A stretch of 64,000 nt of DNA from IMG/VR virus record IMGVR_UViG_3300023278_002686, positions 56,270 through 120,269 of that record; one strand, 5' to 3'. Source of the stretch: a virus. The translations under genes were made by a program, and so were the position numbers. How positions within the stretch are numbered: position 1 is the first letter of the stretch; each line of letters begins with the position of its first letter. Below, piece after piece: positions 1 to 64,000 of the stretch. Under the pieces are notes generated by a model, which was not told where the DNA came from, did no database searches, and saw only the letters and a program-made list of their open reading frames with translations.

Positions 1-1209
1 AATGATAAAATACAATCAATTTATTTTGTAGATTCTAGTGAAAACTATCAAACTCCTTTAATGAATCCAAAAATAAAGACTTATATAGAAGAAAGTGATA
101 TGATAATTATTTCTCCAGGAACTGAATGGAGTAGTTTAATTCCATCATTTATAGATCAAGAAGAGGAAATTATTAATTTAATCAGAAATCATCCATTAGT
201 TATTAAAGTAATAAATAATGAATATGATTTAGATAGTGTAGGAGTTTCTAATAAAGAAATAATATCTCATTATAGAATTTTATTTGAAAATTTGAATAAT
301 TTTAATATAATTATTAATTTAGATGCAAGAAAAGAATTACAAATGTTAGATTTACCTAGTGAGTGTGGCATATATATACAACAAATGGATAATATAGATG
401 GAAAACATAATCCTGATAAATTAGCTAAGTTTATACTTAACATTTTTTTAAGAAAAAAAGGATTTTTACAAAATACTATTCTTATAGATTTTGATGATAC
501 TTTATGGCAAAGACTTGAAAAAAATGAAGAAATATCTATAGAAAATATAAAACTTTTAAATGAACTTGGTAAATATAAAAAAATCCACATCATATCAGGT
601 AATTCATATGAAAGTATTAAATCTAAATTATTAAAAGTATTTACTTTAAAAGAATTTTATAATTTAAACTTTAGTATAAGAGCAGATGGTGGAAGTAATT
701 TATATGAACAAGACCAAATAGTTACTTATTTAGAAGATAATTATGTATGTCAAAGTACAATAGATTTAGTAGAAAATGTAATTAATACTCATAAAGAATT
801 ATTAGGTAATGATTCTATACACTTTGAAAAAAGAGGAATACGCCCTGATGATAGAGTAACCTGTTTAGCTATTAAGCCTATTTCTAAATTATTAAGAAAA
901 TTATTTTGTGAATATTTAAATTTACATTTAGAAAAAGAAAATGTAAGCGGAATTGGTATTGAAACTGGTTTCGCTACAATTGAAGTTAAATGGTTTCGTT
1001 TTAATAAGTCTCTAATGTTAGAACATATTCCAGATTTAGAGAATACCATCTATATAGGTGATGAGTGTGATTACTTAAATGGAAATGATTATGAAATTTC
1101 TAAAAAATGTACTGATTATTATAATGTAGATTCTATAAAAGAAACTAATACATTATTAAAAGTATTATTATTTTATAAGAAAAGAAAAGAAAATGAAACA
1201 AATACTTAA
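1..1209 (+). CDS. CofD-like / HAD phosphatase fusion protein (5'-truncated by window edge)
   Basis: The reading frame is open from base 1, so the true start lies outside the window; the first ATG inside is at 61. The N-terminal part contains MIIISPGTEWSSLIPSF, which resembles the GPGSLYTSIIPN motif of the CofD/YvcK (UPF0052) fold. The C-terminal half is a HAD hydrolase: motif I DFDDT (residues 143-147 from the ATG at 61), motif II IISGNS, a DGG cap element (RADGGSN) and motif IV GDECD...ND, in the style of HAD-IIB sugar or phosphomannomutase-like phosphatases. It overlaps the next gene by 17 nt and heads a sugar/nucleotide cluster. A phosphatase acting on a sugar phosphate or nucleotide is an inference; the fusion itself is read directly. 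Confidence 0.7.
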   Translation, partial: NDKIQSIYFVDSSENYQTPLMNPKIKTYIEESDMIIISPGTEWSSLIPSFIDQEEEIINLIRNHPLVIKVINNEYDLDSVGVSNKEIISHYRILFENLNNFNIIINLDARKELQMLDLPSECGIYIQQMDNIDGKHNPDKLAKFILNIFLRKKGFLQNTILIDFDDTLWQRLEKNEEISIENIKLLNELGKYKKIHIISGNSYESIKSKLLKVFTLKEFYNLNFSIRADGGSNLYEQDQIVTYLEDNYVCQSTIDLVENVINTHKELLGNDSIHFEKRGIRPDDRVTCLAIKPISKLLRKLFCEYLNLHLEKENVSGIGIETGFATIEVKWFRFNKSLMLEHIPDLENTIYIGDECDYLNGNDYEISKKCTDYYNVDSIKETNTLLKVLLFYKKRKENETNT

Positions 1210-1906
1210 ATTTAAAGAACTATTTGAAAAATGTTCTAATGAACGATTTAAAAACTATAAAGAGATTATGGATTTTTGTCAATTGAAATCAAGTAAATTA
1301 AATGATATATGGTTTAATAGTAATAAGACAGATTATAGTGTATATGAACATAATGATTATATTTATGATATGTTTATATGTTATGGTTTTTATTCTAGTG
1401 CAGCTATTAGATATATGATAAAATATTTTAAAGAAAATATTTCTAATTGGAAAGATTTAACTTATTTTGATGATTATAATGGAATTGGATTAACTACACT
1501 TCATTTATTAAATGAAGAATTAAAATCATATTATTTTAATGATAATAAAATTCAATTAAATACCTTTAAAAAGTTATGTGAATCATATAAATTTGATATT
1601 CCAATTTTAGATAAAAATAAAAAAAATATATATGATGTATATATTAGTTTGGAAATAATAGAACACTATAAAGAACCTTTAAAGTATTTAAAAGAAGCAA
1701 CTAATAGGATTAAAGATAATGGATATTTAATATATACTACAACATTTAATCCTTTATTTTTAGGTCATCATCATGAATATATAATAGATGGTAAAATTTA
1801 TTTACCTAAAAAAACTAATAGAATAGTAAATTCTTATTTAAGAGAAAATTTTGAACTTTTATTTAGAGGATTTAATGGATTACCAAAAATTTATAAAAAG
1901 AAGTAA
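1193..1906 (+). CDS. class I SAM-dependent methyltransferase-like protein
   Basis: 237 aa. A degenerate Rossmann motif I (YFDDYNGIGLTTLHLL) is followed by DVYISLEIIEHYKEPLKYL and a strand-turn-strand NGYLIYTTTFNP, the usual post-II/post-III pattern of UbiE-type methyltransferases. The SAM loop (NGIGLTT) departs from the DxGxGxG consensus, so activity is less certain than the fold. It starts inside the end of the preceding gene and is followed 3 nt later by a nucleotidyltransferase, so the three are probably translated together. The substrate is unknown; a nucleotide-sugar or glycan is suggested only by context. Confidence 0.6.
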   Translation: MKQILKFKELFEKCSNERFKNYKEIMDFCQLKSSKLNDIWFNSNKTDYSVYEHNDYIYDMFICYGFYSSAAIRYMIKYFKENISNWKDLTYFDDYNGIGLTTLHLLNEELKSYYFNDNKIQLNTFKKLCESYKFDIPILDKNKKNIYDVYISLEIIEHYKEPLKYLKEATNRIKDNGYLIYTTTFNPLFLGHHHEYIIDGKIYLPKKTNRIVNSYLRENFELLFRGFNGLPKIYKKK

Positions 1907-1909
1907 TAT

Positions 1910-2650
1910 ATGAAAAAATTAGGAATTATATTAGCTGCGGGAAAACAATCTAGAATAAATTCTTTAATACCTAAAGCTTTGTTTCATCACAATGGAGAAT
2001 TTCTTTTAGAAAAAAATATTCAAGTAATGAAAAAATATGTAGATAAAATCTATGTCATAATAGATGAAGATAAACTTTCTTTTTATCCGAAAGAAAAAGA
2101 TAGAGAATATATTTTAATAAATCCCGGAGGTGGAACTGGTCATTCACTATATAATGCATTAATTAAATGTAATCAAATAATATCTAATAGATTTGATAAA
2201 GAATATATCATTAAATGGTCAGATGCTTTTCATGACGATTATTTTTATGAAGAATTATTTAAATATGATGTTTCGAATTATTTAAGTAAAGTTTTGATAA
2301 GTAAAATAAAAAATCCTTATGTAGAATTCATTATGACTGAAAATATTTGTCAAAAAATATTATTTTCAAAAAATGGAGATATATGTTCTAAAGAAGGATA
2401 TCAAGATGCTTCTATATTTTCTTTTAATGGAAAAAGTTTGTATCTATTATTAACAATATTTGTTAGTCAATATTATAATTTTCAGATAAAAGGCATACAA
2501 TATAATACAACTAATCAAGAATTTAACTTATTAGATTTATATAATATTAGTCCATCTTTAACTAAAACTACAAAATGGATTTATATAGATCGACTTCCTA
2601 AATCATTTAATACAATAGAAGAATATGAAGAAAATTTTGATATTTCATAA
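1910..2650 (+). CDS. sugar-phosphate nucleotidyltransferase-like protein
   Basis: 246 aa. The N-terminus GIILAAGKQSRI...PKAL is the NTP-transferase signature (GlmU/MobA/RfbA superfamily: AAG-x-x-x-R and the P-K-A-L substrate loop). KWSDAFHDD in the middle occupies the place of the metal-binding Asp motif. The C-terminal FxxxDRLPKSF region is family-typical of sugar nucleotidyltransferases with short extensions. It probably activates a sugar phosphate for the glycosyltransferases downstream. It is not a clear CMP-sialate synthetase: the ARGGSKG motif is absent. Confidence 0.65.
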   Translation: MKKLGIILAAGKQSRINSLIPKALFHHNGEFLLEKNIQVMKKYVDKIYVIIDEDKLSFYPKEKDREYILINPGGGTGHSLYNALIKCNQIISNRFDKEYIIKWSDAFHDDYFYEELFKYDVSNYLSKVLISKIKNPYVEFIMTENICQKILFSKNGDICSKEGYQDASIFSFNGKSLYLLLTIFVSQYYNFQIKGIQYNTTNQEFNLLDLYNISPSLTKTTKWIYIDRLPKSFNTIEEYEENFDIS

Positions 2651-2681
2651 GTTTTTTATATTATATATATAAGGAGATAAC

Positions 2682-3233
2682 ATGGTAGTAATATTTGAAG
2701 GTCCTGATAATGTAGGAAAAGGAACTCAAATTAGAAATATATTTCAAGAATTAAGTAAATCAAAACCTACACATACATTACATTATTCAGGAATTAAAAG
2801 AGATTTTTCTGAGGATGCTTTAAAAGATTCTAAAAAAATATATAAAAGTATGTTTAGATTATTAAATCAAAATTATATTCAATCTAATTTTATTTTAGAT
2901 CGAAGTCATTTAGGTGAGTATGTTTATGGACATTTGTATAGAAAATATGATCCTAGTTATATATTTGATTTAGAAAAATCTATATTTCCAGGAATGATGA
3001 GCCAAACTTACTTATTAATGTTCATAGATAACCCTATGAACCTCATCAAAAGAGATGATGGACTTTCTTTATCTACAAAAAAAAGATATAAGATTATAGA
3101 ATTATATAGATTTCAAGAAGCTTTTAAATTATCACATATCAAAAATAAATTTCTAATAGATATAGAAGGAAAAGATATTAATGATGTTAAACAAGAAATA
3201 TTTAATTATTTAGACATTGAGGGAGATCTATAA
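2682..3233 (+). CDS. thymidylate kinase-like dNMP kinase
   Basis: 183 aa, close to the usual TMPK length. The P-loop is EGPDNVGKGT (residues 5-15), followed by the substrate-binding DRSHLGEYVYGHLYR, which replaces the DR(Y/F) motif of TMP kinases, and a short LID-like region RDDGLSLSTKKR. A good ribosome site (AAGGAG) precedes it. The stop overlaps the start of the dCMP hydroxymethylase gene. By analogy with T4 gp1 it may phosphorylate hydroxymethyl-dCMP as well as dTMP; that role is inferred from the neighbour only. Confidence 0.75.
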   Translation: MVVIFEGPDNVGKGTQIRNIFQELSKSKPTHTLHYSGIKRDFSEDALKDSKKIYKSMFRLLNQNYIQSNFILDRSHLGEYVYGHLYRKYDPSYIFDLEKSIFPGMMSQTYLLMFIDNPMNLIKRDDGLSLSTKKRYKIIELYRFQEAFKLSHIKNKFLIDIEGKDINDVKQEIFNYLDIEGDL

Positions 3234-3961
3234 TGCTAAGATATAATGAAATAACTATGTTACATTTTTTTAAAGATCTCTATAAGAAAGTAAAAGATGA
3301 AGATTTTGTAGTAGACAAATCTGGAGTCAAGATGGCTGAAATAATAGCTCCAAAATTTGAATTGAATCCTAAACAAAAAATATTAAATTTTAATGAGACA
3401 AGAAAAACTCCTGAGAAATATGCTGAACAAGAATTAGCTTGGTATGATTCTCAAAGTCTTTCTATTAAAGGATATGTTGATAATGTAAAGATATGGCAAC
3501 AAGTATCTTCATATAAGAAAGAAGTAAATTCTAATTATGGATGGTGTATTTATTCCCCTGATAATTATAGTCAATATTATAATTGTTTAAAAGAATTAAT
3601 TAGAAATAAAGATTCAAGAAGAGCCGTTATGATTTATCAAAGACCATCTATGTGGTTAGATTATAATAAAGATGGTATGTCAGATTTTATATGCACAGAT
3701 GGGAGCCAATTATTTATAAGAAATAATAATAAAGGTGAAGACACTTTAATATATATTGTGAAACAAAGATCTATGGATATGATTTATGGGTTTTTTAATG
3801 ATTTTTATTGGCATGGTATAGTATATGAACGAATGCTTAAAGATTTAAAAAAGACATATCCGAATTTAAATAATGGAAAGATAATATATGTTCCATTTTC
3901 GGCCCACGTATATGAAAAACATTTTAGTATGCTAAAGGAGATTGTTAATTGTGAAAAATAA
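3233..3961 (+). CDS. dCMP hydroxymethylase (T4 gp42-like, thymidylate synthase superfamily)
   Basis: 242 aa, about the size of T4 gp42 (246). Characteristic segments include DFVVDKSGVK, KIWQQVSSYK, NSNYGW, DSRRAVMIYQRPSM and NKDGMSDFICT. Catalytic Cys154 lies in ICT, where thymidylate synthases have PCH. In GFFND the Asp190 replaces the substrate-selecting Asn of thymidylate synthase, the substitution that makes gp42 specific for dCMP. HVYEKH is the C-terminal substrate loop. It converts dCMP to 5-hydroxymethyl-dCMP using methylene-THF. It lies between a dNMP kinase and a dCMP deaminase. The phage DNA therefore probably contains hydroxymethylcytosine, possibly glycosylated. Confidence 0.88.
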   Translation: MLRYNEITMLHFFKDLYKKVKDEDFVVDKSGVKMAEIIAPKFELNPKQKILNFNETRKTPEKYAEQELAWYDSQSLSIKGYVDNVKIWQQVSSYKKEVNSNYGWCIYSPDNYSQYYNCLKELIRNKDSRRAVMIYQRPSMWLDYNKDGMSDFICTDGSQLFIRNNNKGEDTLIYIVKQRSMDMIYGFFNDFYWHGIVYERMLKDLKKTYPNLNNGKIIYVPFSAHVYEKHFSMLKEIVNCEK

Positions 3962-4382
3962 AATTGAATATTTTAAAAAGATAGCTCTTGAGACTGAAAA
4001 TAATTCTACATGTGGTAGATTACATGTAGGAGCTGTTTTAGTAAAAGACGAGCGTATAATTTCTATAGGTTGGAACGGAACTCTTCCAGGAAAAATACAT
4101 TGTGAAAATTTATTTGCAAAGAAAAAACTTACATTAGCAACACACCATGAATGGTCATTAAAAAATGAACTTCATGCTGAAATGAATTTATTAATGTTTT
4201 GTGCAAAAAATGGAATTAAAACAAAAGGTTGTGAAGTATTTATTACAGTAAGTCCTTGTATGCTATGTACAAAATTGATAATTGCTGCAGGGATTAAAAA
4301 AGTTTATTTTATTTTGCAATATAATGATTTTGATGAAGTATTTAAATCTTTTAGAAAGGATTTAAAGTTTATACAAATTTAA
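3951..4382 (+). CDS. deoxycytidylate (dCMP) deaminase
   Basis: About 143 aa. The zinc-dependent deaminase motifs are ELHAEMN (HAE, with the proton-shuttle Glu) and SPCMLC (PCxxC). GRLHVGAVLVKDERIISIGWNGTLPG is typical of dCMP deaminases. I chose the GTG at 3951 because AAAGGAG ends 10 nt upstream; an in-frame TTG at 3942 would leave no spacing. It makes dUMP for dTTP synthesis and balances pyrimidine pools with the preceding hydroxymethylase, whose end it overlaps. Confidence 0.85.
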   Translation: MKNKIEYFKKIALETENNSTCGRLHVGAVLVKDERIISIGWNGTLPGKIHCENLFAKKKLTLATHHEWSLKNELHAEMNLLMFCAKNGIKTKGCEVFITVSPCMLCTKLIIAAGIKKVYFILQYNDFDEVFKSFRKDLKFIQI

Positions 4383-4402
4383 CTATATAAATATTATATA
4401 AA
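4382..4402 (+). promoter_or_regulatory. TATA-like late-promoter motif upstream of the 4415 gene
   Basis: ACTATATAAATATTATATAA follows the stop of the deaminase gene and precedes the AGGAGC ribosome site. The same ACTATATAAAT word recurs upstream of many virion genes in this window. It resembles the T4 late box TATAAATA. Function is inferred from recurrence. Confidence 0.4.
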
Positions 4403-4414
4403 GTAGGAGCATAT

Positions 4415-4948
4415 ATGTTAAAAAATAAATTAAAACAATTTTTAATTTTATTTATAATTGGATTCGTTTCATATATTTGTTTAGAGGTTTTTTTCGGATC
4501 AAGTTCTGGAGCTTTTTTTAAAGAAGCATTTTGTTTAGATAAATCTTATTGGAGTCTAATGGGGATGTCATCTATGTGGATGGGATTAGTTGGTGGAATT
4601 ACTTTTATTTCTTTAGGTTTAATTAACGAAAATAAATTTATTCGATTTAAAGTACCATATATATTACAATTTATTTTAGGTGGATTAATAATTACTGGAT
4701 ATGAATTATTATCTGGAATAATTTTAAATTTAGGGTTAGGCTTAAATATTTGGGATTACTCTACTAGATTTTGGAATTTCTTAGGTCAAATTAATTTATA
4801 TACTTCAATAATTTGGTTTATAATTTCTCCTTTTGGATTTTGGTTAGATGATTTAATACGTAATCTTTTTAAGTGTAGATGGTTTGGTACAAAATCATTA
4901 GGAACATATTATTTAAATGTTATATTAAATAAACATCCTTGGAAATAG
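4415..4948 (+). CDS. integral membrane protein, CmpB / putative ABC-transporter type IV (PF06541) family
   Basis: 177 aa with four or five hydrophobic segments (about residues 7-27, 45-70, 82-106 and 128-147). The stretch WDYSTRFWNFLGQINLYTSIIWF matches the diagnostic W-D-Y-S...N-F-x-G-x-I-x-L...W core of PF06541. It acts in the inner membrane; the family has no firm biochemical function. It stands between the nucleotide cassette and the glycan island, so a role in moving a precursor is only a guess. Confidence 0.6.
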   Translation: MLKNKLKQFLILFIIGFVSYICLEVFFGSSSGAFFKEAFCLDKSYWSLMGMSSMWMGLVGGITFISLGLINENKFIRFKVPYILQFILGGLIITGYELLSGIILNLGLGLNIWDYSTRFWNFLGQINLYTSIIWFIISPFGFWLDDLIRNLFKCRWFGTKSLGTYYLNVILNKHPWK

Positions 4949-4949
4949 A

Positions 4950-6038
4950 ATGAAAAAAGTATTAATATTAGGTAACGGATTAAGTAGACAAAAATTTGAA
5001 AGCATAGAATTTATTAATAATTGGGATGGGGAAATATGGGGTTGTAATAACGTTTTTAGAGAACGTATAAAGTTACCTAGATTAGATTTAATTATTGGTG
5101 ATGATCAAACTGTGATAGATGGTTATCATTATAAGCTTGATAATAAATTAGATTATGAGATATATGCAAAAAGACATATTACAAATTATACTAATCATAG
5201 AATACAGATAGTACATTTGCCTCAAGAATATATAAAAGATTCTGGAACTACACTAATATATAAAGCTTTATTTGAAAATTATGATGAAATTAAAGTTTGT
5301 GGATTTGATTGTGGTGGTAAAGATATATATGTTAAAGGACATGAAAAAAAAGATAAAACAATTTGGATAAAACGTTGGAGAGAAATTGATAAAGTATTTA
5401 CTCTTAGAAAAATAGAATTCATTTGTAATCCAGAAATAAAAGAATTTATTATGAGTAAACGAGATCCAAGAGATCATCTTAATACATATTTTCCTGGAAA
5501 AATAAATAATAAAGTTAAAGAAAGAAATTTTGGAGCTAAAACAGTTCTTATATTAGGAAATGGTGCTTCAAGAATTAAATATAAAGATTTTATTAATAAT
5601 TGGACAAGTGAAATATGGGGATGTAATTGGTTGTTTAAAGAAGCGGATAGTCATGAAAATCTTACTCGAATTGGAAGTGTTCATAATGAAGTAATATCAG
5701 AAGCATATAAGTTTAAAAAAGAGAATAATTATAACTATCTATTATATACAAAGCCAGTATTTAGAGAAGAATTTAAAGATAAGTTTATTTCTTATTTTTC
5801 AGATCCTAGAGGATGGGCAACTGGGCCTTTAATGGTATTACAAGCATTAACTGAAAATTATAGACGTATTTATTTAAGTGGATTTGATTTTGGAGGAAAA
5901 GATGTCTATCAAAATCATTTTATAGAAGGGAGTAATTTTCAAAAACAGTTTGTAGAAATAATTTCTAGGTTTGGTCATAGAAAATTAAAATTTGTTGGAA
6001 AAACTCCAAAATTTATATTGCAGTTACAAAGGAAGTAG
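4950..6038 (+). CDS. tandem-domain GT42 (CstII-like) sialyltransferase-fold protein
   Basis: 362 aa made of two homologous halves. Each starts with a V-L-I-L-G-N-G-x-S-R nucleotide-binding strand-loop (residues 3-12 and about 197-206), followed by INNW...EIWGCN, and ends with a (V/L)(C/S)GFD(C/F)GGKD strand. The second half also has the RGWATGPLMVLQAL helix, which parallels the SGVYMCAVAIAL helix of Campylobacter CstII, whose IYLSGIDF also matches IYLSGFDF here. A CMP-sialate-dependent transferase is plausible. The DUF115/MptE-like fold is the main alternative. It lies 1 nt after the membrane protein and overlaps the frame of the next GT8. Confidence 0.5.
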   Translation: MKKVLILGNGLSRQKFESIEFINNWDGEIWGCNNVFRERIKLPRLDLIIGDDQTVIDGYHYKLDNKLDYEIYAKRHITNYTNHRIQIVHLPQEYIKDSGTTLIYKALFENYDEIKVCGFDCGGKDIYVKGHEKKDKTIWIKRWREIDKVFTLRKIEFICNPEIKEFIMSKRDPRDHLNTYFPGKINNKVKERNFGAKTVLILGNGASRIKYKDFINNWTSEIWGCNWLFKEADSHENLTRIGSVHNEVISEAYKFKKENNYNYLLYTKPVFREEFKDKFISYFSDPRGWATGPLMVLQALTENYRRIYLSGFDFGGKDVYQNHFIEGSNFQKQFVEIISRFGHRKLKFVGKTPKFILQLQRK

Positions 6039-6039
6039 T

Positions 6040-6801
6040 ATGAAAATTGCGCTAATTACAATGATGGATGATCGATTTATAAAAGGTTTTGAAGCTTTTA
6101 TTAAATCATTATTACATCATAATCCTTGGTTTAATTATCCTATGATAATTATTAATACAGGATTAATAAAAGAAAATCAAAAGAAATGTAAAAAGATGTA
6201 TGACAATATCCATTTTTTCGCTCCTAAAGAAAGAGAATATCGACATGTCAATATGAAAAGAACTGAATATTGTTTACGAAAAACATACTATAAGTTAGAC
6301 ATGTTTTCTTATGAAAATTTTGATCGATTAGTTTTTATTGACATGGATACTATTATATTAGGAGATATCTCTTATTTATTTACACAGGTTGTGGCACCAA
6401 TTGGAGCTTGTAAGGCATATGATTGGAAAGGAGATAGATTACGAAACGATTATAACTCAGGAGTTTTAGTTCTTAATTCTCCAGTAATTAACCTAGGAAC
6501 ATATAGAAAATTAATTATAAAAGCAAGACAAGGTTATTCGATGCCAGATCAAAAAACTATTAATAACTTTTTTGGTAAAAGAATATATCAAATACCTAAA
6601 ATTTATAATTGTGAAAAACGTGTGAAGGATAGTATTTTTCTTCATTATGACAATAATAAAGGTAAATTAAGATTACAACAAGATGATATTAGAATACTTC
6701 ATTTTGTTTCTCATAAACCTTGGAATCCATCTGGAAAATCGGAAAATAATCAAGGATACGAAGACTTAGAAGAAATATGGAAAAAATATTATGAGATGTA
6801 A
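6040..6801 (+). CDS. GT8-family (glycogenin-like) glycosyltransferase
   Basis: About 253 aa. I chose the ATG at 6040 because AAAGGA stands 7 nt upstream; the in-frame extension to 5992 lies inside the previous gene. FDRLVFIDMDTIILGDISYLF contains the DxD metal/UDP-sugar site, NSGVLVLN is the acceptor strand, and HFVSHKPWNP resembles the H-x-x-G/K-KPW end motif of GT8 enzymes. It transfers a hexose from a nucleotide sugar. Two further GT8 paralogs occur at 14337 and 16387. Confidence 0.8.
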   Translation: MKIALITMMDDRFIKGFEAFIKSLLHHNPWFNYPMIIINTGLIKENQKKCKKMYDNIHFFAPKEREYRHVNMKRTEYCLRKTYYKLDMFSYENFDRLVFIDMDTIILGDISYLFTQVVAPIGACKAYDWKGDRLRNDYNSGVLVLNSPVINLGTYRKLIIKARQGYSMPDQKTINNFFGKRIYQIPKIYNCEKRVKDSIFLHYDNNKGKLRLQQDDIRILHFVSHKPWNPSGKSENNQGYEDLEEIWKKYYEM

Positions 6802-6958
6802 TGAAACTACTATTGATCATAGTCTTATTTTACTAAAAGATACTATTAAATTATTAAAAAAAATAAAAAAAGAATCCAATTTTTATGATTGGTGGCCTAT
6901 GATAGAATGTAACTTGATCAATATAAATAATCTATTAGAAGTTAACAAGGAGAAATAA
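6791..6958 (+). CDS. small hypothetical protein (55 aa)
   Basis: Starts within the end of the GT8 gene and encodes MRCNETTIDHS...EVNKEK. The middle is a lysine-rich amphipathic helix (LLKDTIKLLKKIKKES) followed by YDWWPMIECN. No recognisable family. The ribosome site is weak, so translation would depend on coupling to the upstream gene. Confidence 0.4.
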   Translation: MRCNETTIDHSLILLKDTIKLLKKIKKESNFYDWWPMIECNLININNLLEVNKEK

Positions 6959-6959
6959 T

Positions 6960-7010
6960 ATGAACTGTACTTGGAAAAATTGTAATAATGGAAGAGCTTA
7001 TGGAGATTAA
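6960..7010 (+). CDS. possible 16-aa mini-ORF
   Basis: ATG preceded by AAGGAG with 7-nt spacing; encodes MNCTWKNCNNGRAYGD with two cysteines. It could be a remnant zinc-ribbon start or a coupling ORF for the 7017 gene. It is supported only by its ribosome site. Confidence 0.25.
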   Translation: MNCTWKNCNNGRAYGD

Positions 7011-7016
7011 TGATTA

Positions 7017-7412
7017 ATGGTAGTAACTCAAATTATTGAATGTGATTGTGGCAAAGAACATGAAGTAAATATAAATAATCCTTATATGGGAAAAAAACCG
7101 TATTCTTTTGAATTAGATTTTTGTCCTTCTTGTGGTAAAATGTTTAATTGTCCTGTATGCGGAAATAATTGTTGTTCACCATGCTATGGTCATTTAGATG
7201 GTGATTATACTGATGAATCTACTAAATGTCCTTTTTGTGAACTAACCTTTCAATATCAAGATTTATTTAGTTTAGTAACTCAATTAGCTTTTTTAAATGA
7301 TACTGAATGGTTGAAGTGGGATAATGATCGTACTAAATTATCTAAAGAAGAAATAATAAATAAAGCAATGAAAAATTTAAAAAATATAGGGAGTTTACAT
7401 GGAAAAAATTAG
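7017..7412 (+). CDS. multi-zinc-ribbon protein
   Basis: 131 aa. Cysteine pairs form three or four knuckles: CDC near residue 8, CPSCGKMFNCPVCGNNCC (about 36-53), CYG, and CPFC (about 70). The C-terminal half is helical and acidic/basic without cysteines. It overlaps the start of the methyltransferase at 7399. Probably a small nucleic-acid or protein adaptor; no specific family recognised. Confidence 0.5.
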   Translation: MVVTQIIECDCGKEHEVNINNPYMGKKPYSFELDFCPSCGKMFNCPVCGNNCCSPCYGHLDGDYTDESTKCPFCELTFQYQDLFSLVTQLAFLNDTEWLKWDNDRTKLSKEEIINKAMKNLKNIGSLHGKN

Positions 7413-7977
7413 TATAAGGAATGCTAAGTTTGCAAAAATTGGATTACATGATTTTTGTAAATATGTAAATAAATTTAAAAATACACGAGAAATGACTATT
7501 TTAGAAATAGGATCATATGTAGGAGATTCTACACAAATATTTGCAAATTATTTTAAGAAAGTAATTGCGATAGATCCTTGGGAAAATGGATACGATGAAA
7601 ATGATCAATCTTCATATAAATATCCAATGGCAATTATAGAAGCTCAATTTGATGGGATGAGAACAAACTTTCAACATATTGAAAAAATAAAAGATAAAGC
7701 AGAAAATGTTGTTTCTAAATTTGCAGATAATTCAATTGACATAGTATATGTTGATGGACTTCATTCTTATGATGGAGTTATTAATGATATAAAAGATTGG
7801 TATTGTAAAGTAAAAAACGGTGGTTGGTTAGCTGGACATGATTATAAAAACAAACATCATCCTGGAGTAGAAAAAGCTGTTCATGAAATAGTTGGTCTTC
7901 CAGAAATGAGATTTGGAGATACTTCTTGGATACTTCCAAAGAAGACTATAGTAACTAGAGGAGGATTAAAACTATAA
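7399..7977 (+). CDS. Methyltransf_24-type class I methyltransferase
   Basis: 192 aa. Motif I is ILEIGSYVGDSTQIFA, then VIAIDPW (acidic end of strand 2), IDIVYVDGLHSYDGVINDI and GGWLAGHDY. These are the hallmarks of the Methyltransf_24 / cephalosporin-hydroxylase-like group often found in glycan clusters. The paralog at 15092 has the same motifs in the same order. It probably methylates a sugar or glycan precursor. Overlaps its neighbours on both sides, so it is in one operon. Confidence 0.75.
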   Translation: MEKISIRNAKFAKIGLHDFCKYVNKFKNTREMTILEIGSYVGDSTQIFANYFKKVIAIDPWENGYDENDQSSYKYPMAIIEAQFDGMRTNFQHIEKIKDKAENVVSKFADNSIDIVYVDGLHSYDGVINDIKDWYCKVKNGGWLAGHDYKNKHHPGVEKAVHEIVGLPEMRFGDTSWILPKKTIVTRGGLKL

Positions 7978-8573
7978 TGGTATACGCAAAATTATCTACA
8001 TTATCTGAAAAATGGAAAGAATTAGATGGAAAGTATCCATGTAAATATGATTGGCCTAAAGATTGTGGAAGACAATGTGGTGATAGCGGAATTGTATTGC
8101 GTAAAGGATCTATGGATGAAGTATTTACTTCAGAAAATCCTGTAAAAGAAGTAGTCGATAGTTACTCTTATACTACAGCATTTTTTGAAGCCTTTCCTAA
8201 AGAACCCTCTACATTTATTCGGGGAGAAGGAAAAACATTAGAAGAAGCTGAAAAAGCTGCTTGGGATAAACTTCAAAAATATAGTAAATGTGATCATCCT
8301 GAATTTGATAGAAAAGGATATAAAAATGGAGGATGTTTTTGTATAGAATGCGGAATGTTTTCCTCTCATTTAGAACCAACTACGGTATGTACTGTTTGTA
8401 ATATACCTACTAATTATGGTACTGACAAAAATAATCAGTGGTATTGTAAAGAACATTATAAAGAATTACCCGATGATATGTTACATGATTATATCTTATT
8501 ATCTAAAAAAAGAAGAAAACAAGTAGATAAAATTTTAAAAAAAAGGAAAACTTATGATTTGGAAAAAGTTTAA
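7977..8573 (+). CDS. Cys-rich hypothetical protein with zinc-ribbon
   Basis: 198 aa. The N-terminal third has CKYDWPKDCGRQC; a central helix (EEAEKAAWDKLQKYSKC) precedes a treble-clef-like set CFCIECG...CTVCN...WYCKEHY. The C-terminus is a basic helix (KKRRKQVDKILKKRK). The start codon overlaps the previous stop. Function not recognised; zinc binding is likely. Confidence 0.45.
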   Translation: MVYAKLSTLSEKWKELDGKYPCKYDWPKDCGRQCGDSGIVLRKGSMDEVFTSENPVKEVVDSYSYTTAFFEAFPKEPSTFIRGEGKTLEEAEKAAWDKLQKYSKCDHPEFDRKGYKNGGCFCIECGMFSSHLEPTTVCTVCNIPTNYGTDKNNQWYCKEHYKELPDDMLHDYILLSKKRRKQVDKILKKRKTYDLEKV

Positions 8574-8817
8574 AACTATTGAAGATTTAGAACAAGGTGA
8601 TATTGTTATTTGGAAAAATACTAATGATTTTAAAGAATTTTGTTTAGTAACTGATTGTGGTTTAGAATCTTTTGTAGAAGGTTGGACCTATAATTGGATG
8701 GATAGAGATTATGAGAGTGATGGAAATTTTTATAATATAGATGATGAATATATTGGAACTATTACAGGATATACTCGATTAGATATACCTAAAGATACAG
8801 AAATTTATGAAGAATAA
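8554..8817 (+). CDS. hypothetical acidic protein (87 aa)
   Basis: Overlaps the end of the previous gene; AAAAGG stands upstream. The sequence is rich in aromatic and acidic residues (IVIWKNTND, WTYNWMDRDYESDG) and looks like a compact beta barrel (SH3-like), but no family could be assigned. Confidence 0.45.
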   Translation: MIWKKFKTIEDLEQGDIVIWKNTNDFKEFCLVTDCGLESFVEGWTYNWMDRDYESDGNFYNIDDEYIGTITGYTRLDIPKDTEIYEE

Positions 8818-8917
8818 ATTGATAAAATGGAGTTCTATTATATTATTAGCTATAATGGCATTTGCTTTTAAGAATGTAATTTTATTATTAATTTCTATAT
8901 TTTTAATTGCTACATAG
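8807..8917 (+). CDS. small single-span membrane protein (36 aa)
   Basis: MKNKLIKWSS is followed by a hydrophobic stretch to the C-terminus (two short hydrophobic segments split by FAFKN). It begins inside the end of the 8554 gene with no clear ribosome site and ends just before the AGGAGG of the next gene. Too short for family assignment. Confidence 0.4.
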   Translation: MKNKLIKWSSIILLAIMAFAFKNVILLLISIFLIAT

Positions 8918-8925
8918 GAGGATTT

Positions 8926-9615
8926 ATGAATAATGAACAAGCAACTCAAGTTTTTAGGAATTATATCAAAGGAAAACGAGTTATTTTTGTAGGTCCAGCT
9001 GCCAATTTAATGAATAGAGGACTTGGATCTTTAATTGATTCTTATGATGTAGTAGTAAGAACCAATGGATCTAAAGTATTAGATAGATCTCTTTGGAAAG
9101 ATTATGGATGCAGAACACATATTTGTTATTTTAATGTACAACATTTAAGAGAAGAACATCCTTTTCCTATAGAAGACATGAAAGCTCACAGAATAGATCA
9201 TTTAGTATTTAAGGGAGTAAGTAAAGGTATACGAGACTATTACGAAACTTATTTTAATGTTCGAGATGTAGCACCCTTAATTCAAGAATTACATAGAAAA
9301 ATTGATGGATTACTTATGGGTCCAATTCTTATTACTGACTTACTTGAGAGTAAACCCAGTGAGCTTTTTGTTACTGGGATTGATTGTTATATAACTAAAC
9401 CTGATGCGTTTATACCAGATGACTATCGTGAATATTATCCTAAATATTTAGGAAATAAAATAGAAACAAAAGCTAATGTAGCTAACATAGGACGAATTGA
9501 TCCTCACTTAAAGAAGAAAGATAATACTATATATATAAAACAATTAATCGATTCTAAACAAATAACGACACATGATTTTGTACTGGAATCGATAAAAAAA
9601 GCATTAATGAGGTAA
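8926..9615 (+). CDS. GT29-like sialyltransferase-family protein
   Basis: 229 aa. VIFVGPAANLMNRGLGSLI-DSYDVVVRTNG...DYGCRTHICYF reproduces the sialylmotif L of eukaryotic-type GT29 enzymes (V-G-N-S-x-N-L...G...ID...V-x-R-x-N...G-x-x-T). MGPILITDLLESKPSELFVTGIDCY occupies the place of sialylmotif S. A strong AGGAGG ribosome site precedes it. It probably transfers a sialic acid-like sugar from its CMP form. A paralog is at 15673, and a NeuB-type synthase lies downstream at 18036. Confidence 0.75.
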   Translation: MNNEQATQVFRNYIKGKRVIFVGPAANLMNRGLGSLIDSYDVVVRTNGSKVLDRSLWKDYGCRTHICYFNVQHLREEHPFPIEDMKAHRIDHLVFKGVSKGIRDYYETYFNVRDVAPLIQELHRKIDGLLMGPILITDLLESKPSELFVTGIDCYITKPDAFIPDDYREYYPKYLGNKIETKANVANIGRIDPHLKKKDNTIYIKQLIDSKQITTHDFVLESIKKALMR

Positions 9616-9617
9616 TT

Positions 9618-10046
9618 ATGAAGATTTTAAAACAAAAGAAAGAACAGTATTTAAATACTATTCAGGTGTATGGAAAACCATCTAATATTTATATAAACCC
9701 TACTGTAAGCGAGTTAATTGACTTAACATTAAGAAGCAAATATGATGAATTTAGTTTTATTATAGATAATAGACATAAGACTATTTATTCATTTGATTGT
9801 ACTGTTTTACACAGTGATGTATGTAAATTTTTAAAATTATCGTATCCATCTGATAAAATTTTACCAGGACTTGGATATTTTAAAGGTAAAAATTCATATA
9901 GTAAAATTTCAGGAACACTAATTGATCTTATATCAAGTAATCCTGAATTAGTTCGTAAATTATGTAAACAAAATTGGAAATGGGCTAATAAATATATATA
10001 TACACAAACTTTATTAGATGATATTATGGAAAGATTATCAAACTAA
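9618..10046 (+). CDS. hypothetical protein with MKIL N-terminus
   Basis: 142 aa, starting 2 nt after the GT29 gene. The N-terminus MKILKQ resembles the M-K/R-I-L-x-E starts of the small virion-region proteins. FSFIIDNRHKTIYSFDCTVLHSDV suggests a beta-hairpin and histidine-containing strand. No family recognised. Confidence 0.45.
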   Translation: MKILKQKKEQYLNTIQVYGKPSNIYINPTVSELIDLTLRSKYDEFSFIIDNRHKTIYSFDCTVLHSDVCKFLKLSYPSDKILPGLGYFKGKNSYSKISGTLIDLISSNPELVRKLCKQNWKWANKYIYTQTLLDDIMERLSN

Positions 10047-10066
10047 AAAATTATTAAGGAAATAAA

Positions 10067-11137
10067 ATGTTAAAAAAATCTTTAAAGGTCTTTGATTTAC
10101 CTACATCGGATTCTAGTTATTTATCAGTTAGTCAAGATAGCGAAAATCGTATAAAGATGTATTATCGAAAATGGCTAAAGCATTGTCATGTATGGGGTAT
10201 TCATGGAAATAATTCTAAGAATTTTACATTTATAGAAGATCCTCTTATTAAAAAAACAGATGCGTCACATAACTTTACAGTTACGTATCAACCACATCTT
10301 AAATTATTTATAGGAATAGGGGGATTAGAAGAATGGAAAAGACAAAAACGCTGGCATGAAATTACGGATTTTGAAATTTTTAAAAAAGAATTTGAAGGAT
10401 ACTTTCATAAACCGTATGTAAGAGATGAGGCAAGATTTCTTTCTCTTAAAAAAGCATTAAAAGGATGGGTAAATCATTCAAATGGACTTTATCTTTTTCA
10501 TTCTAAAGATGGGATAAACTGGAATCAAAGACATCCTAATCATATTGCAACTATTCATGATAAAGGATTTACATGTGCTCTAGATTGGGGAAAATCTTCT
10601 GATTTTGATGGAATGAATAATTTAGTATATAATCCACATGAACAACGTTATTATCTATATGTTAGATCTAATGTAGCTAAAGGAGTACGATACATACAGT
10701 ATGCTACTTCAAAAGATTTGATAACTTGGTCTAAATGGAAAAATATAAATATGATTCCAGAATTTGATAAACATACAGATGGTTATTATTTTCCTAATTT
10801 TATGATGCATCCAACTAAGAATATTATGTTTGGATTAGTTCCTTATTGTTCTGCAAAAAAATCTTCTATACAATTATTTAAATCAACTGATGGATATAAT
10901 TGGAATTATGTAGAAGAATATTTATCAAGACCTCCAGTACCTTTAGTAAAAAAAGGAAAAATAAAAACATATAAAAATTATCATCATCCTGTTTTAGGCT
11001 ATCTTTATGATAAAGATCAACAAATTTTATATTTTTATATGCAGAATAACTATTTTATGTATGATAGATCTCATTATACCTACGTAGATCGATATAAAGT
11101 AATGGAAAAAGAATTAGATAAAAGGTTATGGATATAA
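10067..11137 (+). CDS. GH43/GH32-like five-bladed beta-propeller glycosidase
   Basis: 356 aa. Repeated blade motifs occur: LFHSKDGINWNQR, YATSKDLITWSKW and LFKSTDGYNWNYV are the S-x-D-x-(x)-W pattern of the GH43/GH32/GH68 propeller superfamily. DFDGMNNLVYNP and YFPNFMMHP are the inner strands that carry acidic and aromatic residues in this superfamily. It may trim or modify surface glycans. It sits between a hypothetical gene and a small zinc finger in the glycan island. The exact acidic triad cannot be assigned by eye. Confidence 0.65.
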   Translation: MLKKSLKVFDLPTSDSSYLSVSQDSENRIKMYYRKWLKHCHVWGIHGNNSKNFTFIEDPLIKKTDASHNFTVTYQPHLKLFIGIGGLEEWKRQKRWHEITDFEIFKKEFEGYFHKPYVRDEARFLSLKKALKGWVNHSNGLYLFHSKDGINWNQRHPNHIATIHDKGFTCALDWGKSSDFDGMNNLVYNPHEQRYYLYVRSNVAKGVRYIQYATSKDLITWSKWKNINMIPEFDKHTDGYYFPNFMMHPTKNIMFGLVPYCSAKKSSIQLFKSTDGYNWNYVEEYLSRPPVPLVKKGKIKTYKNYHHPVLGYLYDKDQQILYFYMQNNYFMYDRSHYTYVDRYKVMEKELDKRLWI

Positions 11138-11139
11138 TT

Positions 11140-11292
11140 ATGGGTATAGATTATGTAGAATGTCCTTTTTGTAAAGAAAAAGATTTTGATTTAATAGGAT
11201 TAAAACATCATTTAGATACAGGTCAATGTAGTGTATTTGAAAAAACTGATACAATTTATCAAGAACATTTAGAAAGAAAGGAAGATAATTAA
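11140..11292 (+). CDS. small C2HC zinc-finger protein (50 aa)
   Basis: MGIDYVECPFCKEKDFDLIGL-KHHLDTGQC has a CxxC pair, a His-rich helix start and a final Cys, which is the CPxC-x12-H-x5-C spacing of single zinc fingers. Its stop overlaps the ATG of the next gene (TAATG), which supports translational coupling. Confidence 0.5.
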   Translation: MGIDYVECPFCKEKDFDLIGLKHHLDTGQCSVFEKTDTIYQEHLERKEDN

Positions 11293-12344
11293 TGAACATA
11301 TTTTTTCAATTAATATATTCAAAAAAAGCATATGGAGAATCTAAGAATTTTGTAGATGATCATAGATTTTGGATTCTAAAAGGAATCGCGGATATTTTAG
11401 TAAGTAGAGGACACGTAGTATATATATTAAAAATGAATTATCCTCCAGTAAAAAATTTAGGTATGGATAAATTTATTTTATCTAAGACAAAAAAACCGAA
11501 TATAAAATTTGATTTAGCAGTAGTTCATAGTGATATGAAATACGCTAAACATTATTTAAAGGAAGAGTTTAAATCTAAACCTAAAGCATGCTTTGATTAT
11601 AGTTTTTTACCAGAATCATTAATTATAGATACAGGTGGATTATTTAATAATTCTAAGAACTATATGAAGATGCAAAATATTTTAGATAAAATTATTATTA
11701 CAGATTCTTTACGTCAAAAATGTGTTTCTATGATAAAAGAAAATAAATCTAAAAGACCACAAAAACGAATAGATAAAATTCCAAGTTCTAAGTATATATT
11801 TATCCCAGGTCAAGTTCTTAATGATAAATCTATTATGAAACATTCTAAATGGAATCAATTAACTTTTATTGAAAAAGTAATTAACTTTGGAATTGAAAAA
11901 GGGTTAGATATAGTGTTTAAGCCTCACCCTGGAATGAGATATGATGTAGCTAAACATGGTAGACAAATAATAGAAGATAGATGTAAAGAATGGAAAAAAT
12001 TATATAAAAATTTTTATGTGGTTAATACTTCTATATATGATCTTATTCAACAAGCTCAATTTACAGCATGTATCAATTCAGGAAGTGTTATAGATAATTT
12101 TATTTGTCAATCTCCAGTATATTGTGCTGGAAATATGTATTGGACAAATACAAAAGCAGTAGTTCATAATGAAAATGTCGATGAAGGACTCTTAACAATG
12201 TTTAACAAAGAATATAATTTAGTTACTATGAAAGAAACTCAATTAAGAGCTGTTCAATGGTGTTTAAATAATTTACTTTTTAAAAATAATTCTCCTATAG
12301 AAAACTATAAGAGATTTTTAAGGTTAACAGGATTTAAACTATAA
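11292..12344 (+). CDS. capsule polysaccharide (Kdo-type) glycosyltransferase-like protein
   Basis: 350 aa. YIFIPGQVLNDKSI, DIVFKPHPGMRYD and a late ACINSGSVIDNFICQSPVYCAGNMYW form the GT-B donor-site pattern of the Capsule_synth (KpsC/KpsS, PF05159) family: PxQ, KPHP and the nucleotide-binding S-x-x-x-E/D loop. The N-terminal domain is short. It probably adds a Kdo-like or other sugar in a phage-directed glycan. Coupled to neighbours by overlapping stop/start codons. Confidence 0.65.
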   Translation: MNIFFQLIYSKKAYGESKNFVDDHRFWILKGIADILVSRGHVVYILKMNYPPVKNLGMDKFILSKTKKPNIKFDLAVVHSDMKYAKHYLKEEFKSKPKACFDYSFLPESLIIDTGGLFNNSKNYMKMQNILDKIIITDSLRQKCVSMIKENKSKRPQKRIDKIPSSKYIFIPGQVLNDKSIMKHSKWNQLTFIEKVINFGIEKGLDIVFKPHPGMRYDVAKHGRQIIEDRCKEWKKLYKNFYVVNTSIYDLIQQAQFTACINSGSVIDNFICQSPVYCAGNMYWTNTKAVVHNENVDEGLLTMFNKEYNLVTMKETQLRAVQWCLNNLLFKNNSPIENYKRFLRLTGFKL

Positions 12345-12646
12345 TGGAAAATGGATGTAAATGTCAAGAATGTGGGAATTTATATAAGATAGATTTAATG
12401 GTTCCTAATAATATATGGATTGAAATTAGACCTGAAAATAAATCAGAAGAAGGTGGTTTACTATGTCCATGTTGTATTATTTTAAAAATAGAAAAATTAA
12501 CTAGGGAATTTAAAGTATTCTTTTTAGAGGAAGAGTTCAAAAGTGATGAAGAACTTGAAAACGAATTATTAATAGAAGTAAATGAATCTAGAAAAGAATA
12601 TTACAAAGATCAACTTAAACCTCTTAGTTATGGAGATTGTTCATGA
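12344..12646 (+). CDS. zinc-ribbon protein (100 aa)
   Basis: CKCQECGNLY near the N-terminus and LLCPCC about 35 residues later make one zinc ribbon; the rest is an acidic helix (EELENELLIEVNESRKEYYK). The ATG overlaps the stop of the glycosyltransferase. No family recognised. Confidence 0.45.
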   Translation: MENGCKCQECGNLYKIDLMVPNNIWIEIRPENKSEEGGLLCPCCIILKIEKLTREFKVFFLEEEFKSDEELENELLIEVNESRKEYYKDQLKPLSYGDCS

Positions 12647-12906
12647 AATGTAGAATTTGTAAAAAACCAATTAAATTATTAAGAAGAACGATATATCAAG
12701 AGAATAGCTATTGTGACTTTGAATGTTTTAAGAAGACTGAAGAGTATCATATTTTTCATAAAAAATTTAAGCATTTTTGGAAATCTTTAAGCGAAGATCA
12801 ACAATATGAATTTTTTAATTTATGGGATAATGGAATTTTTGAAGATCTATTGTTTGATGATATGATTTATAAAAAATTAAGTAAGGTATTTAAGGAACAT
12901 GAGTAA
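12643..12906 (+). CDS. Cys-containing hypothetical protein (about 87 aa)
   Basis: The start is taken as the ATG at 12643, which overlaps the previous stop; a GGAG lies 8 nt upstream. CRICKKPIK...YCDFECFKK is a treble-clef-like C-x2-C...C-x3-C set, followed by aromatic-rich helices. Overlaps the next gene by 8 nt. Confidence 0.45.
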   Translation: MKCRICKKPIKLLRRTIYQENSYCDFECFKKTEEYHIFHKKFKHFWKSLSEDQQYEFFNLWDNGIFEDLLFDDMIYKKLSKVFKEHE

Positions 12907-13228
12907 AAAATTATTATTTAGTGTAACAAAAAAGGATCTGGATATTACTTATTTCTCAGGTAAAGGAGCTGGAGGTCAACATAGAAATCGACATATGAAT
13001 TGTGTTCGAATAAAACATTCTGAATCTGGAGTTATTGTTACTGGACAAGAAGAAAGATCTAAAGATAGAAATCTAAAAACGGCTTTCCTTAGATTAACTA
13101 AACATCCTAAATTTAAGTTATGGTTAAAATTAAAATCTTCTGAAAATTATTTAAGTGAAGTGGAGTTAAATAAAAAAATAGATAAAATGATGGAAGAAGA
13201 AAATCTTAAAATTGAATATGGAATTTAA
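12899..13228 (+). CDS. GGQ-domain peptide-chain release factor-like protein
   Basis: 109 aa. YFSGKGAGGQHRNRHMNCVRIKHSESGVIVTGQEERSKDRN is the catalytic domain of class I release factors: the GGQ tripeptide and the downstream R-S-x-x-x-N of RF1/RF2/ArfB/PrfH. The codon-recognition domains are missing. A C-terminal basic/helical tail (VELNKKIDKMMEEENLK) could enter the ribosome as in ArfB. It hydrolyses peptidyl-tRNA. Rescue of stalled ribosomes during infection is the most likely role, by family knowledge and not by proof. Confidence 0.75.
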   Translation: MSKKLLFSVTKKDLDITYFSGKGAGGQHRNRHMNCVRIKHSESGVIVTGQEERSKDRNLKTAFLRLTKHPKFKLWLKLKSSENYLSEVELNKKIDKMMEEENLKIEYGI

Positions 13229-14371
13229 ATGAAAAAATTATTATTTATTAATGATACAAGTAAAAGTCTTAATATAGGTTGTCAAGTTACAATGCATTGT
13301 ATTAATAGGTGGTTAAATAATTGTAAGTATGAAGTAACAAGATTTCCTTTAGAAATTATTAATTCTAAATGGTTTAAAAAAATTCCTAAAGGAATACTAT
13401 ATGATGATTGGGGTTTAAATGAGTTATATAACAATTGGATAGATCATGGCTCAGATCCTATGAAAGAATATATAAATTATGTATTAGATAATATTTTTGA
13501 TTGTGATTTTATTATTGCGAATGGAGAAGGAAGTATTATACGGGATAAAAGACATACTAGAACTTTATTATATATTCTTTATATTGCAAAAAAAATATTT
13601 GGTAAAAAAATTATATTATTTAATTTTACATCTGATTTACAGGAAGAAGGATCTTATTTAGGAGAAATTATTTATCCGTTATTAGATTGGGTAAGTACAA
13701 GAGAAATGGAGTCATATTCTGAAGTTAAGAAATATAATGCAAATGTACAATTTATTCCCGATATGGTTTTAACTTTACGAAATTATAAAGAAGTAAAAGA
13801 AGGTAAGTATATATTACTAGGTGGAAGTTCTTATTTTAATACAGTAGAACGTAAAAAAAATATAAAATATGCAATAGCATTATATCAAGATCTAGTAAAT
13901 AATTATCCTCAATATAAATTTATAGGATGTGCTTGGAATAAAGATGATTGGTTATCTAAAATAGAAGCATTTAATTATGAATATGTAGAAGCTAGAAATT
14001 GGAAACATTATGCTAGATTAGTAAGAGATTCTATTATGAATATTACAGGAAGACATCATGGAATTATTCTTTCTTATGTATTTAACATCCCTTATTTAGC
14101 CTTTGAAGCCAATTGTCATAAAACAAAAGGAGACGCTTCTACTTATATTTATAGAGAAAATCCATATGAACCATTTAGTTATTTAGATAAATCTTTAGAT
14201 ATTATAAAAGCTATGAATAATCTTTTAGATAATGAGTGTCAATATAAAAATAACATTTTAAATGAAAAGAAAAAAATGTATAAACTTTATGATAGAAGTA
14301 ATAATAAATTAACCACCCTATTTAAACTATATAATTATGAAAAAAGTATTAGTAACTTTATTAACTCCTAA
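13229..14371 (+). CDS. polysaccharide pyruvyl transferase-family protein
   Basis: 380 aa, right size for PF04230. LFINDTSKSLNIGCQVT is the N-terminal nucleotide-fold start, FIIANGEGSI the first conserved Gly loop, and ITGRHHGIILSYVFNIPYLAFEANCHKTKG the diagnostic C-terminal G-R-x-H-x-x-I-x-A-x-x-x-x-x-P motif. It transfers pyruvate from PEP, or a sugar in related members, onto a glycan. Begins 1 nt after the release factor-like gene. Confidence 0.75.
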   Translation: MKKLLFINDTSKSLNIGCQVTMHCINRWLNNCKYEVTRFPLEIINSKWFKKIPKGILYDDWGLNELYNNWIDHGSDPMKEYINYVLDNIFDCDFIIANGEGSIIRDKRHTRTLLYILYIAKKIFGKKIILFNFTSDLQEEGSYLGEIIYPLLDWVSTREMESYSEVKKYNANVQFIPDMVLTLRNYKEVKEGKYILLGGSSYFNTVERKKNIKYAIALYQDLVNNYPQYKFIGCAWNKDDWLSKIEAFNYEYVEARNWKHYARLVRDSIMNITGRHHGIILSYVFNIPYLAFEANCHKTKGDASTYIYRENPYEPFSYLDKSLDIIKAMNNLLDNECQYKNNILNEKKKMYKLYDRSNNKLTTLFKLYNYEKSISNFINS

Positions 14372-15107
14372 TTTTATGCCTGGATTTATTGCTTGGATAA
14401 AATCTATTAAAAAAAATTGTCATTTTAAAGATGATCTTATAGTAATAGACTGTGGTTTAAATGAGGAACAAAAAACTACTTGTAAAAAATATTATTCAAG
14501 AATTATATTTAGAAAACCTAGATATCCCCAGTATGCTCATTTAGATTTAACTAAAGTAGCAAATCATTTTAAGCCTGTTTTTTATAAGTTAGATTGTTTT
14601 TCGTATGTAGATTACGATAGAATTGTTTTTATAGATATAGATACACTAATACTTCAAGATTTTTCTTATTTATTTGAAGGAATTGAAGCTTCTTTTTCTG
14701 CTGGATCAGGTTATGGAGAATTAAAAGAAGTTTTTGAATCGACTAATTTAAATTCTGGCGTATTTGTAATCAATAAAGAATATCTTAATATGAGAACTTA
14801 TGGTACTTTATTATCTTATATTGGAAATAAAGGTATAAGATATGAACAAGATATTTTGAGAAAGTTTTTTAAGAAAAAAACTAATTTTTTAGAAAGTCCT
14901 AAGTGGAACTATAAAAAACATATTTATGCATCAAAACAATGGAGAGATAAATGGAATATAGAAAAAGATATTGTAATTTTGCATTTTATATCTTTTAAGC
15001 CATGGCAAGATTTATCTGATGATCCTTATAGAGAAAAATTGAAACCTCTTTATGATTTATGGAATTATTACTATACATTAAAGGAGAATTTATGTCAAAA
15101 GAGTTAA
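14337..15107 (+). CDS. GT8-family glycosyltransferase
   Basis: 256 aa. YDRIVFIDIDTLILQDFSYLF carries the DxD site, LNSGVFVIN the acceptor strand, and ILHFISFKPWQD the C-terminal HF...KPW motif. It overlaps the pyruvyl transferase by 35 nt. The start codon has no ribosome site; instead ACTATATAATT stands directly before the ATG, the same arrangement seen at several other genes here. Paralog of the 6040 and 16387 products. Confidence 0.78.
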   Translation: MKKVLVTLLTPNFMPGFIAWIKSIKKNCHFKDDLIVIDCGLNEEQKTTCKKYYSRIIFRKPRYPQYAHLDLTKVANHFKPVFYKLDCFSYVDYDRIVFIDIDTLILQDFSYLFEGIEASFSAGSGYGELKEVFESTNLNSGVFVINKEYLNMRTYGTLLSYIGNKGIRYEQDILRKFFKKKTNFLESPKWNYKKHIYASKQWRDKWNIEKDIVILHFISFKPWQDLSDDPYREKLKPLYDLWNYYYTLKENLCQKS

Positions 15108-15661
15108 CTAGAAGAATGAGAAAAAAACCTGAGTTTATACAAGGTTTATTAGATATGCTGGATTATATTGATGAAAATTCTAAGTTCGATTTATCAAGAG
15201 CAGTTATGATAGAAATAGGTAGTTATTTAGGAGAATCTTCTGAAATATTTGCTGGAAAAGTAAGTACTTTATATTGTATAGATCCTTGGAAATCAGGATA
15301 CGACCCTAGCGACTATGCTTCTTGGAAATATGATCTTGAAGAAGTTTATGCTACATATAAGAAACGTATGAATAGATTTAATAACGTTACAACAATTAGA
15401 GAAACCTCTAAAGAAGCTAATACGAAAATGAAAGATCAATTTGATATAGTATATATTGATGGAAATCACCAACCGAAATATGTAAAAGAAGATTTAGAAA
15501 TGTGGACTCCTTTGGTTAGCAATTTAGGTTGGATTTGTGGACATGACTACGGACATAAAGATTATCCAGAATTACAGGAAGTTGTAGATACTTTCTGTAA
15601 AGGAAAACCTGATATGGTTTTTAAAGATACGAGTTGGTGTATTAAAAAAGAACATATTTAA
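15092..15661 (+). CDS. Methyltransf_24-type class I methyltransferase
   Basis: About 189 aa. AAGGAG at 15081 fixes the start at ATG 15092. MIEIGSYLGESSEIFA (motif I), YCIDPWKSGYD, DIVYIDGNHQPKYVKEDL and LGWICGHDYGHKDYPEL match the 7399 paralog motif for motif. Probably a glycan-precursor methyltransferase. It begins inside the end of the GT8 gene. Confidence 0.75.
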   Translation: MSKELTRRMRKKPEFIQGLLDMLDYIDENSKFDLSRAVMIEIGSYLGESSEIFAGKVSTLYCIDPWKSGYDPSDYASWKYDLEEVYATYKKRMNRFNNVTTIRETSKEANTKMKDQFDIVYIDGNHQPKYVKEDLEMWTPLVSNLGWICGHDYGHKDYPELQEVVDTFCKGKPDMVFKDTSWCIKKEHI

Positions 15662-15672
15662 AGGAAAATAAA

Positions 15673-16383
15673 ATGGAAAACTCAACATTTAAACAGTGGA
15701 TTGAAGGAGCAAAAGTAATTTTCGTAGGTCCTTCACCTATTTTAAAAGAAAGAAACTTAGGAAAGTTTATAGATAAATATGATATAGTTGTTCGCACAAA
15801 TGGTGCTACTAGATTTCCATTAGAAGTTCAAAAAGATTATGGAAAAAGAACTGATGTATTATACGTAAATACCCAATTTACTCAAGATAATCATCCATTT
15901 AATATACGAGAAATGCAAAAAGCAAAATTAAAATGGTTATGTTTTAAAAATAATAAATATAATAGAATGGAATATTATCAACCTTATTTCCAAACAAGAC
16001 ATATTAATCATGTAATTCATCAATTACATAAATTGCCTATCTCAGGATTGCTTTATGGGAATGCTGTAATAGCTGATATTTTAGCTCAAAATCCTAAAGA
16101 ATTATTTCTTACAGGAATTGATTGTTATATAAATAAACCTATTGAATATGAAGATACTGGTTTCTCAGAGTATATAGAGGGATACTTTACAGATAAACAT
16201 AAGAAATTATATAACAAAAGAAACAAAGGAATAACAGATAATCATTGTAAATACGAAAATACAAGATATCTATGGGACCTATTACAAGCTGGTAAAATAC
16301 AAACACATAATTATATAAAAGATATTATGTCTGAAATATTAAGTAATCCAAAAAAATATAAATTATCAGAATATAGGAGATAA
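15673..16383 (+). CDS. GT29-like sialyltransferase-family protein
   Basis: 236 aa. VIFVGPSPILKERNLGKFI-DKYDIVVRTNGA...DYGKRTDVLYV is sialylmotif L-like; SGLLYGNAVIADILAQNPKELFLTGIDCYI is motif S-like. It is clearly paralogous to the 8926 product, with the same order of neighbours (methyltransferase then GT29). Donor probably a CMP-activated acidic sugar. Confidence 0.75.
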   Translation: MENSTFKQWIEGAKVIFVGPSPILKERNLGKFIDKYDIVVRTNGATRFPLEVQKDYGKRTDVLYVNTQFTQDNHPFNIREMQKAKLKWLCFKNNKYNRMEYYQPYFQTRHINHVIHQLHKLPISGLLYGNAVIADILAQNPKELFLTGIDCYINKPIEYEDTGFSEYIEGYFTDKHKKLYNKRNKGITDNHCKYENTRYLWDLLQAGKIQTHNYIKDIMSEILSNPKKYKLSEYRR

Positions 16384-16386
16384 AGT

Positions 16387-17121
16387 ATGAAAAAAGCTTT
16401 AGTATTTGCATTTAACGATAAATTTTTTCCAGGATTTAAAGTAACTTTAAAATCATTTCTTAAACATAATCCCGATTATGATGGTGATATTATTATTCTT
16501 GACTTTAATCTTTCTAATGAAATTAGAATGAAATGTTTGGAAATTTATCCTACTTTAACATTTAAATTAATTAACTATGATCTTTATAAAATGGATCAAT
16601 CTAAAGTTGAATCTCAATTTACAGATACCGTTTATAAATTAGATATGTTTTCATTATATAAATATGATAGAATTGTTTTTTTAGATGTAGACACTTTAGT
16701 AATTAAGCCGATTTATGAATTATGGGAATTAGATTTTCCTATTGCAGCTTGCTTAGATTTTAAAGCAAAAGGTGGAAAATTATTTGAAAAAAGAATTAAT
16801 TCAGGAGTATTAGCTTTTGGAGGAGAATGTTTAAAACCAGAAGTTTATAAAGAATTAATTAAATATACTGTTAATAATTTTGCAGCTAATTTACCTGATC
16901 AACAACCTATTAATGATTTTTTTGGATCTAAAATGTATATACTCCCTAATAAATATAATTATTTTAAGGCTATGTATGCTCATAAAAGATTTAAAGAGAA
17001 ATTTGATGAAGCTAAAATTATTCATTTTTATATTAAAAAACCTTGGCAAAAAGAACATAAAGAAGAGTGGTGTTATCCTAAAATAAAACCATTATATGAT
17101 TTATGGAATAGTTATATTTAA
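16387..17121 (+). CDS. GT8-family glycosyltransferase
   Basis: 244 aa. YDRIVFLDVDTLVIKPIYELW contains DxD; INSGVLAFGGE is the acceptor strand; IIHFYIKKPWQKEH the C-terminal motif. Preceded by AGGAG at 4 nt before the previous stop. Third GT8 of the island and the last gene of its + strand run: it meets the - strand gene 17118-17393 tail to tail. Confidence 0.78.
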   Translation: MKKALVFAFNDKFFPGFKVTLKSFLKHNPDYDGDIIILDFNLSNEIRMKCLEIYPTLTFKLINYDLYKMDQSKVESQFTDTVYKLDMFSLYKYDRIVFLDVDTLVIKPIYELWELDFPIAACLDFKAKGGKLFEKRINSGVLAFGGECLKPEVYKELIKYTVNNFAANLPDQQPINDFFGSKMYILPNKYNYFKAMYAHKRFKEKFDEAKIIHFYIKKPWQKEHKEEWCYPKIKPLYDLWNSYI

Positions 17122-17393
17122 AGAGTTATATAATGTCCTTTAAACATTTGTTTTGCTTTATCAGTTAAAGGATAAACTCTCATTCTATTAAAAGGTTTTC
17201 CATCTATTATTTCATCCCAATAGAGCTCAATCCATTCAGGTTGTTTTGTTTTAGGATTTTTTCTTATTACATAAGATTTATTCCAATCTCCTTTTAAAGG
17301 TCTATATTCTATTTTAACGTTTTTCTTTAACCATATTTGAAATTTCTTTAAAAGATCTTGAATATTTATGTTTATTTCGAATAGTATTTTCAT
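17118..17393 (-). CDS. small protein with MKIL-x-E N-terminus (91 aa)
   Basis: One of the few - strand genes in the + strand part of the window. It starts MKILFE, the same leader pattern as the small virion-region proteins. VEYRPLKGDWNKSYVIRKNP and DGKPFNRMRVYPLTDKAKQMF suggest a compact beta domain. No ribosome site; ACTATATTATT stands directly before its ATG, divergent from the same motif before 17442. Family unknown. Confidence 0.55.
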   Translation of the reverse strand: MKILFEININIQDLLKKFQIWLKKNVKIEYRPLKGDWNKSYVIRKNPKTKQPEWIELYWDEIIDGKPFNRMRVYPLTDKAKQMFKGHYITL

Positions 17394-17441
17394 AATAATA
17401 TAGTCGTTAAGTTTTTAGATTATTTTAAACTATATTAATAT
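17394..17441. promoter_or_regulatory. divergent TATA-motif region between 17393(-) and 17442(+)
   Basis: The two flanking genes start back to back, each with ACTATATTWWT exactly 11 nt before its ATG and neither with a purine-rich ribosome site. The symmetrical arrangement argues that the motif is functional (late promoter or initiation signal) and not chance. Confidence 0.5.
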
Positions 17442-18032
17442 ATGACAGACTATGAACATATTTATACAACAATTTACAAAAAGGGATATCATGCTGGGTA
17501 TAAAAACCTACAGATAAAAGAAAAATATCCTCAACTATTAACAGACGCTTATCATTTTAAATCTATTTTAGATATAGGGTGTAGTCAAGGAAGAGCGGTA
17601 TTAGAATATCAAAAACTAGGTAAAAATGCATATGGAATTGATGTTTCTAAAGAAGCTATAAGACAATCTTTAGAACAAAACATTTTTCATTGCCTACATG
17701 CTTCGGTATTAGATATTCCTTTTAAGAATAATTTTATAGATGCTGTAGTAACTTGTGATGTATTAGAACATTTAGCTGAAGAAGATCTTTCTAAAGCAAT
17801 TAAAGAATTAGTAAGAATTACTAAAGAATGGTTTTTTATCAAAGTAGCATATAAAGTTGAAATGTCTGATAAATGGTTAAAAGTATTAAGAAAAGCAACT
17901 GGTCAATATAATGATCTTCCTAATCTACATTTGTCAGTATTCCCAAAAGAAAAATGGATTGAATTATTTAAAAAAGAAGGCGTGAAATTTAAAGAAGAAT
18001 ATCATGATATTTTGATATTCAAAAAAGGATAA
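17442..18032 (+). CDS. class I SAM methyltransferase (Methyltransf_11-like)
   Basis: 196 aa. ILDIGCSQGRAVLEY (motif I), AYGIDVS, FIDAVVTCDVLEHLAEEDLSKAIKELVRI and a C-terminal beta domain are typical of UbiE/Methyltransf_11 enzymes. The substrate is unknown; it is followed 3 nt later by the sialic acid synthase, so it may act on the same sugar. Start is at the ATG next to the ACTATATTAAT motif. Confidence 0.75.
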   Translation: MTDYEHIYTTIYKKGYHAGYKNLQIKEKYPQLLTDAYHFKSILDIGCSQGRAVLEYQKLGKNAYGIDVSKEAIRQSLEQNIFHCLHASVLDIPFKNNFIDAVVTCDVLEHLAEEDLSKAIKELVRITKEWFFIKVAYKVEMSDKWLKVLRKATGQYNDLPNLHLSVFPKEKWIELFKKEGVKFKEEYHDILIFKKG

Positions 18033-18035
18033 TAT

Positions 18036-18854
18036 ATGAATATCATCGGAGAAGTGGGAATTAATTGGAATGGATCTATAGATAAAGCAAAAAAATTAAT
18101 AGATATTATTTCATTGGCCGGATGCGATTATGTTAAGTTTCAAAAAAGAGATCCAGATAAATGTGTCCCTGATCATCAAAAAGAAAAAGAAAAAATAGTT
18201 CCGTGGAGAAAAGAACCTACTACTTATTTACAGTATAAAAAGGATATAGAATTAAATGAAGAACAATATAAGGAATTGAAATTATATTGTCACGATAAAA
18301 AAATATCTATGTTTTCTTCTGCTTGGGACATTGATTCGGCTAAATTTTTAAAAAACTTTGATTATATTGTTAAAATTCCATCAGCAAAGATTACAGATTT
18401 AGAATTATTAGATTATTGTAGAGATAGATTTGATCAAAAAATATTGTCAACTGGCATGAGTACAGAACAAGAAATAGAAGAAGCGGTTAAAATATTAAAA
18501 CCAACAATAATTATGCATACTAATAGTATATATCCTACACCATCAAAAGATCTTAATTTAGGTTATATTGATTGGCTTCAACAAAAATATTCTCATACTG
18601 AAATAGGATATTCTTCTCATTTCTTTGGATTATTAGATTCTTTTGTAGCTTTAGGAAAAGGATGTACTTGGTTAGAAAAACATGTATGTGAATCTCATAA
18701 TGATTGGGGATCAGATCAAAGTTCTTCTATAGAACCTCATGGATTATTTAAATTGGTAAAATCAATAAGAGAATTAGAAGGTCCAAATGAAAAAGGAAAT
18801 GAGAAAAGATGGCCTTATCCAGGTGAAGATATAAAAAGAGATCAATTAAGATAA
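18036..18854 (+). CDS. neuB: NeuB-like N-acetylneuraminate (nonulosonate) synthase
   Basis: 272 aa, covering only the TIM-barrel domain of NeuB; the C-terminal SAF/antifreeze-like domain of bacterial NeuB is absent. Motifs: IIGEVGINWNGS, AGCDYVKFQKRDPD, FSSAWDIDSAKFL, VKIPSAKITDLELL, ILSTGMSTEQEI, LGYSSH-type GYSSHFFG and WLEKHVCE. It condenses PEP with an N-acetyl sugar to make a nonulosonic acid. This fits the GT29/GT42-like transferases nearby. Loss of the SAF domain may change activity, since it contributes to the dimer active site. Confidence 0.8.
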   Translation: MNIIGEVGINWNGSIDKAKKLIDIISLAGCDYVKFQKRDPDKCVPDHQKEKEKIVPWRKEPTTYLQYKKDIELNEEQYKELKLYCHDKKISMFSSAWDIDSAKFLKNFDYIVKIPSAKITDLELLDYCRDRFDQKILSTGMSTEQEIEEAVKILKPTIIMHTNSIYPTPSKDLNLGYIDWLQQKYSHTEIGYSSHFFGLLDSFVALGKGCTWLEKHVCESHNDWGSDQSSSIEPHGLFKLVKSIRELEGPNEKGNEKRWPYPGEDIKRDQLR

Positions 18855-18856
18855 GG

Positions 18857-18870
18857 ACTATATAAATATG
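18857..18870 (+). promoter_or_regulatory. ACTATATAAATATG initiation/late-promoter motif
   Basis: ACTATATAAAT directly abuts the ATG of the 18868 virion gene; AAGGA precedes it by a few bases. It marks the switch from the glycan island to virion genes. Confidence 0.4.
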
Positions 18871-19596
18871 ACTAATATAAATATTGATGATAGACATATT
18901 AATGAAATTTTATCAGAAGTAGGATATCCAGTATTAACTTTAGAAGATATTGAAATAAGTGTAGATCAACTTAAAGAAATAGTAATTATTCCAGTCTTAA
19001 GAGAATTTTATTCGTGGTTTCCTATTACTACTTTTAATGAATATTCAGTTACATCTACTTTTGCAATAGATTTTCCTGAGACTAATATATTTGGAATATT
19101 AGACGCCCGAATTAATACTAATTCATTAGGTGGAGGAGCAGTCACTTCTAATCCATTTATTAATGAACAATTTGCATATAATAGAATAAGAAAACAACGA
19201 TATGGAACTCGATATGATTATAATTTAGAAATAGCTGACATAATGGTGAGAGCACAGCGAGAGTCAGAACTTAATTCTATTATAGGAAAACGAATTGATG
19301 TGTCTATAATGAATAGACAGGTGACTGGTTATACGAATGTAGTAGGTAGATTACTTATAGAATGGGCTCATTGGGATGAAAATTTTGAAAACATTCAATA
19401 TACTAAACAAGATGAAGTAATCAAACTTTGTAAAGCTAGATTATTAAGAGTAATGGCTATGATTAGAGGTCAACAAAATAGTGATACTCCAGTTCAATTT
19501 GACGCCGCTTTATTCTTAGATAGAGCAAAAGAACTTGAAGAAGAAGTAAAAGAAAAATGGAAAGACTACTCAAAAGTAGTTGTTCGAAGAATGTAA
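18868..19596 (+). CDS. putative virion (neck-region) protein
   Basis: 242 aa. The product starts with a helical domain (DDRHINEILSEVGYPVLTLED) and continues with mixed strands and a C-terminal helix (LFLDRAKELEEEVKEKW). The layout resembles connector/neck proteins of myoviruses, but no specific motif identifies it. Position at the head of the virion gene block and a following terminator support a structural role. Confidence 0.45.
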   Translation: MTNINIDDRHINEILSEVGYPVLTLEDIEISVDQLKEIVIIPVLREFYSWFPITTFNEYSVTSTFAIDFPETNIFGILDARINTNSLGGGAVTSNPFINEQFAYNRIRKQRYGTRYDYNLEIADIMVRAQRESELNSIIGKRIDVSIMNRQVTGYTNVVGRLLIEWAHWDENFENIQYTKQDEVIKLCKARLLRVMAMIRGQQNSDTPVQFDAALFLDRAKELEEEVKEKWKDYSKVVVRRM

Positions 19597-19604
19597 AAGT
19601 TTTT

Positions 19605-19635
19605 TTGACATTTTCTTTATTTCATATATTATATT
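19605..19635 (+). promoter_or_regulatory. promoter for the 19.64-kb small RNA
   Basis: TTGACA at 19605-19610 is followed by an AT-rich TATTAT/TATATT element at about 19627-19635 (spacing 16-19). Transcription would start near 19640, just before the hairpin. The -10 position is ambiguous. Confidence 0.5.
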
Positions 19636-19639
19636 AATA

Positions 19640-19699
19640 TATTCAATGCGTTGGTATCGGTCTAGACCCTCCAAATCTTCCATACCAACGCTTTTTTTT
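19640..19699 (+). ncRNA. candidate small RNA with anti-ribosome-site loop and intrinsic terminator
   Basis: A perfect 10-bp stem GCGTTGGTAT (19648-19657) / ATACCAACGC (19682-19691) is followed by eight T. The 24-nt loop contains GACCCTCCAAA, complementary to TTTGGAGGG, the long ribosome site used by the very next gene (19757-19766) and by several others in this window. The loop also holds the palindrome GGTCTAGACC. With its own TTGACA promoter it can be made as an RNA of about 60 nt. It could equally be just a terminator with a chance loop, so the sRNA role is inference. Confidence 0.55.
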
Positions 19700-19716
19700 A
19701 ATTTTTTTAAAAAGTT

Positions 19717-19746
19717 TTGATGTTTTAGCAAACATTTTATATATAT
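19717..19746 (+). promoter_or_regulatory. putative promoter of the 19777 gene
   Basis: TTGATG (19717-19722) and a TATATA-rich -10 at about 19740-19745 (17-nt spacing), followed by the extended ribosome site TTTTGGAGGGC before ATG 19777. Confidence 0.4.
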
Positions 19747-19776
19747 TATATATAAGTTAGTTTTGGAGGGCTAAAT

Positions 19777-20463
19777 ATGGCAAGTATAAAATATGATCAA
19801 AAGTTTAAAATGATCGAAGCATATTGTAATATTATGTTAAATAATCAATTAAATTCTTTAATTATCTACGGTGATGTAGGTATAGGAAAAACCTTTACAG
19901 TAAGGAAATCTCTAAAAGATAAGGCAATTTATTATTCAGGTGGAGTAAAAGGATCAGAAGAATTAGCAAGAATTCTCTATAATAATAGAGAAGGAAAAAC
20001 ATTAGTTCTAGATGATTTTGACTCTTGTATGAAAACTAAAGAAATGAAAAATATCTTAAAGACTGCTCTACAAGATGATCATACAAGAATAATTACTTAT
20101 ATGAACTACCGAGTAAATCATAAATTACCTAAAAAAGAACAAATTCCAGAACAATTTAAATTTACTTCAAGTATTATTTTTGTCTCAAATTCAAAACGAA
20201 TTGATCCAGCTCTAAGATCTCGTTCTATGTTAATAGAAATAAGACTTTCTAAAAATGATATGCTACAAAGAATAAAAGATTGTTTTAAAACTTTTATGCC
20301 TAAAATTCCTATGCATTTTAAAGAAGAAGTTTGGAAGTTTATATGGGAAAATAGAGCTAAAATTAAAACAATTGATTTTAGACAATTTAAATTCTCAATC
20401 GCAACTCGACTAAAAGAAAATGAACATTGGAAAGATTGGGTATTATGTAATCTTAATTTTTAG
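19777..20463 (+). CDS. AAA+ family ATPase
   Basis: 228 aa. Walker A is YGDVGIGKT (about residues 31-39), Walker B TLVLDDFDS, and sensor-1-like SSIIFVSNSKRIDPALRSRSMLIEI. Length fits small phage AAA proteins of unknown function. It has its own promoter and a long GGAGGG ribosome site that the upstream small RNA could pair with. DNA- or protein-remodelling during replication or packaging is possible but not shown. Confidence 0.75.
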   Translation: MASIKYDQKFKMIEAYCNIMLNNQLNSLIIYGDVGIGKTFTVRKSLKDKAIYYSGGVKGSEELARILYNNREGKTLVLDDFDSCMKTKEMKNILKTALQDDHTRIITYMNYRVNHKLPKKEQIPEQFKFTSSIIFVSNSKRIDPALRSRSMLIEIRLSKNDMLQRIKDCFKTFMPKIPMHFKEEVWKFIWENRAKIKTIDFRQFKFSIATRLKENEHWKDWVLCNLNF

Positions 20464-20474
20464 AGGAGTTTAAT

Positions 20475-20738
20475 ATGAAGTGTAAGTTATCCGTTTGTAA
20501 TAATTGTTGTCATCATTTAAATGATTTAGATTTTAAGTATCATCCTACAATTATATGCATAGTAGATTCAGATTTAAATTTTTGTTTAGGAAGATTTATA
20601 AATTTTCATAAAATAAATAAAGATCGTAATTGTATATATTTTAAATCATATACAGAATTAAAAACACAGAAAAAGCGTATAAAACAAATAATAAAATTAA
20701 GAAAAAGGAGATTAAAATGCAAAAATTGGATAATATGA
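20475..20738 (+). CDS. Cys/His-rich hypothetical protein (87 aa)
   Basis: MKCKLSVCNNCCHHLNDLD has a C-x4-C-x2-CC-HH cluster, followed by C...CLGRF...CIYF and a strongly basic C-terminal helix (KKRIKQIIKLRKRRLK). The pattern resembles an iron-sulfur or zinc site, family unknown. Overlaps the 20717 gene by 22 nt. Confidence 0.45.
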   Translation: MKCKLSVCNNCCHHLNDLDFKYHPTIICIVDSDLNFCLGRFINFHKINKDRNCIYFKSYTELKTQKKRIKQIIKLRKRRLKCKNWII

Positions 20739-21349
20739 CTTGGATGTTCTTAGTATTATTAATTCTTGGTGTTACTTTATTTGGAATACAAAAAGAATAC
20801 AAAATTAAATTAATTAAAGAAAAAAATCAAAAAGAGATAATTACAAAATATATATATCTTAATCGCATTGACTTAAATGATTTAATTAAAAATCTTGTAT
20901 ATTCTCAAAAAGAACGTGTTTTATCTTATTATGATAAATATACTAAGAATAGAACAATAACCGAGCTTATAGTATATAATGCTATAGAAACAAAAATTCC
21001 CATAAATCTTTTCTTTGCTCAATGTTGGCAAGAAAGTAGATTTAAACCTAAAGTTAAAAGTAAATTAAATCGAAATAAATCAAGAGATTATGGGTTATTT
21101 CAACTTAATAGTTCAGTATATAAATATTATAAAATATCATTTTTAATGATTCCAGATAATAATGTAAGAATTGCTTCTAAACACTTACTTACAAATTATA
21201 ACAGATATAAAACTTGGGAAGAAGCCATAGTATCTTATAATTGTGGTAAGAATTATAATGTTCCAAAAAGTACTATGAAATATCTTACTTCTATTCTTAA
21301 TAAAGAAAAAGAAATAAGTGAAGATTTTATTAAGGAATTAAATATATGA
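20717..21349 (+). CDS. membrane-anchored SLT-type lytic transglycosylase
   Basis: 210 aa. A single N-terminal membrane segment (about residues 8-24) is followed by a Lys-rich linker and a lysozyme-like domain: FFAQCWQESRFKPKVKS with catalytic Glu106, SRDYGLFQLN, and AIVSYNCG. These are the E-S-x-F, GLxQ and A-x-Y-N-x-G motifs of soluble lytic transglycosylases. It cleaves peptidoglycan and may act in lysis or in the virion. Next to a very small membrane protein. Confidence 0.75.
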   Translation: MQKLDNMTWMFLVLLILGVTLFGIQKEYKIKLIKEKNQKEIITKYIYLNRIDLNDLIKNLVYSQKERVLSYYDKYTKNRTITELIVYNAIETKIPINLFFAQCWQESRFKPKVKSKLNRNKSRDYGLFQLNSSVYKYYKISFLMIPDNNVRIASKHLLTNYNRYKTWEEAIVSYNCGKNYNVPKSTMKYLTSILNKEKEISEDFIKELNI

Positions 21350-21444
21350 AACTTAGTAAAAAAATAAAAAGTATAATTTATTATATATGTTGTTTTTTAT
21401 CTGGAATTATGTTATATAATATAATACATTATTTCTTCAAATAA
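21346..21444 (+). CDS. small membrane protein (32 aa)
   Basis: ATG overlaps the stop of the transglycosylase (ATGA) and AAGGA lies upstream. MKLSKKIKS is followed by one hydrophobic helix (IIYYICCFLSGIMLYNIIHYF). Position next to a peptidoglycan hydrolase suggests a lysis accessory, but this is a guess. Confidence 0.45.
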   Translation: MKLSKKIKSIIYYICCFLSGIMLYNIIHYFFK

Positions 21445-21459
21445 AACAACTATATACAT

Positions 21460-22077
21460 ATGCCTGTACCAATAACGAATGAATTTACATTAAGAAAATT
21501 AGTTCAAAATTCATATCAATATATGAGAAATAGATTTGATAATTTAGAAAGAGATTCTGTAAGAATGATTCGAGTTATTAAAGTCCATGTATATGATGCA
21601 AAAGAACCTGGAAAAGCAAGAACTACTTATCGAATTTTATCTCAGTCTACTCCTCAATATTGGCCTTATTTCACTCAAAAAGATTCAAGAGGTCGATTAA
21701 GAAGAACTCAAAGAAAATATAAACATCAATATGAAGTTGTAATCCAAGTAGATAAACTTTCTATAGATGTTCCTTTTAAAGGAAGAACTGGAGCCGATAG
21801 AAAATGGAGATTTGATGCAGCTGGAAGATCTAGAAAAAACTCAAGAGGACAAGTAATTGAAGGTACTAATATTAAATTAGGAATTAATGGAGATTTCTTT
21901 TTTAGATGTTCTTATCTTTGGAAATTAAGAGGAATTCTTTATGGCCGAAATTGGGCAGCTGGACCTCCTAAAAAAACAAATCCTAAGGAAATTATATTTG
22001 CAGACAAACATTTTTTATCTACAATAAAAGCTCTTATGGATAATAGAATTTTACAAGGAGAAATGAATTGGACATAA
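21460..22077 (+). CDS. putative virion protein (205 aa)
   Basis: Basic protein (KDSRGRLRRTQRKYKHQYE, RTGADRKWRFDAAGRSRKNSRG) rich in beta strands, with a C-terminal YGRNWAAGPPKKTNP. No ribosome site; ACTATATACAT directly precedes the ATG, as in other virion genes. Position among structural genes suggests a head-completion or tail-adaptor role. No family recognised. Confidence 0.45.
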   Translation: MPVPITNEFTLRKLVQNSYQYMRNRFDNLERDSVRMIRVIKVHVYDAKEPGKARTTYRILSQSTPQYWPYFTQKDSRGRLRRTQRKYKHQYEVVIQVDKLSIDVPFKGRTGADRKWRFDAAGRSRKNSRGQVIEGTNIKLGINGDFFFRCSYLWKLRGILYGRNWAAGPPKKTNPKEIIFADKHFLSTIKALMDNRILQGEMNWT

Positions 22078-22310
22078 ATAAAGAAGAAAGATTTGAATTT
22101 ATAATAGATGAGTATAATACAATTATTTATGATAAAGATATTAAGATTTGGTGGCTAGAAAAAGAATCAGATGATGATCACACCACTATGGAAATTATTT
22201 GTAGTGACACGATTGATTTTCCAGAAGAAGGATTTATAAGTATAAATGAAGATTTCACCTTGACCTTAGAACTTTTTGAAAAATATAAAAGTATAATTAA
22301 TAATCTTTAA
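22068..22310 (+). CDS. hypothetical acidic protein (80 aa)
   Basis: Starts within the last codons of the previous gene. Acidic, strand-rich (FIIDEYNTIIYDKDIKIWWLEKE). No family recognised; coupling to the upstream gene is its only contextual support. Confidence 0.4.
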   Translation: MDINKEERFEFIIDEYNTIIYDKDIKIWWLEKESDDDHTTMEIICSDTIDFPEEGFISINEDFTLTLELFEKYKSIINNL

Positions 22311-22340
22311 TATTAAGTTGTTTTATTAAATCTTTACTAT

Positions 22341-22360
22341 AATATTATATACGTTAGGAG
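22341..22360 (+). promoter_or_regulatory. TATA-like late-promoter motif
   Basis: ACTATAATATTATATA precedes the AGGAG ribosome site of the 22370 gene and opens the run of small MKILKE proteins. The preceding CTTTACT can pair imperfectly with AGTAAG just after the ribosome site. Confidence 0.35.
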
Positions 22361-22369
22361 TAAGATATA

Positions 22370-22630
22370 ATGAAGATATTAAAAGAAGCTGGTGATACTA
22401 TTTCTCCCATAGGAGTGTTTAATACAAAAAATAGATTAGGAAAAAATTTAGGAAGCATTGAAGCTTTTGTAGGATCAAATCCTAAACAGAGTCAAGATTT
22501 TCTTGTAGGTTTAAAAATAAACTCAGGTAGTAAATATAATTATTTATCTTGGGATGATGCTATTAAGTTAGCAAATGATTTAAAAGCAGCTCTTAAAAGT
22601 AAAAAGAAATACCAACACATGGGGATTTAA
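22370..22630 (+). CDS. small virion-region protein, MKILKE leader (86 aa)
   Basis: The N-terminus MKILKEAGDT is the first of a series sharing M-K/R-I-L-x-E; the L-K-E/A junction fits the (L/I)-x-E cleavage rule of T4-type prohead proteases. The remainder (FNTKNRLGKNLGSIEAFVG...WDDAIKLANDLKAALKSKKK) has a strand-helix pattern. Likely an internal head protein by inference; no family recognised. Confidence 0.5.
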   Translation: MKILKEAGDTISPIGVFNTKNRLGKNLGSIEAFVGSNPKQSQDFLVGLKINSGSKYNYLSWDDAIKLANDLKAALKSKKKYQHMGI

Positions 22631-22631
22631 C

Positions 22632-22913
22632 ATGAAATTAAAAGAAGAAATAAACATAAATAAGATAATTACAGATCTTCAAGGAGATTTTTCTGGATCT
22701 AATGAAGATCAAATGAGAGGAGTTCAACTTCTAAAAGGATTAGCTATTTCAGATGATTCTTTAGCTAATAATTTTATGAAACTTTTAGATAGAGCTATAA
22801 CTCAAATTGCTCAAAAAATTCTAACTAAAGATATTAAATTAGACACTTTTGCAATTATGAGAGAAGAAATTAATAAAGAAGTTAAAGAAGTAAAAAAAAT
22901 ATTAGGAGAATAG
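22632..22913 (+). CDS. small virion-region protein, MKLKEE leader (93 aa)
   Basis: Starts 1 nt after the previous stop. Leader MKLKEE retains the L-K-E tripeptide. The body is all-helical (MRGVQLLKGLAISDDSLANNF, IMREEINKEVKEVKKIL). Function unknown; probably part of the same class as its neighbours. Confidence 0.45.
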   Translation: MKLKEEININKIITDLQGDFSGSNEDQMRGVQLLKGLAISDDSLANNFMKLLDRAITQIAQKILTKDIKLDTFAIMREEINKEVKEVKKILGE

Positions 22914-22914
22914 T

Positions 22915-23097
22915 ATGAGAATATTAAAAGAAGTTGAACCTACATCTAAAGAAATATATGCTCGATATTTATATTATATGGACGACTATACAGGAAAAAA
23001 AAATATGGAATCATGGGAAGCTATTGAAAGAACAGCTGACTGGTTTAATAGAGATAAAGAATATATTAGAAAAGTAATACAAAAAAGAGGAAAATAG
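22915..23097 (+). CDS. small virion-region protein, MRILKE leader (60 aa)
   Basis: Leader MRILKEVEPT, then a helical acidic/basic body (YYMDDYTGKKNMESWEAIERTADWF). One nt separates it from the previous gene; AGGAG ribosome site. Family unknown. Confidence 0.5.
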   Translation: MRILKEVEPTSKEIYARYLYYMDDYTGKKNMESWEAIERTADWFNRDKEYIRKVIQKRGK

Positions 23098-23108
23098 GAG
23101 AATAATAA

Positions 23109-23474
23109 ATGGCAGCAGTAGCACCTAAATTATTAGTAAAATTAACTGGTGAACAGAATGTTACTAAAATAAATAAAGAAATTACATGGACTCTCACATC
23201 TAAATTAGAACAAAATTTAGTTCTTAATAATGCTGATACTGCTGTAAGAATTACTCTAGCAGATATAGGAACTGATGTAAGATTAGTAGTATTTGAATCT
23301 ACAGCAGCTTTTACAGTTACAGTTTCTAAAGATTCTGAAATTATGGATTTCGAAGTTCAAGATCTATTTATATTTACTCCTTCTGATAGTTTTACAGATG
23401 GATTTTCTTATTTTGAAATAACTACAGATAGTTCTTCAGATCAGACTATCAATGTTAATATATTTGGAGAATAA
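23109..23474 (+). CDS. beta-rich virion protein, decoration-like (121 aa)
   Basis: Starts MAAVAPKLLVKLTGEQNVTKINKE and consists almost wholly of Thr/Val-rich alternating strands (TAVRITLADIGTDVRLVVF, TAAFTVTVSKDS), ending with NVNIFGE. The composition and size fit a capsid decoration or fibre-domain protein. AGGAGAATAATAA ribosome site. No named family recognised. Confidence 0.45.
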   Translation: MAAVAPKLLVKLTGEQNVTKINKEITWTLTSKLEQNLVLNNADTAVRITLADIGTDVRLVVFESTAAFTVTVSKDSEIMDFEVQDLFIFTPSDSFTDGFSYFEITTDSSSDQTINVNIFGE

Positions 23475-23494
23475 TGTGACTTTTTTAAAAAAAG

Positions 23495-23525
23495 AGTGTA
23501 CTTTCTTCAAAAAATATAGTATAAT
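23495..23525 (+). promoter_or_regulatory. phage promoter AGTGTACTT-N16-TATAAT
   Basis: AGTGTACTT at 23495-23503, 16 nt, TATAAT at 23520-23525. It is one of five sites with the same two boxes and identical spacing. It drives 23557 and the small genes after it; the leader ends in CCTTGGAGGG. Confidence 0.65.
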
Positions 23526-23556
23526 TAATAATATAAGTACCTTGGAGGGTAAATAA

Positions 23557-23865
23557 ATGAAAATTTTAAATTTTAATGAAGATAAACAAGCTATTGATGA
23601 ATTACGAAATTTTATAGAAAAAAACGGATTACGAAAACCTTCAGATTGGGATGATCTTAAAGTACAAAATATAAATTCATTATCATCTAATGCGAAAAAA
23701 TATTTAAAAAGTTTACCTTTTGAGATTGCTACTGAAAATCGTCCTTTTAATGTTAAAATTAAAACTGAGAATATGATTCATAAGCTTAAATATAACTATA
23801 AACAAGTTTATTTAATAAATACGGAAGGATATAATTATCCTAGATATATGGTGAGGATAAAATAA
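23557..23865 (+). CDS. small virion-region protein, MKILNFNE leader (102 aa)
   Basis: Leader MKILNFNEDK is nearly identical to that of the 25739 product. Body is basic (LRKPSDWDDLKVQNINSLSSNAKKYLKSLPF). First gene after an AGTGTACTT promoter and GGAGGG ribosome site. Unknown function. Confidence 0.5.
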   Translation: MKILNFNEDKQAIDELRNFIEKNGLRKPSDWDDLKVQNINSLSSNAKKYLKSLPFEIATENRPFNVKIKTENMIHKLKYNYKQVYLINTEGYNYPRYMVRIK

Positions 23866-24098
23866 TGAGAATATTAAAAGAAATTAATAAAATCAATTGG
23901 AAAAATCTAATTAATCATTTTTTTAAAACGAGAGCTATAGCTGGTGGACATAACAGAGATGCTCGCATTGATGATGTAAAGAATGGAAGGATATTTATAT
24001 CAATGAAAAAATTAAATGCTAAACCAACTGATTCTTATGTTGATCAAATAAATTTTCCTATTGAAAAAGCTGAATTATATTTAATTCTTGAAAATTAA
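23865..24098 (+). CDS. small virion-region protein, MRILKE leader (77 aa)
   Basis: Stop/start overlap TAATG with the previous gene. Leader MRILKEINK, body with FFKTRAIAGGHNRDARIDDVKNG and FISMKKLNAKP strands. Unknown function; class membership by leader. Confidence 0.5.
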   Translation: MRILKEINKINWKNLINHFFKTRAIAGGHNRDARIDDVKNGRIFISMKKLNAKPTDSYVDQINFPIEKAELYLILEN

Positions 24099-24112
24099 AT
24101 GAGGAAATTAGA

Positions 24113-24358
24113 ATGAGAATCTTAGAAGATTATCCTAAAGATGATGTTGAAACTCAAAACGAAGCTTTACAAATAGCTCAGCAATTAGGAGTAGATTTTT
24201 CTAAAGTAGATAAATCTGAGTTTATTAAAGGATATGATGTTGAACATGAGCATGGGGAAACTGTAGGAAATAATAAAGAAATTATTGCAAAAATTACTTT
24301 GGATCATTTGAATGAAGATCCAAAATATTACACTAAATTATTAAGTCTAGGACTTTAG
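24113..24358 (+). CDS. small virion-region protein, MRILED leader (81 aa)
   Basis: Leader MRILEDYPKD keeps an I-L-E tripeptide. Body helical and acidic (AQQLGVDFSKVDKSEFIKGYDVEHEHGE, AKITLDHLNEDPKYYTKLL), with a look of a domain that binds DNA or metal through the HEHG cluster, though that is speculative. Confidence 0.5.
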   Translation: MRILEDYPKDDVETQNEALQIAQQLGVDFSKVDKSEFIKGYDVEHEHGETVGNNKEIIAKITLDHLNEDPKYYTKLLSLGL

Positions 24359-24367
24359 GAAAAACTT

Positions 24368-24637
24368 ATGAAAATGTTACAAGAATTTTATTTGGAATAT
24401 GATTTATCTACAAATAAACTTAAAATAGATACATTAATGCCAAATGAAGCAAAATTTCTTAAAAATAAATTATCAATTGATGGATATAAGGTTGACTATA
24501 AACCTAGTAACGGAATATATTATCATCACATAATTATATATAAAAATATAAATGATAGAGAACGAATAGCTAAATTATTAAAAAAATATTTAAATTTAAA
24601 AACATTTATAGATAGCTCTACAAATATTAAATATTAA
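24368..24637 (+). CDS. small virion-region protein, MKMLQE leader (89 aa)
   Basis: Leader MKMLQEFYLE resembles the T4 capsid-targeting peptide MKTYQEF in spacing of K, Q-E-F. Body: strand-helix (KIDTLMPNEAKFLKNKLSIDGYKV) ending with a basic helix. Unknown function. Confidence 0.5.
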   Translation: MKMLQEFYLEYDLSTNKLKIDTLMPNEAKFLKNKLSIDGYKVDYKPSNGIYYHHIIIYKNINDRERIAKLLKKYLNLKTFIDSSTNIKY

Positions 24638-24646
24638 AGGAATATT

Positions 24647-25354
24647 ATGAATAAAGTATTTAATACAATTAAGAAAAAATATCCTTCAGGTAAGAATGGT
24701 TGGATTATAATAGATGAAGATGGTTTTCTTGTCTATTTTCATAAAGCGTCTAAACGTGGAATAATGTTTGGATATGAGAATGGAAAAGTAGATACTTCAT
24801 TAGGTAAGATGGATCCTAAAGATCAAGAATTCGATTATATGATAGTAGATGAAGGAGAACATGTTCATTCAGAAAAAGATTTTATGAATAAAATGTTTCC
24901 AGTGTTAGATACTATATTTGATTTAACTAATAAAGATGTTTGGAGTTACGGGAGAATAAAGATGAAAGAAAATATAACAGGAAAAAGAAAAGCTACCAGA
25001 AAGGCTCTAGAGGTAAGAGTATCTTGGACTGGTAAGTCATTTATTATTAATTGGCAAGGTGACAAATCATCTGGACCTGTTCATTTTACAGGAACTAGAG
25101 AAGAATTTGCTAGAATGCTCCAAAAACTTCAAGCTAAAGATTCATTAACAAAACCTTTAATGAAACGACAACTTACTTATAAAGAAATGGTTGACAATAT
25201 AATAGAACAAAAAGATTGCATTGTAATGATATGGTCTAATGTCTTAGATAATATAAAAGGAACTATGTTTAATATGAATACTTTAAGAGATATCTTTAGA
25301 GAAGAATATGAAGTAGATCAAAGAAAAGATAATTATTTTAAAGGAATTATATAA
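24647..25354 (+). CDS. hypothetical protein (235 aa) in the small-protein block
   Basis: Possible two-domain protein: residues 1-105 (WIIIDEDGFLVYFHKASKRGIMFGYENG) and 106-235 after an internal MKENITGKRKATRKALEVRVSWTGKSFIINWQGDKSSGPVHFTGTREEF-like segment (key residues W, G-K-S, D-K-S). No P-loop is intact. It has an AAGGA ribosome site. Function unknown. Confidence 0.45.
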   Translation: MNKVFNTIKKKYPSGKNGWIIIDEDGFLVYFHKASKRGIMFGYENGKVDTSLGKMDPKDQEFDYMIVDEGEHVHSEKDFMNKMFPVLDTIFDLTNKDVWSYGRIKMKENITGKRKATRKALEVRVSWTGKSFIINWQGDKSSGPVHFTGTREEFARMLQKLQAKDSLTKPLMKRQLTYKEMVDNIIEQKDCIVMIWSNVLDNIKGTMFNMNTLRDIFREEYEVDQRKDNYFKGII

Positions 25355-25389
25355 TTTATAAAAAATCAAAATACCTTGGAGGTAAATGA

Positions 25390-25641
25390 ATGAAAATTTT
25401 AAAAGAAGTTGTTAATCAGATTGATGTAGATCTTAGTGATGATAATGCTAAGTTGTTTGTGAAATTATTAAGGAGTGCTGAAAAAAAATATAATCTAGAG
25501 ATTATAAAAATTAAAATGCATGGTCCTGGTGGTGGAAATCCAAATGTTTTTTTTAAAGGAAAAGAAAAAGATTTACGTGGATGGTTTGTAAATGAATATA
25601 TGGGTGATGATGATGAGTTTGACGAGTTTTTTAATAGATAA
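25390..25641 (+). CDS. small virion-region protein, MKILKE leader (83 aa)
   Basis: Leader MKILKEVVNQ, then an acidic body (IDVDLSDDNAKLFVKLLRSAEKKY) and HGPGGGNPNVFFKGKEK. Preceded by CCTTGGAGG, the same ribosome site as promoter-proximal genes. Unknown function. Confidence 0.5.
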   Translation: MKILKEVVNQIDVDLSDDNAKLFVKLLRSAEKKYNLEIIKIKMHGPGGGNPNVFFKGKEKDLRGWFVNEYMGDDDEFDEFFNR

Positions 25642-25738
25642 TTTATAAAAAATTGGAACTAAATACTGATAATAGAGCTGTTGCATTTAATAAATTTGTA
25701 ATAGCTCTATTAAAATATGAGCCGAAAGGAGTTAAATA
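25642..25738 (+). repeat. intergenic inverted repeat, possible gene remnant
   Basis: AATAGAGCT (25671-25679) and AGCTCTATT (25703-25711) form a perfect 9-bp stem with a 23-nt loop, without a T tract. The same bases read in one frame as LELNTDNRAVAFNKFVIALLKYEPKGVK, which looks protein-like, so this may be the end of a decayed gene whose 3' part survives. Confidence 0.35.
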
Positions 25739-26032
25739 ATGAAAATATTAAATTTTAATGAAAAAAGCATAAATGATTACACTTTTTATGAAATTTCGTT
25801 TGATGAAGATGACGATGACAGAGGAGAGCATGTTATGTATGTTATGGTTGACAAACAAAAAAATGGGTATATGATAGAAGCTGATTTAGATGGAGATTGG
25901 GATTCACCGTGGAGAGATGGAGATATTGAAGCATCCACATTTCGAAACTTTGAAAGAAGTCAAGGTGTGAATAAAATTCGTAAAAATGATATACCTAAAG
26001 ACATTTTAAAAGCGTTATTAGCGGAAGTATAA
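25739..26032 (+). CDS. small virion-region protein, MKILNFNE leader (97 aa)
   Basis: Leader MKILNFNEKS parallels 23557. Very acidic body (FDEDDDDRGEHVMYVMVDKQ, EADLDGDWDSPWRDGDIEAS) of likely beta structure. AAAGGAG ribosome site. Unknown function. Confidence 0.5.
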   Translation: MKILNFNEKSINDYTFYEISFDEDDDDRGEHVMYVMVDKQKNGYMIEADLDGDWDSPWRDGDIEASTFRNFERSQGVNKIRKNDIPKDILKALLAEV

Positions 26033-26081
26033 ATAATAGAATATATGAATGAAAATTTATACACTTTAAAGGAGTTAAATA

Positions 26082-26231
26082 ATGAAAATATTAGAAGATC
26101 TTAAAATCTATGACACATTTGAACTCTTTAAAAAACATCAACCTAAGAGTAAGAATAAGGAATATGGACCTTTTCAAGTAGAAGGTAAGATCTTTCAATA
26201 TGTATATCAAGTATATGACGCATTTAAATAA
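26082..26231 (+). CDS. small virion-region protein, MKILED leader (49 aa)
   Basis: Starts MKILEDLKIYD after AAGGAG (7-nt spacing) and ends YQVYDAFK. Basic middle (KKHQPKSKNKEYGPF). Shortest member of the leader class; the leader is about an eighth of its length, which supports the leader having a function of its own. Confidence 0.5.
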   Translation: MKILEDLKIYDTFELFKKHQPKSKNKEYGPFQVEGKIFQYVYQVYDAFK

Positions 26232-26246
26232 CTATATTAACAGATA
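26228..26246 (+). promoter_or_regulatory. TATA-like late-promoter motif
   Basis: ACTATATTAACAG right after the 26082 gene and 13 nt before AAGGAG of the 26259 gene; same word as at other virion genes. Confidence 0.35.
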
Positions 26247-26258
26247 AGGAGATATTAA

Positions 26259-26684
26259 GTGAAATTAAATTATAAGAAAAGTGAAAGTATATTATCTTCT
26301 TTTTTAAAGTCAAAAGGAAGTATAGATAGATTTTTAGAAACAATGATATCAGGTGATTTTAGTATTGATAATGTATATCCTCCTGATGTTGATCCTCCAG
26401 GAAGAAAACCTGAGGAAGATAAAGAGTTAGAACCTTCAAAGGAATTAGATGATTTTATTCCAGATCCTCAATATGAATCTATAGAAGATGAAGAAATTGT
26501 AGATAATGTATTATTAGAGAATAATGAAAATGCACGTAATATAATAGAACAAAAAAGTAAATTAGCAAGTCAATCTGGAACAATAACTACACATCATTCT
26601 TTTGAGAAAAATGAAGAAAAAGAAGAAATGGTAGATAATATAGAAGCTCCTAAAATGAATTCTAAATATTTACGTGGTATGTAA
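26259..26684 (+). CDS. acidic, low-complexity virion-region protein (141 aa)
   Basis: GTG start with AAGGAG upstream. N-terminal helix (LNYKKSESILSSFLKSKGSIDRFLETM) then Pro/Asp/Glu-rich disordered stretches (PPDVDPPGRKPEEDKELEPSK) and a C-terminal MNSKYLRGM. Resembles scaffolding or assembly factors in composition only. Confidence 0.4.
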   Translation: MKLNYKKSESILSSFLKSKGSIDRFLETMISGDFSIDNVYPPDVDPPGRKPEEDKELEPSKELDDFIPDPQYESIEDEEIVDNVLLENNENARNIIEQKSKLASQSGTITTHHSFEKNEEKEEMVDNIEAPKMNSKYLRGM

Positions 26685-26738
26685 CACTTTCTTAAGAAAA
26701 GAAAAGACAAACATCTAAACAAAAATTAAAAAAAAATA

Positions 26739-26767
26739 TTGATAAATCATTAAAATTCTAATATTAT
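26739..26767 (+). promoter_or_regulatory. host-like promoter TTGATA-N17-TATTAT
   Basis: TTGATA 26739-26744, 17 nt, TATTAT 26762-26767, followed by an AT-rich leader and AAGGAAAAG before the 26811 gene. Confidence 0.5.
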
Positions 26768-26810
26768 ATTAATATGTATATTTTATAAATATAAAAATAA
26801 GGAAAAGAGT

Positions 26811-27104
26811 ATGAGTATGAGTATTGGTACTGATTTATTATTAAGAATAGCTGAAGAAAAATTTAATAACTTAAAAGATAAAATTTCTCTTCTTTTTCAA
26901 AAACCAGAAGAAGCAGAAGAAGGGAACGTTTATATATGCTTTCGCAAAGGGCAAGATCCAGTAATTATGAGAACAGAAATAAATTATAATGTATTATGGT
27001 TTTGTGCAATAGTAGAGGACTATGAATTATTACCTGAAGATATAGAAGTTATAGTTGCTGTTGATGAACTATTGGAGTTAAGAGAATGCAAGATAAAAAT
27101 ATAG
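26811..27104 (+). CDS. hypothetical protein (97 aa)
   Basis: N-terminal amphipathic helix (LLLRIAEEKFNNLKDKISLLF), then strands (EEGNVYICFRKGQDPVIMR) and an acidic end (LPEDIEVIVAVDELLEL). First gene of an operon of small, mostly membrane proteins. Family unknown. Confidence 0.45.
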   Translation: MSMSIGTDLLLRIAEEKFNNLKDKISLLFQKPEEAEEGNVYICFRKGQDPVIMRTEINYNVLWFCAIVEDYELLPEDIEVIVAVDELLELRECKIKI

Positions 27105-27310
27105 AAAAGTTATGGAGAATTCCTGTATTAGCTATTAGTTTAGAATTTCTCCTAATGTTTTTTTTAGGAATTCTAAAAATTGATAAATTAAATCTTATAT
27201 CTGTTATAATCCTCACAATAAGTACTATACCTTTAGTATATTATTTTTATAATCTATTCAAACAAAAAATTAAGGAGATAGAAAAGAATGAACCAAATGG
27301 AATTAACTGA
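27086..27310 (+). CDS. small membrane protein, two spans (74 aa)
   Basis: Two hydrophobic helices (VLAISLEFLLMFFLGIL and LISVIILTISTIPLVYYFY) separated by a short loop, with a charged C-terminus. Overlaps both neighbours. Could be a holin-like protein; a neighbouring small membrane protein (27487) has the same layout. Confidence 0.5.
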   Translation: MQDKNIEKLWRIPVLAISLEFLLMFFLGILKIDKLNLISVIILTISTIPLVYYFYNLFKQKIKEIEKNEPNGIN

Positions 27311-27500
27311 TTTTAAAAATCTAACTAAAAAAGATTTAGAAGAAACTTATAATAAATATAGATCTAATGTATTAGATAAAGTTTCTTTAGAAAAAAGAAA
27401 ATATTGGACTAATAGAGTTGATCTAATTAAAAGTCTTGAAGGTAGATTACAAATGTTAGAAAAAATAGATAAGTATTGGACAAATCTTGAAAAAAACTAG
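27288..27500 (+). CDS. small coiled-coil protein (70 aa)
   Basis: Charged helix throughout (LTKKDLEETYNKYRSNVLDKVSLEKRKY...RLQMLEKIDKYW). Overlaps the membrane-protein genes on both sides. Possibly a cytoplasmic partner of the two. Confidence 0.45.
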   Translation: MNQMELTDFKNLTKKDLEETYNKYRSNVLDKVSLEKRKYWTNRVDLIKSLEGRLQMLEKIDKYWTNLEKN

Positions 27501-27687
27501 AGCTATAGTTAAGTCTATACTAATAATGATATTAGTATTTTTAATCGTTGGAGTTATTTATGGATATGCTTATTTATTAACTAAAATAAATAGTTTAGTA
27601 ATATCTTTATTGGCTATTTCAATTCCTTCTTTTATAGGAGGAGTTATAATTTTCTATTATATGTTTAAAAGGTTTGAGGAGAATTAA
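27487..27687 (+). CDS. small membrane protein, two spans (66 aa)
   Basis: Two hydrophobic helices (ILIMILVFLIVGVIYGYAYLL and VISLLAISIPSFIGGVIIFYYMF) in 66 residues with short charged ends, a typical class II holin layout. No peptidoglycan hydrolase is adjacent, so holin is only one possibility. Confidence 0.5.
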   Translation: MKKTRAIVKSILIMILVFLIVGVIYGYAYLLTKINSLVISLLAISIPSFIGGVIIFYYMFKRFEEN

Positions 27688-27688
27688 A

Positions 27689-28213
27689 ATGAAGAAATTT
27701 TTATTATTATTTATTACAATTTTTATGTGTTTATCTTGTGAGTGTATTAAAGATATTCATACAAAAACTTTTCCATTAAAAAGTTTACAACAAAATCAAA
27801 TTGTTAAACATCATAAAGGTAGTCCAGCAAAAGGCTGGTTTGTTTTAGGAATTGGAAGTTATTCTGGAGGAGTAGAAAATTATTCAGAATATTTTAATGT
27901 GTATCAAGGTTTTGCGAAAACAGGTTTAGGATATAAAAAAATATATTTTCCTGAAAGATGCACTGAAATAATTGAAGGTGCCGAAGAAAATAAAATTATA
28001 GTGGTTTTAAAATTAACCAAACAATTAGATGTTTATTTGGGATCTTATTCTATTAGTAAATTTCTATATTTTTTAAAAAATAATGATTTTTTATTTTTAT
28101 GCGAAGGTTATAATGAATTACTAAAAAATGATGAGTCAAAATATACGGATTTAAAAATTTATGTATACATAAAAGATAATTTAATAATAGAGGAGTTTAA
28201 GGAGTTATATTAA
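27689..28213 (+). CDS. secreted or lipoprotein-like protein (about 174 aa)
   Basis: Start set at ATG 27689 by GGAG upstream. Signal peptide MKKFLLLFITIFMCLSC with Cys at the cleavage region (C-L-S-C), then a mixed beta domain (GWFVLGIGSYSGGVENYSEYF). The lipobox is imperfect. It would act in the periplasm or outer membrane; perhaps a superinfection or lysis factor. Confidence 0.5.
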   Translation: MKKFLLLFITIFMCLSCECIKDIHTKTFPLKSLQQNQIVKHHKGSPAKGWFVLGIGSYSGGVENYSEYFNVYQGFAKTGLGYKKIYFPERCTEIIEGAEENKIIVVLKLTKQLDVYLGSYSISKFLYFLKNNDFLFLCEGYNELLKNDESKYTDLKIYVYIKDNLIIEEFKELY

Positions 28214-28263
28214 TGAGAAAAAAAGCTTTATGTAAAAAATTAAAAAAAGAGAGGATTAATTAA
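28213..28263 (+). CDS. possible 16-aa basic mini-ORF
   Basis: TAATG overlap with the previous gene; encodes MRKKALCKKLKKERIN and ends directly before the ATG at 28264. It may serve as a translational bridge. Little else supports it. Confidence 0.25.
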   Translation: MRKKALCKKLKKERIN

Positions 28264-28857
28264 ATGAGTGATGCATTTCAAGAGTATGAAAAATTAGAAT
28301 TAGAAGATGAGAATTTAAATGGGTATAAGAATTTCATTTTAAATGTTATTAAGAAATATAAGAAGTATGTAAAAATGACTTCTAATGATATGCAGATAAC
28401 GCCTGCTGATATCAATACTGCATTGGCATATTATCCATCAACTTATCTTAGTTTGATTGGAGAGTATAACATTAAGAAACTTAAGCATTTTGAAATTAAA
28501 AGAAAGTTTCAAGCTTGGTATGATTCAAAATTTGTTGAAATAAAAACTAAGATGATTGAAGAAGCTGAAAAAAAGCAAGGTGATAAAAAGAGTAGTATAA
28601 AACTTGCTGTAAAAGAGTATGAGACTGAATTAAGAAATTCATATAAAGAAGAATATAATAATTGGACTACTAAAGTTACGTTAGCTGAGTATGAAGAAAG
28701 AATGATTCTTAGAATATTAGATTTATTTAAAGGATTTGATACTATTTTAAGTACTATGGGATCTAATTCTAGACAAGAAATGAGAACATTATCACTTCAA
28801 AATAGAATGAATACTATAAATAATCCAACTAATCCAATAACAAGAACACCTGTTTAA
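28264..28857 (+). CDS. helical hypothetical protein, possibly UvsY-like (197 aa)
   Basis: Highly helical and charged. The segment ADINTALAYYPSTYLSLIGEYNIKKLKHFEIKRKFQAWYDSKF recalls the helix-turn-helix core of T4 UvsY recombination mediators (LKLLxL...K-x-E-x-x-x-x-K), followed by repeated E/K helices and an Asn/Pro-rich tail. The link is weak, based on pattern and length (UvsY is 137 aa). An alternative is a scaffold-type virion protein. Confidence 0.35.
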   Translation: MSDAFQEYEKLELEDENLNGYKNFILNVIKKYKKYVKMTSNDMQITPADINTALAYYPSTYLSLIGEYNIKKLKHFEIKRKFQAWYDSKFVEIKTKMIEEAEKKQGDKKSSIKLAVKEYETELRNSYKEEYNNWTTKVTLAEYEERMILRILDLFKGFDTILSTMGSNSRQEMRTLSLQNRMNTINNPTNPITRTPV

Positions 28858-28874
28858 AAGTTCTCTGTTTATAC

Positions 28875-28910
28875 GAATTCCTATGACTATATAATTAGTT
28901 ATGGGAATTC
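28875..28910 (+). promoter_or_regulatory. start-codon-hiding hairpin with TATA motif in the loop
   Basis: A 14-bp stem (28875-28888 with 28897-28910, two G-U pairs, no mismatch) starting and ending GAATTC...GAATTC encloses loop ATATAATT. The ATG of the next gene (28901) lies in the 3' arm. ACTATATAATTA crosses from stem into loop. Read-through mRNA would hide the start, while transcription begun at the TATA motif would free it. T4 genes such as e and soc use the same logic. Confidence 0.55.
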
Positions 28911-29413
28911 AACAAAAATTAGATAAAGCATTAACCCCCGCAAAAAGAAAACTTTTTGATAATACCATAAATGTTTTAGGTTTAGAAGTAGATGGAGTTA
29001 GAATACGAGTTGAAGAAGATATGTATTCTAATGAAGATGAACCTACTATTTTAAGAACTGATACAATTTCTTGTATCATAAATTATCCACCAGAATTACC
29101 ATTATTTAGATCACGAAGTGATAATAATGAATTACCTCCCGATAAAGTTGTAGATAATGGATCTTCAACAGGAGTATTTTTCTTTGAAATTCTTCCTATA
29201 GAGATATGGACTAAATGGAGTGATAATGTAGAAAGTGGAGATTTTATTATACATAAAATAGAAGATGAGCAAGGAAATGATTTAAAAATTATTCTTAAAG
29301 TTTCAGAAGTTTTAGGATCGTTTAGATCATCATTGATTTGGAAAAAACTTCATTGTGCTTTATATAATGGCAAGTATGAATCAATGTTAAGTAATATAAT
29401 AGACAATGTATAG
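28901..29413 (+). CDS. putative virion connector protein (170 aa)
   Basis: N-terminal helix (GIQQKLDKALTPAKRKLFDNTINVL) then beta-rich body (GVRIRVEEDMYSNEDEPTILRTDTISCIINYPPELPLF). No ribosome site; the start is controlled by the hairpin described separately. Size and position fit a head-tail adaptor, but no motif proves it. Confidence 0.45.
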   Translation: MGIQQKLDKALTPAKRKLFDNTINVLGLEVDGVRIRVEEDMYSNEDEPTILRTDTISCIINYPPELPLFRSRSDNNELPPDKVVDNGSSTGVFFFEILPIEIWTKWSDNVESGDFIIHKIEDEQGNDLKIILKVSEVLGSFRSSLIWKKLHCALYNGKYESMLSNIIDNV

Positions 29414-29430
29414 TAATGTAATGTATTCTT

Positions 29431-29462
29431 TACTATATAAATATATAAGATTTTAAAGGAGA
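29431..29462 (+). promoter_or_regulatory. TATA motif with ribosome-site-pairing upstream arm
   Basis: TCTTTACTATATAAATATATAAG precedes TTTTAAAGGAG. TCTTTA can pair with TAAAGG of the ribosome site, leaving the ACTATATAAAT motif in the loop. Same layout as at 28875 and 36114, but a shorter stem. Confidence 0.35.
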
Positions 29463-29470
29463 TAGCTGAT

Positions 29471-30331
29471 ATGGCTAAAATTAAAAAGAAAACCTCTTTA
29501 AAAGAATCAATTAAAGGTAAAAAAGCAGGTTATATAAGAATAAGATTTACTCATTTAATTAATGAAAATGTTTTACTTCAAAAAGGTGATTATATAGCAG
29601 TTTACGAAAATATTAGTAATTTTGATTCAAAAGTAAAAGGTAAAAGAATAGGTCACGCTAAAATTATAAAAGACGTTTTAATTAATGAAACTGTTAAATT
29701 AGAAAAGAATGATATAATTACTATTTATAGTGAAAATATGGTTACGGATGAACCTCCAAAAAGTGCTGAACTAACTGGAGACGGTTCTGATGATGTTGAT
29801 GTAGATTCTTATGTATCTACTGAATACGATGAAGGTATGACTACAGAAGCTCCTCCTGCAAGTGCAGAAGTAACTGGAGATGGATCTGATGATGTTGACG
29901 CTGGAGATCCATTAGGTGCGGGTGAAGTAGATCCACATCAAGGTCAACAAAATAAACAAATTGATATTGCTGAAGAAGATGAATCAGAAAACGAAGATGA
30001 AGAAATTACTGAAGAAGATGAAGAAGATGAAGAAATTATTGCTGAAGGTGAATTCGAATTCGATATGGAAGAAACAGACGATGAAGAAGAAATAACTGAT
30101 GTTCCTTTTGATGGTGGAGTTGATGCGACTTTAGATGATACTATGACTGATGAAGCTGGAATGGGACCTGAAGATGGCGGTGAAATGGATTATATCGAAG
30201 GTGAAGATATATACGATGAAGAACCTATTGTTGATAATGATATAAAATATGATACTGAAGATGAAGATGAAGAATATATTGAAACTCTTGAAAAGAAAAT
30301 TAAAGAAATGAGAGAAAAAAGAAAAAAATAA
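29471..30331 (+). CDS. acidic repeat-containing virion-region protein (286 aa)
   Basis: Residues 1-95 are a basic beta domain with two similar segments (IRIRFTHLINENVLLQKGDYI and AKIIKDVLINETVKLEKNDII). Then comes a 20-residue duplicated unit (EPPKSAELTGDGSDDVD / APPASAEVTGDGSDDVD), and after that a long Asp/Glu run to a coiled-coil C-terminus. It resembles a DNA-mimic or scaffold-like tail. Strong AAAGGAG ribosome site; followed by an intrinsic terminator, suggesting high expression. Confidence 0.5.
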   Translation: MAKIKKKTSLKESIKGKKAGYIRIRFTHLINENVLLQKGDYIAVYENISNFDSKVKGKRIGHAKIIKDVLINETVKLEKNDIITIYSENMVTDEPPKSAELTGDGSDDVDVDSYVSTEYDEGMTTEAPPASAEVTGDGSDDVDAGDPLGAGEVDPHQGQQNKQIDIAEEDESENEDEEITEEDEEDEEIIAEGEFEFDMEETDDEEEITDVPFDGGVDATLDDTMTDEAGMGPEDGGEMDYIEGEDIYDEEPIVDNDIKYDTEDEDEEYIETLEKKIKEMREKRKK

Positions 30332-30354
30332 AAAGTTAATTTTAAAAAGATAGA

Positions 30355-30384
30355 GGATAAGTAAATAATACTTATCCTTTTTTT
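30355..30384 (+). terminator. intrinsic terminator after the acidic protein gene
   Basis: GGATAAGTA (30355-30363), loop AATAA, TACTTATCC (30369-30377), then seven T. The next gene starts 15 nt later at a TATA motif. Confidence 0.8.
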
Positions 30385-30385
30385 A

Positions 30386-30401
30386 TGACTATATAATTAT
30401 G
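30386..30401 (+). promoter_or_regulatory. GACTATATAATTATG initiation/late-promoter motif
   Basis: Lies between the terminator T tract and the ATG at 30399; no ribosome site is present. Since transcription from upstream should end at 30384, this motif is the only visible source of a message for the 30399 gene. Confidence 0.5.
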
Positions 30402-31361
30402 AAAACAGGTATTACTCTTAAGAAAAAGTTAGGTCTAAATAATATAGCTGTTGTAAAAGTTTCTAGGATTCTTGATTTACCTACTCCATCATATTTAATA
30501 TGGTATGATTCACATAGACCAACTCGACCTATTACAACTCGTACAGTAAAAAAATACCCTGGAGTTGGTCAAGTTTATAGAGGAATAAAAGGATTTAAAG
30601 AACCTGTTAGATTCACACCTCCTATGTTAATAGAAGATTTTACTGGAAATCTTAGTACTGGTCTTTATTTTGCAATAGATCTTTCAGGAAGATTTTTAGT
30701 AGACACTAAAATATTAGAAAATAAACAAAAACTAAATTATTCAATAATAGTTGAATTTCTTCAATTAGCAGATTTAATGAAATCACAAGGTATGAGTGAT
30801 TTTACAAGACCTTATAGAAGTGAAAGAAATAGAGTAACTGGAATAGAATCAAATGTTGCTAAATTAGTTGATTTAGAATTAAATCAAGAAGATAACTCTA
30901 TCACATTTAAATGGTTAACAGAACCTACTGATAAGTATGGTCCTGAAGCTCAATTTAAACAAGTAGATCCATCTACACTAGCTATGGGATCTAATTCGTC
31001 TAAGACATATGATATGGATATTAAAATATTAAACTTTTTTGATTGGTTAGATACATATTCTAATAAAACAGAAATAACTCGTAAAGATATGAAAGATATA
31101 TTTGATGTATCTTATGTTCAAGTATGGAGTAATGATCCTTCTTTTCAATATCAAGGAATTAATTACTGGTTAACTCAAGTAGACGCAAGTATTCATCCAA
31201 CTAATATAGCACCTAAACAATGGAATAATCCTGGATTACATGGAGATGGAAATGCATTTCTATCTAAACATTTAGGTGGGTTAATAAACGGAATTAAATT
31301 CTGGTATCAACCTATGGCTTCAAAGTTAACAAAAAGATTAAAGGATGAAGGAATTTTATGA
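30399..31361 (+). CDS. putative virion protein (320 aa)
   Basis: Segments such as YDSHRPTRPITTRTVKKYPG, DLSGRFLVDTKILENKQKLNYSIIVEFLQLADLM and a C-terminal WNNPGLHGDGNAFLSKHLGGLINGIKF suggest a mixed fold. Preceded by a terminator and the ACTATATAATT motif with no ribosome site. Overlaps the Nudix gene by 4 nt. Not recognised; placement supports a virion role. Confidence 0.45.
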   Translation: MKTGITLKKKLGLNNIAVVKVSRILDLPTPSYLIWYDSHRPTRPITTRTVKKYPGVGQVYRGIKGFKEPVRFTPPMLIEDFTGNLSTGLYFAIDLSGRFLVDTKILENKQKLNYSIIVEFLQLADLMKSQGMSDFTRPYRSERNRVTGIESNVAKLVDLELNQEDNSITFKWLTEPTDKYGPEAQFKQVDPSTLAMGSNSSKTYDMDIKILNFFDWLDTYSNKTEITRKDMKDIFDVSYVQVWSNDPSFQYQGINYWLTQVDASIHPTNIAPKQWNNPGLHGDGNAFLSKHLGGLINGIKFWYQPMASKLTKRLKDEGIL

Positions 31362-31897
31362 GAATACTAGATGATCTTGATTTAAAGATTTTAAAAAAAG
31401 GTGAATATGTAGATTTTGCTACTCCTGTAGATATACCTTATGAATTAATTCATGCTACAGATGATACTATTATATGTATTCCTATTATAGGAGATAAAAT
31501 AGGAATTAGATATGAATTTTGTCCTCCTTATATGGTAAAAGATCAAGTTAGAAATTATTATACATTAATTACAGGTGGAATTAATTCAGATGAAAAATCT
31601 ATTGAAGGTTTAAAGCGAGAAGTAAAGGAAGAAGCTGGAGTAATTATTAAAGATTATGACATTCTTTTTCAAAAATTAAATATACCTATTTGGAAGTCTA
31701 CAGATAATAGAATGTATTTTTATATAATTCGAATTAATGATTATGAAAAAATAATACCTCCTGGAGATGGTACGAAAAATGAACAAAAGAGTGTAACAAA
31801 ATGGATTACATTAGATGAATATAAAAAATTATTAAATTTAGACAATGTAGATTACTTATTTTCCATAAGTTATTATCTTTTAAAGGGAGTTATTTAA
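31358..31897 (+). CDS. Nudix hydrolase with MRILDD leader
   Basis: 179 aa. Complete Nudix box in GGINSDEKSIEGLKREVKEEAGVI (G-x5-E-x7-R-E-V-x-E-E-x-G-V). It hydrolyses a nucleoside diphosphate linked to another moiety; NAD, Ap4A, RNA caps or mutagenic dNTPs are family options. The N-terminus MRILDD matches the small-protein leader class, so it may also be packaged. Coupled to neighbours by 4-nt and 1-nt overlaps. Confidence 0.8.
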   Translation: MRILDDLDLKILKKGEYVDFATPVDIPYELIHATDDTIICIPIIGDKIGIRYEFCPPYMVKDQVRNYYTLITGGINSDEKSIEGLKREVKEEAGVIIKDYDILFQKLNIPIWKSTDNRMYFYIIRINDYEKIIPPGDGTKNEQKSVTKWITLDEYKKLLNLDNVDYLFSISYYLLKGVI

Positions 31898-32145
31898 TGA
31901 GAATAATTTATTTACTAGAACAGGATGAAAAGACTTTACTTTTATTAAGTATAGACGAATTAGATTTAAAGAAAGATTATTATCAAGACCTTATTCGTAT
32001 ATTAGAACGAAAAGTTGATATTACTCAATCGTTAGATAAAGATGTTACATCTATTCTTGATAAAATTGAATCTTTAGAAGATTCTGTTCGAGATATAAAT
32101 CGACAAATAAGTGATAAACGTAGAAAAGTATCTGAGATAGAATAG
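31897..32145 (+). CDS. coiled-coil protein, MRIIYLLEQ leader (82 aa)
   Basis: Leader MRIIYLLEQ contains L-L-E. Heptad pattern over residues 15-80 (LSIDELDLKKDYYQDLIRILERKVD...KIESLEDSVRDINRQISDK). Stop/start overlap with the Nudix gene. Function unknown. Confidence 0.45.
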   Translation: MRIIYLLEQDEKTLLLLSIDELDLKKDYYQDLIRILERKVDITQSLDKDVTSILDKIESLEDSVRDINRQISDKRRKVSEIE

Positions 32146-32173
32146 TTTCTACTATATTATTAGAGGTATTATT

Positions 32174-32458
32174 GTGTGGAATAAAATTAAAAATTTCTTT
32201 AAAAAATCACGAATGTTTATTGTATTTGTAATAGGACTTATATTTTCTATTATAGCTTTATTACTTAATAGTAAAAACAATCAAACTGTTGGAGATCTTA
32301 TTAAAGATAAGAAAAATAAATTAGATAAGAAAAAAGAAAATCTTAATAAAAAAATAGATATTGACATAGAAGAAGGTAAAAAGACTGTTGCAGATATTTT
32401 AAAAAGACAAAAAGAACGAGATAAAATTTTAAATGAATATCTTAAGAAGGATAAATAA
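32174..32458 (+). CDS. single-span membrane protein with coiled coil (94 aa)
   Basis: GTG start with GAGG upstream. Residues 12-33 (MFIVFVIGLIFSIIALLL) span the membrane; the rest is Lys/Asp/Glu-rich helix (DKKNKLDKKKENLNKKIDIDI...LKRQKERDKIL). This inner-membrane plus coiled-coil layout matches i-spanins (Rz-like). The next gene encodes an exported protein, as a partner would. Spanin function remains a guess. Confidence 0.5.
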   Translation: MWNKIKNFFKKSRMFIVFVIGLIFSIIALLLNSKNNQTVGDLIKDKKNKLDKKKENLNKKIDIDIEEGKKTVADILKRQKERDKILNEYLKKDK

Positions 32459-32932
32459 ATGAAAAAATTAATATGGATAGTATTATTATTAGGATTTTTA
32501 ATAGGTACAACTCCTTGTTATTCTAAAGAAGCCATAATAGAAACAAAAGATGGAAAAGTAACTGTATATATTCCAGAAACAAAGGCAGCATTAGAAGAAG
32601 CTATGCTACAATTATTAGCTGTTTGTTATGATCAGAGAATAGATATAGATGCTTTAGTAAATCTTCAAAATATATTTCAAGCAGATATTTTAGAACTTAG
32701 ACTACTTCATGCACAATATGAAAATTTATTATTATCAATTAAAAATGTAGAGGTATATAAACCTAAGTTTATTAGACAAGTTGTAATGATTGGATCTAAT
32801 ATAACTTTTGAAGATCCTTTTATATACGATATATCTTTAGGTTATGGAATTTTATTACTAGATAGATTACAGATTATAGCAAATATAGAAATACCTTTTG
32901 AATTAGGATTAAAAATAGGAATAATATTTTAA
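32459..32932 (+). CDS. exported protein with beta-barrel-like C-terminus (157 aa)
   Basis: Signal peptide MKKLIWIVLLLGFLIGTTPCYSKE; then helical ALEEAMLQLLAVCYDQRIDIDALVNLQNIF and a C-terminal set of alternating strands (DISLGYGILLLDRLQIIANIEI) ending in IIF, with a terminal Phe as in outer-membrane proteins. Partner of the 32174 product (1-nt spacing). Suggests a diderm host. Confidence 0.5.
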   Translation: MKKLIWIVLLLGFLIGTTPCYSKEAIIETKDGKVTVYIPETKAALEEAMLQLLAVCYDQRIDIDALVNLQNIFQADILELRLLHAQYENLLLSIKNVEVYKPKFIRQVVMIGSNITFEDPFIYDISLGYGILLLDRLQIIANIEIPFELGLKIGIIF

Positions 32933-33675
32933 TGGCTTTAGTAACAGGATTAAATAATTATAATAGTTATTACTCAAACGCAGGTACTTTTAAGAATTCT
33001 CTTTATGCAATAAATATTTCAATAATTGAACATTTTGAAAATTTATTATTTGAAGGAGAAACTACTCGAATGGTGTATTCTTCTAATGAGTTTGCGTTAA
33101 GAGCCAGAGCCAAAACTCAACCAAATAATAATCTTAATTTTCCATTTATGAATTTTAAATTAGGTCAAGGTGGATATTCTGATAGAAATGTTCCTAAAAG
33201 ATGGTATAATAGAGCAGCAGAAGTAGAAGGTATTTATTCTGATATATTACAGCAAAAAGTTAAATGTCTTCCAGTTATTTTTACATATGAATCTACATTA
33301 TTTTTACATATGGATATCGATGCTCAATATGCAATGTATAAATTAAGTTTTGAAAACTCAATGGAAACATATATATCACCTAATCCAAGTTTAACTGTTG
33401 GAGATCATACTTTAGATTTAATTGGAATATTAGGATTTCCTAATCTTGAATGGAATCCTCAATATCAAGAATCAGAATGGCTAACTATGAATAAAATTCA
33501 AACAATTGCGCTGAATTTTACTATAGAATCATTTTTAATAGATGTAAACGCAGATGTAACTATTACTGAGACTAGAGTATTAAATTTTATGACGAATCAT
33601 GATTTGATTGTTGGAGATACTTATGATTCAAATTACAATATTATTTTAGATGATTATTTTAGTGAAACTATTTAA
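32932..33675 (+). CDS. putative tail terminator/connector protein (247 aa)
   Basis: Lies directly upstream of the sheath gene, where myoviruses usually encode tail completion or terminator proteins. Sequence (LYAINISIIEHFENLLFEGETTRMVYSSNEFALR; LPVIFTYESTLFLHMDIDAQYAMYKL) is strand-rich without identifiable motif. Assigned by position. Confidence 0.45.
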   Translation: MALVTGLNNYNSYYSNAGTFKNSLYAINISIIEHFENLLFEGETTRMVYSSNEFALRARAKTQPNNNLNFPFMNFKLGQGGYSDRNVPKRWYNRAAEVEGIYSDILQQKVKCLPVIFTYESTLFLHMDIDAQYAMYKLSFENSMETYISPNPSLTVGDHTLDLIGILGFPNLEWNPQYQESEWLTMNKIQTIALNFTIESFLIDVNADVTITETRVLNFMTNHDLIVGDTYDSNYNIILDDYFSETI

Positions 33676-33685
33676 GAATTTTTTA

Positions 33686-33714
33686 ACTATAATAATATAG
33701 AAAAGATTATAGGA
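33686..33714 (+). promoter_or_regulatory. TATA motif able to pair with the sheath ribosome site region
   Basis: CTATAAT (33688-33694) and ATTATAG (33708-33714) are complementary; the second overlaps the AGGAG ribosome site of the sheath gene. TATA element in the 5' arm. Confidence 0.35.
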
Positions 33715-33721
33715 GATTGAA

Positions 33722-35545
33722 ATGGGAAGTACATGGAGAATTTCAACCGCATTTTTAGATAAATCTGTTGCTATAAAAGAAACGATAGGTAGTATAGGGG
33801 CATCCGTAATTAGAGCGGCTAAAGGACCTACTACACCAATCAAAATATTTGCAGGTCAAGAACAAAGAATTATAGATATATTTGGTAAACCAAATGCAAC
33901 TTATCCTGATGTATGGGATGCTATAGAATATAATAAAAGTTATGATTTGTGGTTAGCAGCACCTGATAAAAGCGGAAAACATGGAGGAGTTTATGTAACT
34001 CCAACGGGAACTGAATCAATTCTTAGTGGATTTTCTTCAATAAGTAGTGTTAGTTTTACAGCACTTCCAACAGAAGAAACATTAGGATCAGGTGATGGAA
34101 GTTCAACAACTTTTGCGATTACGTTAACAGAATATGATGATTATGTAAATCAGTCAATAGATATTCAGGCAGATGGAACATCAATAACATTGGTTGCGAC
34201 TGATGCGAATCCTGAAGTATTAACTTCTGTTGATGCGACTTACGCAGGAACAGGAACATATAATAGAACAACTGGACAATTAAGTTTTACCTTTGACACA
34301 GCTCCAGTAAGTGCGGTGGCTTTAACTGCAAATTATAATATAAGTAGAGCTGATGATATTTATTTTGCATTATTTAATAATAATAGAGAAGCTGATGATT
34401 TAGCAATTCAAGTAACCTATGCAAATAGTTTATTTACAATTGTCGTACAAAAAATAGACGCAGACGGAAATTATATTGCATTAGATGATTCACCTTATAT
34501 TGTTTCTCTTACAGCTGGCTCAAAAGATGGATTTGGTGCTTCAAATTATATTATGGATGTATTCGATGAACATGATCACATAACTCCAGTAATAAATACA
34601 GCTTTAACAGTATCAACTTTTGTAAATGATTCAGATGTAGTCTTAATGGTTGGTGGTTCAAGAGGATCAACTGTAACAATTACAGAATTAACAACTTCTT
34701 GGAATACATTTCAAGATGCTATTAATTATGAAGCAGATATATTCTTTGATTGTACGGCAACTAGTGGAGTAGCAACTTTATTTAATACGCTTAGAAATAC
34801 ATATCAAAAATATTCAATTTACTTATTACATCTAGGAAATGTAACAGCTGCAAATGCGGTAAGTACAAAAGATGCTTTAAGTCTTAACAATAATGGTATA
34901 TGTATATATTGGTCTTGGTTTAAAGTAACGGATACGTATAATAATTCATTTTTCTATTCATCTTGTATGGGTAGAATAGCTTCTAAACATGGTGCAATGA
35001 CGGACGTATATAATGGTTTAGCTCCAGCTTGGATTGATGAAAATGGACATGGTGGACAATTAGGTCCTGGAATAGAAAAACAAGTTAATTCTGCAACTGA
35101 AACTCAATTAGAACTTATGGATACTAATGAAATAAATGGTGTTGTTATTTATCCTGGATACGGAGTACTAATTACATCTCATAAAACATCTCAAACTACA
35201 TTAAGTGATTATTCTTATGTAGGACATATTAGATTAAGAGATTATTTAGTTAAAAATATAATTGACAATGCACTATACGCACAAATTACAAAACTTAATG
35301 ATACAGAACATAGAAATGCTGTGAAAACAAAAGCAGATTTAATTTTAAGTGGACCATTATCATTAGGATTACTAAGAGAAGCAGATTCTAAATGTGATGA
35401 TCAGAATAATAATGATGCTGCATTAGCACGAAGAGAATTTATTTTGGATGTAGCTGTGAAATTTACACCTTTTTCTGACAGAATTAGGTTCAACTTTATT
35501 AATGTTGGACAAAATGTATCAGTTTCAGAAACATTAGGTAGTTAA
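33722..35545 (+). CDS. contractile tail sheath protein (T4 gp18-like)
   Basis: 607 aa (T4 gp18 is 659). N-terminus STWRISTAFLDKSVAIKETIGSIGASVIRAAKGPTTPI has the early conserved strand and G-P-T...P core, followed by the variable Thr/Ser-rich middle domain. The C-terminal domain shows YPGYGVLITSHKTSQTTLSDYSYVGHIRLRDYL and ends with RIRFNFINVGQ. Placed upstream of two tube genes as in T4-like phages. It forms the contractile sleeve around the tail tube. Highly expressed, with GGAG ribosome site. Confidence 0.88.
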   Translation: MGSTWRISTAFLDKSVAIKETIGSIGASVIRAAKGPTTPIKIFAGQEQRIIDIFGKPNATYPDVWDAIEYNKSYDLWLAAPDKSGKHGGVYVTPTGTESILSGFSSISSVSFTALPTEETLGSGDGSSTTFAITLTEYDDYVNQSIDIQADGTSITLVATDANPEVLTSVDATYAGTGTYNRTTGQLSFTFDTAPVSAVALTANYNISRADDIYFALFNNNREADDLAIQVTYANSLFTIVVQKIDADGNYIALDDSPYIVSLTAGSKDGFGASNYIMDVFDEHDHITPVINTALTVSTFVNDSDVVLMVGGSRGSTVTITELTTSWNTFQDAINYEADIFFDCTATSGVATLFNTLRNTYQKYSIYLLHLGNVTAANAVSTKDALSLNNNGICIYWSWFKVTDTYNNSFFYSSCMGRIASKHGAMTDVYNGLAPAWIDENGHGGQLGPGIEKQVNSATETQLELMDTNEINGVVIYPGYGVLITSHKTSQTTLSDYSYVGHIRLRDYLVKNIIDNALYAQITKLNDTEHRNAVKTKADLILSGPLSLGLLREADSKCDDQNNNDAALARREFILDVAVKFTPFSDRIRFNFINVGQNVSVSETLGS

Positions 35546-35562
35546 TATAAAGGAGATAAATA

Positions 35563-36087
35563 ATGGGAATTATAGATGATATATATAATCAAGGTGATGA
35601 CGCATTACTTGATCAATTTGAAGTGAATGTAGCTCCTCTATCTGGTGTTATAGACTCTACTAATCTTAAGTTTAGAATACAGACTTTTGATGCTCCTGAA
35701 GATAGTCTAGGAAATTATGAAATTAAATATAAAGGAATTACGGTTCAAAAGTTTAATGGTGATGATACAACTCCTAAGACTCTTTCATTTACATTAAGAG
35801 TTAATAAAGATTATTCTATATACAAAAAGTTTAAAGATTGGATAGATCTTATTAAAAATCCAGATACAGGTAATGAAACTGCTGATATAATTCAAGGAGG
35901 AATTCCTGCTTGGAGAACAGATATGACATTTAACTCAATCGATGCAAGTGGAGCTCTAACTGGATTAGAAACAACGTATAATGGTTGTTGGCCTCAAAGT
36001 ATTTCAAGTATAAGTTATGATCAAGGATCAGGTGAACCAGTTAATGTAACAATTACTTGTATGTATCTTAAAAAATTAACAAATTAA
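35563..36087 (+). CDS. tail tube protein (T4 gp19-like)
   Basis: 174 aa (gp19 is 163). Starts MGIIDDIYNQGDDALLDQFEVNVAP; FRIQTFDAPEDSLGNYEIKYKGITVQKFNGDDTTPKTLSFTLRVNKDYSIYKKFKDW gives the typical beta-barrel with the F-T-F-R-x-D-x-x-x-x-Y-x-x-x-x-W pattern of gp19 proteins. AAGGAG ribosome site. Polymerises into the inner tube. A terminator follows. Confidence 0.85.
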   Translation: MGIIDDIYNQGDDALLDQFEVNVAPLSGVIDSTNLKFRIQTFDAPEDSLGNYEIKYKGITVQKFNGDDTTPKTLSFTLRVNKDYSIYKKFKDWIDLIKNPDTGNETADIIQGGIPAWRTDMTFNSIDASGALTGLETTYNGCWPQSISSISYDQGSGEPVNVTITCMYLKKLTN

Positions 36088-36110
36088 TTAATCCTCCTTA
36101 ATTAATATTT
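36084..36110 (+). terminator. intrinsic terminator after tail tube gene
   Basis: TTAATTAA (36084-36091), loop TCCTCC, TTAATTAA (36098-36105), then TATTTTT. The stem is AT-only, so efficiency is uncertain. The loop TCCTCC is complementary to GGAGGA ribosome sites. Confidence 0.5.
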
Positions 36111-36113
36111 TTA

Positions 36114-36155
36114 GTCCTTTTGTACAACTATATTTATATAATAGTATGAAAGGAC
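36114..36155 (+). promoter_or_regulatory. ribosome-site-hiding hairpin with TATA motif in the loop
   Basis: GTCCTTT (36114-36120) pairs with AAAGGAC (36149-36155), which contains the AAAGGA ribosome site of the 36166 gene; six T follow shortly after. The loop holds ACTATATTTATATAAT. Initiation at that TATA motif would begin inside the loop and free the ribosome site. Same design as 28875-28910. Confidence 0.5.
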
Positions 36156-36165
36156 ATTTTTTATT

Positions 36166-36699
36166 ATGGGTTTAATTGACGATGTATATAACTTAGGTGA
36201 CGATGTTATAAATTATCAATTTGATATTTCATTTTCTTTAATAGGTATTGTAATAGATGCCATAAATAGATTTCAACAACAACCTGTAGATAGTGATATA
36301 AATTTAAGAGTAAATACTTTTAACATTCCTGAAATAAGTGTTGGTAATAATACAATCAATTATCAAGGTTATCAAATGATAAAACCAAATGGATCTAGTC
36401 AGACTCCATATACATTTACATTTGATTTAAGAATAGATAAACAGTGGAATTATTATACATTATTTCAAACATGGGCTATGTTAGTTTATCGTCCATATAT
36501 AGGATTATTTTCTCCAGATAAAGTTGGAGGAATAGCACCTACTTTAAGAACAACTATAAGAGTAGAATCGAATGGAAAAGGTTGGAGTTTTTTAGGAGCA
36601 TATCCTAGTACAGTAGGAGGAGTAGCATTTAGTAAATCAGATAATACTCCAATAGTTGTTCCTATCACAATGACTTTTGCTTCGATGATACCATTTTAA
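36166..36699 (+). CDS. second tail tube-like protein (gp19 paralog)
   Basis: 177 aa. Begins MGLIDDVYNLGDDVINYQFDISFS, nearly the same start as the first tube protein, with LRVNTFNIPEISVGNNTINYQGYQMIKPNG and FTFDLRIDKQWNYYTLFQTWAM as the gp19 core. It may be a minor tube ring, a tube initiator or a terminator. Separate regulation (hairpin plus TATA motif) suggests a different expression level from the first copy. Confidence 0.7.
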   Translation: MGLIDDVYNLGDDVINYQFDISFSLIGIVIDAINRFQQQPVDSDINLRVNTFNIPEISVGNNTINYQGYQMIKPNGSSQTPYTFTFDLRIDKQWNYYTLFQTWAMLVYRPYIGLFSPDKVGGIAPTLRTTIRVESNGKGWSFLGAYPSTVGGVAFSKSDNTPIVVPITMTFASMIPF

Positions 36700-36708
36700 G
36701 GATTAATT

Positions 36709-37275
36709 ATGATAGATGAAGTTTTAAATCCATTAATGTATGAACCTCTTCAAATTAAAAGTAGATGGAAATTTTCAGTTGAATTTCCAGTATATACATC
36801 AAAACATCCACAATTAAAAAATATAGAATATTTAGTTAAAAGTATAAATCTTCCATTTGATAAAATTACAACAGAAACAAATGCTACTGGAGAAAAAATA
36901 CCTTCAAAGTATGTATATCCTGAAAGCATTTCAATAGAAATATATGAAAATAAAGATTTTAATACATTAGTGTATTTTAAAGCATGGAAAGATGCTATAT
37001 ACGATCCAATAGAAAAAAGATTTAAAATAGGTGATGAGTTTCAAGATAGTGGTATAAGACAAGGAACACTAGAATTTTATGATGATCATATAGGTCCTAA
37101 TTTTTCTAATTTATCTGAAATGGCTTTAAAATCAAAACCGATAACTGTTCCCAATAAGAAATTTGAACTAATAAATATGAAGTTTTTAGGATTTGGTGAT
37201 CTAAGTCTTTCTAAAGAAGAAAATGATTTTTTAACTTATACTTTAAATTTTTCTGTAGATCAAGTTAATTACTAG
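36709..37275 (+). CDS. tube-like baseplate protein (gp48/gp54-type candidate)
   Basis: 188 aa. Same barrel pattern as the tube proteins (FSVEFPVYTSKHPQLKNIEYLVKSINLPFDKITTETNATGEKIPSKY; EIYENKDFNTLVYFKAWKDAIYDP) but longer loops. In myoviruses tube-like folds cap the baseplate hub and start the tube. Nine nt after the second tube gene. Confidence 0.55.
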   Translation: MIDEVLNPLMYEPLQIKSRWKFSVEFPVYTSKHPQLKNIEYLVKSINLPFDKITTETNATGEKIPSKYVYPESISIEIYENKDFNTLVYFKAWKDAIYDPIEKRFKIGDEFQDSGIRQGTLEFYDDHIGPNFSNLSEMALKSKPITVPNKKFELINMKFLGFGDLSLSKEENDFLTYTLNFSVDQVNY

Positions 37276-37276
37276 A

Positions 37277-37300
37277 CTATATATATAAGAAAATATTTTA
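37277..37300 (+). promoter_or_regulatory. TATA-like late-promoter motif
   Basis: GACTATATATATAAG precedes TTTTAGGAGATT of the 37313 gene; same word as at other virion genes. Confidence 0.35.
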
Positions 37301-37312
37301 GGAGATTATATT

Positions 37313-38320
37313 ATGACTACAACTCAAATAAATCAAAAAAAGATTACTATGGATAATCTTATTATAGACGATGATAAAAAACCTACAACTATTCCATCAG
37401 GACATATTTGTATTAAATTAGATTCTATAGGAAAATTAAATACACCTTTAGAATTACATTTTAGAAATTATAATATGGATGAATTATATGATTTAGCAGA
37501 TACTAGTCAAGAAGCATATTTAGAAATATTAATGAATTGTCTTAATAAAATGGTTTATGAAGATTTTGATTGTAAAAATTTACATGAAGAAGATCTTAAA
37601 AAAATTCTTTTTGGTATTTATGCAAAATGGTGGAGTAAAAAATTAGAAGGATATACTTATTATTATGATATTAACAAAATAGAACCAAAAGAAGGTGAAA
37701 ATCGTAATGATGTAATAGGAGAAGCAATAATTCCTATTAAAAATATTAAAACAAAACCTCTTGGAAAGAAAGTAAAAATACCTATTAATATAAAAATAGA
37801 TAATAAAACTGTAAAATTTACATTACCTATTATGGGTATGTTTATTGAAGCACAAAAATATTTATATGATTTATATGCTTTTGAAGAAAGATCTTTTTCA
37901 GATTTTAAACCTCAATATATAGAGTATACTAAATTAATGGAAGAGAAGAAATTTAAAGAAGCTCAATCATTAGATATTGATCATAAAGTTAGAGAAGAAT
38001 ATGAAAAATTCTATAATAAAAAAGCAGATACTCTTTTTAGACTTATGGAAGCCCAGTTATTAGTTGGAATAAATGATGAGAATTATAATACAATAGAACA
38101 AAAACTTGAAGCTGTAAAAACAGTAGAAGGACATTATTGGAAAGCTTTCAAAGAAGTAAAAGAAAAAAATTGTGAGTTTGGAATTAATCCAGAAGTAGAA
38201 TTCATGTGTAATAAAGCAGAAAAATTAATTAAACGGAGGTTTCTTTTTCAATTCATGGATTTCATACCGACCGATCACGATCAAAACGTTACATCATATG
38301 ATGTTTCTTTTGGAGATTAA
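37313..38320 (+). CDS. tail assembly chaperone upstream of tape measure (335 aa)
   Basis: Located immediately before the tape measure gene, where tailed phages encode the G-type chaperone. GHICIKLDSIGKLNTPLELHFRNYNMDELYDLADTSQEAYLEIL and KILFGIYAKWWSKKLEGY are helical. A +1-frame reading continues past its stop as a T-like extension (38310-38447). It would hold the tape measure before tube assembly. Family assignment is by place and architecture. Confidence 0.6.
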   Translation: MTTTQINQKKITMDNLIIDDDKKPTTIPSGHICIKLDSIGKLNTPLELHFRNYNMDELYDLADTSQEAYLEILMNCLNKMVYEDFDCKNLHEEDLKKILFGIYAKWWSKKLEGYTYYYDINKIEPKEGENRNDVIGEAIIPIKNIKTKPLGKKVKIPINIKIDNKTVKFTLPIMGMFIEAQKYLYDLYAFEERSFSDFKPQYIEYTKLMEEKKFKEAQSLDIDHKVREEYEKFYNKKADTLFRLMEAQLLVGINDENYNTIEQKLEAVKTVEGHYWKAFKEVKEKNCEFGINPEVEFMCNKAEKLIKRRFLFQFMDFIPTDHDQNVTSYDVSFGD

Positions 38321-38447
38321 TTTCCATTGGAGCGAAGAAGAAATTAGGAAGATGCCAGCAGATATAGTAAAGAAAAGAATAGAACAACTTATTGAACATA
38401 AAAAAGAACATCCAGAAGTATGTCCATTTATGGCACCTAAAAAATAA
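38310..38447 (+). CDS. T-like frameshift extension of the tail assembly chaperone
   Basis: In the +1 frame relative to the 37313 gene, codons from 38310 read LEINFHWSEEEIRKM...PFMAPKK. FHWSEEEIRKMPADI is typical of the T part of phage G/GT chaperones (FHWxxxEIxxM). The shift would occur near GTTTCTTTTGGAG just before the 38318 stop. An independent start (ATG 38352) would make only 31 residues and lacks a ribosome site. +1 (or -2) shifts are less common than -1, so this needs proof. Confidence 0.5.
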   Translation: MEINFHWSEEEIRKMPADIVKKRIEQLIEHKKEHPEVCPFMAPKK

Positions 38448-38465
38448 AAAAAGGACTATATAATT

Positions 38466-40592
38466 ATGAGCGATATAGCAAAAATTCCAATGTTAAAACC
38501 CACTGTAAATGAAGGTGCTTATAGAAAAGAAGTACTCTCAATATTAGGTGATATTCATAGTTATGTAGCTGGAGGCTCTAATCAATTTGGAGGACAAACT
38601 ACTCCAGCTCCTACACCTTCGTCCATGCCAACTCAAGAATGGGATCAAAAACCTGAAGAAGAAAAAGTTGGTAAGAAAAATGATAAGAAAATGAAAGAAT
38701 TCTTTAGAAAAATGGGTGATGGAGTTAAGAATACATTTAAAGGATTAACAGATAATCCTGAATTAAAAAAACATGCTTCTAGAGCTATATTAGGACCACT
38801 TAGTTTGATATTGACACCTCTTAATCAAACATTTGGGTTAAGTGGAAAATTTGGTAAATTATTTGGTGGCTTATTTAAAAAGAAAGATAAAAAAGATAAA
38901 AAGAAAAAAGATAATAAAGCTCTTCCTGACAAAAAGATTCCACCTAAAGAAAATATGATTAAAAAGTATGGAATTATAGGAGCTGTAGGTGTTTATCTAG
39001 GTAGAATATTAAAAGGTGATGATGATAATAAAAAGAAAGGAAAAGGGATTTTTAGTAATCTTCTTTCTAGTATCTTTGGAGGAGCGGCTGGAGCAGGAAT
39101 GGCTGCTAAGATTGGTCCTATTTTAGGTAAAGTATTACCTATAGCTGGAATAATAGCAAGTCTTTTATGGGCTGTTATGGATGGTCTTGCTGGCATGAAA
39201 AAAGCTGAGGAATGGGGTGTTGGAAAATCAGACGCATTCATTGGAGCTTTTTTAGGTGGTACTGGATCAGGTTGGAAAAATGCTTTTAAAAATGCTGGTA
39301 AATGGGCTTTAATGGGAGTTAGTGTTGGTTTCTTAGCAGGTGGTCCTGTAGGAGCTATCATAGGTGGTTTATTAGGAGCTGCTATTGGTGGTATTTTAGG
39401 ATTTATTGGTGGAGAGAAAATAGCTAAATTTGTTAAAGGAGTAGGTGCTTTTTTTAAAAAAGCTATTGGAGCAGTTTGGAAAGGAATAAAAGGTATTGGA
39501 AGTTTATTTGGATGGATTGGTAAACGAATTTGGAAAGGATTAAAAGCAGCTACAAAATTTGTAGCTAAAGTTGGTTCTATGGTAGTTAATATAGTAAAAC
39601 AACCTTTTCTTTGGATGTTTGATTTCTTTAAAGGATCTCCTGAAAAGAAAAAAGAAATGATAAAAGAATTAGGTAAAAATATAGGTAAGTTTGTAGGAGC
39701 TATATTTGATTTCATTATGAAACCAATTAAAAAAATATTCCCAGCTTTAAGAGGACCTATTGATAAATTTAAACAAATAATGGGTAGTATGTGGGGAGCA
39801 TTAACTAGTTTTTTTGCTGGAATTGGAGAAGGTTTAGGAAAAGCTTCAGATTGGGCTATGACTTATATAATAAAACCCGTAGGTAATTTTATTAATAATC
39901 TTATTATTAAACCATTAAAATCAGCTTTTCAAAAAATAGTTAAGTTTTTTGTTAATATTGGAGATTGGTTTGGGTTCGTATGGGATAGAATTAAAAGTGG
40001 AGATGTAAAAGGAATTTTTAGTAAAACTAAATTACAAGAATTTAAATATAAAAAAGATGAAAAAAGATATGCAGAATCACGAAAAAATTTAAAAACTGAT
40101 CCAGAGTTTGCAACATATCTAAAAGAAAGAATGAAAACAAATAAAAGATATGCTAAATGGATTAAACAAAATTATGGAAAGATGGATTTTAAAAAAATCG
40201 CTAGATTTGAATCGGAAGGTCAAGTAGGACAAGAATATTTAAAATCTCAAGGTATTGAAAAACCAATAGGATCTTATCATATTGGAACTCGATCAGCTAC
40301 TGAAGGTCTTGCTTATCTACGTAATAATGAAGAAGTATTATCTCCAATGGAATCAGCTAGATATCGATCTATGTATAATGAAACAGGACAAGATAAGAAT
40401 ATTCAAAACTTAATATCTTCTGTAGATCGAACAGGACAAGAACAAATAAATTATTCAGCAGAAACAGTGACTGTATTAAAAGAATTATTAGATACATTAA
40501 AGAAAAAAGAAATGAGTCCAAATATAAATAATGTAATTCCAGATGATATGGGATTTAATGCCGATATGTATCGAATGAAGTTAGCTTATTAG
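38466..40592 (+). CDS. tail tape measure protein
   Basis: 708 aa, the longest gene of the window. Lys-rich N-terminal third, then alternating Gly/Ala-rich hydrophobic helices (AGAGMAAKIGPILGKVLPIAGIIASLLWAV; GGPVGAIIGGLLGAAIGGILGFIGGEK) and amphipathic repeats typical of tape measures, and a C-terminal globular part. Placed after the chaperone and before the hub genes. The length sets tail length and the hydrophobic segments may enter the host membrane. Start at ATG 38466, beside ACTATATAATT and AAAGGA. Confidence 0.8.
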   Translation: MSDIAKIPMLKPTVNEGAYRKEVLSILGDIHSYVAGGSNQFGGQTTPAPTPSSMPTQEWDQKPEEEKVGKKNDKKMKEFFRKMGDGVKNTFKGLTDNPELKKHASRAILGPLSLILTPLNQTFGLSGKFGKLFGGLFKKKDKKDKKKKDNKALPDKKIPPKENMIKKYGIIGAVGVYLGRILKGDDDNKKKGKGIFSNLLSSIFGGAAGAGMAAKIGPILGKVLPIAGIIASLLWAVMDGLAGMKKAEEWGVGKSDAFIGAFLGGTGSGWKNAFKNAGKWALMGVSVGFLAGGPVGAIIGGLLGAAIGGILGFIGGEKIAKFVKGVGAFFKKAIGAVWKGIKGIGSLFGWIGKRIWKGLKAATKFVAKVGSMVVNIVKQPFLWMFDFFKGSPEKKKEMIKELGKNIGKFVGAIFDFIMKPIKKIFPALRGPIDKFKQIMGSMWGALTSFFAGIGEGLGKASDWAMTYIIKPVGNFINNLIIKPLKSAFQKIVKFFVNIGDWFGFVWDRIKSGDVKGIFSKTKLQEFKYKKDEKRYAESRKNLKTDPEFATYLKERMKTNKRYAKWIKQNYGKMDFKKIARFESEGQVGQEYLKSQGIEKPIGSYHIGTRSATEGLAYLRNNEEVLSPMESARYRSMYNETGQDKNIQNLISSVDRTGQEQINYSAETVTVLKELLDTLKKKEMSPNINNVIPDDMGFNADMYRMKLAY

Positions 40593-40601
40593 GAGTATAA
40601 G

Positions 40602-41291
40602 ATGAGTAGAAATGCACAAGCTGTAAAAGTACCTCCAGGAAAAAAAGTACAAATTTTCAATGGAGCTACAAATATATTAAATGGTTTAAATCCCAAACCT
40701 CAAAGTGAATTAGTATTAGCTGAAGAAATTCAATTATCTATATCATCTAATTTCTCTCCAGTAATGGGATCTAATGATATATTTAAAGTAGGAAGTTTAA
40801 TAAGTTCTGCCTTTAATGTAGGAACATTAGGAGCATATAAACAATTTGGATTTCAATCATGGACTGGAACGAATCCTATTTCAACAACATTTACAATTGA
40901 TATTCATCGAGTTTCAAATGCTTATATAGATGTATGGAAACCAGCTCAATTATTAATGAGATTACCACTTCCTGTAGAAGGTGATCATGGAAATTTACAT
41001 GCACCTGGTCCTTCATTCTTAGATGTAATAAATGATACAGCAGGAACAGATATAAAAATAGGTGGTAATAAAATAGTAACTTTTAAAAAACTTAACCTAT
41101 TAATTGGTGAATTCTTATATATGAACTATGTTCTAATAAAAAGAGTTGAACCAACCTTTAGTACTGAAGTTGATGATACTGGATGTCCTGTATTTTGTAA
41201 GTTAGCAGTAGATGTAGATACTGTCTATACTGGAACAGCTAATGTAATAGCTAACATGGAAGTAAAAAATAGTAGGAGAAATTTAAAATGA
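40602..41291 (+). CDS. putative baseplate hub-associated protein (229 aa)
   Basis: Beta-rich (EEIQLSISSNFSPVMGSNDIF; ISTTFTIDIHRVSNAYIDVWKPAQLLMRLPLPV), between the tape measure and the gp53-like gene. It could be a tube-initiator or hub-connector. Overlaps the next gene by 4 nt. Confidence 0.5.
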   Translation: MSRNAQAVKVPPGKKVQIFNGATNILNGLNPKPQSELVLAEEIQLSISSNFSPVMGSNDIFKVGSLISSAFNVGTLGAYKQFGFQSWTGTNPISTTFTIDIHRVSNAYIDVWKPAQLLMRLPLPVEGDHGNLHAPGPSFLDVINDTAGTDIKIGGNKIVTFKKLNLLIGEFLYMNYVLIKRVEPTFSTEVDDTGCPVFCKLAVDVDTVYTGTANVIANMEVKNSRRNLK

Positions 41292-41602
41292 CCTTTACAC
41301 GATACGCAGTAATCCCAGATTCAAGTGATACTGATACAAATAGTAATTATTATCCTGATATAATGCAATTTCCAGTAGAAGATTTTAAGTATTCACAACC
41401 TCCTGTTGAATATACTATGACTGAAATGGATATAGATAGATTTGATTTATTAGTTACTAAATTTTATGGATCTATAGAATATTCTGATATAATATTATGG
41501 CTTAATAATGTAGAATATATACATAGACTTTCATCAGGTGACTCGATGTTACTTCCTTTAAGAAATGATATAGATAACTTTTACATTGAAAATAAGGTAT
41601 AA
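41288..41602 (+). CDS. LysM-like baseplate wedge protein (T4 gp53 / P2 gpX-like)
   Basis: 104 aa. MDIDRFDLLVTKFYGSIEYSDIILWLNNVEYIHRLSSGDSMLLPLRND has the D-x-L...Y-G...W-x-x-x...N...I-x-x-G-x-x-L-x-L-P pattern of LysM-like baseplate proteins. gp53 clamps wedges around the hub. Adjacent to hub and spike genes. Confidence 0.65.
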   Translation: MTFTRYAVIPDSSDTDTNSNYYPDIMQFPVEDFKYSQPPVEYTMTEMDIDRFDLLVTKFYGSIEYSDIILWLNNVEYIHRLSSGDSMLLPLRNDIDNFYIENKV

Positions 41603-41605
41603 CAA

Positions 41606-42790
41606 ATGATACTTAATGATTATACGATAAAAATATTCATTCGTAATGAATTATTAGACATGACTTCCTCTTTATTCGCATTCAATCTTCATGATTCTAT
41701 TCATGAATTTTATTCTTTGTCAGAATTAAAATTCAAAGATATTCAAGGAATGATTAAAGAAACTGCTAACTTTACAGAAGGTGATGAAATAGATTTATCG
41801 TATACTGTAGGTCAAGAAAGTCTTAAAAATAAATTTGTTGTAATTAATAAAAGCTCATTTGGAGAACTCTCTGTAAGAGGTCAATTAAGTGATCCATTAA
41901 AAGTTCAATTAAGAAATATTTTTTATGACAATCAAACACTTAAAAGTAAAGCATATAATAATTCTATAGGAAGAATTATTACTTTAATAGCTCAAGATTA
42001 TGGTGATTTTAAATCATATAATATAGAGACTACTGATCCAAAAGATATCTGGTATCAACCTTATATAAGTGATGCTGACTTTATTAATAAAATTCTTATG
42101 CCTAATGTTTATTCAAAAAGAAATGATAAGTCTCCAATATTCTGTTGGATCAATAATGATAATGAACTTAATTTACAAAGTTATAAAGCTATGGAAAATA
42201 CTAACTCTGTAGATACTCTTTTTTATAAATCAGAACATCAATTAGATGATCCCAAATTACAAAATAATTTTATACAAGTATTTAGATATTTTACAACAGG
42301 TTCTGATTGTACTAAAAATTTAAGACATAGAAAAATATTTCAATATAATAATACTAGTGGAGCATTAGAAACTACTCAAGATTATATAGATTCTTATCCT
42401 ACTCCTATAGTTCAAGTTCCTATTATAGGAGATTCAAATCAAATAACTTCTTATAAAAAATTAATCTCTAAAGAAGATAACACTGCTCGTATAAGCCTTT
42501 ATGAGGGTCAAAAAATACAAGGTATGAAAGATTCTCTTTTTTTAGAAAGAGCTTATGTGAAATTAGGGTTAAACTTAAAATTAAATGCTAGTAAAAAAAT
42601 TACACTTGATATGCCTAATTTTAAATTAGAAAGTAGTGAGTCAAGTTCTTATTTTTCAGGCGATTGGATTATTGAACAATCAGATCATTATTGGACTGGT
42701 ATAAACGGTTATACTGAATTAATAATAAGTAGGAAAAAAGTAAATCTTACTTCAGAATTTAAAATAAGAAATTTACTTTTTAGGAGTTAA
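41606..42790 (+). CDS. baseplate hub protein (T4 gp27 / P2 gpD-like)
   Basis: 394 aa (gp27 is 391). ITLIAQDYGDFKSYNIETTDPKDIWYQPYISDADFINKILMPNVYSKRNDKSPIFCWINNDNEL is the second hub barrel region as in gp27/gpD (Y-x-Q...S-D-x-x-F-I...F-x-W-x-x...L). The gene directly precedes the spike gene, the standard hub-spike order. Forms the trimeric hub that joins tube to spike. Confidence 0.75.
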   Translation: MILNDYTIKIFIRNELLDMTSSLFAFNLHDSIHEFYSLSELKFKDIQGMIKETANFTEGDEIDLSYTVGQESLKNKFVVINKSSFGELSVRGQLSDPLKVQLRNIFYDNQTLKSKAYNNSIGRIITLIAQDYGDFKSYNIETTDPKDIWYQPYISDADFINKILMPNVYSKRNDKSPIFCWINNDNELNLQSYKAMENTNSVDTLFYKSEHQLDDPKLQNNFIQVFRYFTTGSDCTKNLRHRKIFQYNNTSGALETTQDYIDSYPTPIVQVPIIGDSNQITSYKKLISKEDNTARISLYEGQKIQGMKDSLFLERAYVKLGLNLKLNASKKITLDMPNFKLESSESSSYFSGDWIIEQSDHYWTGINGYTELIISRKKVNLTSEFKIRNLLFRS

Positions 42791-42791
42791 T

Positions 42792-43448
42792 ATGGAACTT
42801 AAAATATATTGGGCAGAAGTAATAAATATAAATGATACAACTCAAAAAAGTAGAATACAAATAAGATTACAACCTGAATTTAAAGATGTAGATTCTGCAT
42901 TACTTCCTTGGGCAAGACCATTCTTTGGAAACGGAAAAGCAGAAACTATGAATAAAAAAGTTCCTATCATTGGAACACTTATTTGGGTATTATCTGACCC
43001 TTATTTTAGAGAAATTTATTATTTAGGTGATTATACAATAGAAGGTTTTTTTACATTTTCTACTATTACAGATAAGTTAAGTCAAGCAAGTGAGATTTCT
43101 AATATAGAATATAAAAATATTAATTTTGAACTATTAGCAGATGGATCTTTACGATTTAATAATTTATCAACAGGTGATCTTGGAATAATACATAAGTCAG
43201 GTGGTTATTCTATATTTGATAATTTAGGAAATATATATATAAAACCAAATTCTAAGAAAGTTTTTATTGAAAATGGTACTAATAATTTGCATGATATAAT
43301 AGAAGAAATGAGAGCTATAGTAGAGAGAATTATTACACCTTTAAAGCTAACATCACCTAGTGGACCTGTAACTTATTTAGATGTAAGTACAGATCTTCCT
43401 ACTATCATAGCAAATAAATCTAAATTAGATAATCTTTTAGGTGCATAA
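42792..43448 (+). CDS. baseplate spike (gp5 / gpV-like OB-fold), no lysozyme domain
   Basis: 218 aa. YWAEVININDTTQKSRIQIRLQPEFKDVDSALLPWARPFFG...VPIIGTLIWVLSDPYFREIYYLGDY is the OB-fold of gp5/gpV (R-I-Q-I-R-L, L-P-W-A-R, P-x-x-G-x-x-V-W-V). After it comes a short beta region and a C-terminal helix. Unlike T4 gp5, no lysozyme domain is present, so cell-wall digestion must be done by another protein. Confidence 0.75.
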   Translation: MELKIYWAEVININDTTQKSRIQIRLQPEFKDVDSALLPWARPFFGNGKAETMNKKVPIIGTLIWVLSDPYFREIYYLGDYTIEGFFTFSTITDKLSQASEISNIEYKNINFELLADGSLRFNNLSTGDLGIIHKSGGYSIFDNLGNIYIKPNSKKVFIENGTNNLHDIIEEMRAIVERIITPLKLTSPSGPVTYLDVSTDLPTIIANKSKLDNLLGA

Positions 43449-43450
43449 AA

Positions 43451-43510
43451 AAACCTATGATCTTTGTGTAAATGTAGACCATAGGTTAATAAAAAATAAT
43501 GATAAATATA
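43451..43510 (-). ncRNA. candidate antisense-strand small RNA ending in a terminator hairpin
   Basis: On the - strand, TTGACA (43543-43538) and TATTAT/ATTATA about 16-17 nt later predict a start near 43510. The RNA would run to the hairpin AACCTATG (43487-43480) / CATAGGTT (43459-43452) and a run of T. That gives about 60 nt. Alternatively the hairpin simply ends transcription of the - strand gene 43756-43532, or acts on both strands. Confidence 0.4.
43452..43487 (-). terminator. intrinsic terminator (- strand; also hairpin on +)
   Basis: Eight-bp stem AACCTATG/CATAGGTT with a 20-nt loop; on the - strand it is followed by at least six T. It closes the - strand unit facing the spike gene. Confidence 0.65.
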
Positions 43511-43531
43511 TTTTTATAATATATACTTTTT

Positions 43532-43756
43532 TTAAATTGTCAACTTTTTATTTATAAAAGGTTCTCTTAAAACTTCAATATTATATTTTTCAGGATCTAA
43601 TCTTAATTTTTTATAAATCTTTTCTCTTGTAATTAAGTTTAAATCCTTTATTGTAGTTTTAGAATCTAATTCAATAGATACTTTTGTGTATAATCTACCA
43701 ATATCTATATAATTTTTATTATAGAAATTAACATTAAACTTATAATTATTTAACAT
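43532..43756 (-). CDS. small hypothetical protein (74 aa), divergent promoter
   Basis: YDIGRLYTKVSIELDSKTTIKDLNLITREKIYKKLRL-type body (key segments YIDIGRLYTKVSIELDSK and REKIYKKLRLDPEKY). Real because it has an AGTGTACTT-N16-TATATT promoter and an AGGAGGGC ribosome site on the - strand. No family recognised. Confidence 0.55.
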   Translation of the reverse strand: MLNNYKFNVNFYNKNYIDIGRLYTKVSIELDSKTTIKDLNLITREKIYKKLRLDPEKYNIEVLREPFINKKLTI

Positions 43757-43775
43757 ATTTAGCCCTCCTATTTAT

Positions 43776-43806
43776 AATATACACTAAAATCACAAAAAAG
43801 TACACT
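43776..43806 (-). promoter_or_regulatory. phage promoter AGTGTACTT-N16-TATATT (- strand)
   Basis: AGTGTACTT (43806-43798) and TATATT (43781-43776), 16 nt apart, followed by AGGAGGGC. Divergent from the + strand copy at 43831. Confidence 0.65.
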
Positions 43807-43830
43807 TTTTTTTAAAAAAAATTAAAATTT

Positions 43831-43861
43831 AGTGTACTTTTTCACGACTATGTATTATAAT
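43831..43861 (+). promoter_or_regulatory. phage promoter AGTGTACTT-N16-TATAAT
   Basis: AGTGTACTT 43831-43839 and TATAAT 43856-43861, 16 nt apart. With the divergent copy it forms an inverted repeat across a T-tract/A-tract spacer, which could bind a dimeric regulator. Leader ends in TTTTTGGAGGG. Confidence 0.65.
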
Positions 43862-43896
43862 TTATATTATATTATATTAAACTTTTTGGAGGGTTT

Positions 43897-44160
43897 ATGA
43901 AAAAATTAAGAATATGGTGGATACCACAAGTACCTGGTAAGCAATTTAATGTAAAAGTAGAAAACTTAAAAGAAGCAAGTTCGTTACTTGATACATTAGC
44001 AAATTATGATAGATTTCAATATGACAATAATATTAAGTCAGATTATTGTAATGCAGGTGGTCTTCAAGAATTTGATGAAGAATTAAATGATTGGACTGAC
44101 TGGTATGATGAAGATAGTGGTATGGATTTTGATGAATATAGAGAGGAGAATTTAATATGA
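43897..44160 (+). CDS. acidic hypothetical protein (87 aa)
   Basis: WWIPQVPGKQFNVKVENLKEASSLLDTLANYDRFQYDNNIKSDYC is a strand-helix start seen in small T4-type early proteins; the C-terminus is very acidic (DWTDWYDEDSGMDFDEYREE). Expressed from the 43831 promoter with a GGAGGG site. Overlaps the next gene by 4 nt. Confidence 0.5.
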   Translation: MKKLRIWWIPQVPGKQFNVKVENLKEASSLLDTLANYDRFQYDNNIKSDYCNAGGLQEFDEELNDWTDWYDEDSGMDFDEYREENLI

Positions 44161-45020
44161 AAAAGATAATATTGTTAGTTATTGTTGCAATTTTATTTAG
44201 TTTATGGAGTCAAGCAAATAGTCTTGATTTTAGTTTAGAAAGTTCTTTAAAAGTTAAGTATTTATTAGAATATGAAATATTAACTACTCGATATTTTATA
44301 TCTTTTGATGACGATGATAATATATATAAATATCCTGAAGTTTACTATAAAGAAATATTAGAAACTTCTCTTATATGTCAAGAACAATTTGAATTAAATC
44401 TAAAATTATCCTTTACTGATAATATATATCTTTCAGTGAATACTAGTATGTATGTATATAATTATTATAAAGAATGGAATAGTTGGGTACCTTTTGAAGC
44501 TGGATTTTCAATTAATCCTAATATTTCTTTATTTGGATTTGAATTTGGATTTTACCATGAATGTCGTCATGCAGTTCGGCCAACTTCTGTTAGGTATTCT
44601 CCTATGATAGATATATCAAAAGAATATTTATATCTATCTTTTAATAATAATAGTTCAACTGACCCTGGAATTTTATATGATATTCAATATCATGGAATTT
44701 TGAATGATGAGGGTATGTCGTATACAAACAGTATACGAATAACATCTGTTTTTGAAGATCTTCATACTTTTTATTTAGACTTAGGTTATCGAACTTTTTT
44801 TGGATTAGAATTTGGAGGAATAGTTTCTAAAAAATTCTCAAAGGATTTCTCAATTAGTCACAGAGAAGATCTTCAGTTCTATACTCGATTTAAATTTAAA
44901 TGTTTTGAAGTTGGTTGGGAATATAATATATTCTACATAGATAATCCTAAATTAACTTATAGACCACATCGATTTGACTATAAAGAATCTTATATTTATT
45001 TTAAAATAAAAAATTTCTAA
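44157..45020 (+). CDS. predicted outer-membrane beta-barrel protein (287 aa)
   Basis: Signal peptide MKKIILLVIVAILFSLWSQANS, then about ten to twelve alternating amphipathic strands (SVNTSMYVYNYYKEW, FGFEFGFYHECRHAV, LHTFYLDLGYRTFFGLEFGG, FTRFKFKCFEVGWEYNIF-like stretches) and a C-terminal YIYFKIKNF with final Phe, the outer-membrane assembly signal. A phage-made outer-membrane protein could block superinfection or replace a host porin. Expressed with the acidic 43897 gene from an AGTGTACTT promoter, so probably early or middle. Confidence 0.6.
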   Translation: MKKIILLVIVAILFSLWSQANSLDFSLESSLKVKYLLEYEILTTRYFISFDDDDNIYKYPEVYYKEILETSLICQEQFELNLKLSFTDNIYLSVNTSMYVYNYYKEWNSWVPFEAGFSINPNISLFGFEFGFYHECRHAVRPTSVRYSPMIDISKEYLYLSFNNNSSTDPGILYDIQYHGILNDEGMSYTNSIRITSVFEDLHTFYLDLGYRTFFGLEFGGIVSKKFSKDFSISHREDLQFYTRFKFKCFEVGWEYNIFYIDNPKLTYRPHRFDYKESYIYFKIKNF

Positions 45021-45068
45021 TTGATAAATTTTTAAAATATTCTATTATATAAATAAGAGGAGATTAAT

Positions 45069-45494
45069 ATGAAAAATAGTGATAGTCAAATGATACTTTA
45101 TGCAAAAGGTTGGTTTGAAAAAGGTGATGATCTAATAGAGGATCTATGTACTATACATGGTGATAGTTATTTAATATCACATAATAAGAATACTAATGTA
45201 TATAATATCAAAAATTATTTATTAATATTAGTACAAAAATATTGTATTTCTTATCGTACCCAATTAGATCGATTCTTAGAAGAATTATTTCAATGGGAAA
45301 AGTTAGAAACTTCATATACTATAGAAGAATTATCCATAAAGATAATTACTCATTGTCTAAAACTATTATCTAATATTCAGATAAATAATGATACTAAAGT
45401 TTTAATAAAATTAGATGAACCTAATTTTGATCTTCTTCCAATGAAATCTTCTATAACAAAGGAACACTATGAAAGTACTTTTAAAAAAGCTTAG
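45069..45494 (+). CDS. helical hypothetical protein (141 aa)
   Basis: AGGAG ribosome site. Mostly helical (YNIKNYLLILVQKYCISYRTQLDRFLEELFQWEKLE; IKIITHCLKLLSNIQI). No motif recognised. Overlaps the 45469 gene by 26 nt. Confidence 0.45.
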   Translation: MKNSDSQMILYAKGWFEKGDDLIEDLCTIHGDSYLISHNKNTNVYNIKNYLLILVQKYCISYRTQLDRFLEELFQWEKLETSYTIEELSIKIITHCLKLLSNIQINNDTKVLIKLDEPNFDLLPMKSSITKEHYESTFKKA

Positions 45495-45663
45495 AAATAA
45501 ATTAGGATTTTATACAAAAAAAGATATATCTAGAATTGAATCTTTACAATTTTCTTATGGTCACGCTTGTGGATATAATAATGGATGTAATGATGGGTAT
45601 GATAAAGGATATGATGGTGGATATGAGTCAGGTTTTTATGACGGAATTAGTGAAGAAAATTAA
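45469..45663 (+). CDS. small Gly/Tyr/Asp repeat protein (64 aa)
   Basis: Basic N-terminus (KVLLKKLRNKLGFYTKKDISRIESLQF) followed by about seven short repeats of G-Y-x-x-G (YGHACGYNNGC...GYDKGYDGGYESG). The ribosome site is AAAGGA. Unknown; the repeats resemble collagen-unlike Gly-Tyr surface peptides. Confidence 0.45.
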   Translation: MKVLLKKLRNKLGFYTKKDISRIESLQFSYGHACGYNNGCNDGYDKGYDGGYESGFYDGISEEN

Positions 45664-45685
45664 AATGAAAAAAAATAAAAACTTT

Positions 45686-45714
45686 TTGACAATTGTATGA
45701 CTATGTTATATAAT
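45686..45714 (+). promoter_or_regulatory. host-like promoter of the tRNA operon
   Basis: Consensus TTGACA (45686-45691), 17 nt, consensus TATAAT (45709-45714). Transcription would begin about 45721, which is the first base of the first structured leader element. Confidence 0.85.
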
Positions 45715-45720
45715 ATAATT

Positions 45721-45773
45721 AAGATGCTAACAGCAATAAAAAATTGTCTTCAAAACAAAAAATAATGCATCTT
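45721..45773 (+). ncRNA. leader RNA element 1 (CUUGU/AAGA-N6-CAGCAA motif, permuted form)
   Basis: AAGATGC (45721-45727) pairs with GCATCTT (45767-45773). The 5' arm runs into TAACAGCAATAAAAAA, then a small TTGT/ACAA hairpin closes the loop; GTT follows the 3' arm. The core AAGA-N6-CAGCAA and CTTGT is shared with element 2 and with both tRNA insertions, but here the arms are joined on the opposite side. It starts at the predicted transcription start. Confidence 0.65.
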
Positions 45774-45778
45774 GTTCT

Positions 45779-45808
45779 TTGACAAATATTAGAGACGGAA
45801 TATATAAA
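45779..45808 (+). promoter_or_regulatory. second TTGACA promoter in the tRNA leader
   Basis: TTGACA 45779-45784 with TATATA/TATAAA at 45801-45808 (spacing 16-18). It would start transcription at or just inside leader element 2, repeating the promoter-then-element order of the first site. Confidence 0.5.
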
Positions 45809-45869
45809 AAGACACTAACAGCAAAATAAAAAACATTTGAATTTTAATCAAAACCGTTTTATGTGTCTT
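45809..45869 (+). ncRNA. leader RNA element 2 (same motif, permuted form)
   Basis: AAGACAC (45809-45815) pairs with GTGTCTT (45863-45869). Relative to element 1, two pairs change on both sides (T-A to C-G and G-C to A-T), i.e. covariation. The 5' arm continues TAACAGCAAAATAAAAAAC; an inner TTTGA/TCAAA hairpin closes the loop; GTT follows the 3' arm. Followed 12 nt later by the first tRNA. Confidence 0.65.
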
Positions 45870-45881
45870 GTTTTTTAAATT

Positions 45882-45999
45882 AGGGGAATAGCTCAAGGGT
45901 AGAGCAACGTAAAAAACTGAATCTTGTATGAAGATTTGCACAGCAACAAAAAAAAGCATTGTAAGCCGTAGGTTGTGAGTTCGAATCTCACTTCCCCTA
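45882..45999 (+). tRNA. tRNA-Thr(UGU) interrupted by a 46-nt insertion in the anticodon stem
   Basis: Acceptor AGGGGAA/TTCCCCT, D-stem GCTC/GAGC, T-arm GTGAG-TTCGAAT-CTCAC, discriminator A. As encoded, the anticodon arm does not fold. Removing 45910-45955 joins ACG to GC and gives stem ACGGC/GCCGT with loop ATTGTAA, i.e. U33, anticodon TGT and A37: a perfect 72-nt tRNA. No CCA is encoded. The exact restoration of five stem pairs argues that the insertion is removed or was gained recently. Confidence 0.8.
45910..45955 (+). other. 46-nt intron-like insertion between tRNA positions 29 and 30
   Basis: Core GAATCTT-GTATG-AAGATTT hairpin (7 pairs), then GCA, CAGCAAC and eight A. CTG before and CAG after the hairpin can also pair. 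Much too short for a group I intron, and no bulge-helix-bulge is evident at the junctions. Shares its core with 46041-46079 and with both leader elements. Confidence 0.7.
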
Positions 46000-46007
46000 T
46001 TTTCATG

Positions 46008-46119
46008 AGAGATATAGCTCAGTTGGTAGAGCAATTGGATAAACTGAATCTTGTAAAAGATTATAGCAGCAACTAAAAACATGGCCAATGGGTCGTTGGT
46101 TCGAATCCGACTATCTCTC
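46008..46119 (+). tRNA. tRNA(CAU) (Met or Ile2) interrupted by a 39-nt insertion in the anticodon loop
   Basis: Acceptor AGAGATA/TATCTCT, D-arm GCTC/GAGC, anticodon stem ATTGG/CCAAT (perfect), variable GGGTC, T-arm GTTGG-TTCGAAT-CCGAC. The loop has 46 nt instead of 7. Removing 46041-46079 leaves ATCATGG with U33 and anticodon CAT. G37 is unusual for CAU tRNAs. G-1 and C73 are also present (46007/46119), a tRNA-His-like trait, so identity is uncertain. Confidence 0.7.
46041..46079 (+). other. 39-nt intron-like insertion between tRNA positions 33 and 34
   Basis: AAACTG-AATCTT-GTAA-AAGATT-ATAG-CAGCAAC-TAAAAA: same order and spacing as the 46-nt insertion, with a GNRA-type GTAA loop. The insertion point differs by four positions from that in the Thr tRNA and neither matches the usual 37/38 intron site. 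Confidence 0.7.
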
Positions 46120-46128
46120 CTAATTTAT

Positions 46129-46200
46129 AGGGATGTAGCTAAATTGGTAAAGCGGCGGATATTTAGTCCGTGTCTGTTGGTTCGAGTCCAGCTATCCCTA
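46129..46200 (+). tRNA. tRNA, probably Lys(UUU), atypical anticodon loop
   Basis: Acceptor AGGGATG/TATCCCT (one G-U), D-arm GCT/AGC with GG in the loop, T-arm GTTGG-TTCGAGT-CCAGC, discriminator A. The best anticodon arm is GCGGA-TATTTAG-TCCGT, giving TTT at 34-36 but A instead of U at 33. The loop may be mis-set by one base or the tRNA may be decaying. It has no insertion. Confidence 0.6.
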
Positions 46201-46263
46201 TATTTTTCTTTGTTTAAAATGATAAACAAAAACATATCATTTGTAAATAATATTAAACATTAT

Positions 46264-46338
46264 GGATCTGTAGCTCCAATTGGTTAGAGCGCTTGACTCA
46301 TAATCAAGATGTTCTAGGTTCAAGTCCTAGTAGATCCA
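46264..46338 (+). tRNA. tRNA(CAU), Met or Ile2
   Basis: Canonical: acceptor GGATCTG/TAGATCC, D-arm GCTC/GAGC, anticodon arm CTTGA-CTCATAA-TCAAG, variable ATGTT, T-arm CTAGG-TTCAAGT-CCTAG, discriminator A. Elongator Met or lysidine-modified Ile for AUA codons, which would suit the AT-rich codon usage. No CCA encoded. Confidence 0.9.
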
Positions 46339-46343
46339 ATCAT

Positions 46344-46419
46344 GGTGGTTGTAGCTCAATCTGGTTAGAGCACCTGACTGTGAATCAGGAGGTTGCCAGT
46401 TCGAATCTGGTCAATCACC
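46344..46419 (+). tRNA. tRNA-His(GUG)
   Basis: Acceptor GTGGTTG/CAATCAC preceded by G-1 (46344) facing C73 (46419), the tRNA-His identity pair. D-arm GCTC/GAGC, anticodon arm CCTGA-CTGTGAA-TCAGG, variable AGGTT, T-arm GCCAG-TTCGAAT-CTGGT. Confidence 0.92.
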
Positions 46420-46448
46420 CTACATATTAATTAAGGAGGGTTTTTAAT

Positions 46449-46697
46449 ATGACCAAAAATTATAAAATAATAACTTTAGAATGGACTGATTTTCAATCAT
46501 ATAATAATGTTATATCTTGTAAGCAAGGATTCTTTATGATAAAAAAAGAAATACCTCAAGGATATTCTTTAAGTTATTGTTTTGAAGAATACTATAATGA
46601 AGGTTCTATACATATGGATACATTGGATCAAGCTAAAATAAAAGCTCAAGAAATATTTAACAACCAAGCTATTGTTTTTTTAGAAGAGGTGAATTAA
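46449..46697 (+). CDS. hypothetical protein (82 aa)
   Basis: AAGGAGGG ribosome site right after the tRNA cluster. WTDFQSYNNVISCKQGFFMIKKEIPQGYSLSYCFEEYY looks like a small beta sheet followed by a helix (DQAKIKAQEIFNNQ). Possibly co-transcribed with the tRNAs. Unknown family. Confidence 0.5.
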   Translation: MTKNYKIITLEWTDFQSYNNVISCKQGFFMIKKEIPQGYSLSYCFEEYYNEGSIHMDTLDQAKIKAQEIFNNQAIVFLEEVN

Positions 46698-46698
46698 T

Positions 46699-46866
46699 AT
46701 GCTTATAATTAATCTTTTAGTAACATGTCCAAAATGTAAAAAAGAGTTTAAAGAATCTATTTCTAATTTAATTAGTATAGATCCTTTAGCTGATAAAGGA
46801 TGGATTCAATTAATAGCAACTTGTCCTCATTGTAATGAATGGATAAATGAAAATATTTCAATTTAA
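46699..46866 (+). CDS. zinc-ribbon mini-protein (55 aa)
   Basis: LLVTCPKCKKEFKES and IATCPHCNEWINE provide two CPxC knuckles 34 residues apart, a classical zinc ribbon. Follows the previous gene by 1 nt. Function unknown. Confidence 0.5.
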   Translation: MLIINLLVTCPKCKKEFKESISNLISIDPLADKGWIQLIATCPHCNEWINENISI

Positions 46867-46880
46867 TTGAGGATTATTAT

Positions 46881-47015
46881 ATGAATATGAAAAAAATTAA
46901 TACTTTTTACGTTTGTAAAAATTGTAATTATTCTGAAGATAAAAAATCAAATGAAATGATTCCTTTACCAGGAACATATCAAGCTGGACATCCAGTAACT
47001 TTGATAGACATGTAA
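46881..47015 (+). CDS. Cys-containing mini-protein (44 aa)
   Basis: MNMKKINTFYVCKNCNYSEDKKSN has one CxxC pair and then PLPGTYQAGHPVTLIDM with a His, possibly half of a zinc site. GAGG upstream. Unknown. Confidence 0.4.
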   Translation: MNMKKINTFYVCKNCNYSEDKKSNEMIPLPGTYQAGHPVTLIDM

Positions 47016-47069
47016 CACTATTCTTGTTTAATAACAATTACAATGTTACTATTTATAAGGAGATTGATT

Positions 47070-47231
47070 ATGAAAGAAAATAAACTTGACTGTGTTTGGA
47101 CATATAATGGTAAATTTTTTAAGACAGATTGTAATAAGAGAGTTCCTTTACCTTATGATTATGATCAATTCTGTTTTTGTGGTAAAAAAATAAAATTAAA
47201 TTATCAAGAAGTAAATGGAGGGTCAGTATGA
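47070..47231 (+). CDS. Cys-containing mini-protein (53 aa)
   Basis: Start at ATG 47070 fixed by AAGGAG. KLDCVWTYNGKFFKTDCNKRVPLP...QFCFCGKKIKL has four cysteines in a C...C...CxC zinc-knuckle-like pattern. Unknown family. Confidence 0.45.
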   Translation: MKENKLDCVWTYNGKFFKTDCNKRVPLPYDYDQFCFCGKKIKLNYQEVNGGSV

Positions 47232-47364
47232 GTAATTTTACTTTAGATTCAGGAATGATAGACCTAATATACAATTAGAAGAAGTTAAACATTTTTCTGA
47301 AATATTGGTTAACTATCACGAATTAATTAGTGTAAAAATTCATAAGGAGGAAATTAATGAATAA
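47228..47364 (+). pseudogene. probable frameshifted small gene
   Basis: ATG 47228 begins MSNFTLDSGMIDLIYN and stops after 16 codons. In the neighbouring frame the text continues FRNDRPNIQLEEVKHFSEILVNY...KIHKEEINE to 47364. Together they look like one protein of about 45 residues broken by a 1-nt indel near 47250. A real tiny ORF plus chance reading is the alternative. Confidence 0.35.
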
Positions 47365-47581
47365 ATTATTAATTGGAGTTTTATTTTTAATCTTTACTTT
47401 AGCATGTGATAAATATGAGGAAAAAGATAATGAAAAGTATGATATTTATTTTGAAGAAATTCAAAATAATAGATATGGATTATATCGAGGAATTGATTAC
47501 AAATACAAAAAAATACTTTACTTTAATGGATCTGGTGGATGTTTATTTGTAACAGATTTAAAGGAGGAAATTAATGAATAA
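47357..47581 (+). CDS. small lipoprotein-like protein (74 aa)
   Basis: MNKLLIGVLFLIFTLACDKYEEKDNEKY: short signal peptide ending in L-A-C with Asp at +2, then a charged beta-type body. Likely lipidated and in the periplasm. AAGGAGG ribosome site; overlaps the vWA gene by 8 nt. Confidence 0.55.
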   Translation: MNKLLIGVLFLIFTLACDKYEEKDNEKYDIYFEEIQNNRYGLYRGIDYKYKKILYFNGSGGCLFVTDLKEEINE

Positions 47582-49028
47582 ATTTTTAAATTCAATAAAT
47601 ACAATGCATACCGAAAATGGAGCAATTACAAAAGCTTCAACTGGGTCTGCTTTGTATAATTTTTTTGGAAATGGAGCTGCTTTACGTGGTCAAGATGAAG
47701 GACGCATAAGTAGAACTTTCCAAAAAGCATTTGAGGAAGATAGTCTTCTTGCTTTAAAAACTCTTTTCTATATTAGAGATATAAGAGAAGGTCAAGGCGA
47801 AAGACAAATTTTTAAAACTATTTTGGCTTACTTACTACAACATAAGGTAGTAAATACAAGAGAACTTTGTAAGCTAATTCCTGAATATGGTAGATGGGAT
47901 GACTTACTTATTATTTTAGAATCAGATAATAATGATCTTATGGTTCTTAAGGAAGTAATTATAAATCAACTAACTAGCGATGTTGAAACAAAAACACCTT
48001 CTTTACTGGCTAAATGGTTACCTTCAGTAAATACATCTTCTAAAGATACGGTTAAGAAAGCAAGAAACTTATGTAAATTACTTAATATGTCTGAAAAAGA
48101 TTATAGAACTACTTTAGCAGATCTAAGAAAAAAGATTAATATATTAGAAACTCATCTTTCTAATAAAGACTACACTAAAATAGATTATTCTAGAATTCCT
48201 TCTAATGCATCTTTGAAATATCGAAAAGCTTTTTATCGAAACGATGAAGATAGATATCAAACATATCTTTCTCAATTAGAAAAAGGTGAAACTAAAATAA
48301 ATACTGGAACTCTTTATCCTTATGACATAGTTTCTAAAGTGTATAAAGGTGAATATGATAAAACTTTAGAATTAGCATGGAAAAATCTACCTGAAATTGA
48401 AGGTAGTGAAAACTCAATAGTAGTATGTGATACTTCTGCATCTATGAGGGGTAAACCTATTGAAGTAGCTCTTTCTCTTACCATATATATGGCTGAAAGA
48501 TTAAGTAGTAGTTTTAAAGATCACTTTATCACATTTTCAGCTAAACCTCAATTACAAAAAATCGTAGGTAATACACTTCTAGAGAAATTAAATAATCTTA
48601 TTCAGGCTGACTGGGATATGAATACTAATTTTCAAGCTATGTTTGATTTAATTCTTAATAGAGCTATTCAAGAAGGTCTTAAACAAGAAGATTTACCTGA
48701 AAAAATCTATATAATTTCAGATATGGAATTTGATGAGGCTCAAAGAGGTGGTTTTGGTAGACCTTCTTATCAAACTAATTTTGAAGTAATTCAAGATAAG
48801 TATCGAAATGCAGGATACGATATGCCTAAATTAGTATTTTGGAATGTAAATAGTCGTAATGATCAAACTCCCGTAACTATGAAAGATGATTATACGTATT
48901 TAGTCTCAGGATGTTCACCTAAGATCCTAAAGTATGCAGTAGGTTGTAAAGCTCTTAATGGATATGATCTTATGAAAGACGTTCTTAATTCAGATAGATA
49001 TAAACCTGTAGAAAATTTACTTAAATAA
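47574..49028 (+). CDS. TROVE/Ro-like vWA-domain protein (DUF2828-type)
   Basis: 484 aa. N-terminal helical repeat region (SLLALKTLFYIRDIREGQGERQIFKTILAYL...LIPEYGRWDDLLIIL) is the HEAT-like part shared by TROVE/Ro60 and DUF2828 proteins. The C-terminal vWA domain has the MIDAS motif DTSASM, a conserved T (MNTNF) and SDMEFDEA. Ro-type proteins bind misfolded or small RNAs (Y RNA), so its position just after the tRNA and structured-RNA operon is notable. Followed by a terminator. Confidence 0.7.
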   Translation: MNKFLNSINTMHTENGAITKASTGSALYNFFGNGAALRGQDEGRISRTFQKAFEEDSLLALKTLFYIRDIREGQGERQIFKTILAYLLQHKVVNTRELCKLIPEYGRWDDLLIILESDNNDLMVLKEVIINQLTSDVETKTPSLLAKWLPSVNTSSKDTVKKARNLCKLLNMSEKDYRTTLADLRKKINILETHLSNKDYTKIDYSRIPSNASLKYRKAFYRNDEDRYQTYLSQLEKGETKINTGTLYPYDIVSKVYKGEYDKTLELAWKNLPEIEGSENSIVVCDTSASMRGKPIEVALSLTIYMAERLSSSFKDHFITFSAKPQLQKIVGNTLLEKLNNLIQADWDMNTNFQAMFDLILNRAIQEGLKQEDLPEKIYIISDMEFDEAQRGGFGRPSYQTNFEVIQDKYRNAGYDMPKLVFWNVNSRNDQTPVTMKDDYTYLVSGCSPKILKYAVGCKALNGYDLMKDVLNSDRYKPVENLLK

Positions 49029-49038
49029 AATTTAAAAA

Positions 49039-49074
49039 AAAGAGATTGTTTTTATTGACAATCTCTTTTATTTT
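49039..49074 (+). terminator. intrinsic terminator after the Ro-like gene
   Basis: AAAGAGATTG (49039-49048), loop TTTTTATTGA, CAATCTCTTT (49059-49068), then TATTTT. It overlaps the next promoter. Confidence 0.7.
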
Positions 49075-49083
49075 ATATATAAT
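49055..49083 (+). promoter_or_regulatory. consensus promoter inside the terminator
   Basis: TTGACA 49055-49060, 17 nt, TATAAT 49078-49083. The -35 box lies in the terminator loop and 3' arm, a compact terminator-promoter overlap. Confidence 0.75.
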
Positions 49084-49104
49084 GTTATTATGGAGGGATT
49101 TAAC

Positions 49105-49275
49105 ATGACATTACATGAACGTTTTGAAATTAAAGTAGGAAAGAAATTTTTAAAAACTTTAAGTATAGCAGATAGTTTAAAACTAGAATTTTATTACAAA
49201 AATAATCATACCGGGTTTAATAAGTTACTTGCTAGTATAAAAGAAAAAGCTAATAAATTAAAGGAATCATCATAA
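49105..49275 (+). CDS. small helical basic protein (56 aa)
   Basis: Start at ATG 49105 because GGAGGG lies 8 nt upstream (the ATG at 49090 contains that site). TLHERFEIKVGKKFLKTLSIADSLKLEFYYKNNHTGFNKLL is helical and basic. Unknown. Confidence 0.45.
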   Translation: MTLHERFEIKVGKKFLKTLSIADSLKLEFYYKNNHTGFNKLLASIKEKANKLKESS

Positions 49276-49634
49276 TGAAAAAAGAAGACTTAAAGAACAG
49301 TAAAATATTTGTAGGGAATAACTACATATCCAATAAACTACAAGATATTTTTAATAAGCTAGGATTTGATATATCATATTTAGACTTTGTGTATATTTAT
49401 GTAAACGAAGACTACTCACTTGGATGGAGCGAAGTCACTGATCCGACATATTTCATAAACCACGAATACAAAGAAGTATCAGCACACGACATACTCCAAA
49501 TGGAAATAGAATTAAAACCATGTCCACAATGTGGAAGTACAGATAATGAAATACTATCATATGGAATAATATGTTGTGATTGTGGTTTTCAATGCAAAGA
49601 CAAGAACTGGAATAAAGTGAGGATAGAACAATGA
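49275..49634 (+). CDS. zinc-ribbon protein (119 aa), Lar-like end
   Basis: C-terminal LKPCPQCGSTDNEILSYGIICCDCGFQCK is the C-P-x-C-G...C-x-x-C-G ribbon of the restriction-alleviation Lar/phage Lar-like family. N-terminal part is acidic/aromatic (DFVYIYVNEDYSLGWSEVTDP). Base composition is richer in C than in neighbours, hinting at recent arrival. Confidence 0.5.
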   Translation: MKKEDLKNSKIFVGNNYISNKLQDIFNKLGFDISYLDFVYIYVNEDYSLGWSEVTDPTYFINHEYKEVSAHDILQMEIELKPCPQCGSTDNEILSYGIICCDCGFQCKDKNWNKVRIEQ

Positions 49635-49682
49635 TAAATAGAAAAATATTTTTGATCCAGAAAAACTATTGGAGTTAAAACA

Positions 49683-49865
49683 ATGAAAACAAAATTATTA
49701 ACAAGACGTGAAATTATTAACGTATGGTTAGAAACTGCTCAATGGCTAGATCATCCATGCTGTCCTATTTGTAGAAACATACTAATTAAACTTCCTAATG
49801 AAAAATATACATGCGAGGGGACTTTATTGGGATGTGGAGACAAAACAGAATATGATTGGAGTTAA
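49683..49865 (+). CDS. zinc-knuckle mini-protein (60 aa)
   Basis: ITREIINVWLETAQWLDHP-like helix (key: RREIINVWLETAQWLDHP) then CCPICRNILIKLPNEKYTCEGTLLGCG, a four-Cys ribbon. Repeat of the ribosome-site phrase GGAGTTAAAACAATGAAAA with the next gene. The 48 nt upstream (49635-49682) hold no other feature. Confidence 0.45.
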   Translation: MKTKLLTRREIINVWLETAQWLDHPCCPICRNILIKLPNEKYTCEGTLLGCGDKTEYDWS

Positions 49866-49869
49866 AACA

Positions 49870-50262
49870 ATGAAAAGAAGAGAATTATACACAAGATTTC
49901 TAGCAGGGGAGAAGGTTCGTAATACATATCAATCACAAAAATATCATATAAAAAATAATAAATTATATTATAGTGAAAACTTATCTCATTATACAATTAA
50001 GGATATTTCATTACAAATACTAACCGACAAAAAAGGTACGTGGAAACTATACGAAAAACCAGAGCTTGATAGTGACGGATGTGAATTGACGAGGGGAGAT
50101 CTTGTTATGTATGGTGATGGTGAAAACTATACCGGGATTGATTTTTATCACAGCAAAGTATATGGGGCATACTATACAAATAAGGGTACGTGTGGATGGG
50201 AAAACTGTAAAAAAGTAACCCTCGACGAAGCACGAGAATATTTCATGAAAAGTGGCGAGTGA
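49870..50262 (+). CDS. hypothetical protein (130 aa)
   Basis: ATG 49870 follows GGAGTTAAAACA. KRRELYTRFLAGEKVRNTYQSQKYHIKNNKLYYSENLSHYTIKD suggests a strand-rich fold; ends REYFMKSGE. It lies in the C-richer patch with 49275. No family recognised. Confidence 0.45.
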   Translation: MKRRELYTRFLAGEKVRNTYQSQKYHIKNNKLYYSENLSHYTIKDISLQILTDKKGTWKLYEKPELDSDGCELTRGDLVMYGDGENYTGIDFYHSKVYGAYYTNKGTCGWENCKKVTLDEAREYFMKSGE

Positions 50263-50519
50263 TGACAAATAATCAGTATAATATATTATTGAGTAAATTA
50301 GCAAAAGCAAATGAGAAATATAAAAAATTATTGCTTGAAGCAGAAGAAGAATTTAAATGTAGGTATGGCGATAATCCTTCTAATCTTGAGTATGATGGTT
50401 GGATTGACACTTATCATATAACAACTGGTTTTATTTCGGCTGAAGAAATTGAAGAAGAGATGACTGGAGTAGATGAGCCAAGTGAAGAAATGAAACAAAA
50501 AATATCACCAAAGGAATAA
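50262..50519 (+). CDS. helical acidic protein (85 aa)
   Basis: ATG overlaps the previous stop (TGATG). Coiled N-terminal helix (YNILLSKLAKANEKYKKLLLEAEEEFKC) and an acidic end. Unknown. Confidence 0.4.
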   Translation: MTNNQYNILLSKLAKANEKYKKLLLEAEEEFKCRYGDNPSNLEYDGWIDTYHITTGFISAEEIEEEMTGVDEPSEEMKQKISPKE

Positions 50520-50522
50520 CAC

Positions 50523-51038
50523 ATGTACACACTAACAGAAAAAATAGAAATCATAAAAAACACAGAAATGTTATGGATTGATATGTGGAAGAATAAATTA
50601 AGTGATAAAAGTCAATCTGCATATTATCAATCAGTAAAACTCTATAAAAATAGTTGCGGTCTATGTGAAGTTAATAGACCAAATGGTGTTGAATATGTAA
50701 ATTGTACTACATGTATTTTAGGGAATATAAAAAAAGAAAGTTGCTACTATTATTACGAGTGGCTTGATACTGGTGACGCAAAATACGCCTGTAGAATAGC
50801 ATGGAACGTACGGAAATACAGACGACAACTAGAAAAGAAGCTACAAGATAATTGTAATTGTGATTCAAGAATGTTTGAAATTGCTTATAACAACTTGAAT
50901 CAAAAAATTCGGTCTTTCATTGGAGATGTGAATAGAGTAACCGTATATCATAGGCATAGTCAAACTATTCCAAAAAAGGAATTAGACAACTTAAGTAATG
51001 CTCAATTAGAAATAGAAAAGGAGTTAAGACGTGAATGA
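50523..51038 (+). CDS. Cys-rich helical protein (171 aa)
   Basis: KNSCGLCEVNRPNGVEYVNCTTCILGNIKKESCYYYYEW has a CxxC...CxxC...C metal-site pattern typical of phage zinc/iron proteins; the rest is helical and basic (RKYRRQLEKKLQDNCNCD). Preceded by AAGGAA. Unknown family. Confidence 0.45.
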   Translation: MYTLTEKIEIIKNTEMLWIDMWKNKLSDKSQSAYYQSVKLYKNSCGLCEVNRPNGVEYVNCTTCILGNIKKESCYYYYEWLDTGDAKYACRIAWNVRKYRRQLEKKLQDNCNCDSRMFEIAYNNLNQKIRSFIGDVNRVTVYHRHSQTIPKKELDNLSNAQLEIEKELRRE

Positions 51039-51177
51039 AATAATACCTACATCTACAAGCATTTTAAATGATGAACATGTAGCAGAACGAAAAGAGTATG
51101 AAAATCATGTAAATTGGTGTCTTAACGCAATACACAAAGGAAAAGAAAAGGAGTTGACAGATGAAGTGGTCTTGTGA
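51031..51177 (+). CDS. small hypothetical protein (48 aa)
   Basis: GTG start with AAGGAG 8 nt upstream, inside the previous gene end. MNEIIPTSTSILNDEHVAERKEYENHV is acidic and helical. Overlaps the next gene by 17 nt. Confidence 0.35.
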   Translation: MNEIIPTSTSILNDEHVAERKEYENHVNWCLNAIHKGKEKELTDEVVL

Positions 51178-51346
51178 GATATGTGGAAAAGAAATAGAAG
51201 TAACAATTTGTTGTAATGCTTTTGACTGTGGATGCAGAGGATTACCAGAATTTCCTTTTTGTAGTGAAAAATGCTTTGACAAATATATAAATGGAGACAC
51301 CAAGGAGTTAAATGATGATAGACAAAAAAATAGTAGATCAATATAA
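51161..51346 (+). CDS. zinc-finger protein (61 aa)
   Basis: WSCEICGKEIEVTICCNAFDCGCRGLPEFPFCSEKCFDKYI contains eight cysteines in C-x2-C...CC...C-x-C...C-x3-C order, probably two zinc sites. AAGGAG ribosome site. Confidence 0.5.
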   Translation: MKWSCEICGKEIEVTICCNAFDCGCRGLPEFPFCSEKCFDKYINGDTKELNDDRQKNSRSI

Positions 51347-51485
51347 TAATATAATAAAAAATATAAAAGAACAAGCATTAAAAACTTTACAATGGTATAA
51401 TGATAATATAGAAGATAGAGAACGTCAAAAACAACAAGAAAAAAAAGAATATGAAAGGTTAAAGGAAAAATATGGAAAAAATTAA
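51312..51485 (+). CDS. small coiled-coil protein (57 aa)
   Basis: MMIDKKIVDQYNNIIKNIKEQ...RQKQQEKKEYERLKEKYGKN: one charged helix. AAGGAG upstream; overlaps both neighbours. Unknown. Confidence 0.4.
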   Translation: MMIDKKIVDQYNNIIKNIKEQALKTLQWYNDNIEDRERQKQQEKKEYERLKEKYGKN

Positions 51486-51678
51486 ACAACAAATATCTAA
51501 GTTAAATCATGATGAATGTATGGTTTATAAAGAGTTTGAAGAAGGTAGAATTGAAGTATGGAAGGTTCATAATATGTATATGATATTTGAGATTCCTCAA
51601 TACGAAGGTATACCTCAATACATAGGAGTTTTTTATACAATAAATGAAGTTATATCTCAAATAGAGAAATTAATATGA
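51472..51678 (+). CDS. hypothetical protein (68 aa)
   Basis: EKIKQQISKLNHDECMVYKEFEEGRIEVWKVHNMYMIFEIP is a helix followed by a beta meander (WKVHNMYMIFEI, YIGVFYTINEVISQI). Unknown family. Ribosome site AAAGGA. Confidence 0.45.
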   Translation: MEKIKQQISKLNHDECMVYKEFEEGRIEVWKVHNMYMIFEIPQYEGIPQYIGVFYTINEVISQIEKLI

Positions 51679-51718
51679 TTGACTATTTACAAACTAAACA
51701 AGAAAAAGGAAAAATAAT

Positions 51719-51877
51719 ATGGCTAAACAAAAAATAGATCATTATTCACTAGATAAATATTGTGAAGTATGTTTAGAACCTATCATGGATGAGGGTCAGG
51801 ATGAATGCTATGTATGTAAAAAAATAACTAGGATAATTACTCCTACTCCAGCTATTTGTACTGGATTTAAAAAATGA
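51719..51877 (+). CDS. zinc-ribbon mini-protein (52 aa)
   Basis: YCEVCLEPIMDEGQDECYVCKKIT gives two CxxC pairs, 12 residues apart. AAAAGGA upstream. A 20-codon frame (51675-51737) overlaps its start and is probably only a bridge. Confidence 0.45.
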   Translation: MAKQKIDHYSLDKYCEVCLEPIMDEGQDECYVCKKITRIITPTPAICTGFKK

Positions 51878-52068
51878 AAATAATATGCTTCTTAAAGACC
51901 TTCTGGTACACGTTTATATATGGAGTTGATTATACATACATCTCAGGACATTCGTTCATTGGAGATGATCCCTGGGGTGAATTAGTATGTAATAAGTGTG
52001 GTTATGTGTCAAAAAATGAAATAAATAAGACTTTTTTTGATAAATTTAAACTTTTTTTAAAAAAATAA
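51874..52068 (+). CDS. small Cys-containing protein (64 aa)
   Basis: Hydrophobic N-terminus (ICFLKTFWYTFIYGVDYTYISGH) followed by LVCNKCGYVSK, one CxxCG knuckle. Starts on the previous stop (ATGA). Possibly membrane-associated. Unknown. Confidence 0.4.
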   Translation: MKIICFLKTFWYTFIYGVDYTYISGHSFIGDDPWGELVCNKCGYVSKNEINKTFFDKFKLFLKK

Positions 52069-52075
52069 AAAAAAG

Positions 52076-52106
52076 AGTGTACTTTTCTAAGGTTTTGGTG
52101 TATATT
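52076..52106 (+). promoter_or_regulatory. phage promoter AGTGTACTT-N16-TATATT
   Basis: AGTGTACTT 52076-52084, 16 nt, TATATT 52101-52106. Leader ends in CTTTTGGAGGG. Preceded by a T-tract/A-tract as at the other copies. Confidence 0.65.
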
Positions 52107-52139
52107 ATAAATATAAGAAAACTTTTGGAGGGTTGGATT

Positions 52140-52856
52140 ATGGAAAAAATTAAAACTAATTTTGAAGAATTATGTAAAGAAAACTCAGAATTTGCATGTT
52201 ATGTTGATAATTGTTGGGAAGAATTTGTATGCGACCGAAGAGATGAACTTGAAGAATTAGCTATCCAAGATAGTATTGATCAAGGATTTGATGAAGACGA
52301 ATCTCATAGTATGGTTTCAGATATGGATTTATCTGATTTGATGGATTATGTTGATGAAGCAAATCTTACACAAGAATTTATTGATGATTGGAAAGAATTT
52401 CATCAAGAAACAACAACAACAATGGCGATAATAACAACAGAAAATGAAGAATGGTATACAGAAGAATCAAATATTTCTACAGCAACGCTTGGGGATATGA
52501 TAGACGCTGATTGGGGATATGATGATTGTGGATTAGAAGAAGATGGAGAAAATGAAAACGGTGAAATGTTGTTTACGAGCGATCTTGACTTTGACGGAAA
52601 ACTAACAACCGAAGAATTAAAAGATATAGAAACAGGTTGGTTCAAAGTTTCATACTGGGATGGAAATAACTGGAAAAAAGACATATTTGAATACTATACT
52701 ACAGAAGAAATGATAATTGAAAGTGATACTGAAAAAGAACCCGAACCAAAATGGAATTTTTGTTATAAAATAACAAGAGCAAATGGTGATATAATGGAAG
52801 CAACACAAAGTAATTGTTCAGGCAGTCTATCACCTTATTATGATGTAGAACAATAG
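52140..52856 (+). CDS. acidic hypothetical protein (238 aa)
   Basis: ATG 52140 follows the GGAGGG site; the in-frame part upstream is leader. NFEELCKENSEFACYVDNCWEEFVCDRRDELEELAIQDSIDQGFDEDESH and DMDLSDLMDYVDEAN are very acidic helices, recalling anti-restriction or DNA-mimic proteins (ArdA-like) in charge only. The message carries a hammerhead ribozyme directly after the stop codon. Confidence 0.5.
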   Translation: MEKIKTNFEELCKENSEFACYVDNCWEEFVCDRRDELEELAIQDSIDQGFDEDESHSMVSDMDLSDLMDYVDEANLTQEFIDDWKEFHQETTTTMAIITTENEEWYTEESNISTATLGDMIDADWGYDDCGLEEDGENENGEMLFTSDLDFDGKLTTEELKDIETGWFKVSYWDGNNWKKDIFEYYTTEEMIIESDTEKEPEPKWNFCYKITRANGDIMEATQSNCSGSLSPYYDVEQ

Positions 52857-52857
52857 C

Positions 52858-52910
52858 TCACTCTGATGAGTCGTTGAAAATTACGACGAAACGCCTTCGG
52901 GCGTCAGTGA
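52858..52910 (+). ncRNA. hammerhead ribozyme, type I
   Basis: Stem I TCACT (52858-52862)/AGTGA (52906-52910); core CTGATGA (52863-52869); stem II GTCGT/ACGAC with 8-nt loop; core GAAA (52888-52891); stem III ACGCC/GGCGT with TTCG loop; cleavage after C52905. Every conserved core base is present. It lies between the stop of the 52140 gene and the TTTTGGAGG site of the 52930 gene, so self-cleavage would separate the two messages. Confidence 0.92.
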
Positions 52911-52929
52911 AATTTTGGAGGATTAGATT

Positions 52930-53139
52930 ATGGAATATAAATTATATTTATTAGATATACAAACAGGTGAAATACTTGAAAAAAATTTTAAAGAAAAACC
53001 TAATTTAAGTCAAATCAAAGCTTTTAAAAGAAAAATTAAAAGAAGAAAAGCTTATCAAAATAGTGAATTTGATAGTTATGAGATTTATGAATATATTTCT
53101 GATGATAAATATAATTCTATTAAAGAAGGTGTATTCTAA
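52930..53139 (+). CDS. small basic protein (69 aa)
   Basis: YKLYLLDIQTGEILEKNFKEKPNLSQIKAFKRKIKRRKAYQNSEFDSYEIYEY: strand then Lys/Arg-rich helix. Its 5' leader would be only 24 nt after hammerhead cleavage and begin AGTGAAATTTTGGAGG. Unknown family. Confidence 0.5.
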   Translation: MEYKLYLLDIQTGEILEKNFKEKPNLSQIKAFKRKIKRRKAYQNSEFDSYEIYEYISDDKYNSIKEGVF

Positions 53140-53142
53140 GAC

Positions 53143-53164
53143 ATAATCTTCGCATGAAGATTAT
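53143..53164 (+). other. perfect hairpin between 52930 and 53188 genes
   Basis: ATAATCTTC (53143-53151), loop GCAT, GAAGATTAT (53156-53164). No T tract, so not a clear terminator. The AATCTT/AAGATT pairing is the same as in the tRNA insertions but lacks the CAGCAA part. Confidence 0.5.
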
Positions 53165-53187
53165 ATAAATATTAAGGAGTTTTGATT

Positions 53188-53511
53188 ATGGGAAAGATTT
53201 TAATTGTTTTAATTTTAGGAATATTAGTATTATCTTGTATGCCACAAGAAGAAACAAAATATAGTGATGATATCTCTATTGATGTGGAAATACATAAATA
53301 CTATGAAAAATTAGAAAATTCTAAAAATACTAAAGAAGAAATAGAACATTATAAACAAATTATAGATAACTTAATAGAGCTTAGATTAAGTTATAGTAAT
53401 CGAATGTTAGTATTAGAAGATCAATTGAAAAAAGCTAAAACAAAAGAATTAAAATTAAAGATTTATCAAAAAATGCAGAATCTTGCAGAATCTTTTTCTC
53501 AGAAATATTAA
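53188..53511 (+). CDS. small lipoprotein with coiled coil (107 aa)
   Basis: MGKILIVLILGILVLSCMPQEE: signal peptide and lipobox V-L-S-C, followed by a helical, charged body (YYEKLENSKNTKEEIEHYKQIIDNLIELRL...LEDQLKKAKTKELKLKIYQKM). Similar layout to o-spanins or small phage lipoproteins. Start by AAGGAG. Confidence 0.55.
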   Translation: MGKILIVLILGILVLSCMPQEETKYSDDISIDVEIHKYYEKLENSKNTKEEIEHYKQIIDNLIELRLSYSNRMLVLEDQLKKAKTKELKLKIYQKMQNLAESFSQKY

Positions 53512-53560
53512 TAAAAGTCTATGTAAAAAAGTTAAAACATATTACCGGGAGGGTCTTAAT

Positions 53561-53776
53561 ATGTATTGTAAAGTAACTATTCGAAATTATTTAGATAATA
53601 ATAAAGTAAAAAAACAAAAATATATTATACAAAATTGTACCTTATTTGATTCATCTTACTTTAAAGATAAAATAATTCAAAACTCTTGTATGTATGAAAT
53701 TTTACGTAAAAAATATGTAAAGGATAGTAGTTTTCAAAAAATAAGAAATACTTTTGTTTTTATAATAAATTTATAA
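53561..53776 (+). CDS. small basic hypothetical protein (71 aa)
   Basis: Start ATG 53561 after GGGAGGG. MYCKVTIRNYLDNNKVKKQKYIIQNCTLFDSSYFKDKI has strands and Lys-rich turns. No family recognised. Confidence 0.45.
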   Translation: MYCKVTIRNYLDNNKVKKQKYIIQNCTLFDSSYFKDKIIQNSCMYEILRKKYVKDSSFQKIRNTFVFIINL

Positions 53777-53785
53777 AAATAGTTG

Positions 53786-53814
53786 TTTACAAATTTTTAT
53801 ATATGATATATAAT
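53786..53814 (+). promoter_or_regulatory. promoter of the sigma-factor gene
   Basis: TTTACA 53786-53791, 17 nt, TATAAT 53809-53814; host-like. A 60-nt leader with AAAGGAGG and AAGGAGGG follows. Confidence 0.65.
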
Positions 53815-53876
53815 AATGAAAGGAGGTTTTAAAAAAGTAGAATTTTTAAATAAAAAAATAATAAGGAGGGATAATT

Positions 53877-54539
53877 ATGAGTCTTTTAGAGAAAAAGTCA
53901 GATTATGATTTATTGCATACTATAAAGTTAAGTGATAAAATAAAGGGAACTAAAACAAAATGTAAGGAAATTTTATATACGAGGTATAAACCTTTAATTT
54001 ATAAAATAGCAAAAGGTATAAGATCTACATCAGTATATTCAAAAGAAGATTTTATGTCTGATGCCTACGAATCTATGTTAAAAGCAGTTGATTATATTAA
54101 TTTTGATAAAATAGATCAAAACTTTCATTTTGGTATGATTTTTAAAATGTTTTTACAAATACAAAGAAGTAATATCATAAAGTCATCTATTAAAGACATT
54201 AAAAATACTATTAGCATTAGAGAAAATAAAAACACTCTTTCACAATTCAAATCTGAGCCTGAAGTAGGAAATTTCGATAGTGGAGTTATATATAGAAATA
54301 AAGCTAATTATGAAAATATAACTCATATTCCTGAAAAACTTATTACAGATATCTTCAACGATCTTACTCCTATTCAAAGAAAAATATCTGACTTAAGACA
54401 ACAAAACGTAACTTTAAAGGATATAGCTAAAAAATTAGACATAAGCTATGGAAAAACTCATCTATATATACATAAAGCTAAAGTCAAAATCAACGAAAAA
54501 TTAGTCAATATGAATGGTAAATTACACTATCTAACCTAA
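53877..54539 (+). CDS. phage RNA polymerase sigma factor (sigma-70 family)
   Basis: 220 aa. Region 2: LYTRYKPLIYKIAKGIRSTSVYSKEDFMSDAYESMLKAVDYINFDK (core-binding helix and D-A-x-x-x-x-L-K-A). Region 4: LTPIQRKISDLRQQNVTLKDIAKKLDISYGKTHLYIHKAKVKI, a helix-turn-helix that reads -35 type boxes. No region 3. It is made from a host-like promoter, so early, and probably directs polymerase to the AGTGTACTT or TATA-type phage promoters found here. Its specificity is inference. Confidence 0.8.
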   Translation: MSLLEKKSDYDLLHTIKLSDKIKGTKTKCKEILYTRYKPLIYKIAKGIRSTSVYSKEDFMSDAYESMLKAVDYINFDKIDQNFHFGMIFKMFLQIQRSNIIKSSIKDIKNTISIRENKNTLSQFKSEPEVGNFDSGVIYRNKANYENITHIPEKLITDIFNDLTPIQRKISDLRQQNVTLKDIAKKLDISYGKTHLYIHKAKVKINEKLVNMNGKLHYLT

Positions 54540-54550
54540 TCTTTATATAA

Positions 54551-54596
54551 AATCCTCTGGAATTTACATCAGATGATACCTCAGAGGATTCTTTTT
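54551..54596 (+). terminator. intrinsic terminator after the sigma-factor gene
   Basis: AATCCTCTG (54551-54559) pairs with CAGAGGATT (54582-54590), then CTTTTT. The stretch to 54673 holds only AT-rich sequence with an ATATAGAT/ATCTATAT repeat and a GGAAGG site. Confidence 0.75.
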
Positions 54597-54673
54597 ATAT
54601 ATAGATATATTAAATTACATCTATATATATAAAGTAATGCAGTGTCATTCTGTATAGTATAGGAAGGAAATAA

Positions 54674-55051
54674 ATGAATGATAAGATAGAATTAAGTAGA
54701 ATATGTGATCCTGATCAAAAATTTATAAAGTTGAATATGCATTTTGATAAGAATGATAAGGAGATTTTTGATAAATTAGGAAAAAGTCTAAGAGAAAGTG
54801 ACGAGTTTTTATTAAATTCTATACTAGAATATATACAGATATTTAAAAAACAAAATCCTAAGAGTAGTCCTGAAGAAAATATGTTTAGAGCTGCAGATAC
54901 TTTAACTCCATTTTATGCAAATAAGAGATATTTAGAGTTAAATGAATTTTTAGCTGTATCAAATATGATAATAGAGATTTGTAGAAAATTAGTTGTTAAT
55001 GGTTTAAAAAAAGAAAACGAATATTATAAGATTTTTCAGTCAAAAGAATAA
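54674..55051 (+). CDS. helical hypothetical protein (125 aa)
   Basis: LSRICDPDQKFIKLNMHFDKNDKEIFDKLGKSLRESDEF and helix-rich C-terminus (NEFLAVSNMIIEICRKLVV). Has its own GGAAGG site. No family recognised. Confidence 0.45.
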   Translation: MNDKIELSRICDPDQKFIKLNMHFDKNDKEIFDKLGKSLRESDEFLLNSILEYIQIFKKQNPKSSPEENMFRAADTLTPFYANKRYLELNEFLAVSNMIIEICRKLVVNGLKKENEYYKIFQSKE

Positions 55052-55081
55052 GTTTCTTCTATATATATATAGGAGATATTT

Positions 55082-55930
55082 ATGTTCAAAATTTTAAAAA
55101 AAATTACTAGTTTTTTTCAAAAAATAAAATTTAATAAAATAACAATCGAAGAAGAAAAGCCAATACCAAAACAAACGCCAATTCCAACACCTATTACTCT
55201 TAAACCTACTATTAAAAAAATTATTCCAGCACCACTTATTGTGACACCTACGCAGATACCTAAGCCAACACCAGTAGTGATTTCTAAATCTGAAAAAGAA
55301 ATTATAATTAATATATCTAAAGATGAAGATCATAGAAAACAAATGCTTAATAAATATGCTCCTTTAAGTTCATGTAATACGACTTCATTCGCGATGGCTT
55401 TAATAAATTCAGAAATAAAAGTTGATTGTCCAGAAGGAGTATTATTAGCAGACTATTTTACAGAATTTTTACGATCTCAAGAAGCATATGATTATCAAAA
55501 AAAATATCATTCTTGGAGTGTTGGAAAGTATAACCCACAAGAAGTTCATGCTGTGTTGTCTTGGGGAATCAACAAAGTAATTGGTCGAACAATAACTAAA
55601 TTCTATGATGGGATTGATACACGACAATTAGTTATGAAATTAATAGAAGGTAAATCGTCTGTAGTAAGTGGGAGTTTTAATGGCTTAGGTCATATCGTAT
55701 GTTTATCTGGTTTTATAACTACTCAAAAAAAAATACATAAAATTGTTTCTTATGAAGAAATTATTTTAGACAAAATCACTAATTTTATTATAGATGATCC
55801 ATTTGGAGATTATCATGATAAATATAAAAATCATTCAGCAGGAAATAACATTCATATGTCAAAAGCTGATTGGCTTAGAATGCTAAAGAAATTTAATAGT
55901 TGGAACAAAAGAGCTCATATACTACTCTAA
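55082..55930 (+). CDS. C39-like cysteine peptidase with Pro-rich linker (282 aa)
   Basis: N-terminal basic amphipathic helix (FKILKKITSFFQKIKF), then a long Pro/Thr/Ile linker (KPIPKQTPIPTPITLKPTI), then a papain-like domain. In it SSCNTTSFAMAL carries the catalytic Cys, GLGHIVCLSGF the His and IIDDPFGDYHDKY the Asp, as in Peptidase_C39_2 (PF13529). Possible roles are peptidoglycan peptide cleavage at lysis or a virion enzyme. Start by AGGAG. Confidence 0.7.
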   Translation: MFKILKKITSFFQKIKFNKITIEEEKPIPKQTPIPTPITLKPTIKKIIPAPLIVTPTQIPKPTPVVISKSEKEIIINISKDEDHRKQMLNKYAPLSSCNTTSFAMALINSEIKVDCPEGVLLADYFTEFLRSQEAYDYQKKYHSWSVGKYNPQEVHAVLSWGINKVIGRTITKFYDGIDTRQLVMKLIEGKSSVVSGSFNGLGHIVCLSGFITTQKKIHKIVSYEEIILDKITNFIIDDPFGDYHDKYKNHSAGNNIHMSKADWLRMLKKFNSWNKRAHILL

Positions 55931-55974
55931 AATTCATAAAAAATCAAAAAAAATACACTTTTTTTAAAAAAAAG

Positions 55975-56005
55975 AGTGTACTTCCTCTAGAAAATGGTGT
56001 ATAAT
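55975..56005 (+). promoter_or_regulatory. phage promoter AGTGTACTT-N16-TATAAT
   Basis: AGTGTACTT 55975-55983, 16 nt, TATAAT 56000-56005. An upstream TACACTTTTTTT / AAAAAAGAGTGTA inverted repeat covers it. Leader ends in CCTTGGAGGG. Confidence 0.65.
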
Positions 56006-56301
56006 TATAATATAAACAAATACCTTGGAGGGTTGTATATGAAAATAAGTGAAATGATTAAAAATCTAACAAAAATCAAAAAAGAACATGGAAATTTAAA
56101 TCTAGTATATTCTATAGATGATGAGGGGAATGAGTTCAAACAAATATGTTTTACTCCTACTATAGGACATTATGAAGATCGTGAATTTTGTCCTATTGAT
56201 AATAAAGAAGATCATGATAAAATAAATAGTTGTTGTGTAAATTAGTATAAGTGATTTAGATTATAATATAAACAAATACTTTGGAGGGTTGTATATGAAA
56301 A
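56004..56301 (+). repeat. duplicated 42-bp leader (56004-56045 and 56260-56301)
   Basis: Both copies read ATTATAATATAAACAAATAC, then C/T, then TTGGAGGGTTGTATATGAAAA, with a single difference. They include the -10 end, the ribosome site and the start codon of the 56039 and 56295 genes. The second copy lacks the AGTGTACTT box but keeps GATTATAATATAA. Confidence 0.85.
56039..56245 (+). CDS. small hypothetical protein (68 aa)
   Basis: Start ATG 56039 by GGAGGG; the longer frame is leader. ISEMIKNLTKIKKEHGNLNLVYSIDDEGNEFKQICF: helix then beta hairpin, the fold common to small phage early proteins. Unknown. Confidence 0.5.
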   Translation: MKISEMIKNLTKIKKEHGNLNLVYSIDDEGNEFKQICFTPTIGHYEDREFCPIDNKEDHDKINSCCVN

Positions 56302-56564
56302 AAAAGAGTTTATTCGATAGTCTTTACAAAGAAGATTCTAAAGAACAAGAAAAATTTGTAGAAAACTTAAAAAATAGTTTAGAAGATTATATCTCACAAA
56401 GTTGGAATGAAATAAATGAAGATTCTTCTAAAAAAGAAATTAAAATGTATAATCAAGATATCAAGGAATTTATTGCAGAATATACTCGTAATAATACTAA
56501 AGATTTAGATGAAAATATTATTAAAACGATGCAAAATAATTTTGCTAATAAATTCTTATATTAA
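56295..56564 (+). CDS. helical acidic protein (about 89 aa)
   Basis: KKKSLFDSLYKEDSKEQEKFVENLKNSLEDYISQSWNEINED and IKEFIAEYTRNNTKDL: helical throughout. Second of the duplicated-leader genes. Unknown. Confidence 0.45.
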   Translation: MKKKSLFDSLYKEDSKEQEKFVENLKNSLEDYISQSWNEINEDSSKKEIKMYNQDIKEFIAEYTRNNTKDLDENIIKTMQNNFANKFLY

Positions 56565-56577
56565 GGAAGGTTTTTTA

Positions 56578-56808
56578 ATGGAAAATCTTATAAAATTATC
56601 TAAATCTTATTTAGATAAAAATACTAAAAATATAGTAGAAGAAGATAATATTGATGGTATTATATTATATCAATATTTTGATATGATTGAGTGGTCTACT
56701 AAAAATGCTATTTATTATGAAGATGAATATTATATGATTGATTCTAAAATTTCATCTTATGAAGTATTTTATCTTTTTGTTAAAATACAAAAAATTATAG
56801 GAGTTTAA
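56578..56808 (+). CDS. small acidic protein (76 aa)
   Basis: ATG 56578 after AAGGAAGG. ENLIKLSKSYLDKNTKNIVEEDNIDGIILYQYFDMIEW: helix then hydrophobic strand. The frame extends upstream only through the previous gene. Unknown. Confidence 0.45.
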   Translation: MENLIKLSKSYLDKNTKNIVEEDNIDGIILYQYFDMIEWSTKNAIYYEDEYYMIDSKISSYEVFYLFVKIQKIIGV

Positions 56809-56809
56809 T

Positions 56810-57715
56810 ATGACTGATATTAAAATAAAACAAATAGGAAATCTTGAGTTTCAAAAAGATACTGAAGGAGAGTATAGATATAATTATCCTGCAATTGTCA
56901 AAGTAAAAACTAATGAAAAAGAACAACAAGTTACTATTAGAATAAATAGTGATAAAGAAATTTTAGTAGAGGCTGGTTGGATTCAACAATTAGTCGATCT
57001 TGGAATTAAACTTAATTTTGATGATATTAAAATTCAATATGAAAAAGATTTAAAAATAATTCTTGATTTAGAAGAACTAACTAGAATAGAACAACTTAAA
57101 ACACATTGGAATAATTCTTGGATTCATTTTGTAAAACCAAAAATCCAAGAATTAGATTCTGAAATAGAAGTTAATTTTAGTTGCAGCTTAGATCAGTATA
57201 TAAAAGCAAATTTTCCAAGTACACTTTATTTAAAATTAACATATAAAGGAATTAGTGAATCTCTTAACCACAGAGATTTTGGTAGTTCACGATTTTCTCA
57301 AAATTTTAAATATGAGATTGATGGTATTATTACTGATTATAAATCTCGTAAATATAAAAAACTTGAAACTGTTATTGCAAAATTTAAAGAATTAGTTTTA
57401 GAAGAAAAAGAAAGAATAGAGAAACAAGCTAAAGAAAAAGTTCGTAAGGAACATGAAAAAAATAAATTAGAGAAATTTGCTAAAAAACATGGATATTCAA
57501 GAGATTATGATTTTAGTAAATGGGGAAAACATCTTATTGAAAGAGAAAAGCAATCTTATTATAAAGATGTTTATTTACGTAAAATTACTGAAAAAAGAAT
57601 TATAGTTTCTTTTAGAAGTGAAAGTGGAACAACTTTTCAAGTTCCTATAACTGAATATGAAAATCTTGAAACTAAATTAAAAGACTTATTAACTTTTTTA
57701 GAAGAAGTAAAATAA
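56810..57715 (+). CDS. hypothetical protein with Lys/Glu helix (301 aa)
   Basis: Beta N-terminus (YNYPAIVKVKTNEKEQQVTIRINSDKEILVEAG), a central beta/alpha domain and a coiled coil (LVLEEKERIEKQAKEKVRKEHEKNKLEKFAKKHGYSRDYDF). Starts 1 nt after the previous stop. No family recognised. A hammerhead-like element follows its stop codon. Confidence 0.45.
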   Translation: MTDIKIKQIGNLEFQKDTEGEYRYNYPAIVKVKTNEKEQQVTIRINSDKEILVEAGWIQQLVDLGIKLNFDDIKIQYEKDLKIILDLEELTRIEQLKTHWNNSWIHFVKPKIQELDSEIEVNFSCSLDQYIKANFPSTLYLKLTYKGISESLNHRDFGSSRFSQNFKYEIDGIITDYKSRKYKKLETVIAKFKELVLEEKERIEKQAKEKVRKEHEKNKLEKFAKKHGYSRDYDFSKWGKHLIEREKQSYYKDVYLRKITEKRIIVSFRSESGTTFQVPITEYENLETKLKDLLTFLEEVK

Positions 57716-57718
57716 TTC

Positions 57719-57772
57719 GAAATAGGAGATTAATTTCTCCTATCTAATGCCTTTAGCAAGTATTACTGATGA
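57719..57772 (+). ncRNA. hammerhead-like RNA, stem II poor (candidate)
   Basis: GAAA (57719-57722) runs into an 8-bp stem III (57722-57729 with 57736-57743), closing pair A-T followed by C57744 as in a hammerhead cleavage site. Stem I TAATGC/GTATTA (57745-57750, 57760-57765) leads directly to CTGATGA (57766-57772). Only stem II is weak: C718 faces T773, then G-U, A-U, U-A. It lies between stop codon and ribosome site like the first hammerhead. Could be a decayed copy. Confidence 0.45.
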
Positions 57773-57787
57773 TGATAGCTAAAAGGA
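57750..57787 (+). promoter_or_regulatory. ribosome-site-pairing hairpin before the 57795 gene
   Basis: CCTTTAGC (57750-57757) can pair with GCTAAAAGG (57778-57786), covering part of the AAAAGGAG site. It competes with stem I of the hammerhead-like fold, so the two would be mutually exclusive. Confidence 0.4.
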
Positions 57788-57794
57788 GTTTAAT

Positions 57795-57968
57795 ATGAAA
57801 TATTTAAATATTCATGATTTAATTAAAATGGCAGATTTAGAATATAGTGATAAACTAGATCTTATAGTACGATTTCTTACAGAAATATCTTTTGATGAAA
57901 AAGACAATGACTGGCAATACTTAGCTAAACAAGTTTTACTTCTTAGATGTAAGAAAAGAAGTCAATAA
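57795..57968 (+). CDS. small helical protein (57 aa)
   Basis: MKYLNIHDLIKMADLEYSDKL...DNDWQYLAKQVLLLRCKKRSQ: compact helical protein with basic tail. AAAAGGAG site. Unknown. Confidence 0.45.
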   Translation: MKYLNIHDLIKMADLEYSDKLDLIVRFLTEISFDEKDNDWQYLAKQVLLLRCKKRSQ

Positions 57969-57969
57969 T

Positions 57970-58308
57970 ATGGATGAACATGTACAAGAATCTATTAATA
58001 GATTTAAAGAAGAAAAAGAAAAAAGATTAAAAATGTTAGAAAAAGGAATGGAATATAGAGAAAGCAGAGTATCTTCTAATAAAAAAGCTATTTTATCTCA
58101 TATAGACTCCTTACAAAAAGAAATGGCTAAGGAAAAAATAGATACTTCATATTTAAATTTTTTGACTGCTTGTCTTGAAGAACGTTTAAAAGATTATCAT
58201 TATAGTTTAATAGTTTTAAAAGATTTTAAAAAGTTTATAGATGAAACTAAACAATGGAAATATAGTCAAGCAGGTCAATGGTGGAACCGGTTTAATGTTA
58301 TTACATAA
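57970..58308 (+). CDS. coiled-coil protein (112 aa)
   Basis: One nt after the previous stop. VQESINRFKEEKEKRLKMLEKGMEYRESRV and IDSLQKEMAKEKIDTSYLNFLTACLEERLKDYHYSL are heptad-patterned helices. Unknown. Confidence 0.45.
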   Translation: MDEHVQESINRFKEEKEKRLKMLEKGMEYRESRVSSNKKAILSHIDSLQKEMAKEKIDTSYLNFLTACLEERLKDYHYSLIVLKDFKKFIDETKQWKYSQAGQWWNRFNVIT

Positions 58309-58328
58309 AAATACGAAGGAGTTTAAAA

Positions 58329-58538
58329 ATGCATATAAATATAAAAGGATGTTCTACCTGTAAGCCAGGAGAAGAGAAATATGAAAATTTTTATTCAGAA
58401 ATTTCTAAAAAAGATTTAATTCAATATGATTATCGAACTTCAGATGGAAAACTATTTTCTTGTATTGGTATTTCTTTAGAACGTTGTAGAGATAAAAAAG
58501 ATAAATGGGTTAAGTTTAATAATTTATCATTTAGATAA
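58329..58538 (+). CDS. small Cys-containing protein (69 aa)
   Basis: MHINIKGCSTCKPGEEKYENFYSEISKKDLIQYDYRTSDGKLFSCIG: one CxxC and a later Cys, beta-type body with terminal LSFR. AAGGAG site. Unknown. Confidence 0.45.
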   Translation: MHINIKGCSTCKPGEEKYENFYSEISKKDLIQYDYRTSDGKLFSCIGISLERCRDKKDKWVKFNNLSFR

Positions 58539-58540
58539 GA

Positions 58541-58555
58541 ACTATATATATAGGA
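58541..58555 (+). promoter_or_regulatory. TATA-like late-promoter motif
   Basis: ACTATATATATAGGAG before the 58563 gene: the motif runs directly into the ribosome site. Confidence 0.35.
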
Positions 58556-58562
58556 GATATAA

Positions 58563-58754
58563 ATGAAAATATTACAAGAACAACAACCTGTTGGTTATAG
58601 AGTTGAACAAGCTTTAAATGATACTAAAATTTATGCCTTAATAGATCTTGCTAAAGAACTTAAATTAGATATCTCTAGAGAATCTAATCAGATTTTGAAA
58701 GCATTAGATACTATACAAGATAAGTTCAGTAAAAAATTAAATATTAAGTTCTAA
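58563..58754 (+). CDS. small protein, MKILQE leader (63 aa)
   Basis: Leader MKILQEQQPV as in the virion-region class, far from the other members but preceded by the same TATA motif. Body helical (RVEQALNDTKIYALIDLAKELKLDISRES). It overlaps the end of the - strand radical SAM gene by 4 nt. Confidence 0.5.
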   Translation: MKILQEQQPVGYRVEQALNDTKIYALIDLAKELKLDISRESNQILKALDTIQDKFSKKLNIKF

Positions 58755-59716
58755 ATAATTAGGTAATTACAATCTAATATTCCACACCATTTTCTACAAT
58801 TTTTCATTTTTCTTCGAAGTACATTGCTGAAATGAGATTTTTTATAGAGAGTTAATAAAGAATCTTTTTTTATGTTTCCAATATTATTCTGAGGAATAAT
58901 AGTATTAATAAAATAACAATTTTCTATTTTTCCATGATGAAGAATTATTATATTATTGTCACAACCATGACATTCTCTATTTAATTTAAAATTTTCTTGA
59001 TGAAGTATATAATTTAATTGTTCTTCAAGAATATATATAGGAGTCCTCATAAAAGGGTATGACTTATAATTATCTATTATATATTGAACTACTTTTTGAA
59101 GTTCTTGTTTATTTTCAAACTTTGCATCAGGCAAATCAAAATCTTTTATATCTAATCCCTCATTTTGAATTATATTATATGTAAATCCATTTATATTTAG
59201 ATTTTGTAAATAATTCATCATATCTATAAAATGATTTTTATTAAAATCAGCTAGTATCGAGTTCACAAATATTTGCATATTAAGATTCTTCTCTTGAATA
59301 AAAGAAATCATATTTAAAATATGCTTTAAACTACCAGGAACACCTCTAGTATTATCATGGATTTTTTCTATATGACTATTCATAGAAAATCTCATAATAG
59401 AAAGACCTGCTTCTTCAAGTTCAAGAACTCTTTTTTTAGATAAAGCTGCTCCATTTGTATGTATAATAGATATTAGATTTTGGTTTTTACATTCCTTTAC
59501 TATATCTAATACTATATCATATTTTAATAAAGGTTCTCCTCCTGATATTTTTACATAAGCTTTTTCATTTCTTCGTAATTCAGCAAATTCTCTTACAGCT
59601 TTTGTCCAGTATTTTGAGTCAAGATTACAAATATCTTTTCTTTTCCATAAATTACAAGTAATACACTTTGAATTACATTCTTCAGTTAAATTTAAAAATA
59701 ATGCATTTGGGTTCAT
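58751..59716 (-). CDS. radical SAM protein with SPASM-like C-terminus (321 aa)
   Basis: N-terminal FLNLTEECNSKCITCNLW holds the CxxxCxxC cluster motif for the 4Fe-4S/SAM site, and KISGGEPLL the SAM-binding GGE. The C-terminal cysteines (CHGCDNN...CYFIN...CRKWCGILDCNY) resemble a SPASM/twitch auxiliary cluster. It generates a 5'-deoxyadenosyl radical for peptide or sugar modification. Close relative of the next gene; the pair likely arose by duplication. Confidence 0.82.
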   Translation of the reverse strand: MNPNALFLNLTEECNSKCITCNLWKRKDICNLDSKYWTKAVREFAELRRNEKAYVKISGGEPLLKYDIVLDIVKECKNQNLISIIHTNGAALSKKRVLELEEAGLSIMRFSMNSHIEKIHDNTRGVPGSLKHILNMISFIQEKNLNMQIFVNSILADFNKNHFIDMMNYLQNLNINGFTYNIIQNEGLDIKDFDLPDAKFENKQELQKVVQYIIDNYKSYPFMRTPIYILEEQLNYILHQENFKLNRECHGCDNNIIILHHGKIENCYFINTIIPQNNIGNIKKDSLLTLYKKSHFSNVLRRKMKNCRKWCGILDCNYLII

Positions 59717-59724
59717 AAATTTTC

Positions 59725-60594
59725 CTAGTAGTTACAATTATTTAAAGCACAATATTCATAACATTTTTTTGTTTCTTCTAAAAATTTTTGAGTTATTTTT
59801 TTATTCATAATTTCTTCAAAAGATTCTTGTTTTATATTTCCTAAAACATAATTAAATCGTTTTTCACATATAGATAAATTTCCATTTAAATCTAAAGTTA
59901 TTCTAGTATTACTAATCTTACATGGACTATTTATCTGTCTGTTATCTATTAGTCTATAATAGTCTTCTAAATTAGAAGATCTTATTTTAGGATCTTTAAT
60001 TATATCAGATAATATATCTTTTATTTTTGGATTGAATGACTGTATATATTTTCCATATTCTAAATTAAATCCAATTTCTGTAATAGGTAATTTTTTAAGA
60101 AATTCTATAAAATCTAAATAATGATCAAAATTCCAATTACTTAATATTGTATTCACACACACTTTACATTGATTATTAATAAGTTTAATCATGTTGACTA
60201 TATGATCATAAGAGCCTTCTACACCTCTACTTCTATTATGTATATACGGTATATGACTATTAAGAGAAAAGTTAATCTGTGTGATACCTGTAGCAAGAAA
60301 TTCATTAATATTAGACTGATTTAATTGACTTCCATTAGTTACGATAACTGTGTGTGATTTATTAGCTAAAGTAATTAATTCATAAATATTAGGATATAAT
60401 AATGGTTCCCCTATACCAACGAAATTAATAGAACCTTTTGAATTTAATTGTTTATATTCTTTAAAAACTTTATCATACGTTTCTAAAGAAATACTTGAAT
60501 GTTTTGGATTTAGATTTTTCCAATTTTGACAAGTAATACATTTAAAATTACATTTTTTAGTTACAAGTATATTAAAATTTTTAGGAATAATCAT
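59725..60594 (-). CDS. radical SAM protein with SPASM-like C-terminus (289 aa)
   Basis: NILVTKKCNFKCITCQNW carries CxxxCxxC; FVGIGEPLLYPN is the GGEP-like SAM loop (G-I-G-E-P). C-terminal CKISN...LSICEKRF...CYEYCALNNCNY supplies the twitch/SPASM cysteines. No obvious precursor peptide gene is adjacent, though the small - strand genes could be searched. Eight nt separate it from its paralog. Confidence 0.82.
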   Translation of the reverse strand: MIIPKNFNILVTKKCNFKCITCQNWKNLNPKHSSISLETYDKVFKEYKQLNSKGSINFVGIGEPLLYPNIYELITLANKSHTVIVTNGSQLNQSNINEFLATGITQINFSLNSHIPYIHNRSRGVEGSYDHIVNMIKLINNQCKVCVNTILSNWNFDHYLDFIEFLKKLPITEIGFNLEYGKYIQSFNPKIKDILSDIIKDPKIRSSNLEDYYRLIDNRQINSPCKISNTRITLDLNGNLSICEKRFNYVLGNIKQESFEEIMNKKITQKFLEETKKCYEYCALNNCNY

Positions 60595-60597
60595 ATA

Positions 60598-61152
60598 CTA
60601 ATAGTCGTAATTATATAGATCTAAATCGGTTTTCCAAAGTTCTCTTAATTTTTTAACCATAAGAGGAGTATAATATAATCTATAATCTTTTATTCTATTT
60701 TTTGTAGCTGTATATTCAAAGTCAAGTAAAATTCTGTTTCTAGGTATTGTACTTAGATGTTTTATACGTTTCCATGTTGTAGTTAAATCTTCAAATCTAC
60801 CTATGTAATCTAAATCTTCATTTATCCAATAGGATATTGGTAATGTATTAATATTTTGCTGTATATCGTGTGTAACATAATTAAAAAAATCTTTATTAGT
60901 TTTATTTTTATTTTCTTTTTTAAAGAAATAATTAGAAACTAATCTATCAAAAGGATTTCTAATAATACTAAACTTGAAAAATTTATCCCAAAATGGTTGA
61001 ATTAGAGGATATTCTTTATAGTATTTAGCTGGCTTATGTTGTAAGTTTGGAAATTGTTTAAACCAATTTGATTTATCTATCGAATATACTATTGATGATC
61101 CTGCTGTCTTAGGTATATGAATGAAAATTAATTCATATTTAAAACTTATCAT
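60598..61152 (-). CDS. sulfotransferase-family protein (184 aa)
   Basis: IFIHIPKTAGSSIVYSID is the PAPS 5'-phosphosulfate loop and FSIIRNPFDRLVSNYFF the 3'-phosphate motif of the Sulfotransfer_2 family (PF03567). Compact at 184 aa. It would sulfate a glycan or Tyr. Lies between a GT2 enzyme and the radical SAM pair, so probably part of one decoration pathway. Confidence 0.8.
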   Translation of the reverse strand: MISFKYELIFIHIPKTAGSSIVYSIDKSNWFKQFPNLQHKPAKYYKEYPLIQPFWDKFFKFSIIRNPFDRLVSNYFFKKENKNKTNKDFFNYVTHDIQQNINTLPISYWINEDLDYIGRFEDLTTTWKRIKHLSTIPRNRILLDFEYTATKNRIKDYRLYYTPLMVKKLRELWKTDLDLYNYDY

Positions 61153-62165
61153 TCAAATAATTCCCTAGGAAATTTAGTATTATATTTATTTACGATGTAC
61201 ATAATTTTTTCAGTAAGAATTTTATTATTTTGAAGATCTGCCTTTATTTTTTTCCAAGTGTGAGAGTTCATATCAAATCTATGAAAATCATCAGCCATTC
61301 TTCTAAAGGAAGATATCCATCTAAAATGATATACCCAAATATCTTTTGCTTTCTGCTCAGAGCATCCTCTATAAAAATTAGCATTCTCTTTTGTTACCCA
61401 GTTATTAAATACTTTATTAGCTGGAATAATATATGTAGGTATCTTATTTTCTTCTAATTGTAAACAAAAATTTGAACCAGTTTCTAAAGTAGCATTTCTA
61501 AATATTAATCGTATAAACTCTTTATCAGATAAATTATCAAAATATAGATTGTATGCTTTTACTTCTTCTAAGTCTATAATAGCATGGAAGAAATGTAATC
61601 TTGACATAAACTCTTTATTAGTTCTTTCATTATATGTATACATTCCTCTATATTTACCAAAGAATTTCTTTCTCATTTTTTCAGTAAAATATGTAGCAAA
61701 ATAATTCCATCCATAGTTATATTTCTCAAATGGAGCAATTACTTTAAAACCTTTTTGTATATATGATTCATATTCCTCCATAAATCCAGGATTCATAAAA
61801 ATAATATCACCATCATTAATCATAAGATATTGAGTAGTTATTTGTTCAAAGATTTCTTTTATTATAGCACTATTTCTATAAGATGCATTAATAGAATATC
61901 CTTGACTTTTTTCCATAGAGTCTATTATGTTATCATATTTTTTAAAGTCTGATAAATAATTATCTTTAGACCAAGTTATTACTTTGAAACCTTCTTTCTT
62001 ACACCAATTAACTGTGTCATCGGTAGATTTATCATCAAAAATAACTATAGATTGTTTAAATTGAGGATACATATCTAAAAAGGAATATACTGCTAATTGA
62101 ATATATTCAAGGATATTATATCCAGTAAACACTATAGATATATTTTCCGGTTTAAGATGTTTCAT
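61149..62165 (-). CDS. GT2-family glycosyltransferase (338 aa)
   Basis: ISIVFTGYNILEYIQLAVYSFL, then QSIVIFDDKSTDDTVNWCKKEG: GT-A fold with the D-D-x-S-x-D-x-T donor motif. MINDGDIIFMNPGFMEEY is the DxD-like metal site. The start overlaps the stop of 62152-62625 by 14 nt. Substrate unknown. Confidence 0.78.
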   Translation of the reverse strand: MKHLKPENISIVFTGYNILEYIQLAVYSFLDMYPQFKQSIVIFDDKSTDDTVNWCKKEGFKVITWSKDNYLSDFKKYDNIIDSMEKSQGYSINASYRNSAIIKEIFEQITTQYLMINDGDIIFMNPGFMEEYESYIQKGFKVIAPFEKYNYGWNYFATYFTEKMRKKFFGKYRGMYTYNERTNKEFMSRLHFFHAIIDLEEVKAYNLYFDNLSDKEFIRLIFRNATLETGSNFCLQLEENKIPTYIIPANKVFNNWVTKENANFYRGCSEQKAKDIWVYHFRWISSFRRMADDFHRFDMNSHTWKKIKADLQNNKILTEKIMYIVNKYNTKFPRELFE

Positions 62166-62625
62166 TATATATTCTTTCCAATTCTGTTAAAACAGGATTT
62201 AATAATTCATCTTTATTTTCATAAACATCTTCAATATATTCATTTGCACTAATAATTTCAGGTTTATTTTTTATTTGAGAATATAACCATTCAAATATTT
62301 GAACATCATTATCAAAATCCCAAGGATTAAGAATGTTATCAATGTTTATAGAATGAATCAAAATAGGTAATATCTGTAATTGTTTTTCAAAATAATTAAT
62401 TTGAAGATATTCAAACACATTATCATTAATTTTATCTGGATTTAAAATAACCCATTCTTTTAACCAATCTGCAACTTTCTTTTCAAATGCAGCTTCTTTA
62501 TTATAATAATATTCTATAAAACAAACCCAGTGTTTATTTTTTAATGAATATTCAAATTTTCCTATTCGAGCATATAATTTTATATTTTTTCCATATTGAC
62601 AATCTTTTTTTATAATTAATGCCAT
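62152..62625 (-). CDS. hypothetical protein (157 aa)
   Basis: IIKKDCQYGKNIKLYARIGKFEYSLKNKHWVCFIEYYYNKEAAFEKKVADW and acidic C-terminus (YIEDVYENKDELLNPVLTELERI). The upper half looks like a beta domain used in small phage tail proteins. The start touches the stop of 62625-63206. Unknown. Confidence 0.45.
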   Translation of the reverse strand: MALIIKKDCQYGKNIKLYARIGKFEYSLKNKHWVCFIEYYYNKEAAFEKKVADWLKEWVILNPDKINDNVFEYLQINYFEKQLQILPILIHSINIDNILNPWDFDNDVQIFEWLYSQIKNKPEIISANEYIEDVYENKDELLNPVLTELERIYNETS

Positions 62626-63206
62626 TAATTTTCTCCTATTTTATTAAGATGCGAATCTCTCGTACCATCTTTTATATCTTTAATATCTTTTTTTATTCTT
62701 TTAGTAATTCTAAATATAAATTCTTCTTCAGTTTCTATATCATCAATCATATCATCTATATGGTTAGCACCTAAAAAACCACCAAGTTCTTTACATCTAT
62801 TATAAAATAAAATATAAATTTCTTCTATTGTTTTTCCTTTTAATGTAAAAGGACAATTATTTTTAGTAAAAATATGTTTTGACAAAGATATTTTTTGATT
62901 CCAAACAGGTGCTGATGTTGTATCTTCATTTATATACGCTCCCCAAATATTATTGAAATAAGCTAATTCATCTTTATTTTCTGAATCATATACATTCTTT
63001 ATTTTATTTTCTTTAATTAATTCGTGTAACTTTATACAATCTCTTGCTTCTTTATTTACATAAAGTTTTAAAGTTACTTCCCAATAGTAGTTTTGTTCTA
63101 TATTCTTATTAGATATTTCATTTACACACACCATATGTATATCGCTTATTCTAAAATAATTCTCCATATTAGAACTATAAAATTTTCTTTTTACTTTTAA
63201 TCCCAT
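62625..63206 (-). CDS. hypothetical protein (193 aa)
   Basis: Beta-rich N-terminus (LKVKRKFYSSNMENYFRISDIHMVCVNEISNK...YWEVTLKLYVNKEARD) similar in pattern (strand, N-K-E-A) to the 62152 product, so the two may be distant paralogs. Ends in a basic-acidic helix. Possibly linked to the glycine-rich fibre gene upstream. Confidence 0.45.
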   Translation of the reverse strand: MGLKVKRKFYSSNMENYFRISDIHMVCVNEISNKNIEQNYYWEVTLKLYVNKEARDCIKLHELIKENKIKNVYDSENKDELAYFNNIWGAYINEDTTSAPVWNQKISLSKHIFTKNNCPFTLKGKTIEEIYILFYNRCKELGGFLGANHIDDMIDDIETEEEFIFRITKRIKKDIKDIKDGTRDSHLNKIGEN

Positions 63207-63227
63207 GATAATTCCTTATATATATAG

Positions 63228-64000
63228 TTAATACCAAAATGTAATACCACCATCGCCACCATGACCACCGGAAGTATCTAATCCACCCTTACCCCCTTGT
63301 CCACCAGAACATTGACCTGTAGCAACATTTCCAGAATTAATTCCATGACCAGGTATTACTCCTCCTACACTATTAGCTCGACTTTCACCACCTGGTCCAC
63401 CGCCACCAGAAACTTGACTTGCATTAGGATATGAATGAGTATATGCATCTCCACCATATCTCCAACCCAAACTATTAGCAACAACAATATTCGCTCCAGT
63501 TATTAAACCCTCCCCATATCTTAAATATTGTACCCAACCTAATCTTGCTATAAAATTCATAAAAATACTTGAACCTAAAGCTACCAATACGTCAGCCACA
63601 CTACCACCAGAATTCGCTCCATTTACACCAGTACCACCATCAAGTAATTCTACATATTGATTTTTTATAGCAGGATAAAATCCACTATCATTATATTCCC
63701 AAGAATCCACTATTCCATAAAAACCACCACCTGCTCCACCAGAAGTTCCAGATGCATCTGCTCCACCTATACCTTCTCTAGCTGTTAATTGTCTGGTACC
63801 TGAATGCGTATATCTTACCCAAGAACTTTCTCCATTCGCACTTGCCGCACCCCAAGCACCCGCATATCCAGTGATATCATAAAAAGAACCATTTTCAGCG
63901 GATCTGGGCCAAGATGTACTTAATATTACAGAACCACCACCGCCGCCACCGCCGCCGCCACCACCTGCAGTAGAAGCATTACCAGCACCATTTCCACCAC
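63228..64000 (-). CDS. glycine-rich tail-fibre/adhesin-like protein (N-terminus outside the window)
   Basis: The frame is open from the right edge (64000) to the stop at 63228, with no need for the GTG at 63710, so only the C-terminal 257 or so residues are seen. Gly-rich (GGGGPGGESRAN, GGQGGKGGLDTSGGHGGDGG, GGA repeats), ending GGITFWY. It resembles polyglycine-sandwich receptor-binding tips such as phage T4-like gp38 adhesins and Gly-rich fibre ends. Being next to glycosylation and radical SAM genes, it may be their target. Confidence 0.6.
   Translation of the reverse strand, partial: GGNGAGNASTAGGGGGGGGGGGSVILSTSWPRSAENGSFYDITGYAGAWGAASANGESSWVRYTHSGTRQLTAREGIGGADASGTSGGAGGGFYGIVDSWEYNDSGFYPAIKNQYVELLDGGTGVNGANSGGSVADVLVALGSSIFMNFIARLGWVQYLRYGEGLITGANIVVANSLGWRYGGDAYTHSYPNASQVSGGGGPGGESRANSVGGVIPGHGINSGNVATGQCSGGQGGKGGLDTSGGHGGDGGITFWY

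Follow-up and report, generated by a model that had tools for sequence, protein, structure and literature searches.

A candidate small-RNA gene of a T4-like phage with a hairpin loop complementary to a class of phage ribosome sites

Known RNAs that pair with ribosome sites

The gene for the C4 RNA of phages P1 and P7 directly precedes that of its target, ant. C4 is a short phage RNA with loops complementary to the ribosome-site region of that target (PMC12197685). The OOP RNA of phage lambda, also short, has its own promoter and regulates a phage gene by pairing, and the characterized phage small RNAs reviewed in the same source mostly have single phage genes, or host genes, as their targets (PMC12197685). 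Another group consists of RNAs with C-rich loops, exemplified in Gram-positive bacteria by RNAIII and the Rsa RNAs of S. aureus, LhrC of Listeria, and FsrA of B. subtilis, in which an accessible loop pairs with the G-rich Shine-Dalgarno sequences of several mRNAs and initiation is blocked (PMC3861533, PMC4132741).

The 60-nt candidate RNA described here resembles C4 in being short and phage encoded and in having a loop complementary, over 9 nt, to the ribosome site of the gene downstream (19777). However, C4 has one principal target (ant) and belongs to temperate phages, whereas seven sites match here, and the candidate is a single hairpin with its own promoter and terminator. The Rfam C4 model gave no match at its gathering threshold and none at E values up to 5 for positions 19590 to 19790. 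As in the C-rich-loop RNAs, the loop is C-rich and is predicted to be unpaired. In silico, it is predicted to pair with seven ribosome sites, with −16 to −18 kcal/mol for the best. Those RNAs, in contrast, are host RNAs with a literal UCCC, whereas the phage RNA carries CCCUCC and its loop would target an extended variant of the ribosome site, one that the phage genome itself uses rarely. Literal UCCC is absent from the 60-nt unit, whose loop is GACCCUCCAAA. Because there is neither a C4 model match nor a literal UCCC, we file the candidate under neither group, although its presumed mode of working resembles both. Lambda OOP and P22 sar are comparable as short phage RNAs that regulate a phage gene by pairing, but they are antisense RNAs with single targets, whereas the matches here are short and lie at many loci. 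An ordinary intrinsic terminator shares the GC-rich stem followed by T8 but differs from this unit, whose loop is long and exactly complementary and which has a promoter directly ahead.

The phage genome and its relatives

The window, that is, the whole 64,000-nucleotide stretch that was analyzed and to which positions and gene numbers refer unless the record is named, comprises bases 56,270 to 120,269 of a 155,054-base IMG/VR record. The genome (155 kb; G+C content, 26%) is complete, since the ends of the record form a direct repeat of ~74 bases, and it belongs to a contractile-tailed phage, as seen from matches to a tail sheath and a tape measure protein. Distant relatives of the sheath and of AAA protein 19777 occur in T4-like phages that infect many hosts, and the record is a complete T4-like phage. 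The nearest relatives found in IMG/VR show 48 to 64% identity to the capsid protein; the protein used is probably the major capsid protein, as judged from its length and position rather than from a family match. Phage records contained no nucleotide match, and exact-peptide searches in IMG/VR with proteins 19777 and 18868 and the terminase returned no relatives. The record is a bacterial virus without close known relatives. The phage's ordinary ribosome sites resemble AAGGAG. Saprospirales were considered as the host on the basis of one MAG match and rejected, because the TTGACA and AAGGAG signals of the phage do not fit; the match is probably contamination. Gene calls outside the window were made by a simple script.

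Promoter, hairpin, and terminator

A promoter, a hairpin, and a T8 tract fit within a 95-nt unit on the plus strand (19605 to 19699). A reading made from the sequence only had attributed to this unit its own TTGACA promoter, a perfect 10-bp stem, and an eight-T end; the promoter is present, as are the stem and T tract, at 19648 to 19699. The sigma-70-like promoter (TTGACA-N16-TATTAT, 19605 to 19632) has its −35 hexamer at 19605 to 19610 and its −10 hexamer at 19627 to 19632 and agrees with 11 of 12 consensus positions. Its score was equalled in 11 of 2,000 dinucleotide shuffles of the 51-nt gap after gene 18868. Near-consensus TTGACA promoters of the same class also stand upstream of both tRNA clusters, which encode non-coding RNAs, and a comparable one is found ahead of the ORF-less stretch at record positions 41030 to 41407. 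Transcription would start ~7 nt past the −10 hexamer, yielding a putative 60-nt RNA (19640 to 19699) composed of an 8-nt leader, the hairpin, and a U8 end.

The stem-loop (19648 to 19691) has a perfect 10-bp outer stem with arms GCGTTGGTAT (19648 to 19657) and ATACCAACGC (19682 to 19691). In the 24-nt interior, which includes GACCCTCCAAA at 19665 to 19675, GG/CC and AGA/UCU pairs close a 9-nt apical loop, CCCUCCAAA (CCCTCCAAA in the DNA, 19667 to 19675), the complement of TTTGGAGGG. This loop has an unpaired probability above 0.98 in the fold ensemble and an opening cost of 0.02 kcal/mol. The hairpin folds with −16.9 kcal/mol (z = −5.3; equalled by 0 of 200 shuffles), and its GC-rich stem runs directly into the T8 tract (19692 to 19699), the arrangement of an intrinsic terminator. 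The whole record holds only ~6 GC-rich hairpin-plus-T elements. No other is as strong as this one, and no other intergenic one has a long loop. An Rfam search returned nothing credible for the unit.

Three other readings of the unit were considered and set aside. An attenuator switch was rejected because an antiterminator would not fit into the 8-nt leader before the stem; a coding reading was rejected because the 24-codon frame that starts at ATG 19647 and crosses the hairpin has no Shine-Dalgarno sequence; and an intermolecular dimer formed via the stem or the loop palindrome, conceivable on paper, was not adopted.

Complementarity between the loop and ribosome sites

The loop had been described as the reverse complement of extended ribosome sites preceding 19777, 43897, 52140, 56039, 56295, and 23557. 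All of these sites were found, with contiguous matches of 10 nt at 43897, 52140, and 56295 and of 9 nt at 19777, 23557, and 56039, but the full 11-mer GACCCTCCAAA has no match anywhere. The sites, all on the plus strand, are TTTGGAGGG for the adjacent AAA protein gene 19777 (19762 to 19770), for 43897, of the superinfection-exclusion family (43885 to 43893), for 52140 (52124 to 52132), and for 56295, the best predicted target (56280 to 56288), and TTGGAGGG for 23557 (23542 to 23549) and 56039 (56025 to 56032), where the 9-nt match includes the next T. An additional 9-nt match, GGAGGGTCT, shifted along the loop, lies upstream of 53561 (53548 to 53556).

In the window, TTTGGAGGG has five matches against 0.32 expected; the four on the plus strand (19762, 43885, 52124, and 56280) are all ribosome sites, and the fifth is the loop. 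The shorter TTGGAGGG occurs seven times in the whole record. The six plus-strand copies are all spaced from a start codon as ribosome sites are, and the sole minus-strand copy is the hairpin loop. Contiguous loop matches of at least 9 nt fall on the ribosome sites of seven genes, a count reached by 10 of 5,000 shuffled loops and by 31 of 8,493 GC-matched 24-mers of the genome. A match to the ribosome site of the next gene, 19777, as good as that observed was obtained with 87 of 50,000 shuffles and 36 of 26,380 genome 24-mers. These controls correspond to P values of ~0.002 to 0.004, without correction for the way in which the pattern came to attention. Total duplex energy, a cruder count, showed a weak excess over shuffled loops (reached by 7 of 200 shuffles when counted most strictly), and the case therefore rests on the contiguous, site-specific matches. 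The complementarity of the loop to these ribosome sites is real and beyond chance.

Predicted pairing energies for the six best targets are −16 to −18 kcal/mol, compared with about −10 to −11 kcal/mol for the core of the canonical 16S anti-Shine-Dalgarno sequence. When accessibility was included, the 10 best predicted targets among 260 genes all lay at 76 to 113 kb of the record (P = 3e-6), and the 19777 site, where opening the target would cost 6 kcal/mol, ranked only 14th. The modeled energetics fit an RNA that could outcompete 16S rRNA at GGAGGG-class sites.

A ribosome-site class linked to a promoter class

Counting both strands, 11 of the 15 GGAGGG hexamers sit 9 to 14 bases before a called start, and all 11 fall within 76 to 113 kb of the record. 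Every gene with a AGTGTACTT promoter has a GGAGGG ribosome site (5 of 5; P = ~8e-8, computed with 12 GGAGGG-site genes among 260). The AGTGTACTT boxes precede 23557 (23495 to 23503), 43897 (43831 to 43839), 52140 (52076 to 52084), and 56039 (55975 to 55983) on the plus strand and 43756, with ribosome site TAGGAGGGC, on the minus strand (43798 to 43806). The statement that the extended sites lie mostly behind such promoters is borne out for 23557, 43897, 52140, and 56039 but not for 19777 and 56295, which lack the box. The link between GGAGGG ribosome sites and AGTGTACTT promoters is real and beyond chance.

The boxes stand upstream of TATAAT-like −10 sites and so form a promoter class, which among the relatives examined was seen in this record only; it is possibly like the T4 middle promoters. 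In TTGGAGGG, the TT and the final G around GGAGG do not match the canonical 16S anti-Shine-Dalgarno sequence, and therefore ribosome pairing alone does not account for these flanks. The GGAGGG leaders could also be alike through duplication, not regulation. Gene 43897 (43897 to 44160), one of this class, matches the Pfam GP17 superinfection exclusion family (E = 6.8e-27).

An inserted block in comparison with related phages

The unit forms the left edge of a 1.9-kb plus-strand block (19597 to 21459) between structural genes 18868 and 21460 that also contains AAA gene 19777, open reading frame (ORF) 20475, and SLT transglycosylase gene 20717. The block is absent from this place in relatives; in four of them (G001, G003, G010, and L159), the homologue of 18868 is followed by that of 21460 within at most ~1.1 kb. 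The interval is an insertion hotspot between these conserved homologues, with content that varies by relative. In nine relatives, no comparable hairpin and T tract follows the homologue of the upstream gene, and the hairpin is therefore not an inherited operon terminator; together with the absence of the block, this indicates that it came with the inserted block or arose at its edge. Whole-record scans of relatives for hairpin-plus-T elements or CCCTCC loops found no counterpart. Scans of the collections gave 58 matches to the loop followed by T7 and 23 matches to AGTGTACTT plus TTGGAGGG, all unrelated when inspected. Neither the hairpin nor the promoter/ribosome-site module was thus found in any related phage of the searched collections.

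Proposed role and alternative explanations

The loop is the exact complement of an unusual ribosome site shared by a small set of the phage's own genes, so that the unit may well encode a small RNA by which their expression would be lowered. We propose that host-type (sigma-70) RNA polymerase would start near 19640 and stop at T8, producing a hairpin RNA of ~60 nt. Its open loop, CCCUCCAAA, would pair in trans with the extended Shine-Dalgarno sequence (U)UUGGAGGGU of GGAGGG-class mRNAs, namely, those of 23557, 43897, 52140, 53561, 56039, and 56295 and of the adjacent 19777. Pairing would mask the ribosome site and reduce translation, possibly with added decay by RNase III or RNase E, and the RNA could act as a class-wide off-switch or damper. 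We favor such a class-wide action because the loop is predicted to bind GGAGGG sites far better than a 16S anti-Shine-Dalgarno sequence would, and because ordinary AAGGAG sites would bind the ribosome equally well or better. Computed support comes from the anatomy of the unit, loop accessibility in silico, the excess complementarity, and the coincidence of ribosome-site and promoter classes. The earlier suggestion that a class of messages is silenced is thus partly supported: anatomy, complementarity, and the AGTGTACTT link beyond chance agree with it, and the energetics fit. To the reading as a whole, a phage small-RNA gene whose RNA blocks GGAGGG-class ribosome sites, that of 19777 included, we give slightly less than an even chance.

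The chief alternative, possible but on balance unlikely, is a plain intrinsic terminator or insulator that closes off the structural operon upstream or protects the inserted block from read-through, with the TTGACA promoter and the loop being incidental. Nothing that defines an intrinsic terminator is missing from the hairpin, which is located 51 nt past the stop codon of 18868, and other rare terminators of this phage likewise stand at operon ends, for example, after the capsid gene. Because it marks the left boundary of an inserted block that has a promoter of its own, the arrangement recalls insulated moron genes, and the hairpin may serve as an insulator of the block. However, its loop is 18 nt long, compared with 3 to 12 nt in the other intergenic terminators, and a terminator would leave unexplained both a promoter immediately ahead of the hairpin (the 11-in-2,000 shuffle result) and a loop that complements seven ribosome sites (10 in 5,000).

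It is rather improbable that the RNA is a C4-like local regulator acting mainly on 19777 via TTTGGAGGG, the other matches being secondary. The 9-nt exact complement of the 19777 ribosome site less than 100 nt downstream (87 in 50,000 shuffles), the shared inserted block, and the precedent of the P1/P7 c4 RNA, whose loops block the ant ribosome site (PMC12197685), speak for it. Yet three distant sites fit the loop better (10 nt) and are more accessible, the unit has no Rfam C4 match, and 19777 has its own promoter-like site beyond the terminator, a second, weaker TTGATG-N17-TATATA (19717 to 19745, plus strand; best score there, 9/12). Far less probable still is that the shared element, either TTTGGAGGG or the loop palindrome GGTCTAGACC, works as double-stranded DNA or as a binding site for a protein rather than as an RNA-RNA pairing code. 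GGTCTAGACC is a perfect 10-bp palindrome; as it is present in a single copy in the record, it is not a repeated operator, and every plus-strand TTGGAGGG lies at ribosome-site distance from a start codon, which a DNA-binding site would not require.

The small-RNA reading can be extended, tentatively and with considerable doubt, to a virulent T4-like phage in which a noncanonical extended Shine-Dalgarno sequence (UUUGGAGGGU) and a promoter type of its own mark a gene class, with the 9-nt loop of a 60-nt hairpin serving as the address of a class-wide translational switch. If this were true, one loop would address the ribosome-site variant shared throughout a phage promoter class, a class that contains a superinfection-exclusion homologue (43897), and a lytic phage would have a simple, testable way to switch a message set translationally.

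Other RNA elements in the record

An ORF-less intergenic stretch of 378 bases (record positions 41030 to 41407) has a TTGACA promoter and a terminator hairpin (z = −2.0); it had no Rfam match and is a candidate structured RNA of ~290 nt. The tRNA genes at 45883 to 45999 and 46008 to 46119 carry inserts of ~40 to 46 nt in the anticodon arm, with the shared core AAACTG-[hairpin AATCTT/AAGATT]-NNNNCAGCAAC-A-rich. The same insert occurs in tRNA-like genes of Synechococcus phage B23, Aeromonas phage Ahp1, a 735-kb uncultured phage, and Vibrio schitoviruses, with different hairpins (ATATC/GATAT, CATCC/GGATG, GTAATTTG/CAAATTAC, and ATAGCC/GGTTAT) followed by AGCAA- or TGCAA-type motifs; these genes are annotated as undetermined, pseudo, or suppressor tRNAs or are unannotated. 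The insert has the look of a small conserved tRNA intron not described before. Two TAACAGCAA(N)AAAAAA elements that resemble the inserts and are closed by inverted repeats of 6 to 7 bp (AGATGC/GCATCT and AGACAC/GTGTCT) occupy the interval from the tRNA promoter to the first tRNA (45725 to 45870); for one of them, Rfam gave a weak match to Dictyostelium Class I RNA (E = 0.3).

A hammerhead ribozyme sequence with every core base present (52855 to 52912; UCACU-CUGAUGA-GUCGU..ACGAC-GAAA-CGCC UUCG GGCG-UC/AGUGA) lies in the leader of gene 52930 and matches Rfam Hammerhead_3 with an E value of 0.0024, under the gathering threshold. The ribosome site of this gene, TTTTGGAGGA, is likewise a predicted target of the small RNA.

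Follow-up and report, generated by a model that had tools for sequence, protein, structure and literature searches.

Two interrupted tRNA genes in one phage operon

What are two short insertions doing in the anticodon arms of phage tRNA genes? The genes lie in the 155,054-base record of a T4-like phage (tail sheath found by PHROG), and unless another record is named the coordinates given here refer to the window, i.e., the whole stretch of 64,000 nucleotides of this record that was analyzed. The first-pass annotation had seen intron-like insertions, starting from the observation that the tRNA at 45882 does not fold as encoded. Indeed, ARAGORN called neither gene on the undeleted window sequence, and the Rfam tRNA model did not match the 45882 gene and matched the 46007 gene at 52.6 bits with the 46-nt anticodon loop already described for it. 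All possible deletions were then enumerated and each was scored with ARAGORN. Removal of exactly 45910–45955, the 46 nt proposed before, was the single best solution and restored a tRNA-Thr(UGU) cloverleaf with a score of 119.9. For the second gene, a 39-nt deletion gave a cloverleaf scoring 118.6 with four equivalent placements, among which the one originally chosen, 46041–46079, is the one that retains the CAU anticodon. The first RNA (45882–45999, plus strand) has the shape of a tRNA-Thr(UGU) in which a hairpin follows position 29 of the anticodon stem, and the second (46007–46120, plus strand) that of a CAU tRNA with a hairpin grafted into the anticodon loop.

Both inserts are on the plus strand and share a core formed by an AATCTT/AAGATT hairpin, CAGCAAC and a run of A, in agreement with the earlier description. 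Insert 1 (45910–45955) begins with an A-rich segment, followed by the arm GAATCTT, the loop GTATG, the arm AAGATTT (from 45931), GCA, CAGCAA (45941–45946) and the A-run. Insert 2 (46041–46079) contains the arm AATCTT (46047–46052), the loop GTAA, the arm AAGATT (46057–46062), ATAG, CAGCAA (46067–46072) and an A-rich end. With 39 and 46 nt and no Rfam intron match they are, as had been pointed out, too small for group I or II introns, which would need a core of at least 200 nt. In the two RNAs the acceptor, D and T arms are intact, and the ends pair as a normal acceptor stem, leaving the CAGCAA stem as an internal hairpin.

Three uninterrupted tRNAs follow on the plus strand in the same operon, as had been reported, and were called by ARAGORN as Lys-UUU (46128–46201), Met-CAU (46263–46339) and His-GUG (46345–46420). 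Another 18 ordinary tRNAs are found elsewhere in the record, including an intact Thr-UGU, which makes a non-translational role for the 45882 RNA plausible. Intact CAU tRNAs also occur elsewhere in the record, and the interrupted copies, being redundant, might be decayed tRNA genes that carry a functionless short repeat. We regard this as extremely unlikely, given the intact arms and the presence of the same module, with fixed geometry, in phages of very different hosts and beside one protein family (see below). The idea of random decay found nowhere else also fails, as such inserts recur in the tRNA anticodon arms of other phages. As a separate observation, between 58751 and 63710 the genes turn to the minus strand and the GC skew reverses, a possible transcription boundary.

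Two short RNAs with the same motif

CAGCAA followed by AAAAA within 0–3 nt occurs four times on the plus strand of the 155-kb record, always between 45731 and 46079, once per insert and once in each of two short hairpin RNAs located upstream; one further match, on the minus strand, lies elsewhere. The first-pass annotation had overlooked the two sites outside the tRNAs. When the fixed stem geometry is considered, the four elements are found inside a single 400-nt stretch of the record. The same scan with 59 permuted motifs gave a mean of 0.5 and a maximum of 2, and the shared parts of the locus are not due to chance.

The first short RNA (A, 45721–45776, plus strand) is formed by AAGATGC (45721–45727), TAA, CAGCAA (45731–45736), an interior, GCATCTT (45767–45773) and GTT, and the second (B, 45809–45872, plus strand) by AAGACAC (45809–45815), TAA, CAGCAA (45819–45824), an interior, GTGTCTT (45863–45869) and GTT. 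Like in Y RNAs, the predicted 5′ and 3′ ends would pair through 7-bp stems (AAGATGC/GCATCTT and AAGACAC/GTGTCTT), and in A this closing stem is part of the minimum free energy (MFE) fold. These transcript ends are supported by a perfect promoter for A alone, a sigma-70-type TTGACA-17-TATAAT (45686–45714, plus strand, 12 of 12 consensus matches) that lies ca. 7 nt upstream of the putative start of the RNA. The interior of B contains a clear mimic of an anticodon arm, the hairpin TTTGA-ATTTTAA-TCAAA with anticodon UUU (Lys). A weaker hairpin with a 7-nt loop, U33 and anticodon UCA (TTGT-CTTCAAA-ACAA) is possible inside A, outside the MFE fold. We discarded a pseudoknot that would pair the loop GUU with the AGC of CAGCAA because of its geometry, as 3 nt cannot span a helix of 7–10 bp.

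A Ro60-like gene downstream

The four RNAs are located 1.45–1.9 kb upstream, and on the same strand, of a gene (47574–49028, plus strand) that codes for a protein of 484 amino acids matching DUF2828, the vWA domain DUF7788 and PHROG 850. Its AlphaFold2 model (pLDDT 82.9) had as top PDB matches the Ro60 of Thermus phage phiLo (9l5y, E = 3.8e-7) and the Rsr of Deinococcus radiodurans (2nvo, E = 4.4e-6), with a modest overall TM-score to Ro60 of 0.54. The MIDAS residues D286, S288, S290, T351 and D383 are conserved in 25 phage relatives. The modelled protein thus has the helical-repeat plus vWA fold and the MIDAS of Ro60 and Rsr, with tRNA-like RNAs nearby, and differs from them in that Pfam places it in DUF2828/DUF7788 and finds no match to TROVE. 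On this structural prediction the protein is Ro60-like, and we predict from the arrangement of the locus that it is the partner of the RNAs in the window.

Recurrence of the module in other phages

Viral contigs and GTDB genomes searched for the exact sequence of the insert returned chance matches only, and searches of IMG/VR with the phage proteins gave few relatives. We scanned IMG/VR for a pattern of CAGCAA plus an A-run that precedes a T arm, setting no condition on structure. This yielded 95 stretches, many of which are tRNAs carrying a comparable insert. After joining the deletions ARAGORN recovered collinear tRNAs, the convincing ones with scores of at least 110 (Arg, Phe, Ile and others). 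Eleven collinear inserts, picked from the window and IMG/VR without any stem criterion, were examined, and in every one the 3′ strand of the hairpin starts exactly 10 nt before CAGCAA (one of them, L093, being a tie between 10 and 11 nt). The same spacing of 10–11 nt between 3′ arm and CAGCAA holds in the Y-type elements. Altogether, stem and CAGCAA also flank more than 100 RNAs of other phages, and the module recurs with fixed geometry in phages that differ widely in host and GC content. The points of insertion into tRNAs vary (29/30, 32/33 and 33/34).

Some of these RNAs are already annotated in isolates. The tRNAs of 114–125 nt of Erwinia phage SNUABM_12 (L113, 1296–1411 and 2944–3068) and Pectobacterium phage CBB (L114, 1224–1337 and 2925–3046) are of the same hairpin-bearing kind, and the A-rich insert has probably misled the annotation of their anticodons (e.g., Phe-aaa, Lys-ttt). 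The CBB RNA at 1224–1337 has CGGCAT where CAGCAA would be expected. A similar insert is present in the tRNA-Val of Aeh1 (122 nt), with CCGCAA replacing CAGCAA, and the tRNA-Thr of phiM7 (123 nt) was checked for the motif and had none. A scan of the T4 tRNA region found no elements; the stable RNAs of T4 known as species 1 and species 2 (L189, 6909–7172) adjoin its tRNAs and are devoid of the CAGCAA-stem module.

Closed-acceptor elements and their likeness to YrlA

Most of the other IMG/VR matches had the arms reversed, i.e., a 3′-type arm, CAGCAA, an interior, a 5′-type arm and then GUU. About 36 unique elements of this type enclose a complete tRNA ordered as anticodon arm, T arm, loop-closed acceptor and D arm (38 were listed, two of which, with interiors above 260 nt, probably contain ordinary tRNAs by chance). 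Many others enclose no tRNA. Four have an anticodon-arm-like hairpin plus a T arm and lack the D and acceptor arms, as half-tRNA mimics (L042 3651 and L088 894, minus strand; L109 927 and L111 1947, plus strand). In three phages a longer element, with an interior of ca. 130–150 nt that is not an obvious tRNA, is found immediately upstream of the Ro gene (L138, at ca. 136653 of G015; L146, at ca. 102507 of G006; L129, at ca. 113367 of BUCT-ZZ01).

The order in the tRNA-enclosing elements is that of YrlA, a Y RNA whose paired 5′ and 3′ ends bind the Ro ortholog and whose interior mimics the D, T and acceptor arms (PMC8394870). YrlA-type RNAs (Rfam RF02553; Chen et al., 2014, cited in PMC7790460 and PMC12282133) also adjoin a Ro60 ortholog, have a stem of paired arms, a tRNA-like interior with T arm, closed acceptor and D arm, and come as several RNAs per locus. 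An element of mycobacteriophage Kingsolomon aligned with the Rfam YrlA model from its first to its last position in the same order (37.9 bits, E = 4e-7 for the small region searched). The best score in the window was 24.7 bits, and none of the phage elements scanned reached the gathering threshold of 69 bits. The RNAs of the window with tRNA form differ from YrlA by their open acceptor ends and by having the stem as an inserted hairpin, and the short phage elements by mimicking an anticodon arm instead of the D/T/acceptor body.

Joining the interior ends of the closed-acceptor genes yields tRNAs with ARAGORN scores of 105–126. We considered that they could be permuted tRNA genes spliced into circles, which fits these scores; the linkage to Ro, the YrlA order and the interiors that are not tRNAs favour Y RNAs. 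The two tRNA-shaped RNAs of the window are better read, from their sequence, as a putative circular permutation of the closed-acceptor Y RNA, in which the acceptor would be open and the hairpin closed. Their two tRNA bodies provide the tRNA-like domain that is expected in at least one RNA of a Y RNA locus. Their 5′ and 3′ ends do not form the Ro-binding stem of a Y RNA; since these ends make an acceptor stem, we describe them as RNAs that would work like Y RNAs and not as canonical members.

Anticodon-arm mimics

Redundant interiors of the short elements were removed by comparing their first 40 letters, which left 93 unique ones that still include some relatives. A hairpin with a 7-nt loop was present in 60 of these 93 (shuffled mean 27, maximum 35), and 30 of the 93 also had U33 and a purine at 37 (shuffled mean 4.3, maximum 9). 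The anticodons found among the mimics include UUU, UUG, UGU, UGA, GUU, GCC, GCU and GAU.

Linkage to the Ro gene

Five protein families were common to all five full genomes bearing elements, and the Ro-like family was one of them. It was present in 16 of 20 element-bearing records compared with 682 of 50,697 phage records overall. A match to PHROG 850 or TROVE was absent in the other four (G004, G008, G012 and G013, with loci L030, L058, L074 and L084), which either have another Ro-like partner or are incomplete records; G013 is 308 kb long. At the IMG/VR loci fetched by the RNA motif, the elements were mostly 50–1000 bp from Ro and on the Ro strand.

The converse prediction was tested on 14 phages picked by their Ro protein alone and then scanned for elements. 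An early loose scan of five genomes had given a weak enrichment versus scrambled motifs, and was superseded by a strict scan with fixed geometry (3′ arm 10–11 nt before CAGCAA, at least 7 bp, at most one G-U, the other arm followed by G). The strict scan found 31 elements in 10 of the 14 phages. Of these elements, 26 (in eight phages) were less than 1.5 kb away from Ro, and all 26 shared its strand. When CAGCAA was replaced by each of its 59 other permutations, the same phages gave a mean total of 2.3 (maximum 6), and of 0.56 (maximum 3) near Ro. The matches are not all independent, as FelixO1 and Michonne are related, and in Aeh1, phiKSUM, a Twort-like phage and V05 the strict scan detected no elements. 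We infer that the elements are phage Y RNAs, because phages selected by Ro carry them near Ro far above scrambled motifs.

Some individual cases deserve mention. Salmonella phage FelixO1 has four unannotated Y-type RNAs among its tRNAs (L172, 9738, 9905, 10359 and 10446), just downstream of the Ro-like gene, one of them with a tRNA-like interior. In Listeria phage CKA15, three extremely abundant noncoding transcripts have been described within 2 kb of an Rsr-like gene and on its strand, and the authors suggested that they are Y RNAs; two underlying false genes account for ~67% of the phage transcripts late in infection (PMC12282133). Its relatives P100, cka14 and cka16 each have exactly three elements, which directly precede the Ro gene (L173, 7662–7928, in P100; L187, record positions 26011–26275, in cka14). 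Three transcripts in one phage and three elements in its relatives, both near an Rsr-like or Ro gene, suggest by analogy that the abundant transcripts of CKA15 are likely to be such elements.

An alternative that would leave Ro out is a regulatory or processing hairpin for another protein, such as a host RNase or an RNA chaperone, the proximity to Ro reflecting only shared tRNA-rich regions. Both Ro genes and elements are indeed found in tRNA clusters, and the elements of the jumbo phage CBB lie at a great distance from Ro. However, elements are often located 50–350 nt from the start or end of Ro, on the same strand, even where tRNAs are few (Campylobacter phage CJLB-7, Staphylococcus phage BE02 and Kingsolomon), the T4 tRNA region is free of them, and the YrlA order agrees with known Ro RNAs, all of which makes this explanation very improbable.

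Introns or docking hairpins

The preferred reading, a Ro60-docking hairpin, has several observations against it. Apart from the four records with no Ro match, the remote elements of CBB, the YrlA scores below threshold, the missing TROVE match and the modest TM-score, the tRNA-shaped RNAs of the window break the textbook topology of Y RNAs, and an intron, too, would be expected to leave perfect anticodon arms when deleted exactly. If the inserts were true miniature introns, they would be excised from the collinear tRNAs and the closed-acceptor genes would give circular tRNAs, as permuted genes do in algae and archaea, the catalyst being the RNA itself or an unknown nuclease plus a ligase. The ARAGORN scores after deletion of the module in collinear genes (100–121), like those of the joined closed-acceptor interiors, fit this, and RNA ligases were found in 13 of the 20 element-bearing records. 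However, their co-occurrence is not consistent: a search for RtcB, RNA_lig_T4_1 and RNA_ligase in the present, possibly incomplete, record found none, although a ligase of the host might serve instead, and the RNA_ligase family was absent from several other element-bearing records. Moreover, many elements enclose no tRNA and have no evident splicing product, the closed-acceptor form is that of a known stable RNA (YrlA), the points of insertion vary, and the linkage to Ro would be left unexplained. The order of the tRNA halves and the interruption of the anticodon arm do resemble the permuted and intron-containing tRNA genes of algae and archaea; the differences are that no ligase was found here and that the first-pass annotation reported no bulge-helix-bulge.

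We consider miniature introns very improbable on these grounds. What the first-pass annotation saw as specific inserts with a conserved core has stood and proved recurrent, and their identity as introns has not, since dozens of phages have Y-RNA-like transcripts whose ends are closed by the identical module, which also adjoins a Ro60-like gene of the same strand and follows the YrlA order where a tRNA is contained in it. Splicing of the RNAs in the window is unlikely. Should the module be excised after all, a CAGCAA hairpin of ca. 40 nt would splice tRNAs and make circular tRNAs or anticodon arms with Ro as a splicing chaperone, a scenario to which we give very little credit.

A probable phage Ro/Y-RNA system

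The inserts are probably docking hairpins for a Ro60-like protein and not introns, and the locus a phage Ro/Y-RNA system with predicted binding to Ro. It would consist of the short Y-type RNAs A and B, the two hairpin-bearing tRNA-like RNAs and the downstream Ro60-like gene. An ordinary YrlA-type RNA makes the docking stem by pairing its 5′ end with its 3′ end, and a loop closes the acceptor stem of its tRNA-like domain. In the tRNA-like RNAs of the window, the acceptor ends would be free, and a small loop would close the docking stem, which would be inserted in the anticodon arm; this is also its position in YrlA-type RNAs. The stem, together with CAGCAA, a sequence that may already be known as a feature of Y RNAs, would hold the RNA on the Ro ring, and the tRNA body or anticodon-arm mimic would engage an enzyme that handles tRNA, i.e., an anticodon nuclease that is decoyed or a tRNA-modifying or decay enzyme, which would be tethered to Ro or kept occupied. 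The unspliced RNA would suffice, with no need of a splicing step.

As to the client, we tentatively prefer an anticodon-nuclease decoy, because the mimics concentrate on anticodon arms and YrlA has already been proposed as a competitive inhibitor of anticodon nuclease in Salmonella (PMC7790460), but this role is doubtful enough that others have to be kept in mind, such as control of the Ro ring or the tethering of a nuclease such as PNPase. The link with anticodon nucleases raised by the first-pass annotation is possible in this form, as a decoy. The repertoire of the mimics (Lys, Gln, Thr, Ser, Asn, Gly, Ile and others) gives an indication of the targets with which phage Ro RNPs come into contact.

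The "intron-containing" phage tRNAs, some of them annotated in the isolates CBB and SNUABM_12, would be reread as tRNA mimics docked on Ro60. The motif of stem, 10 nt and CAGCAA locates Y-type RNAs beside Ro across phages of Salmonella, Listeria, Campylobacter, Enterococcus, Staphylococcus, Klebsiella, Citrobacter, Mycobacterium, cyanobacteria and others. If this reading is true, phages would possess a family of RNAs shaped in imitation of tRNAs and anticodon arms, and the role of Ro60 for viruses would become directly testable in isolates.
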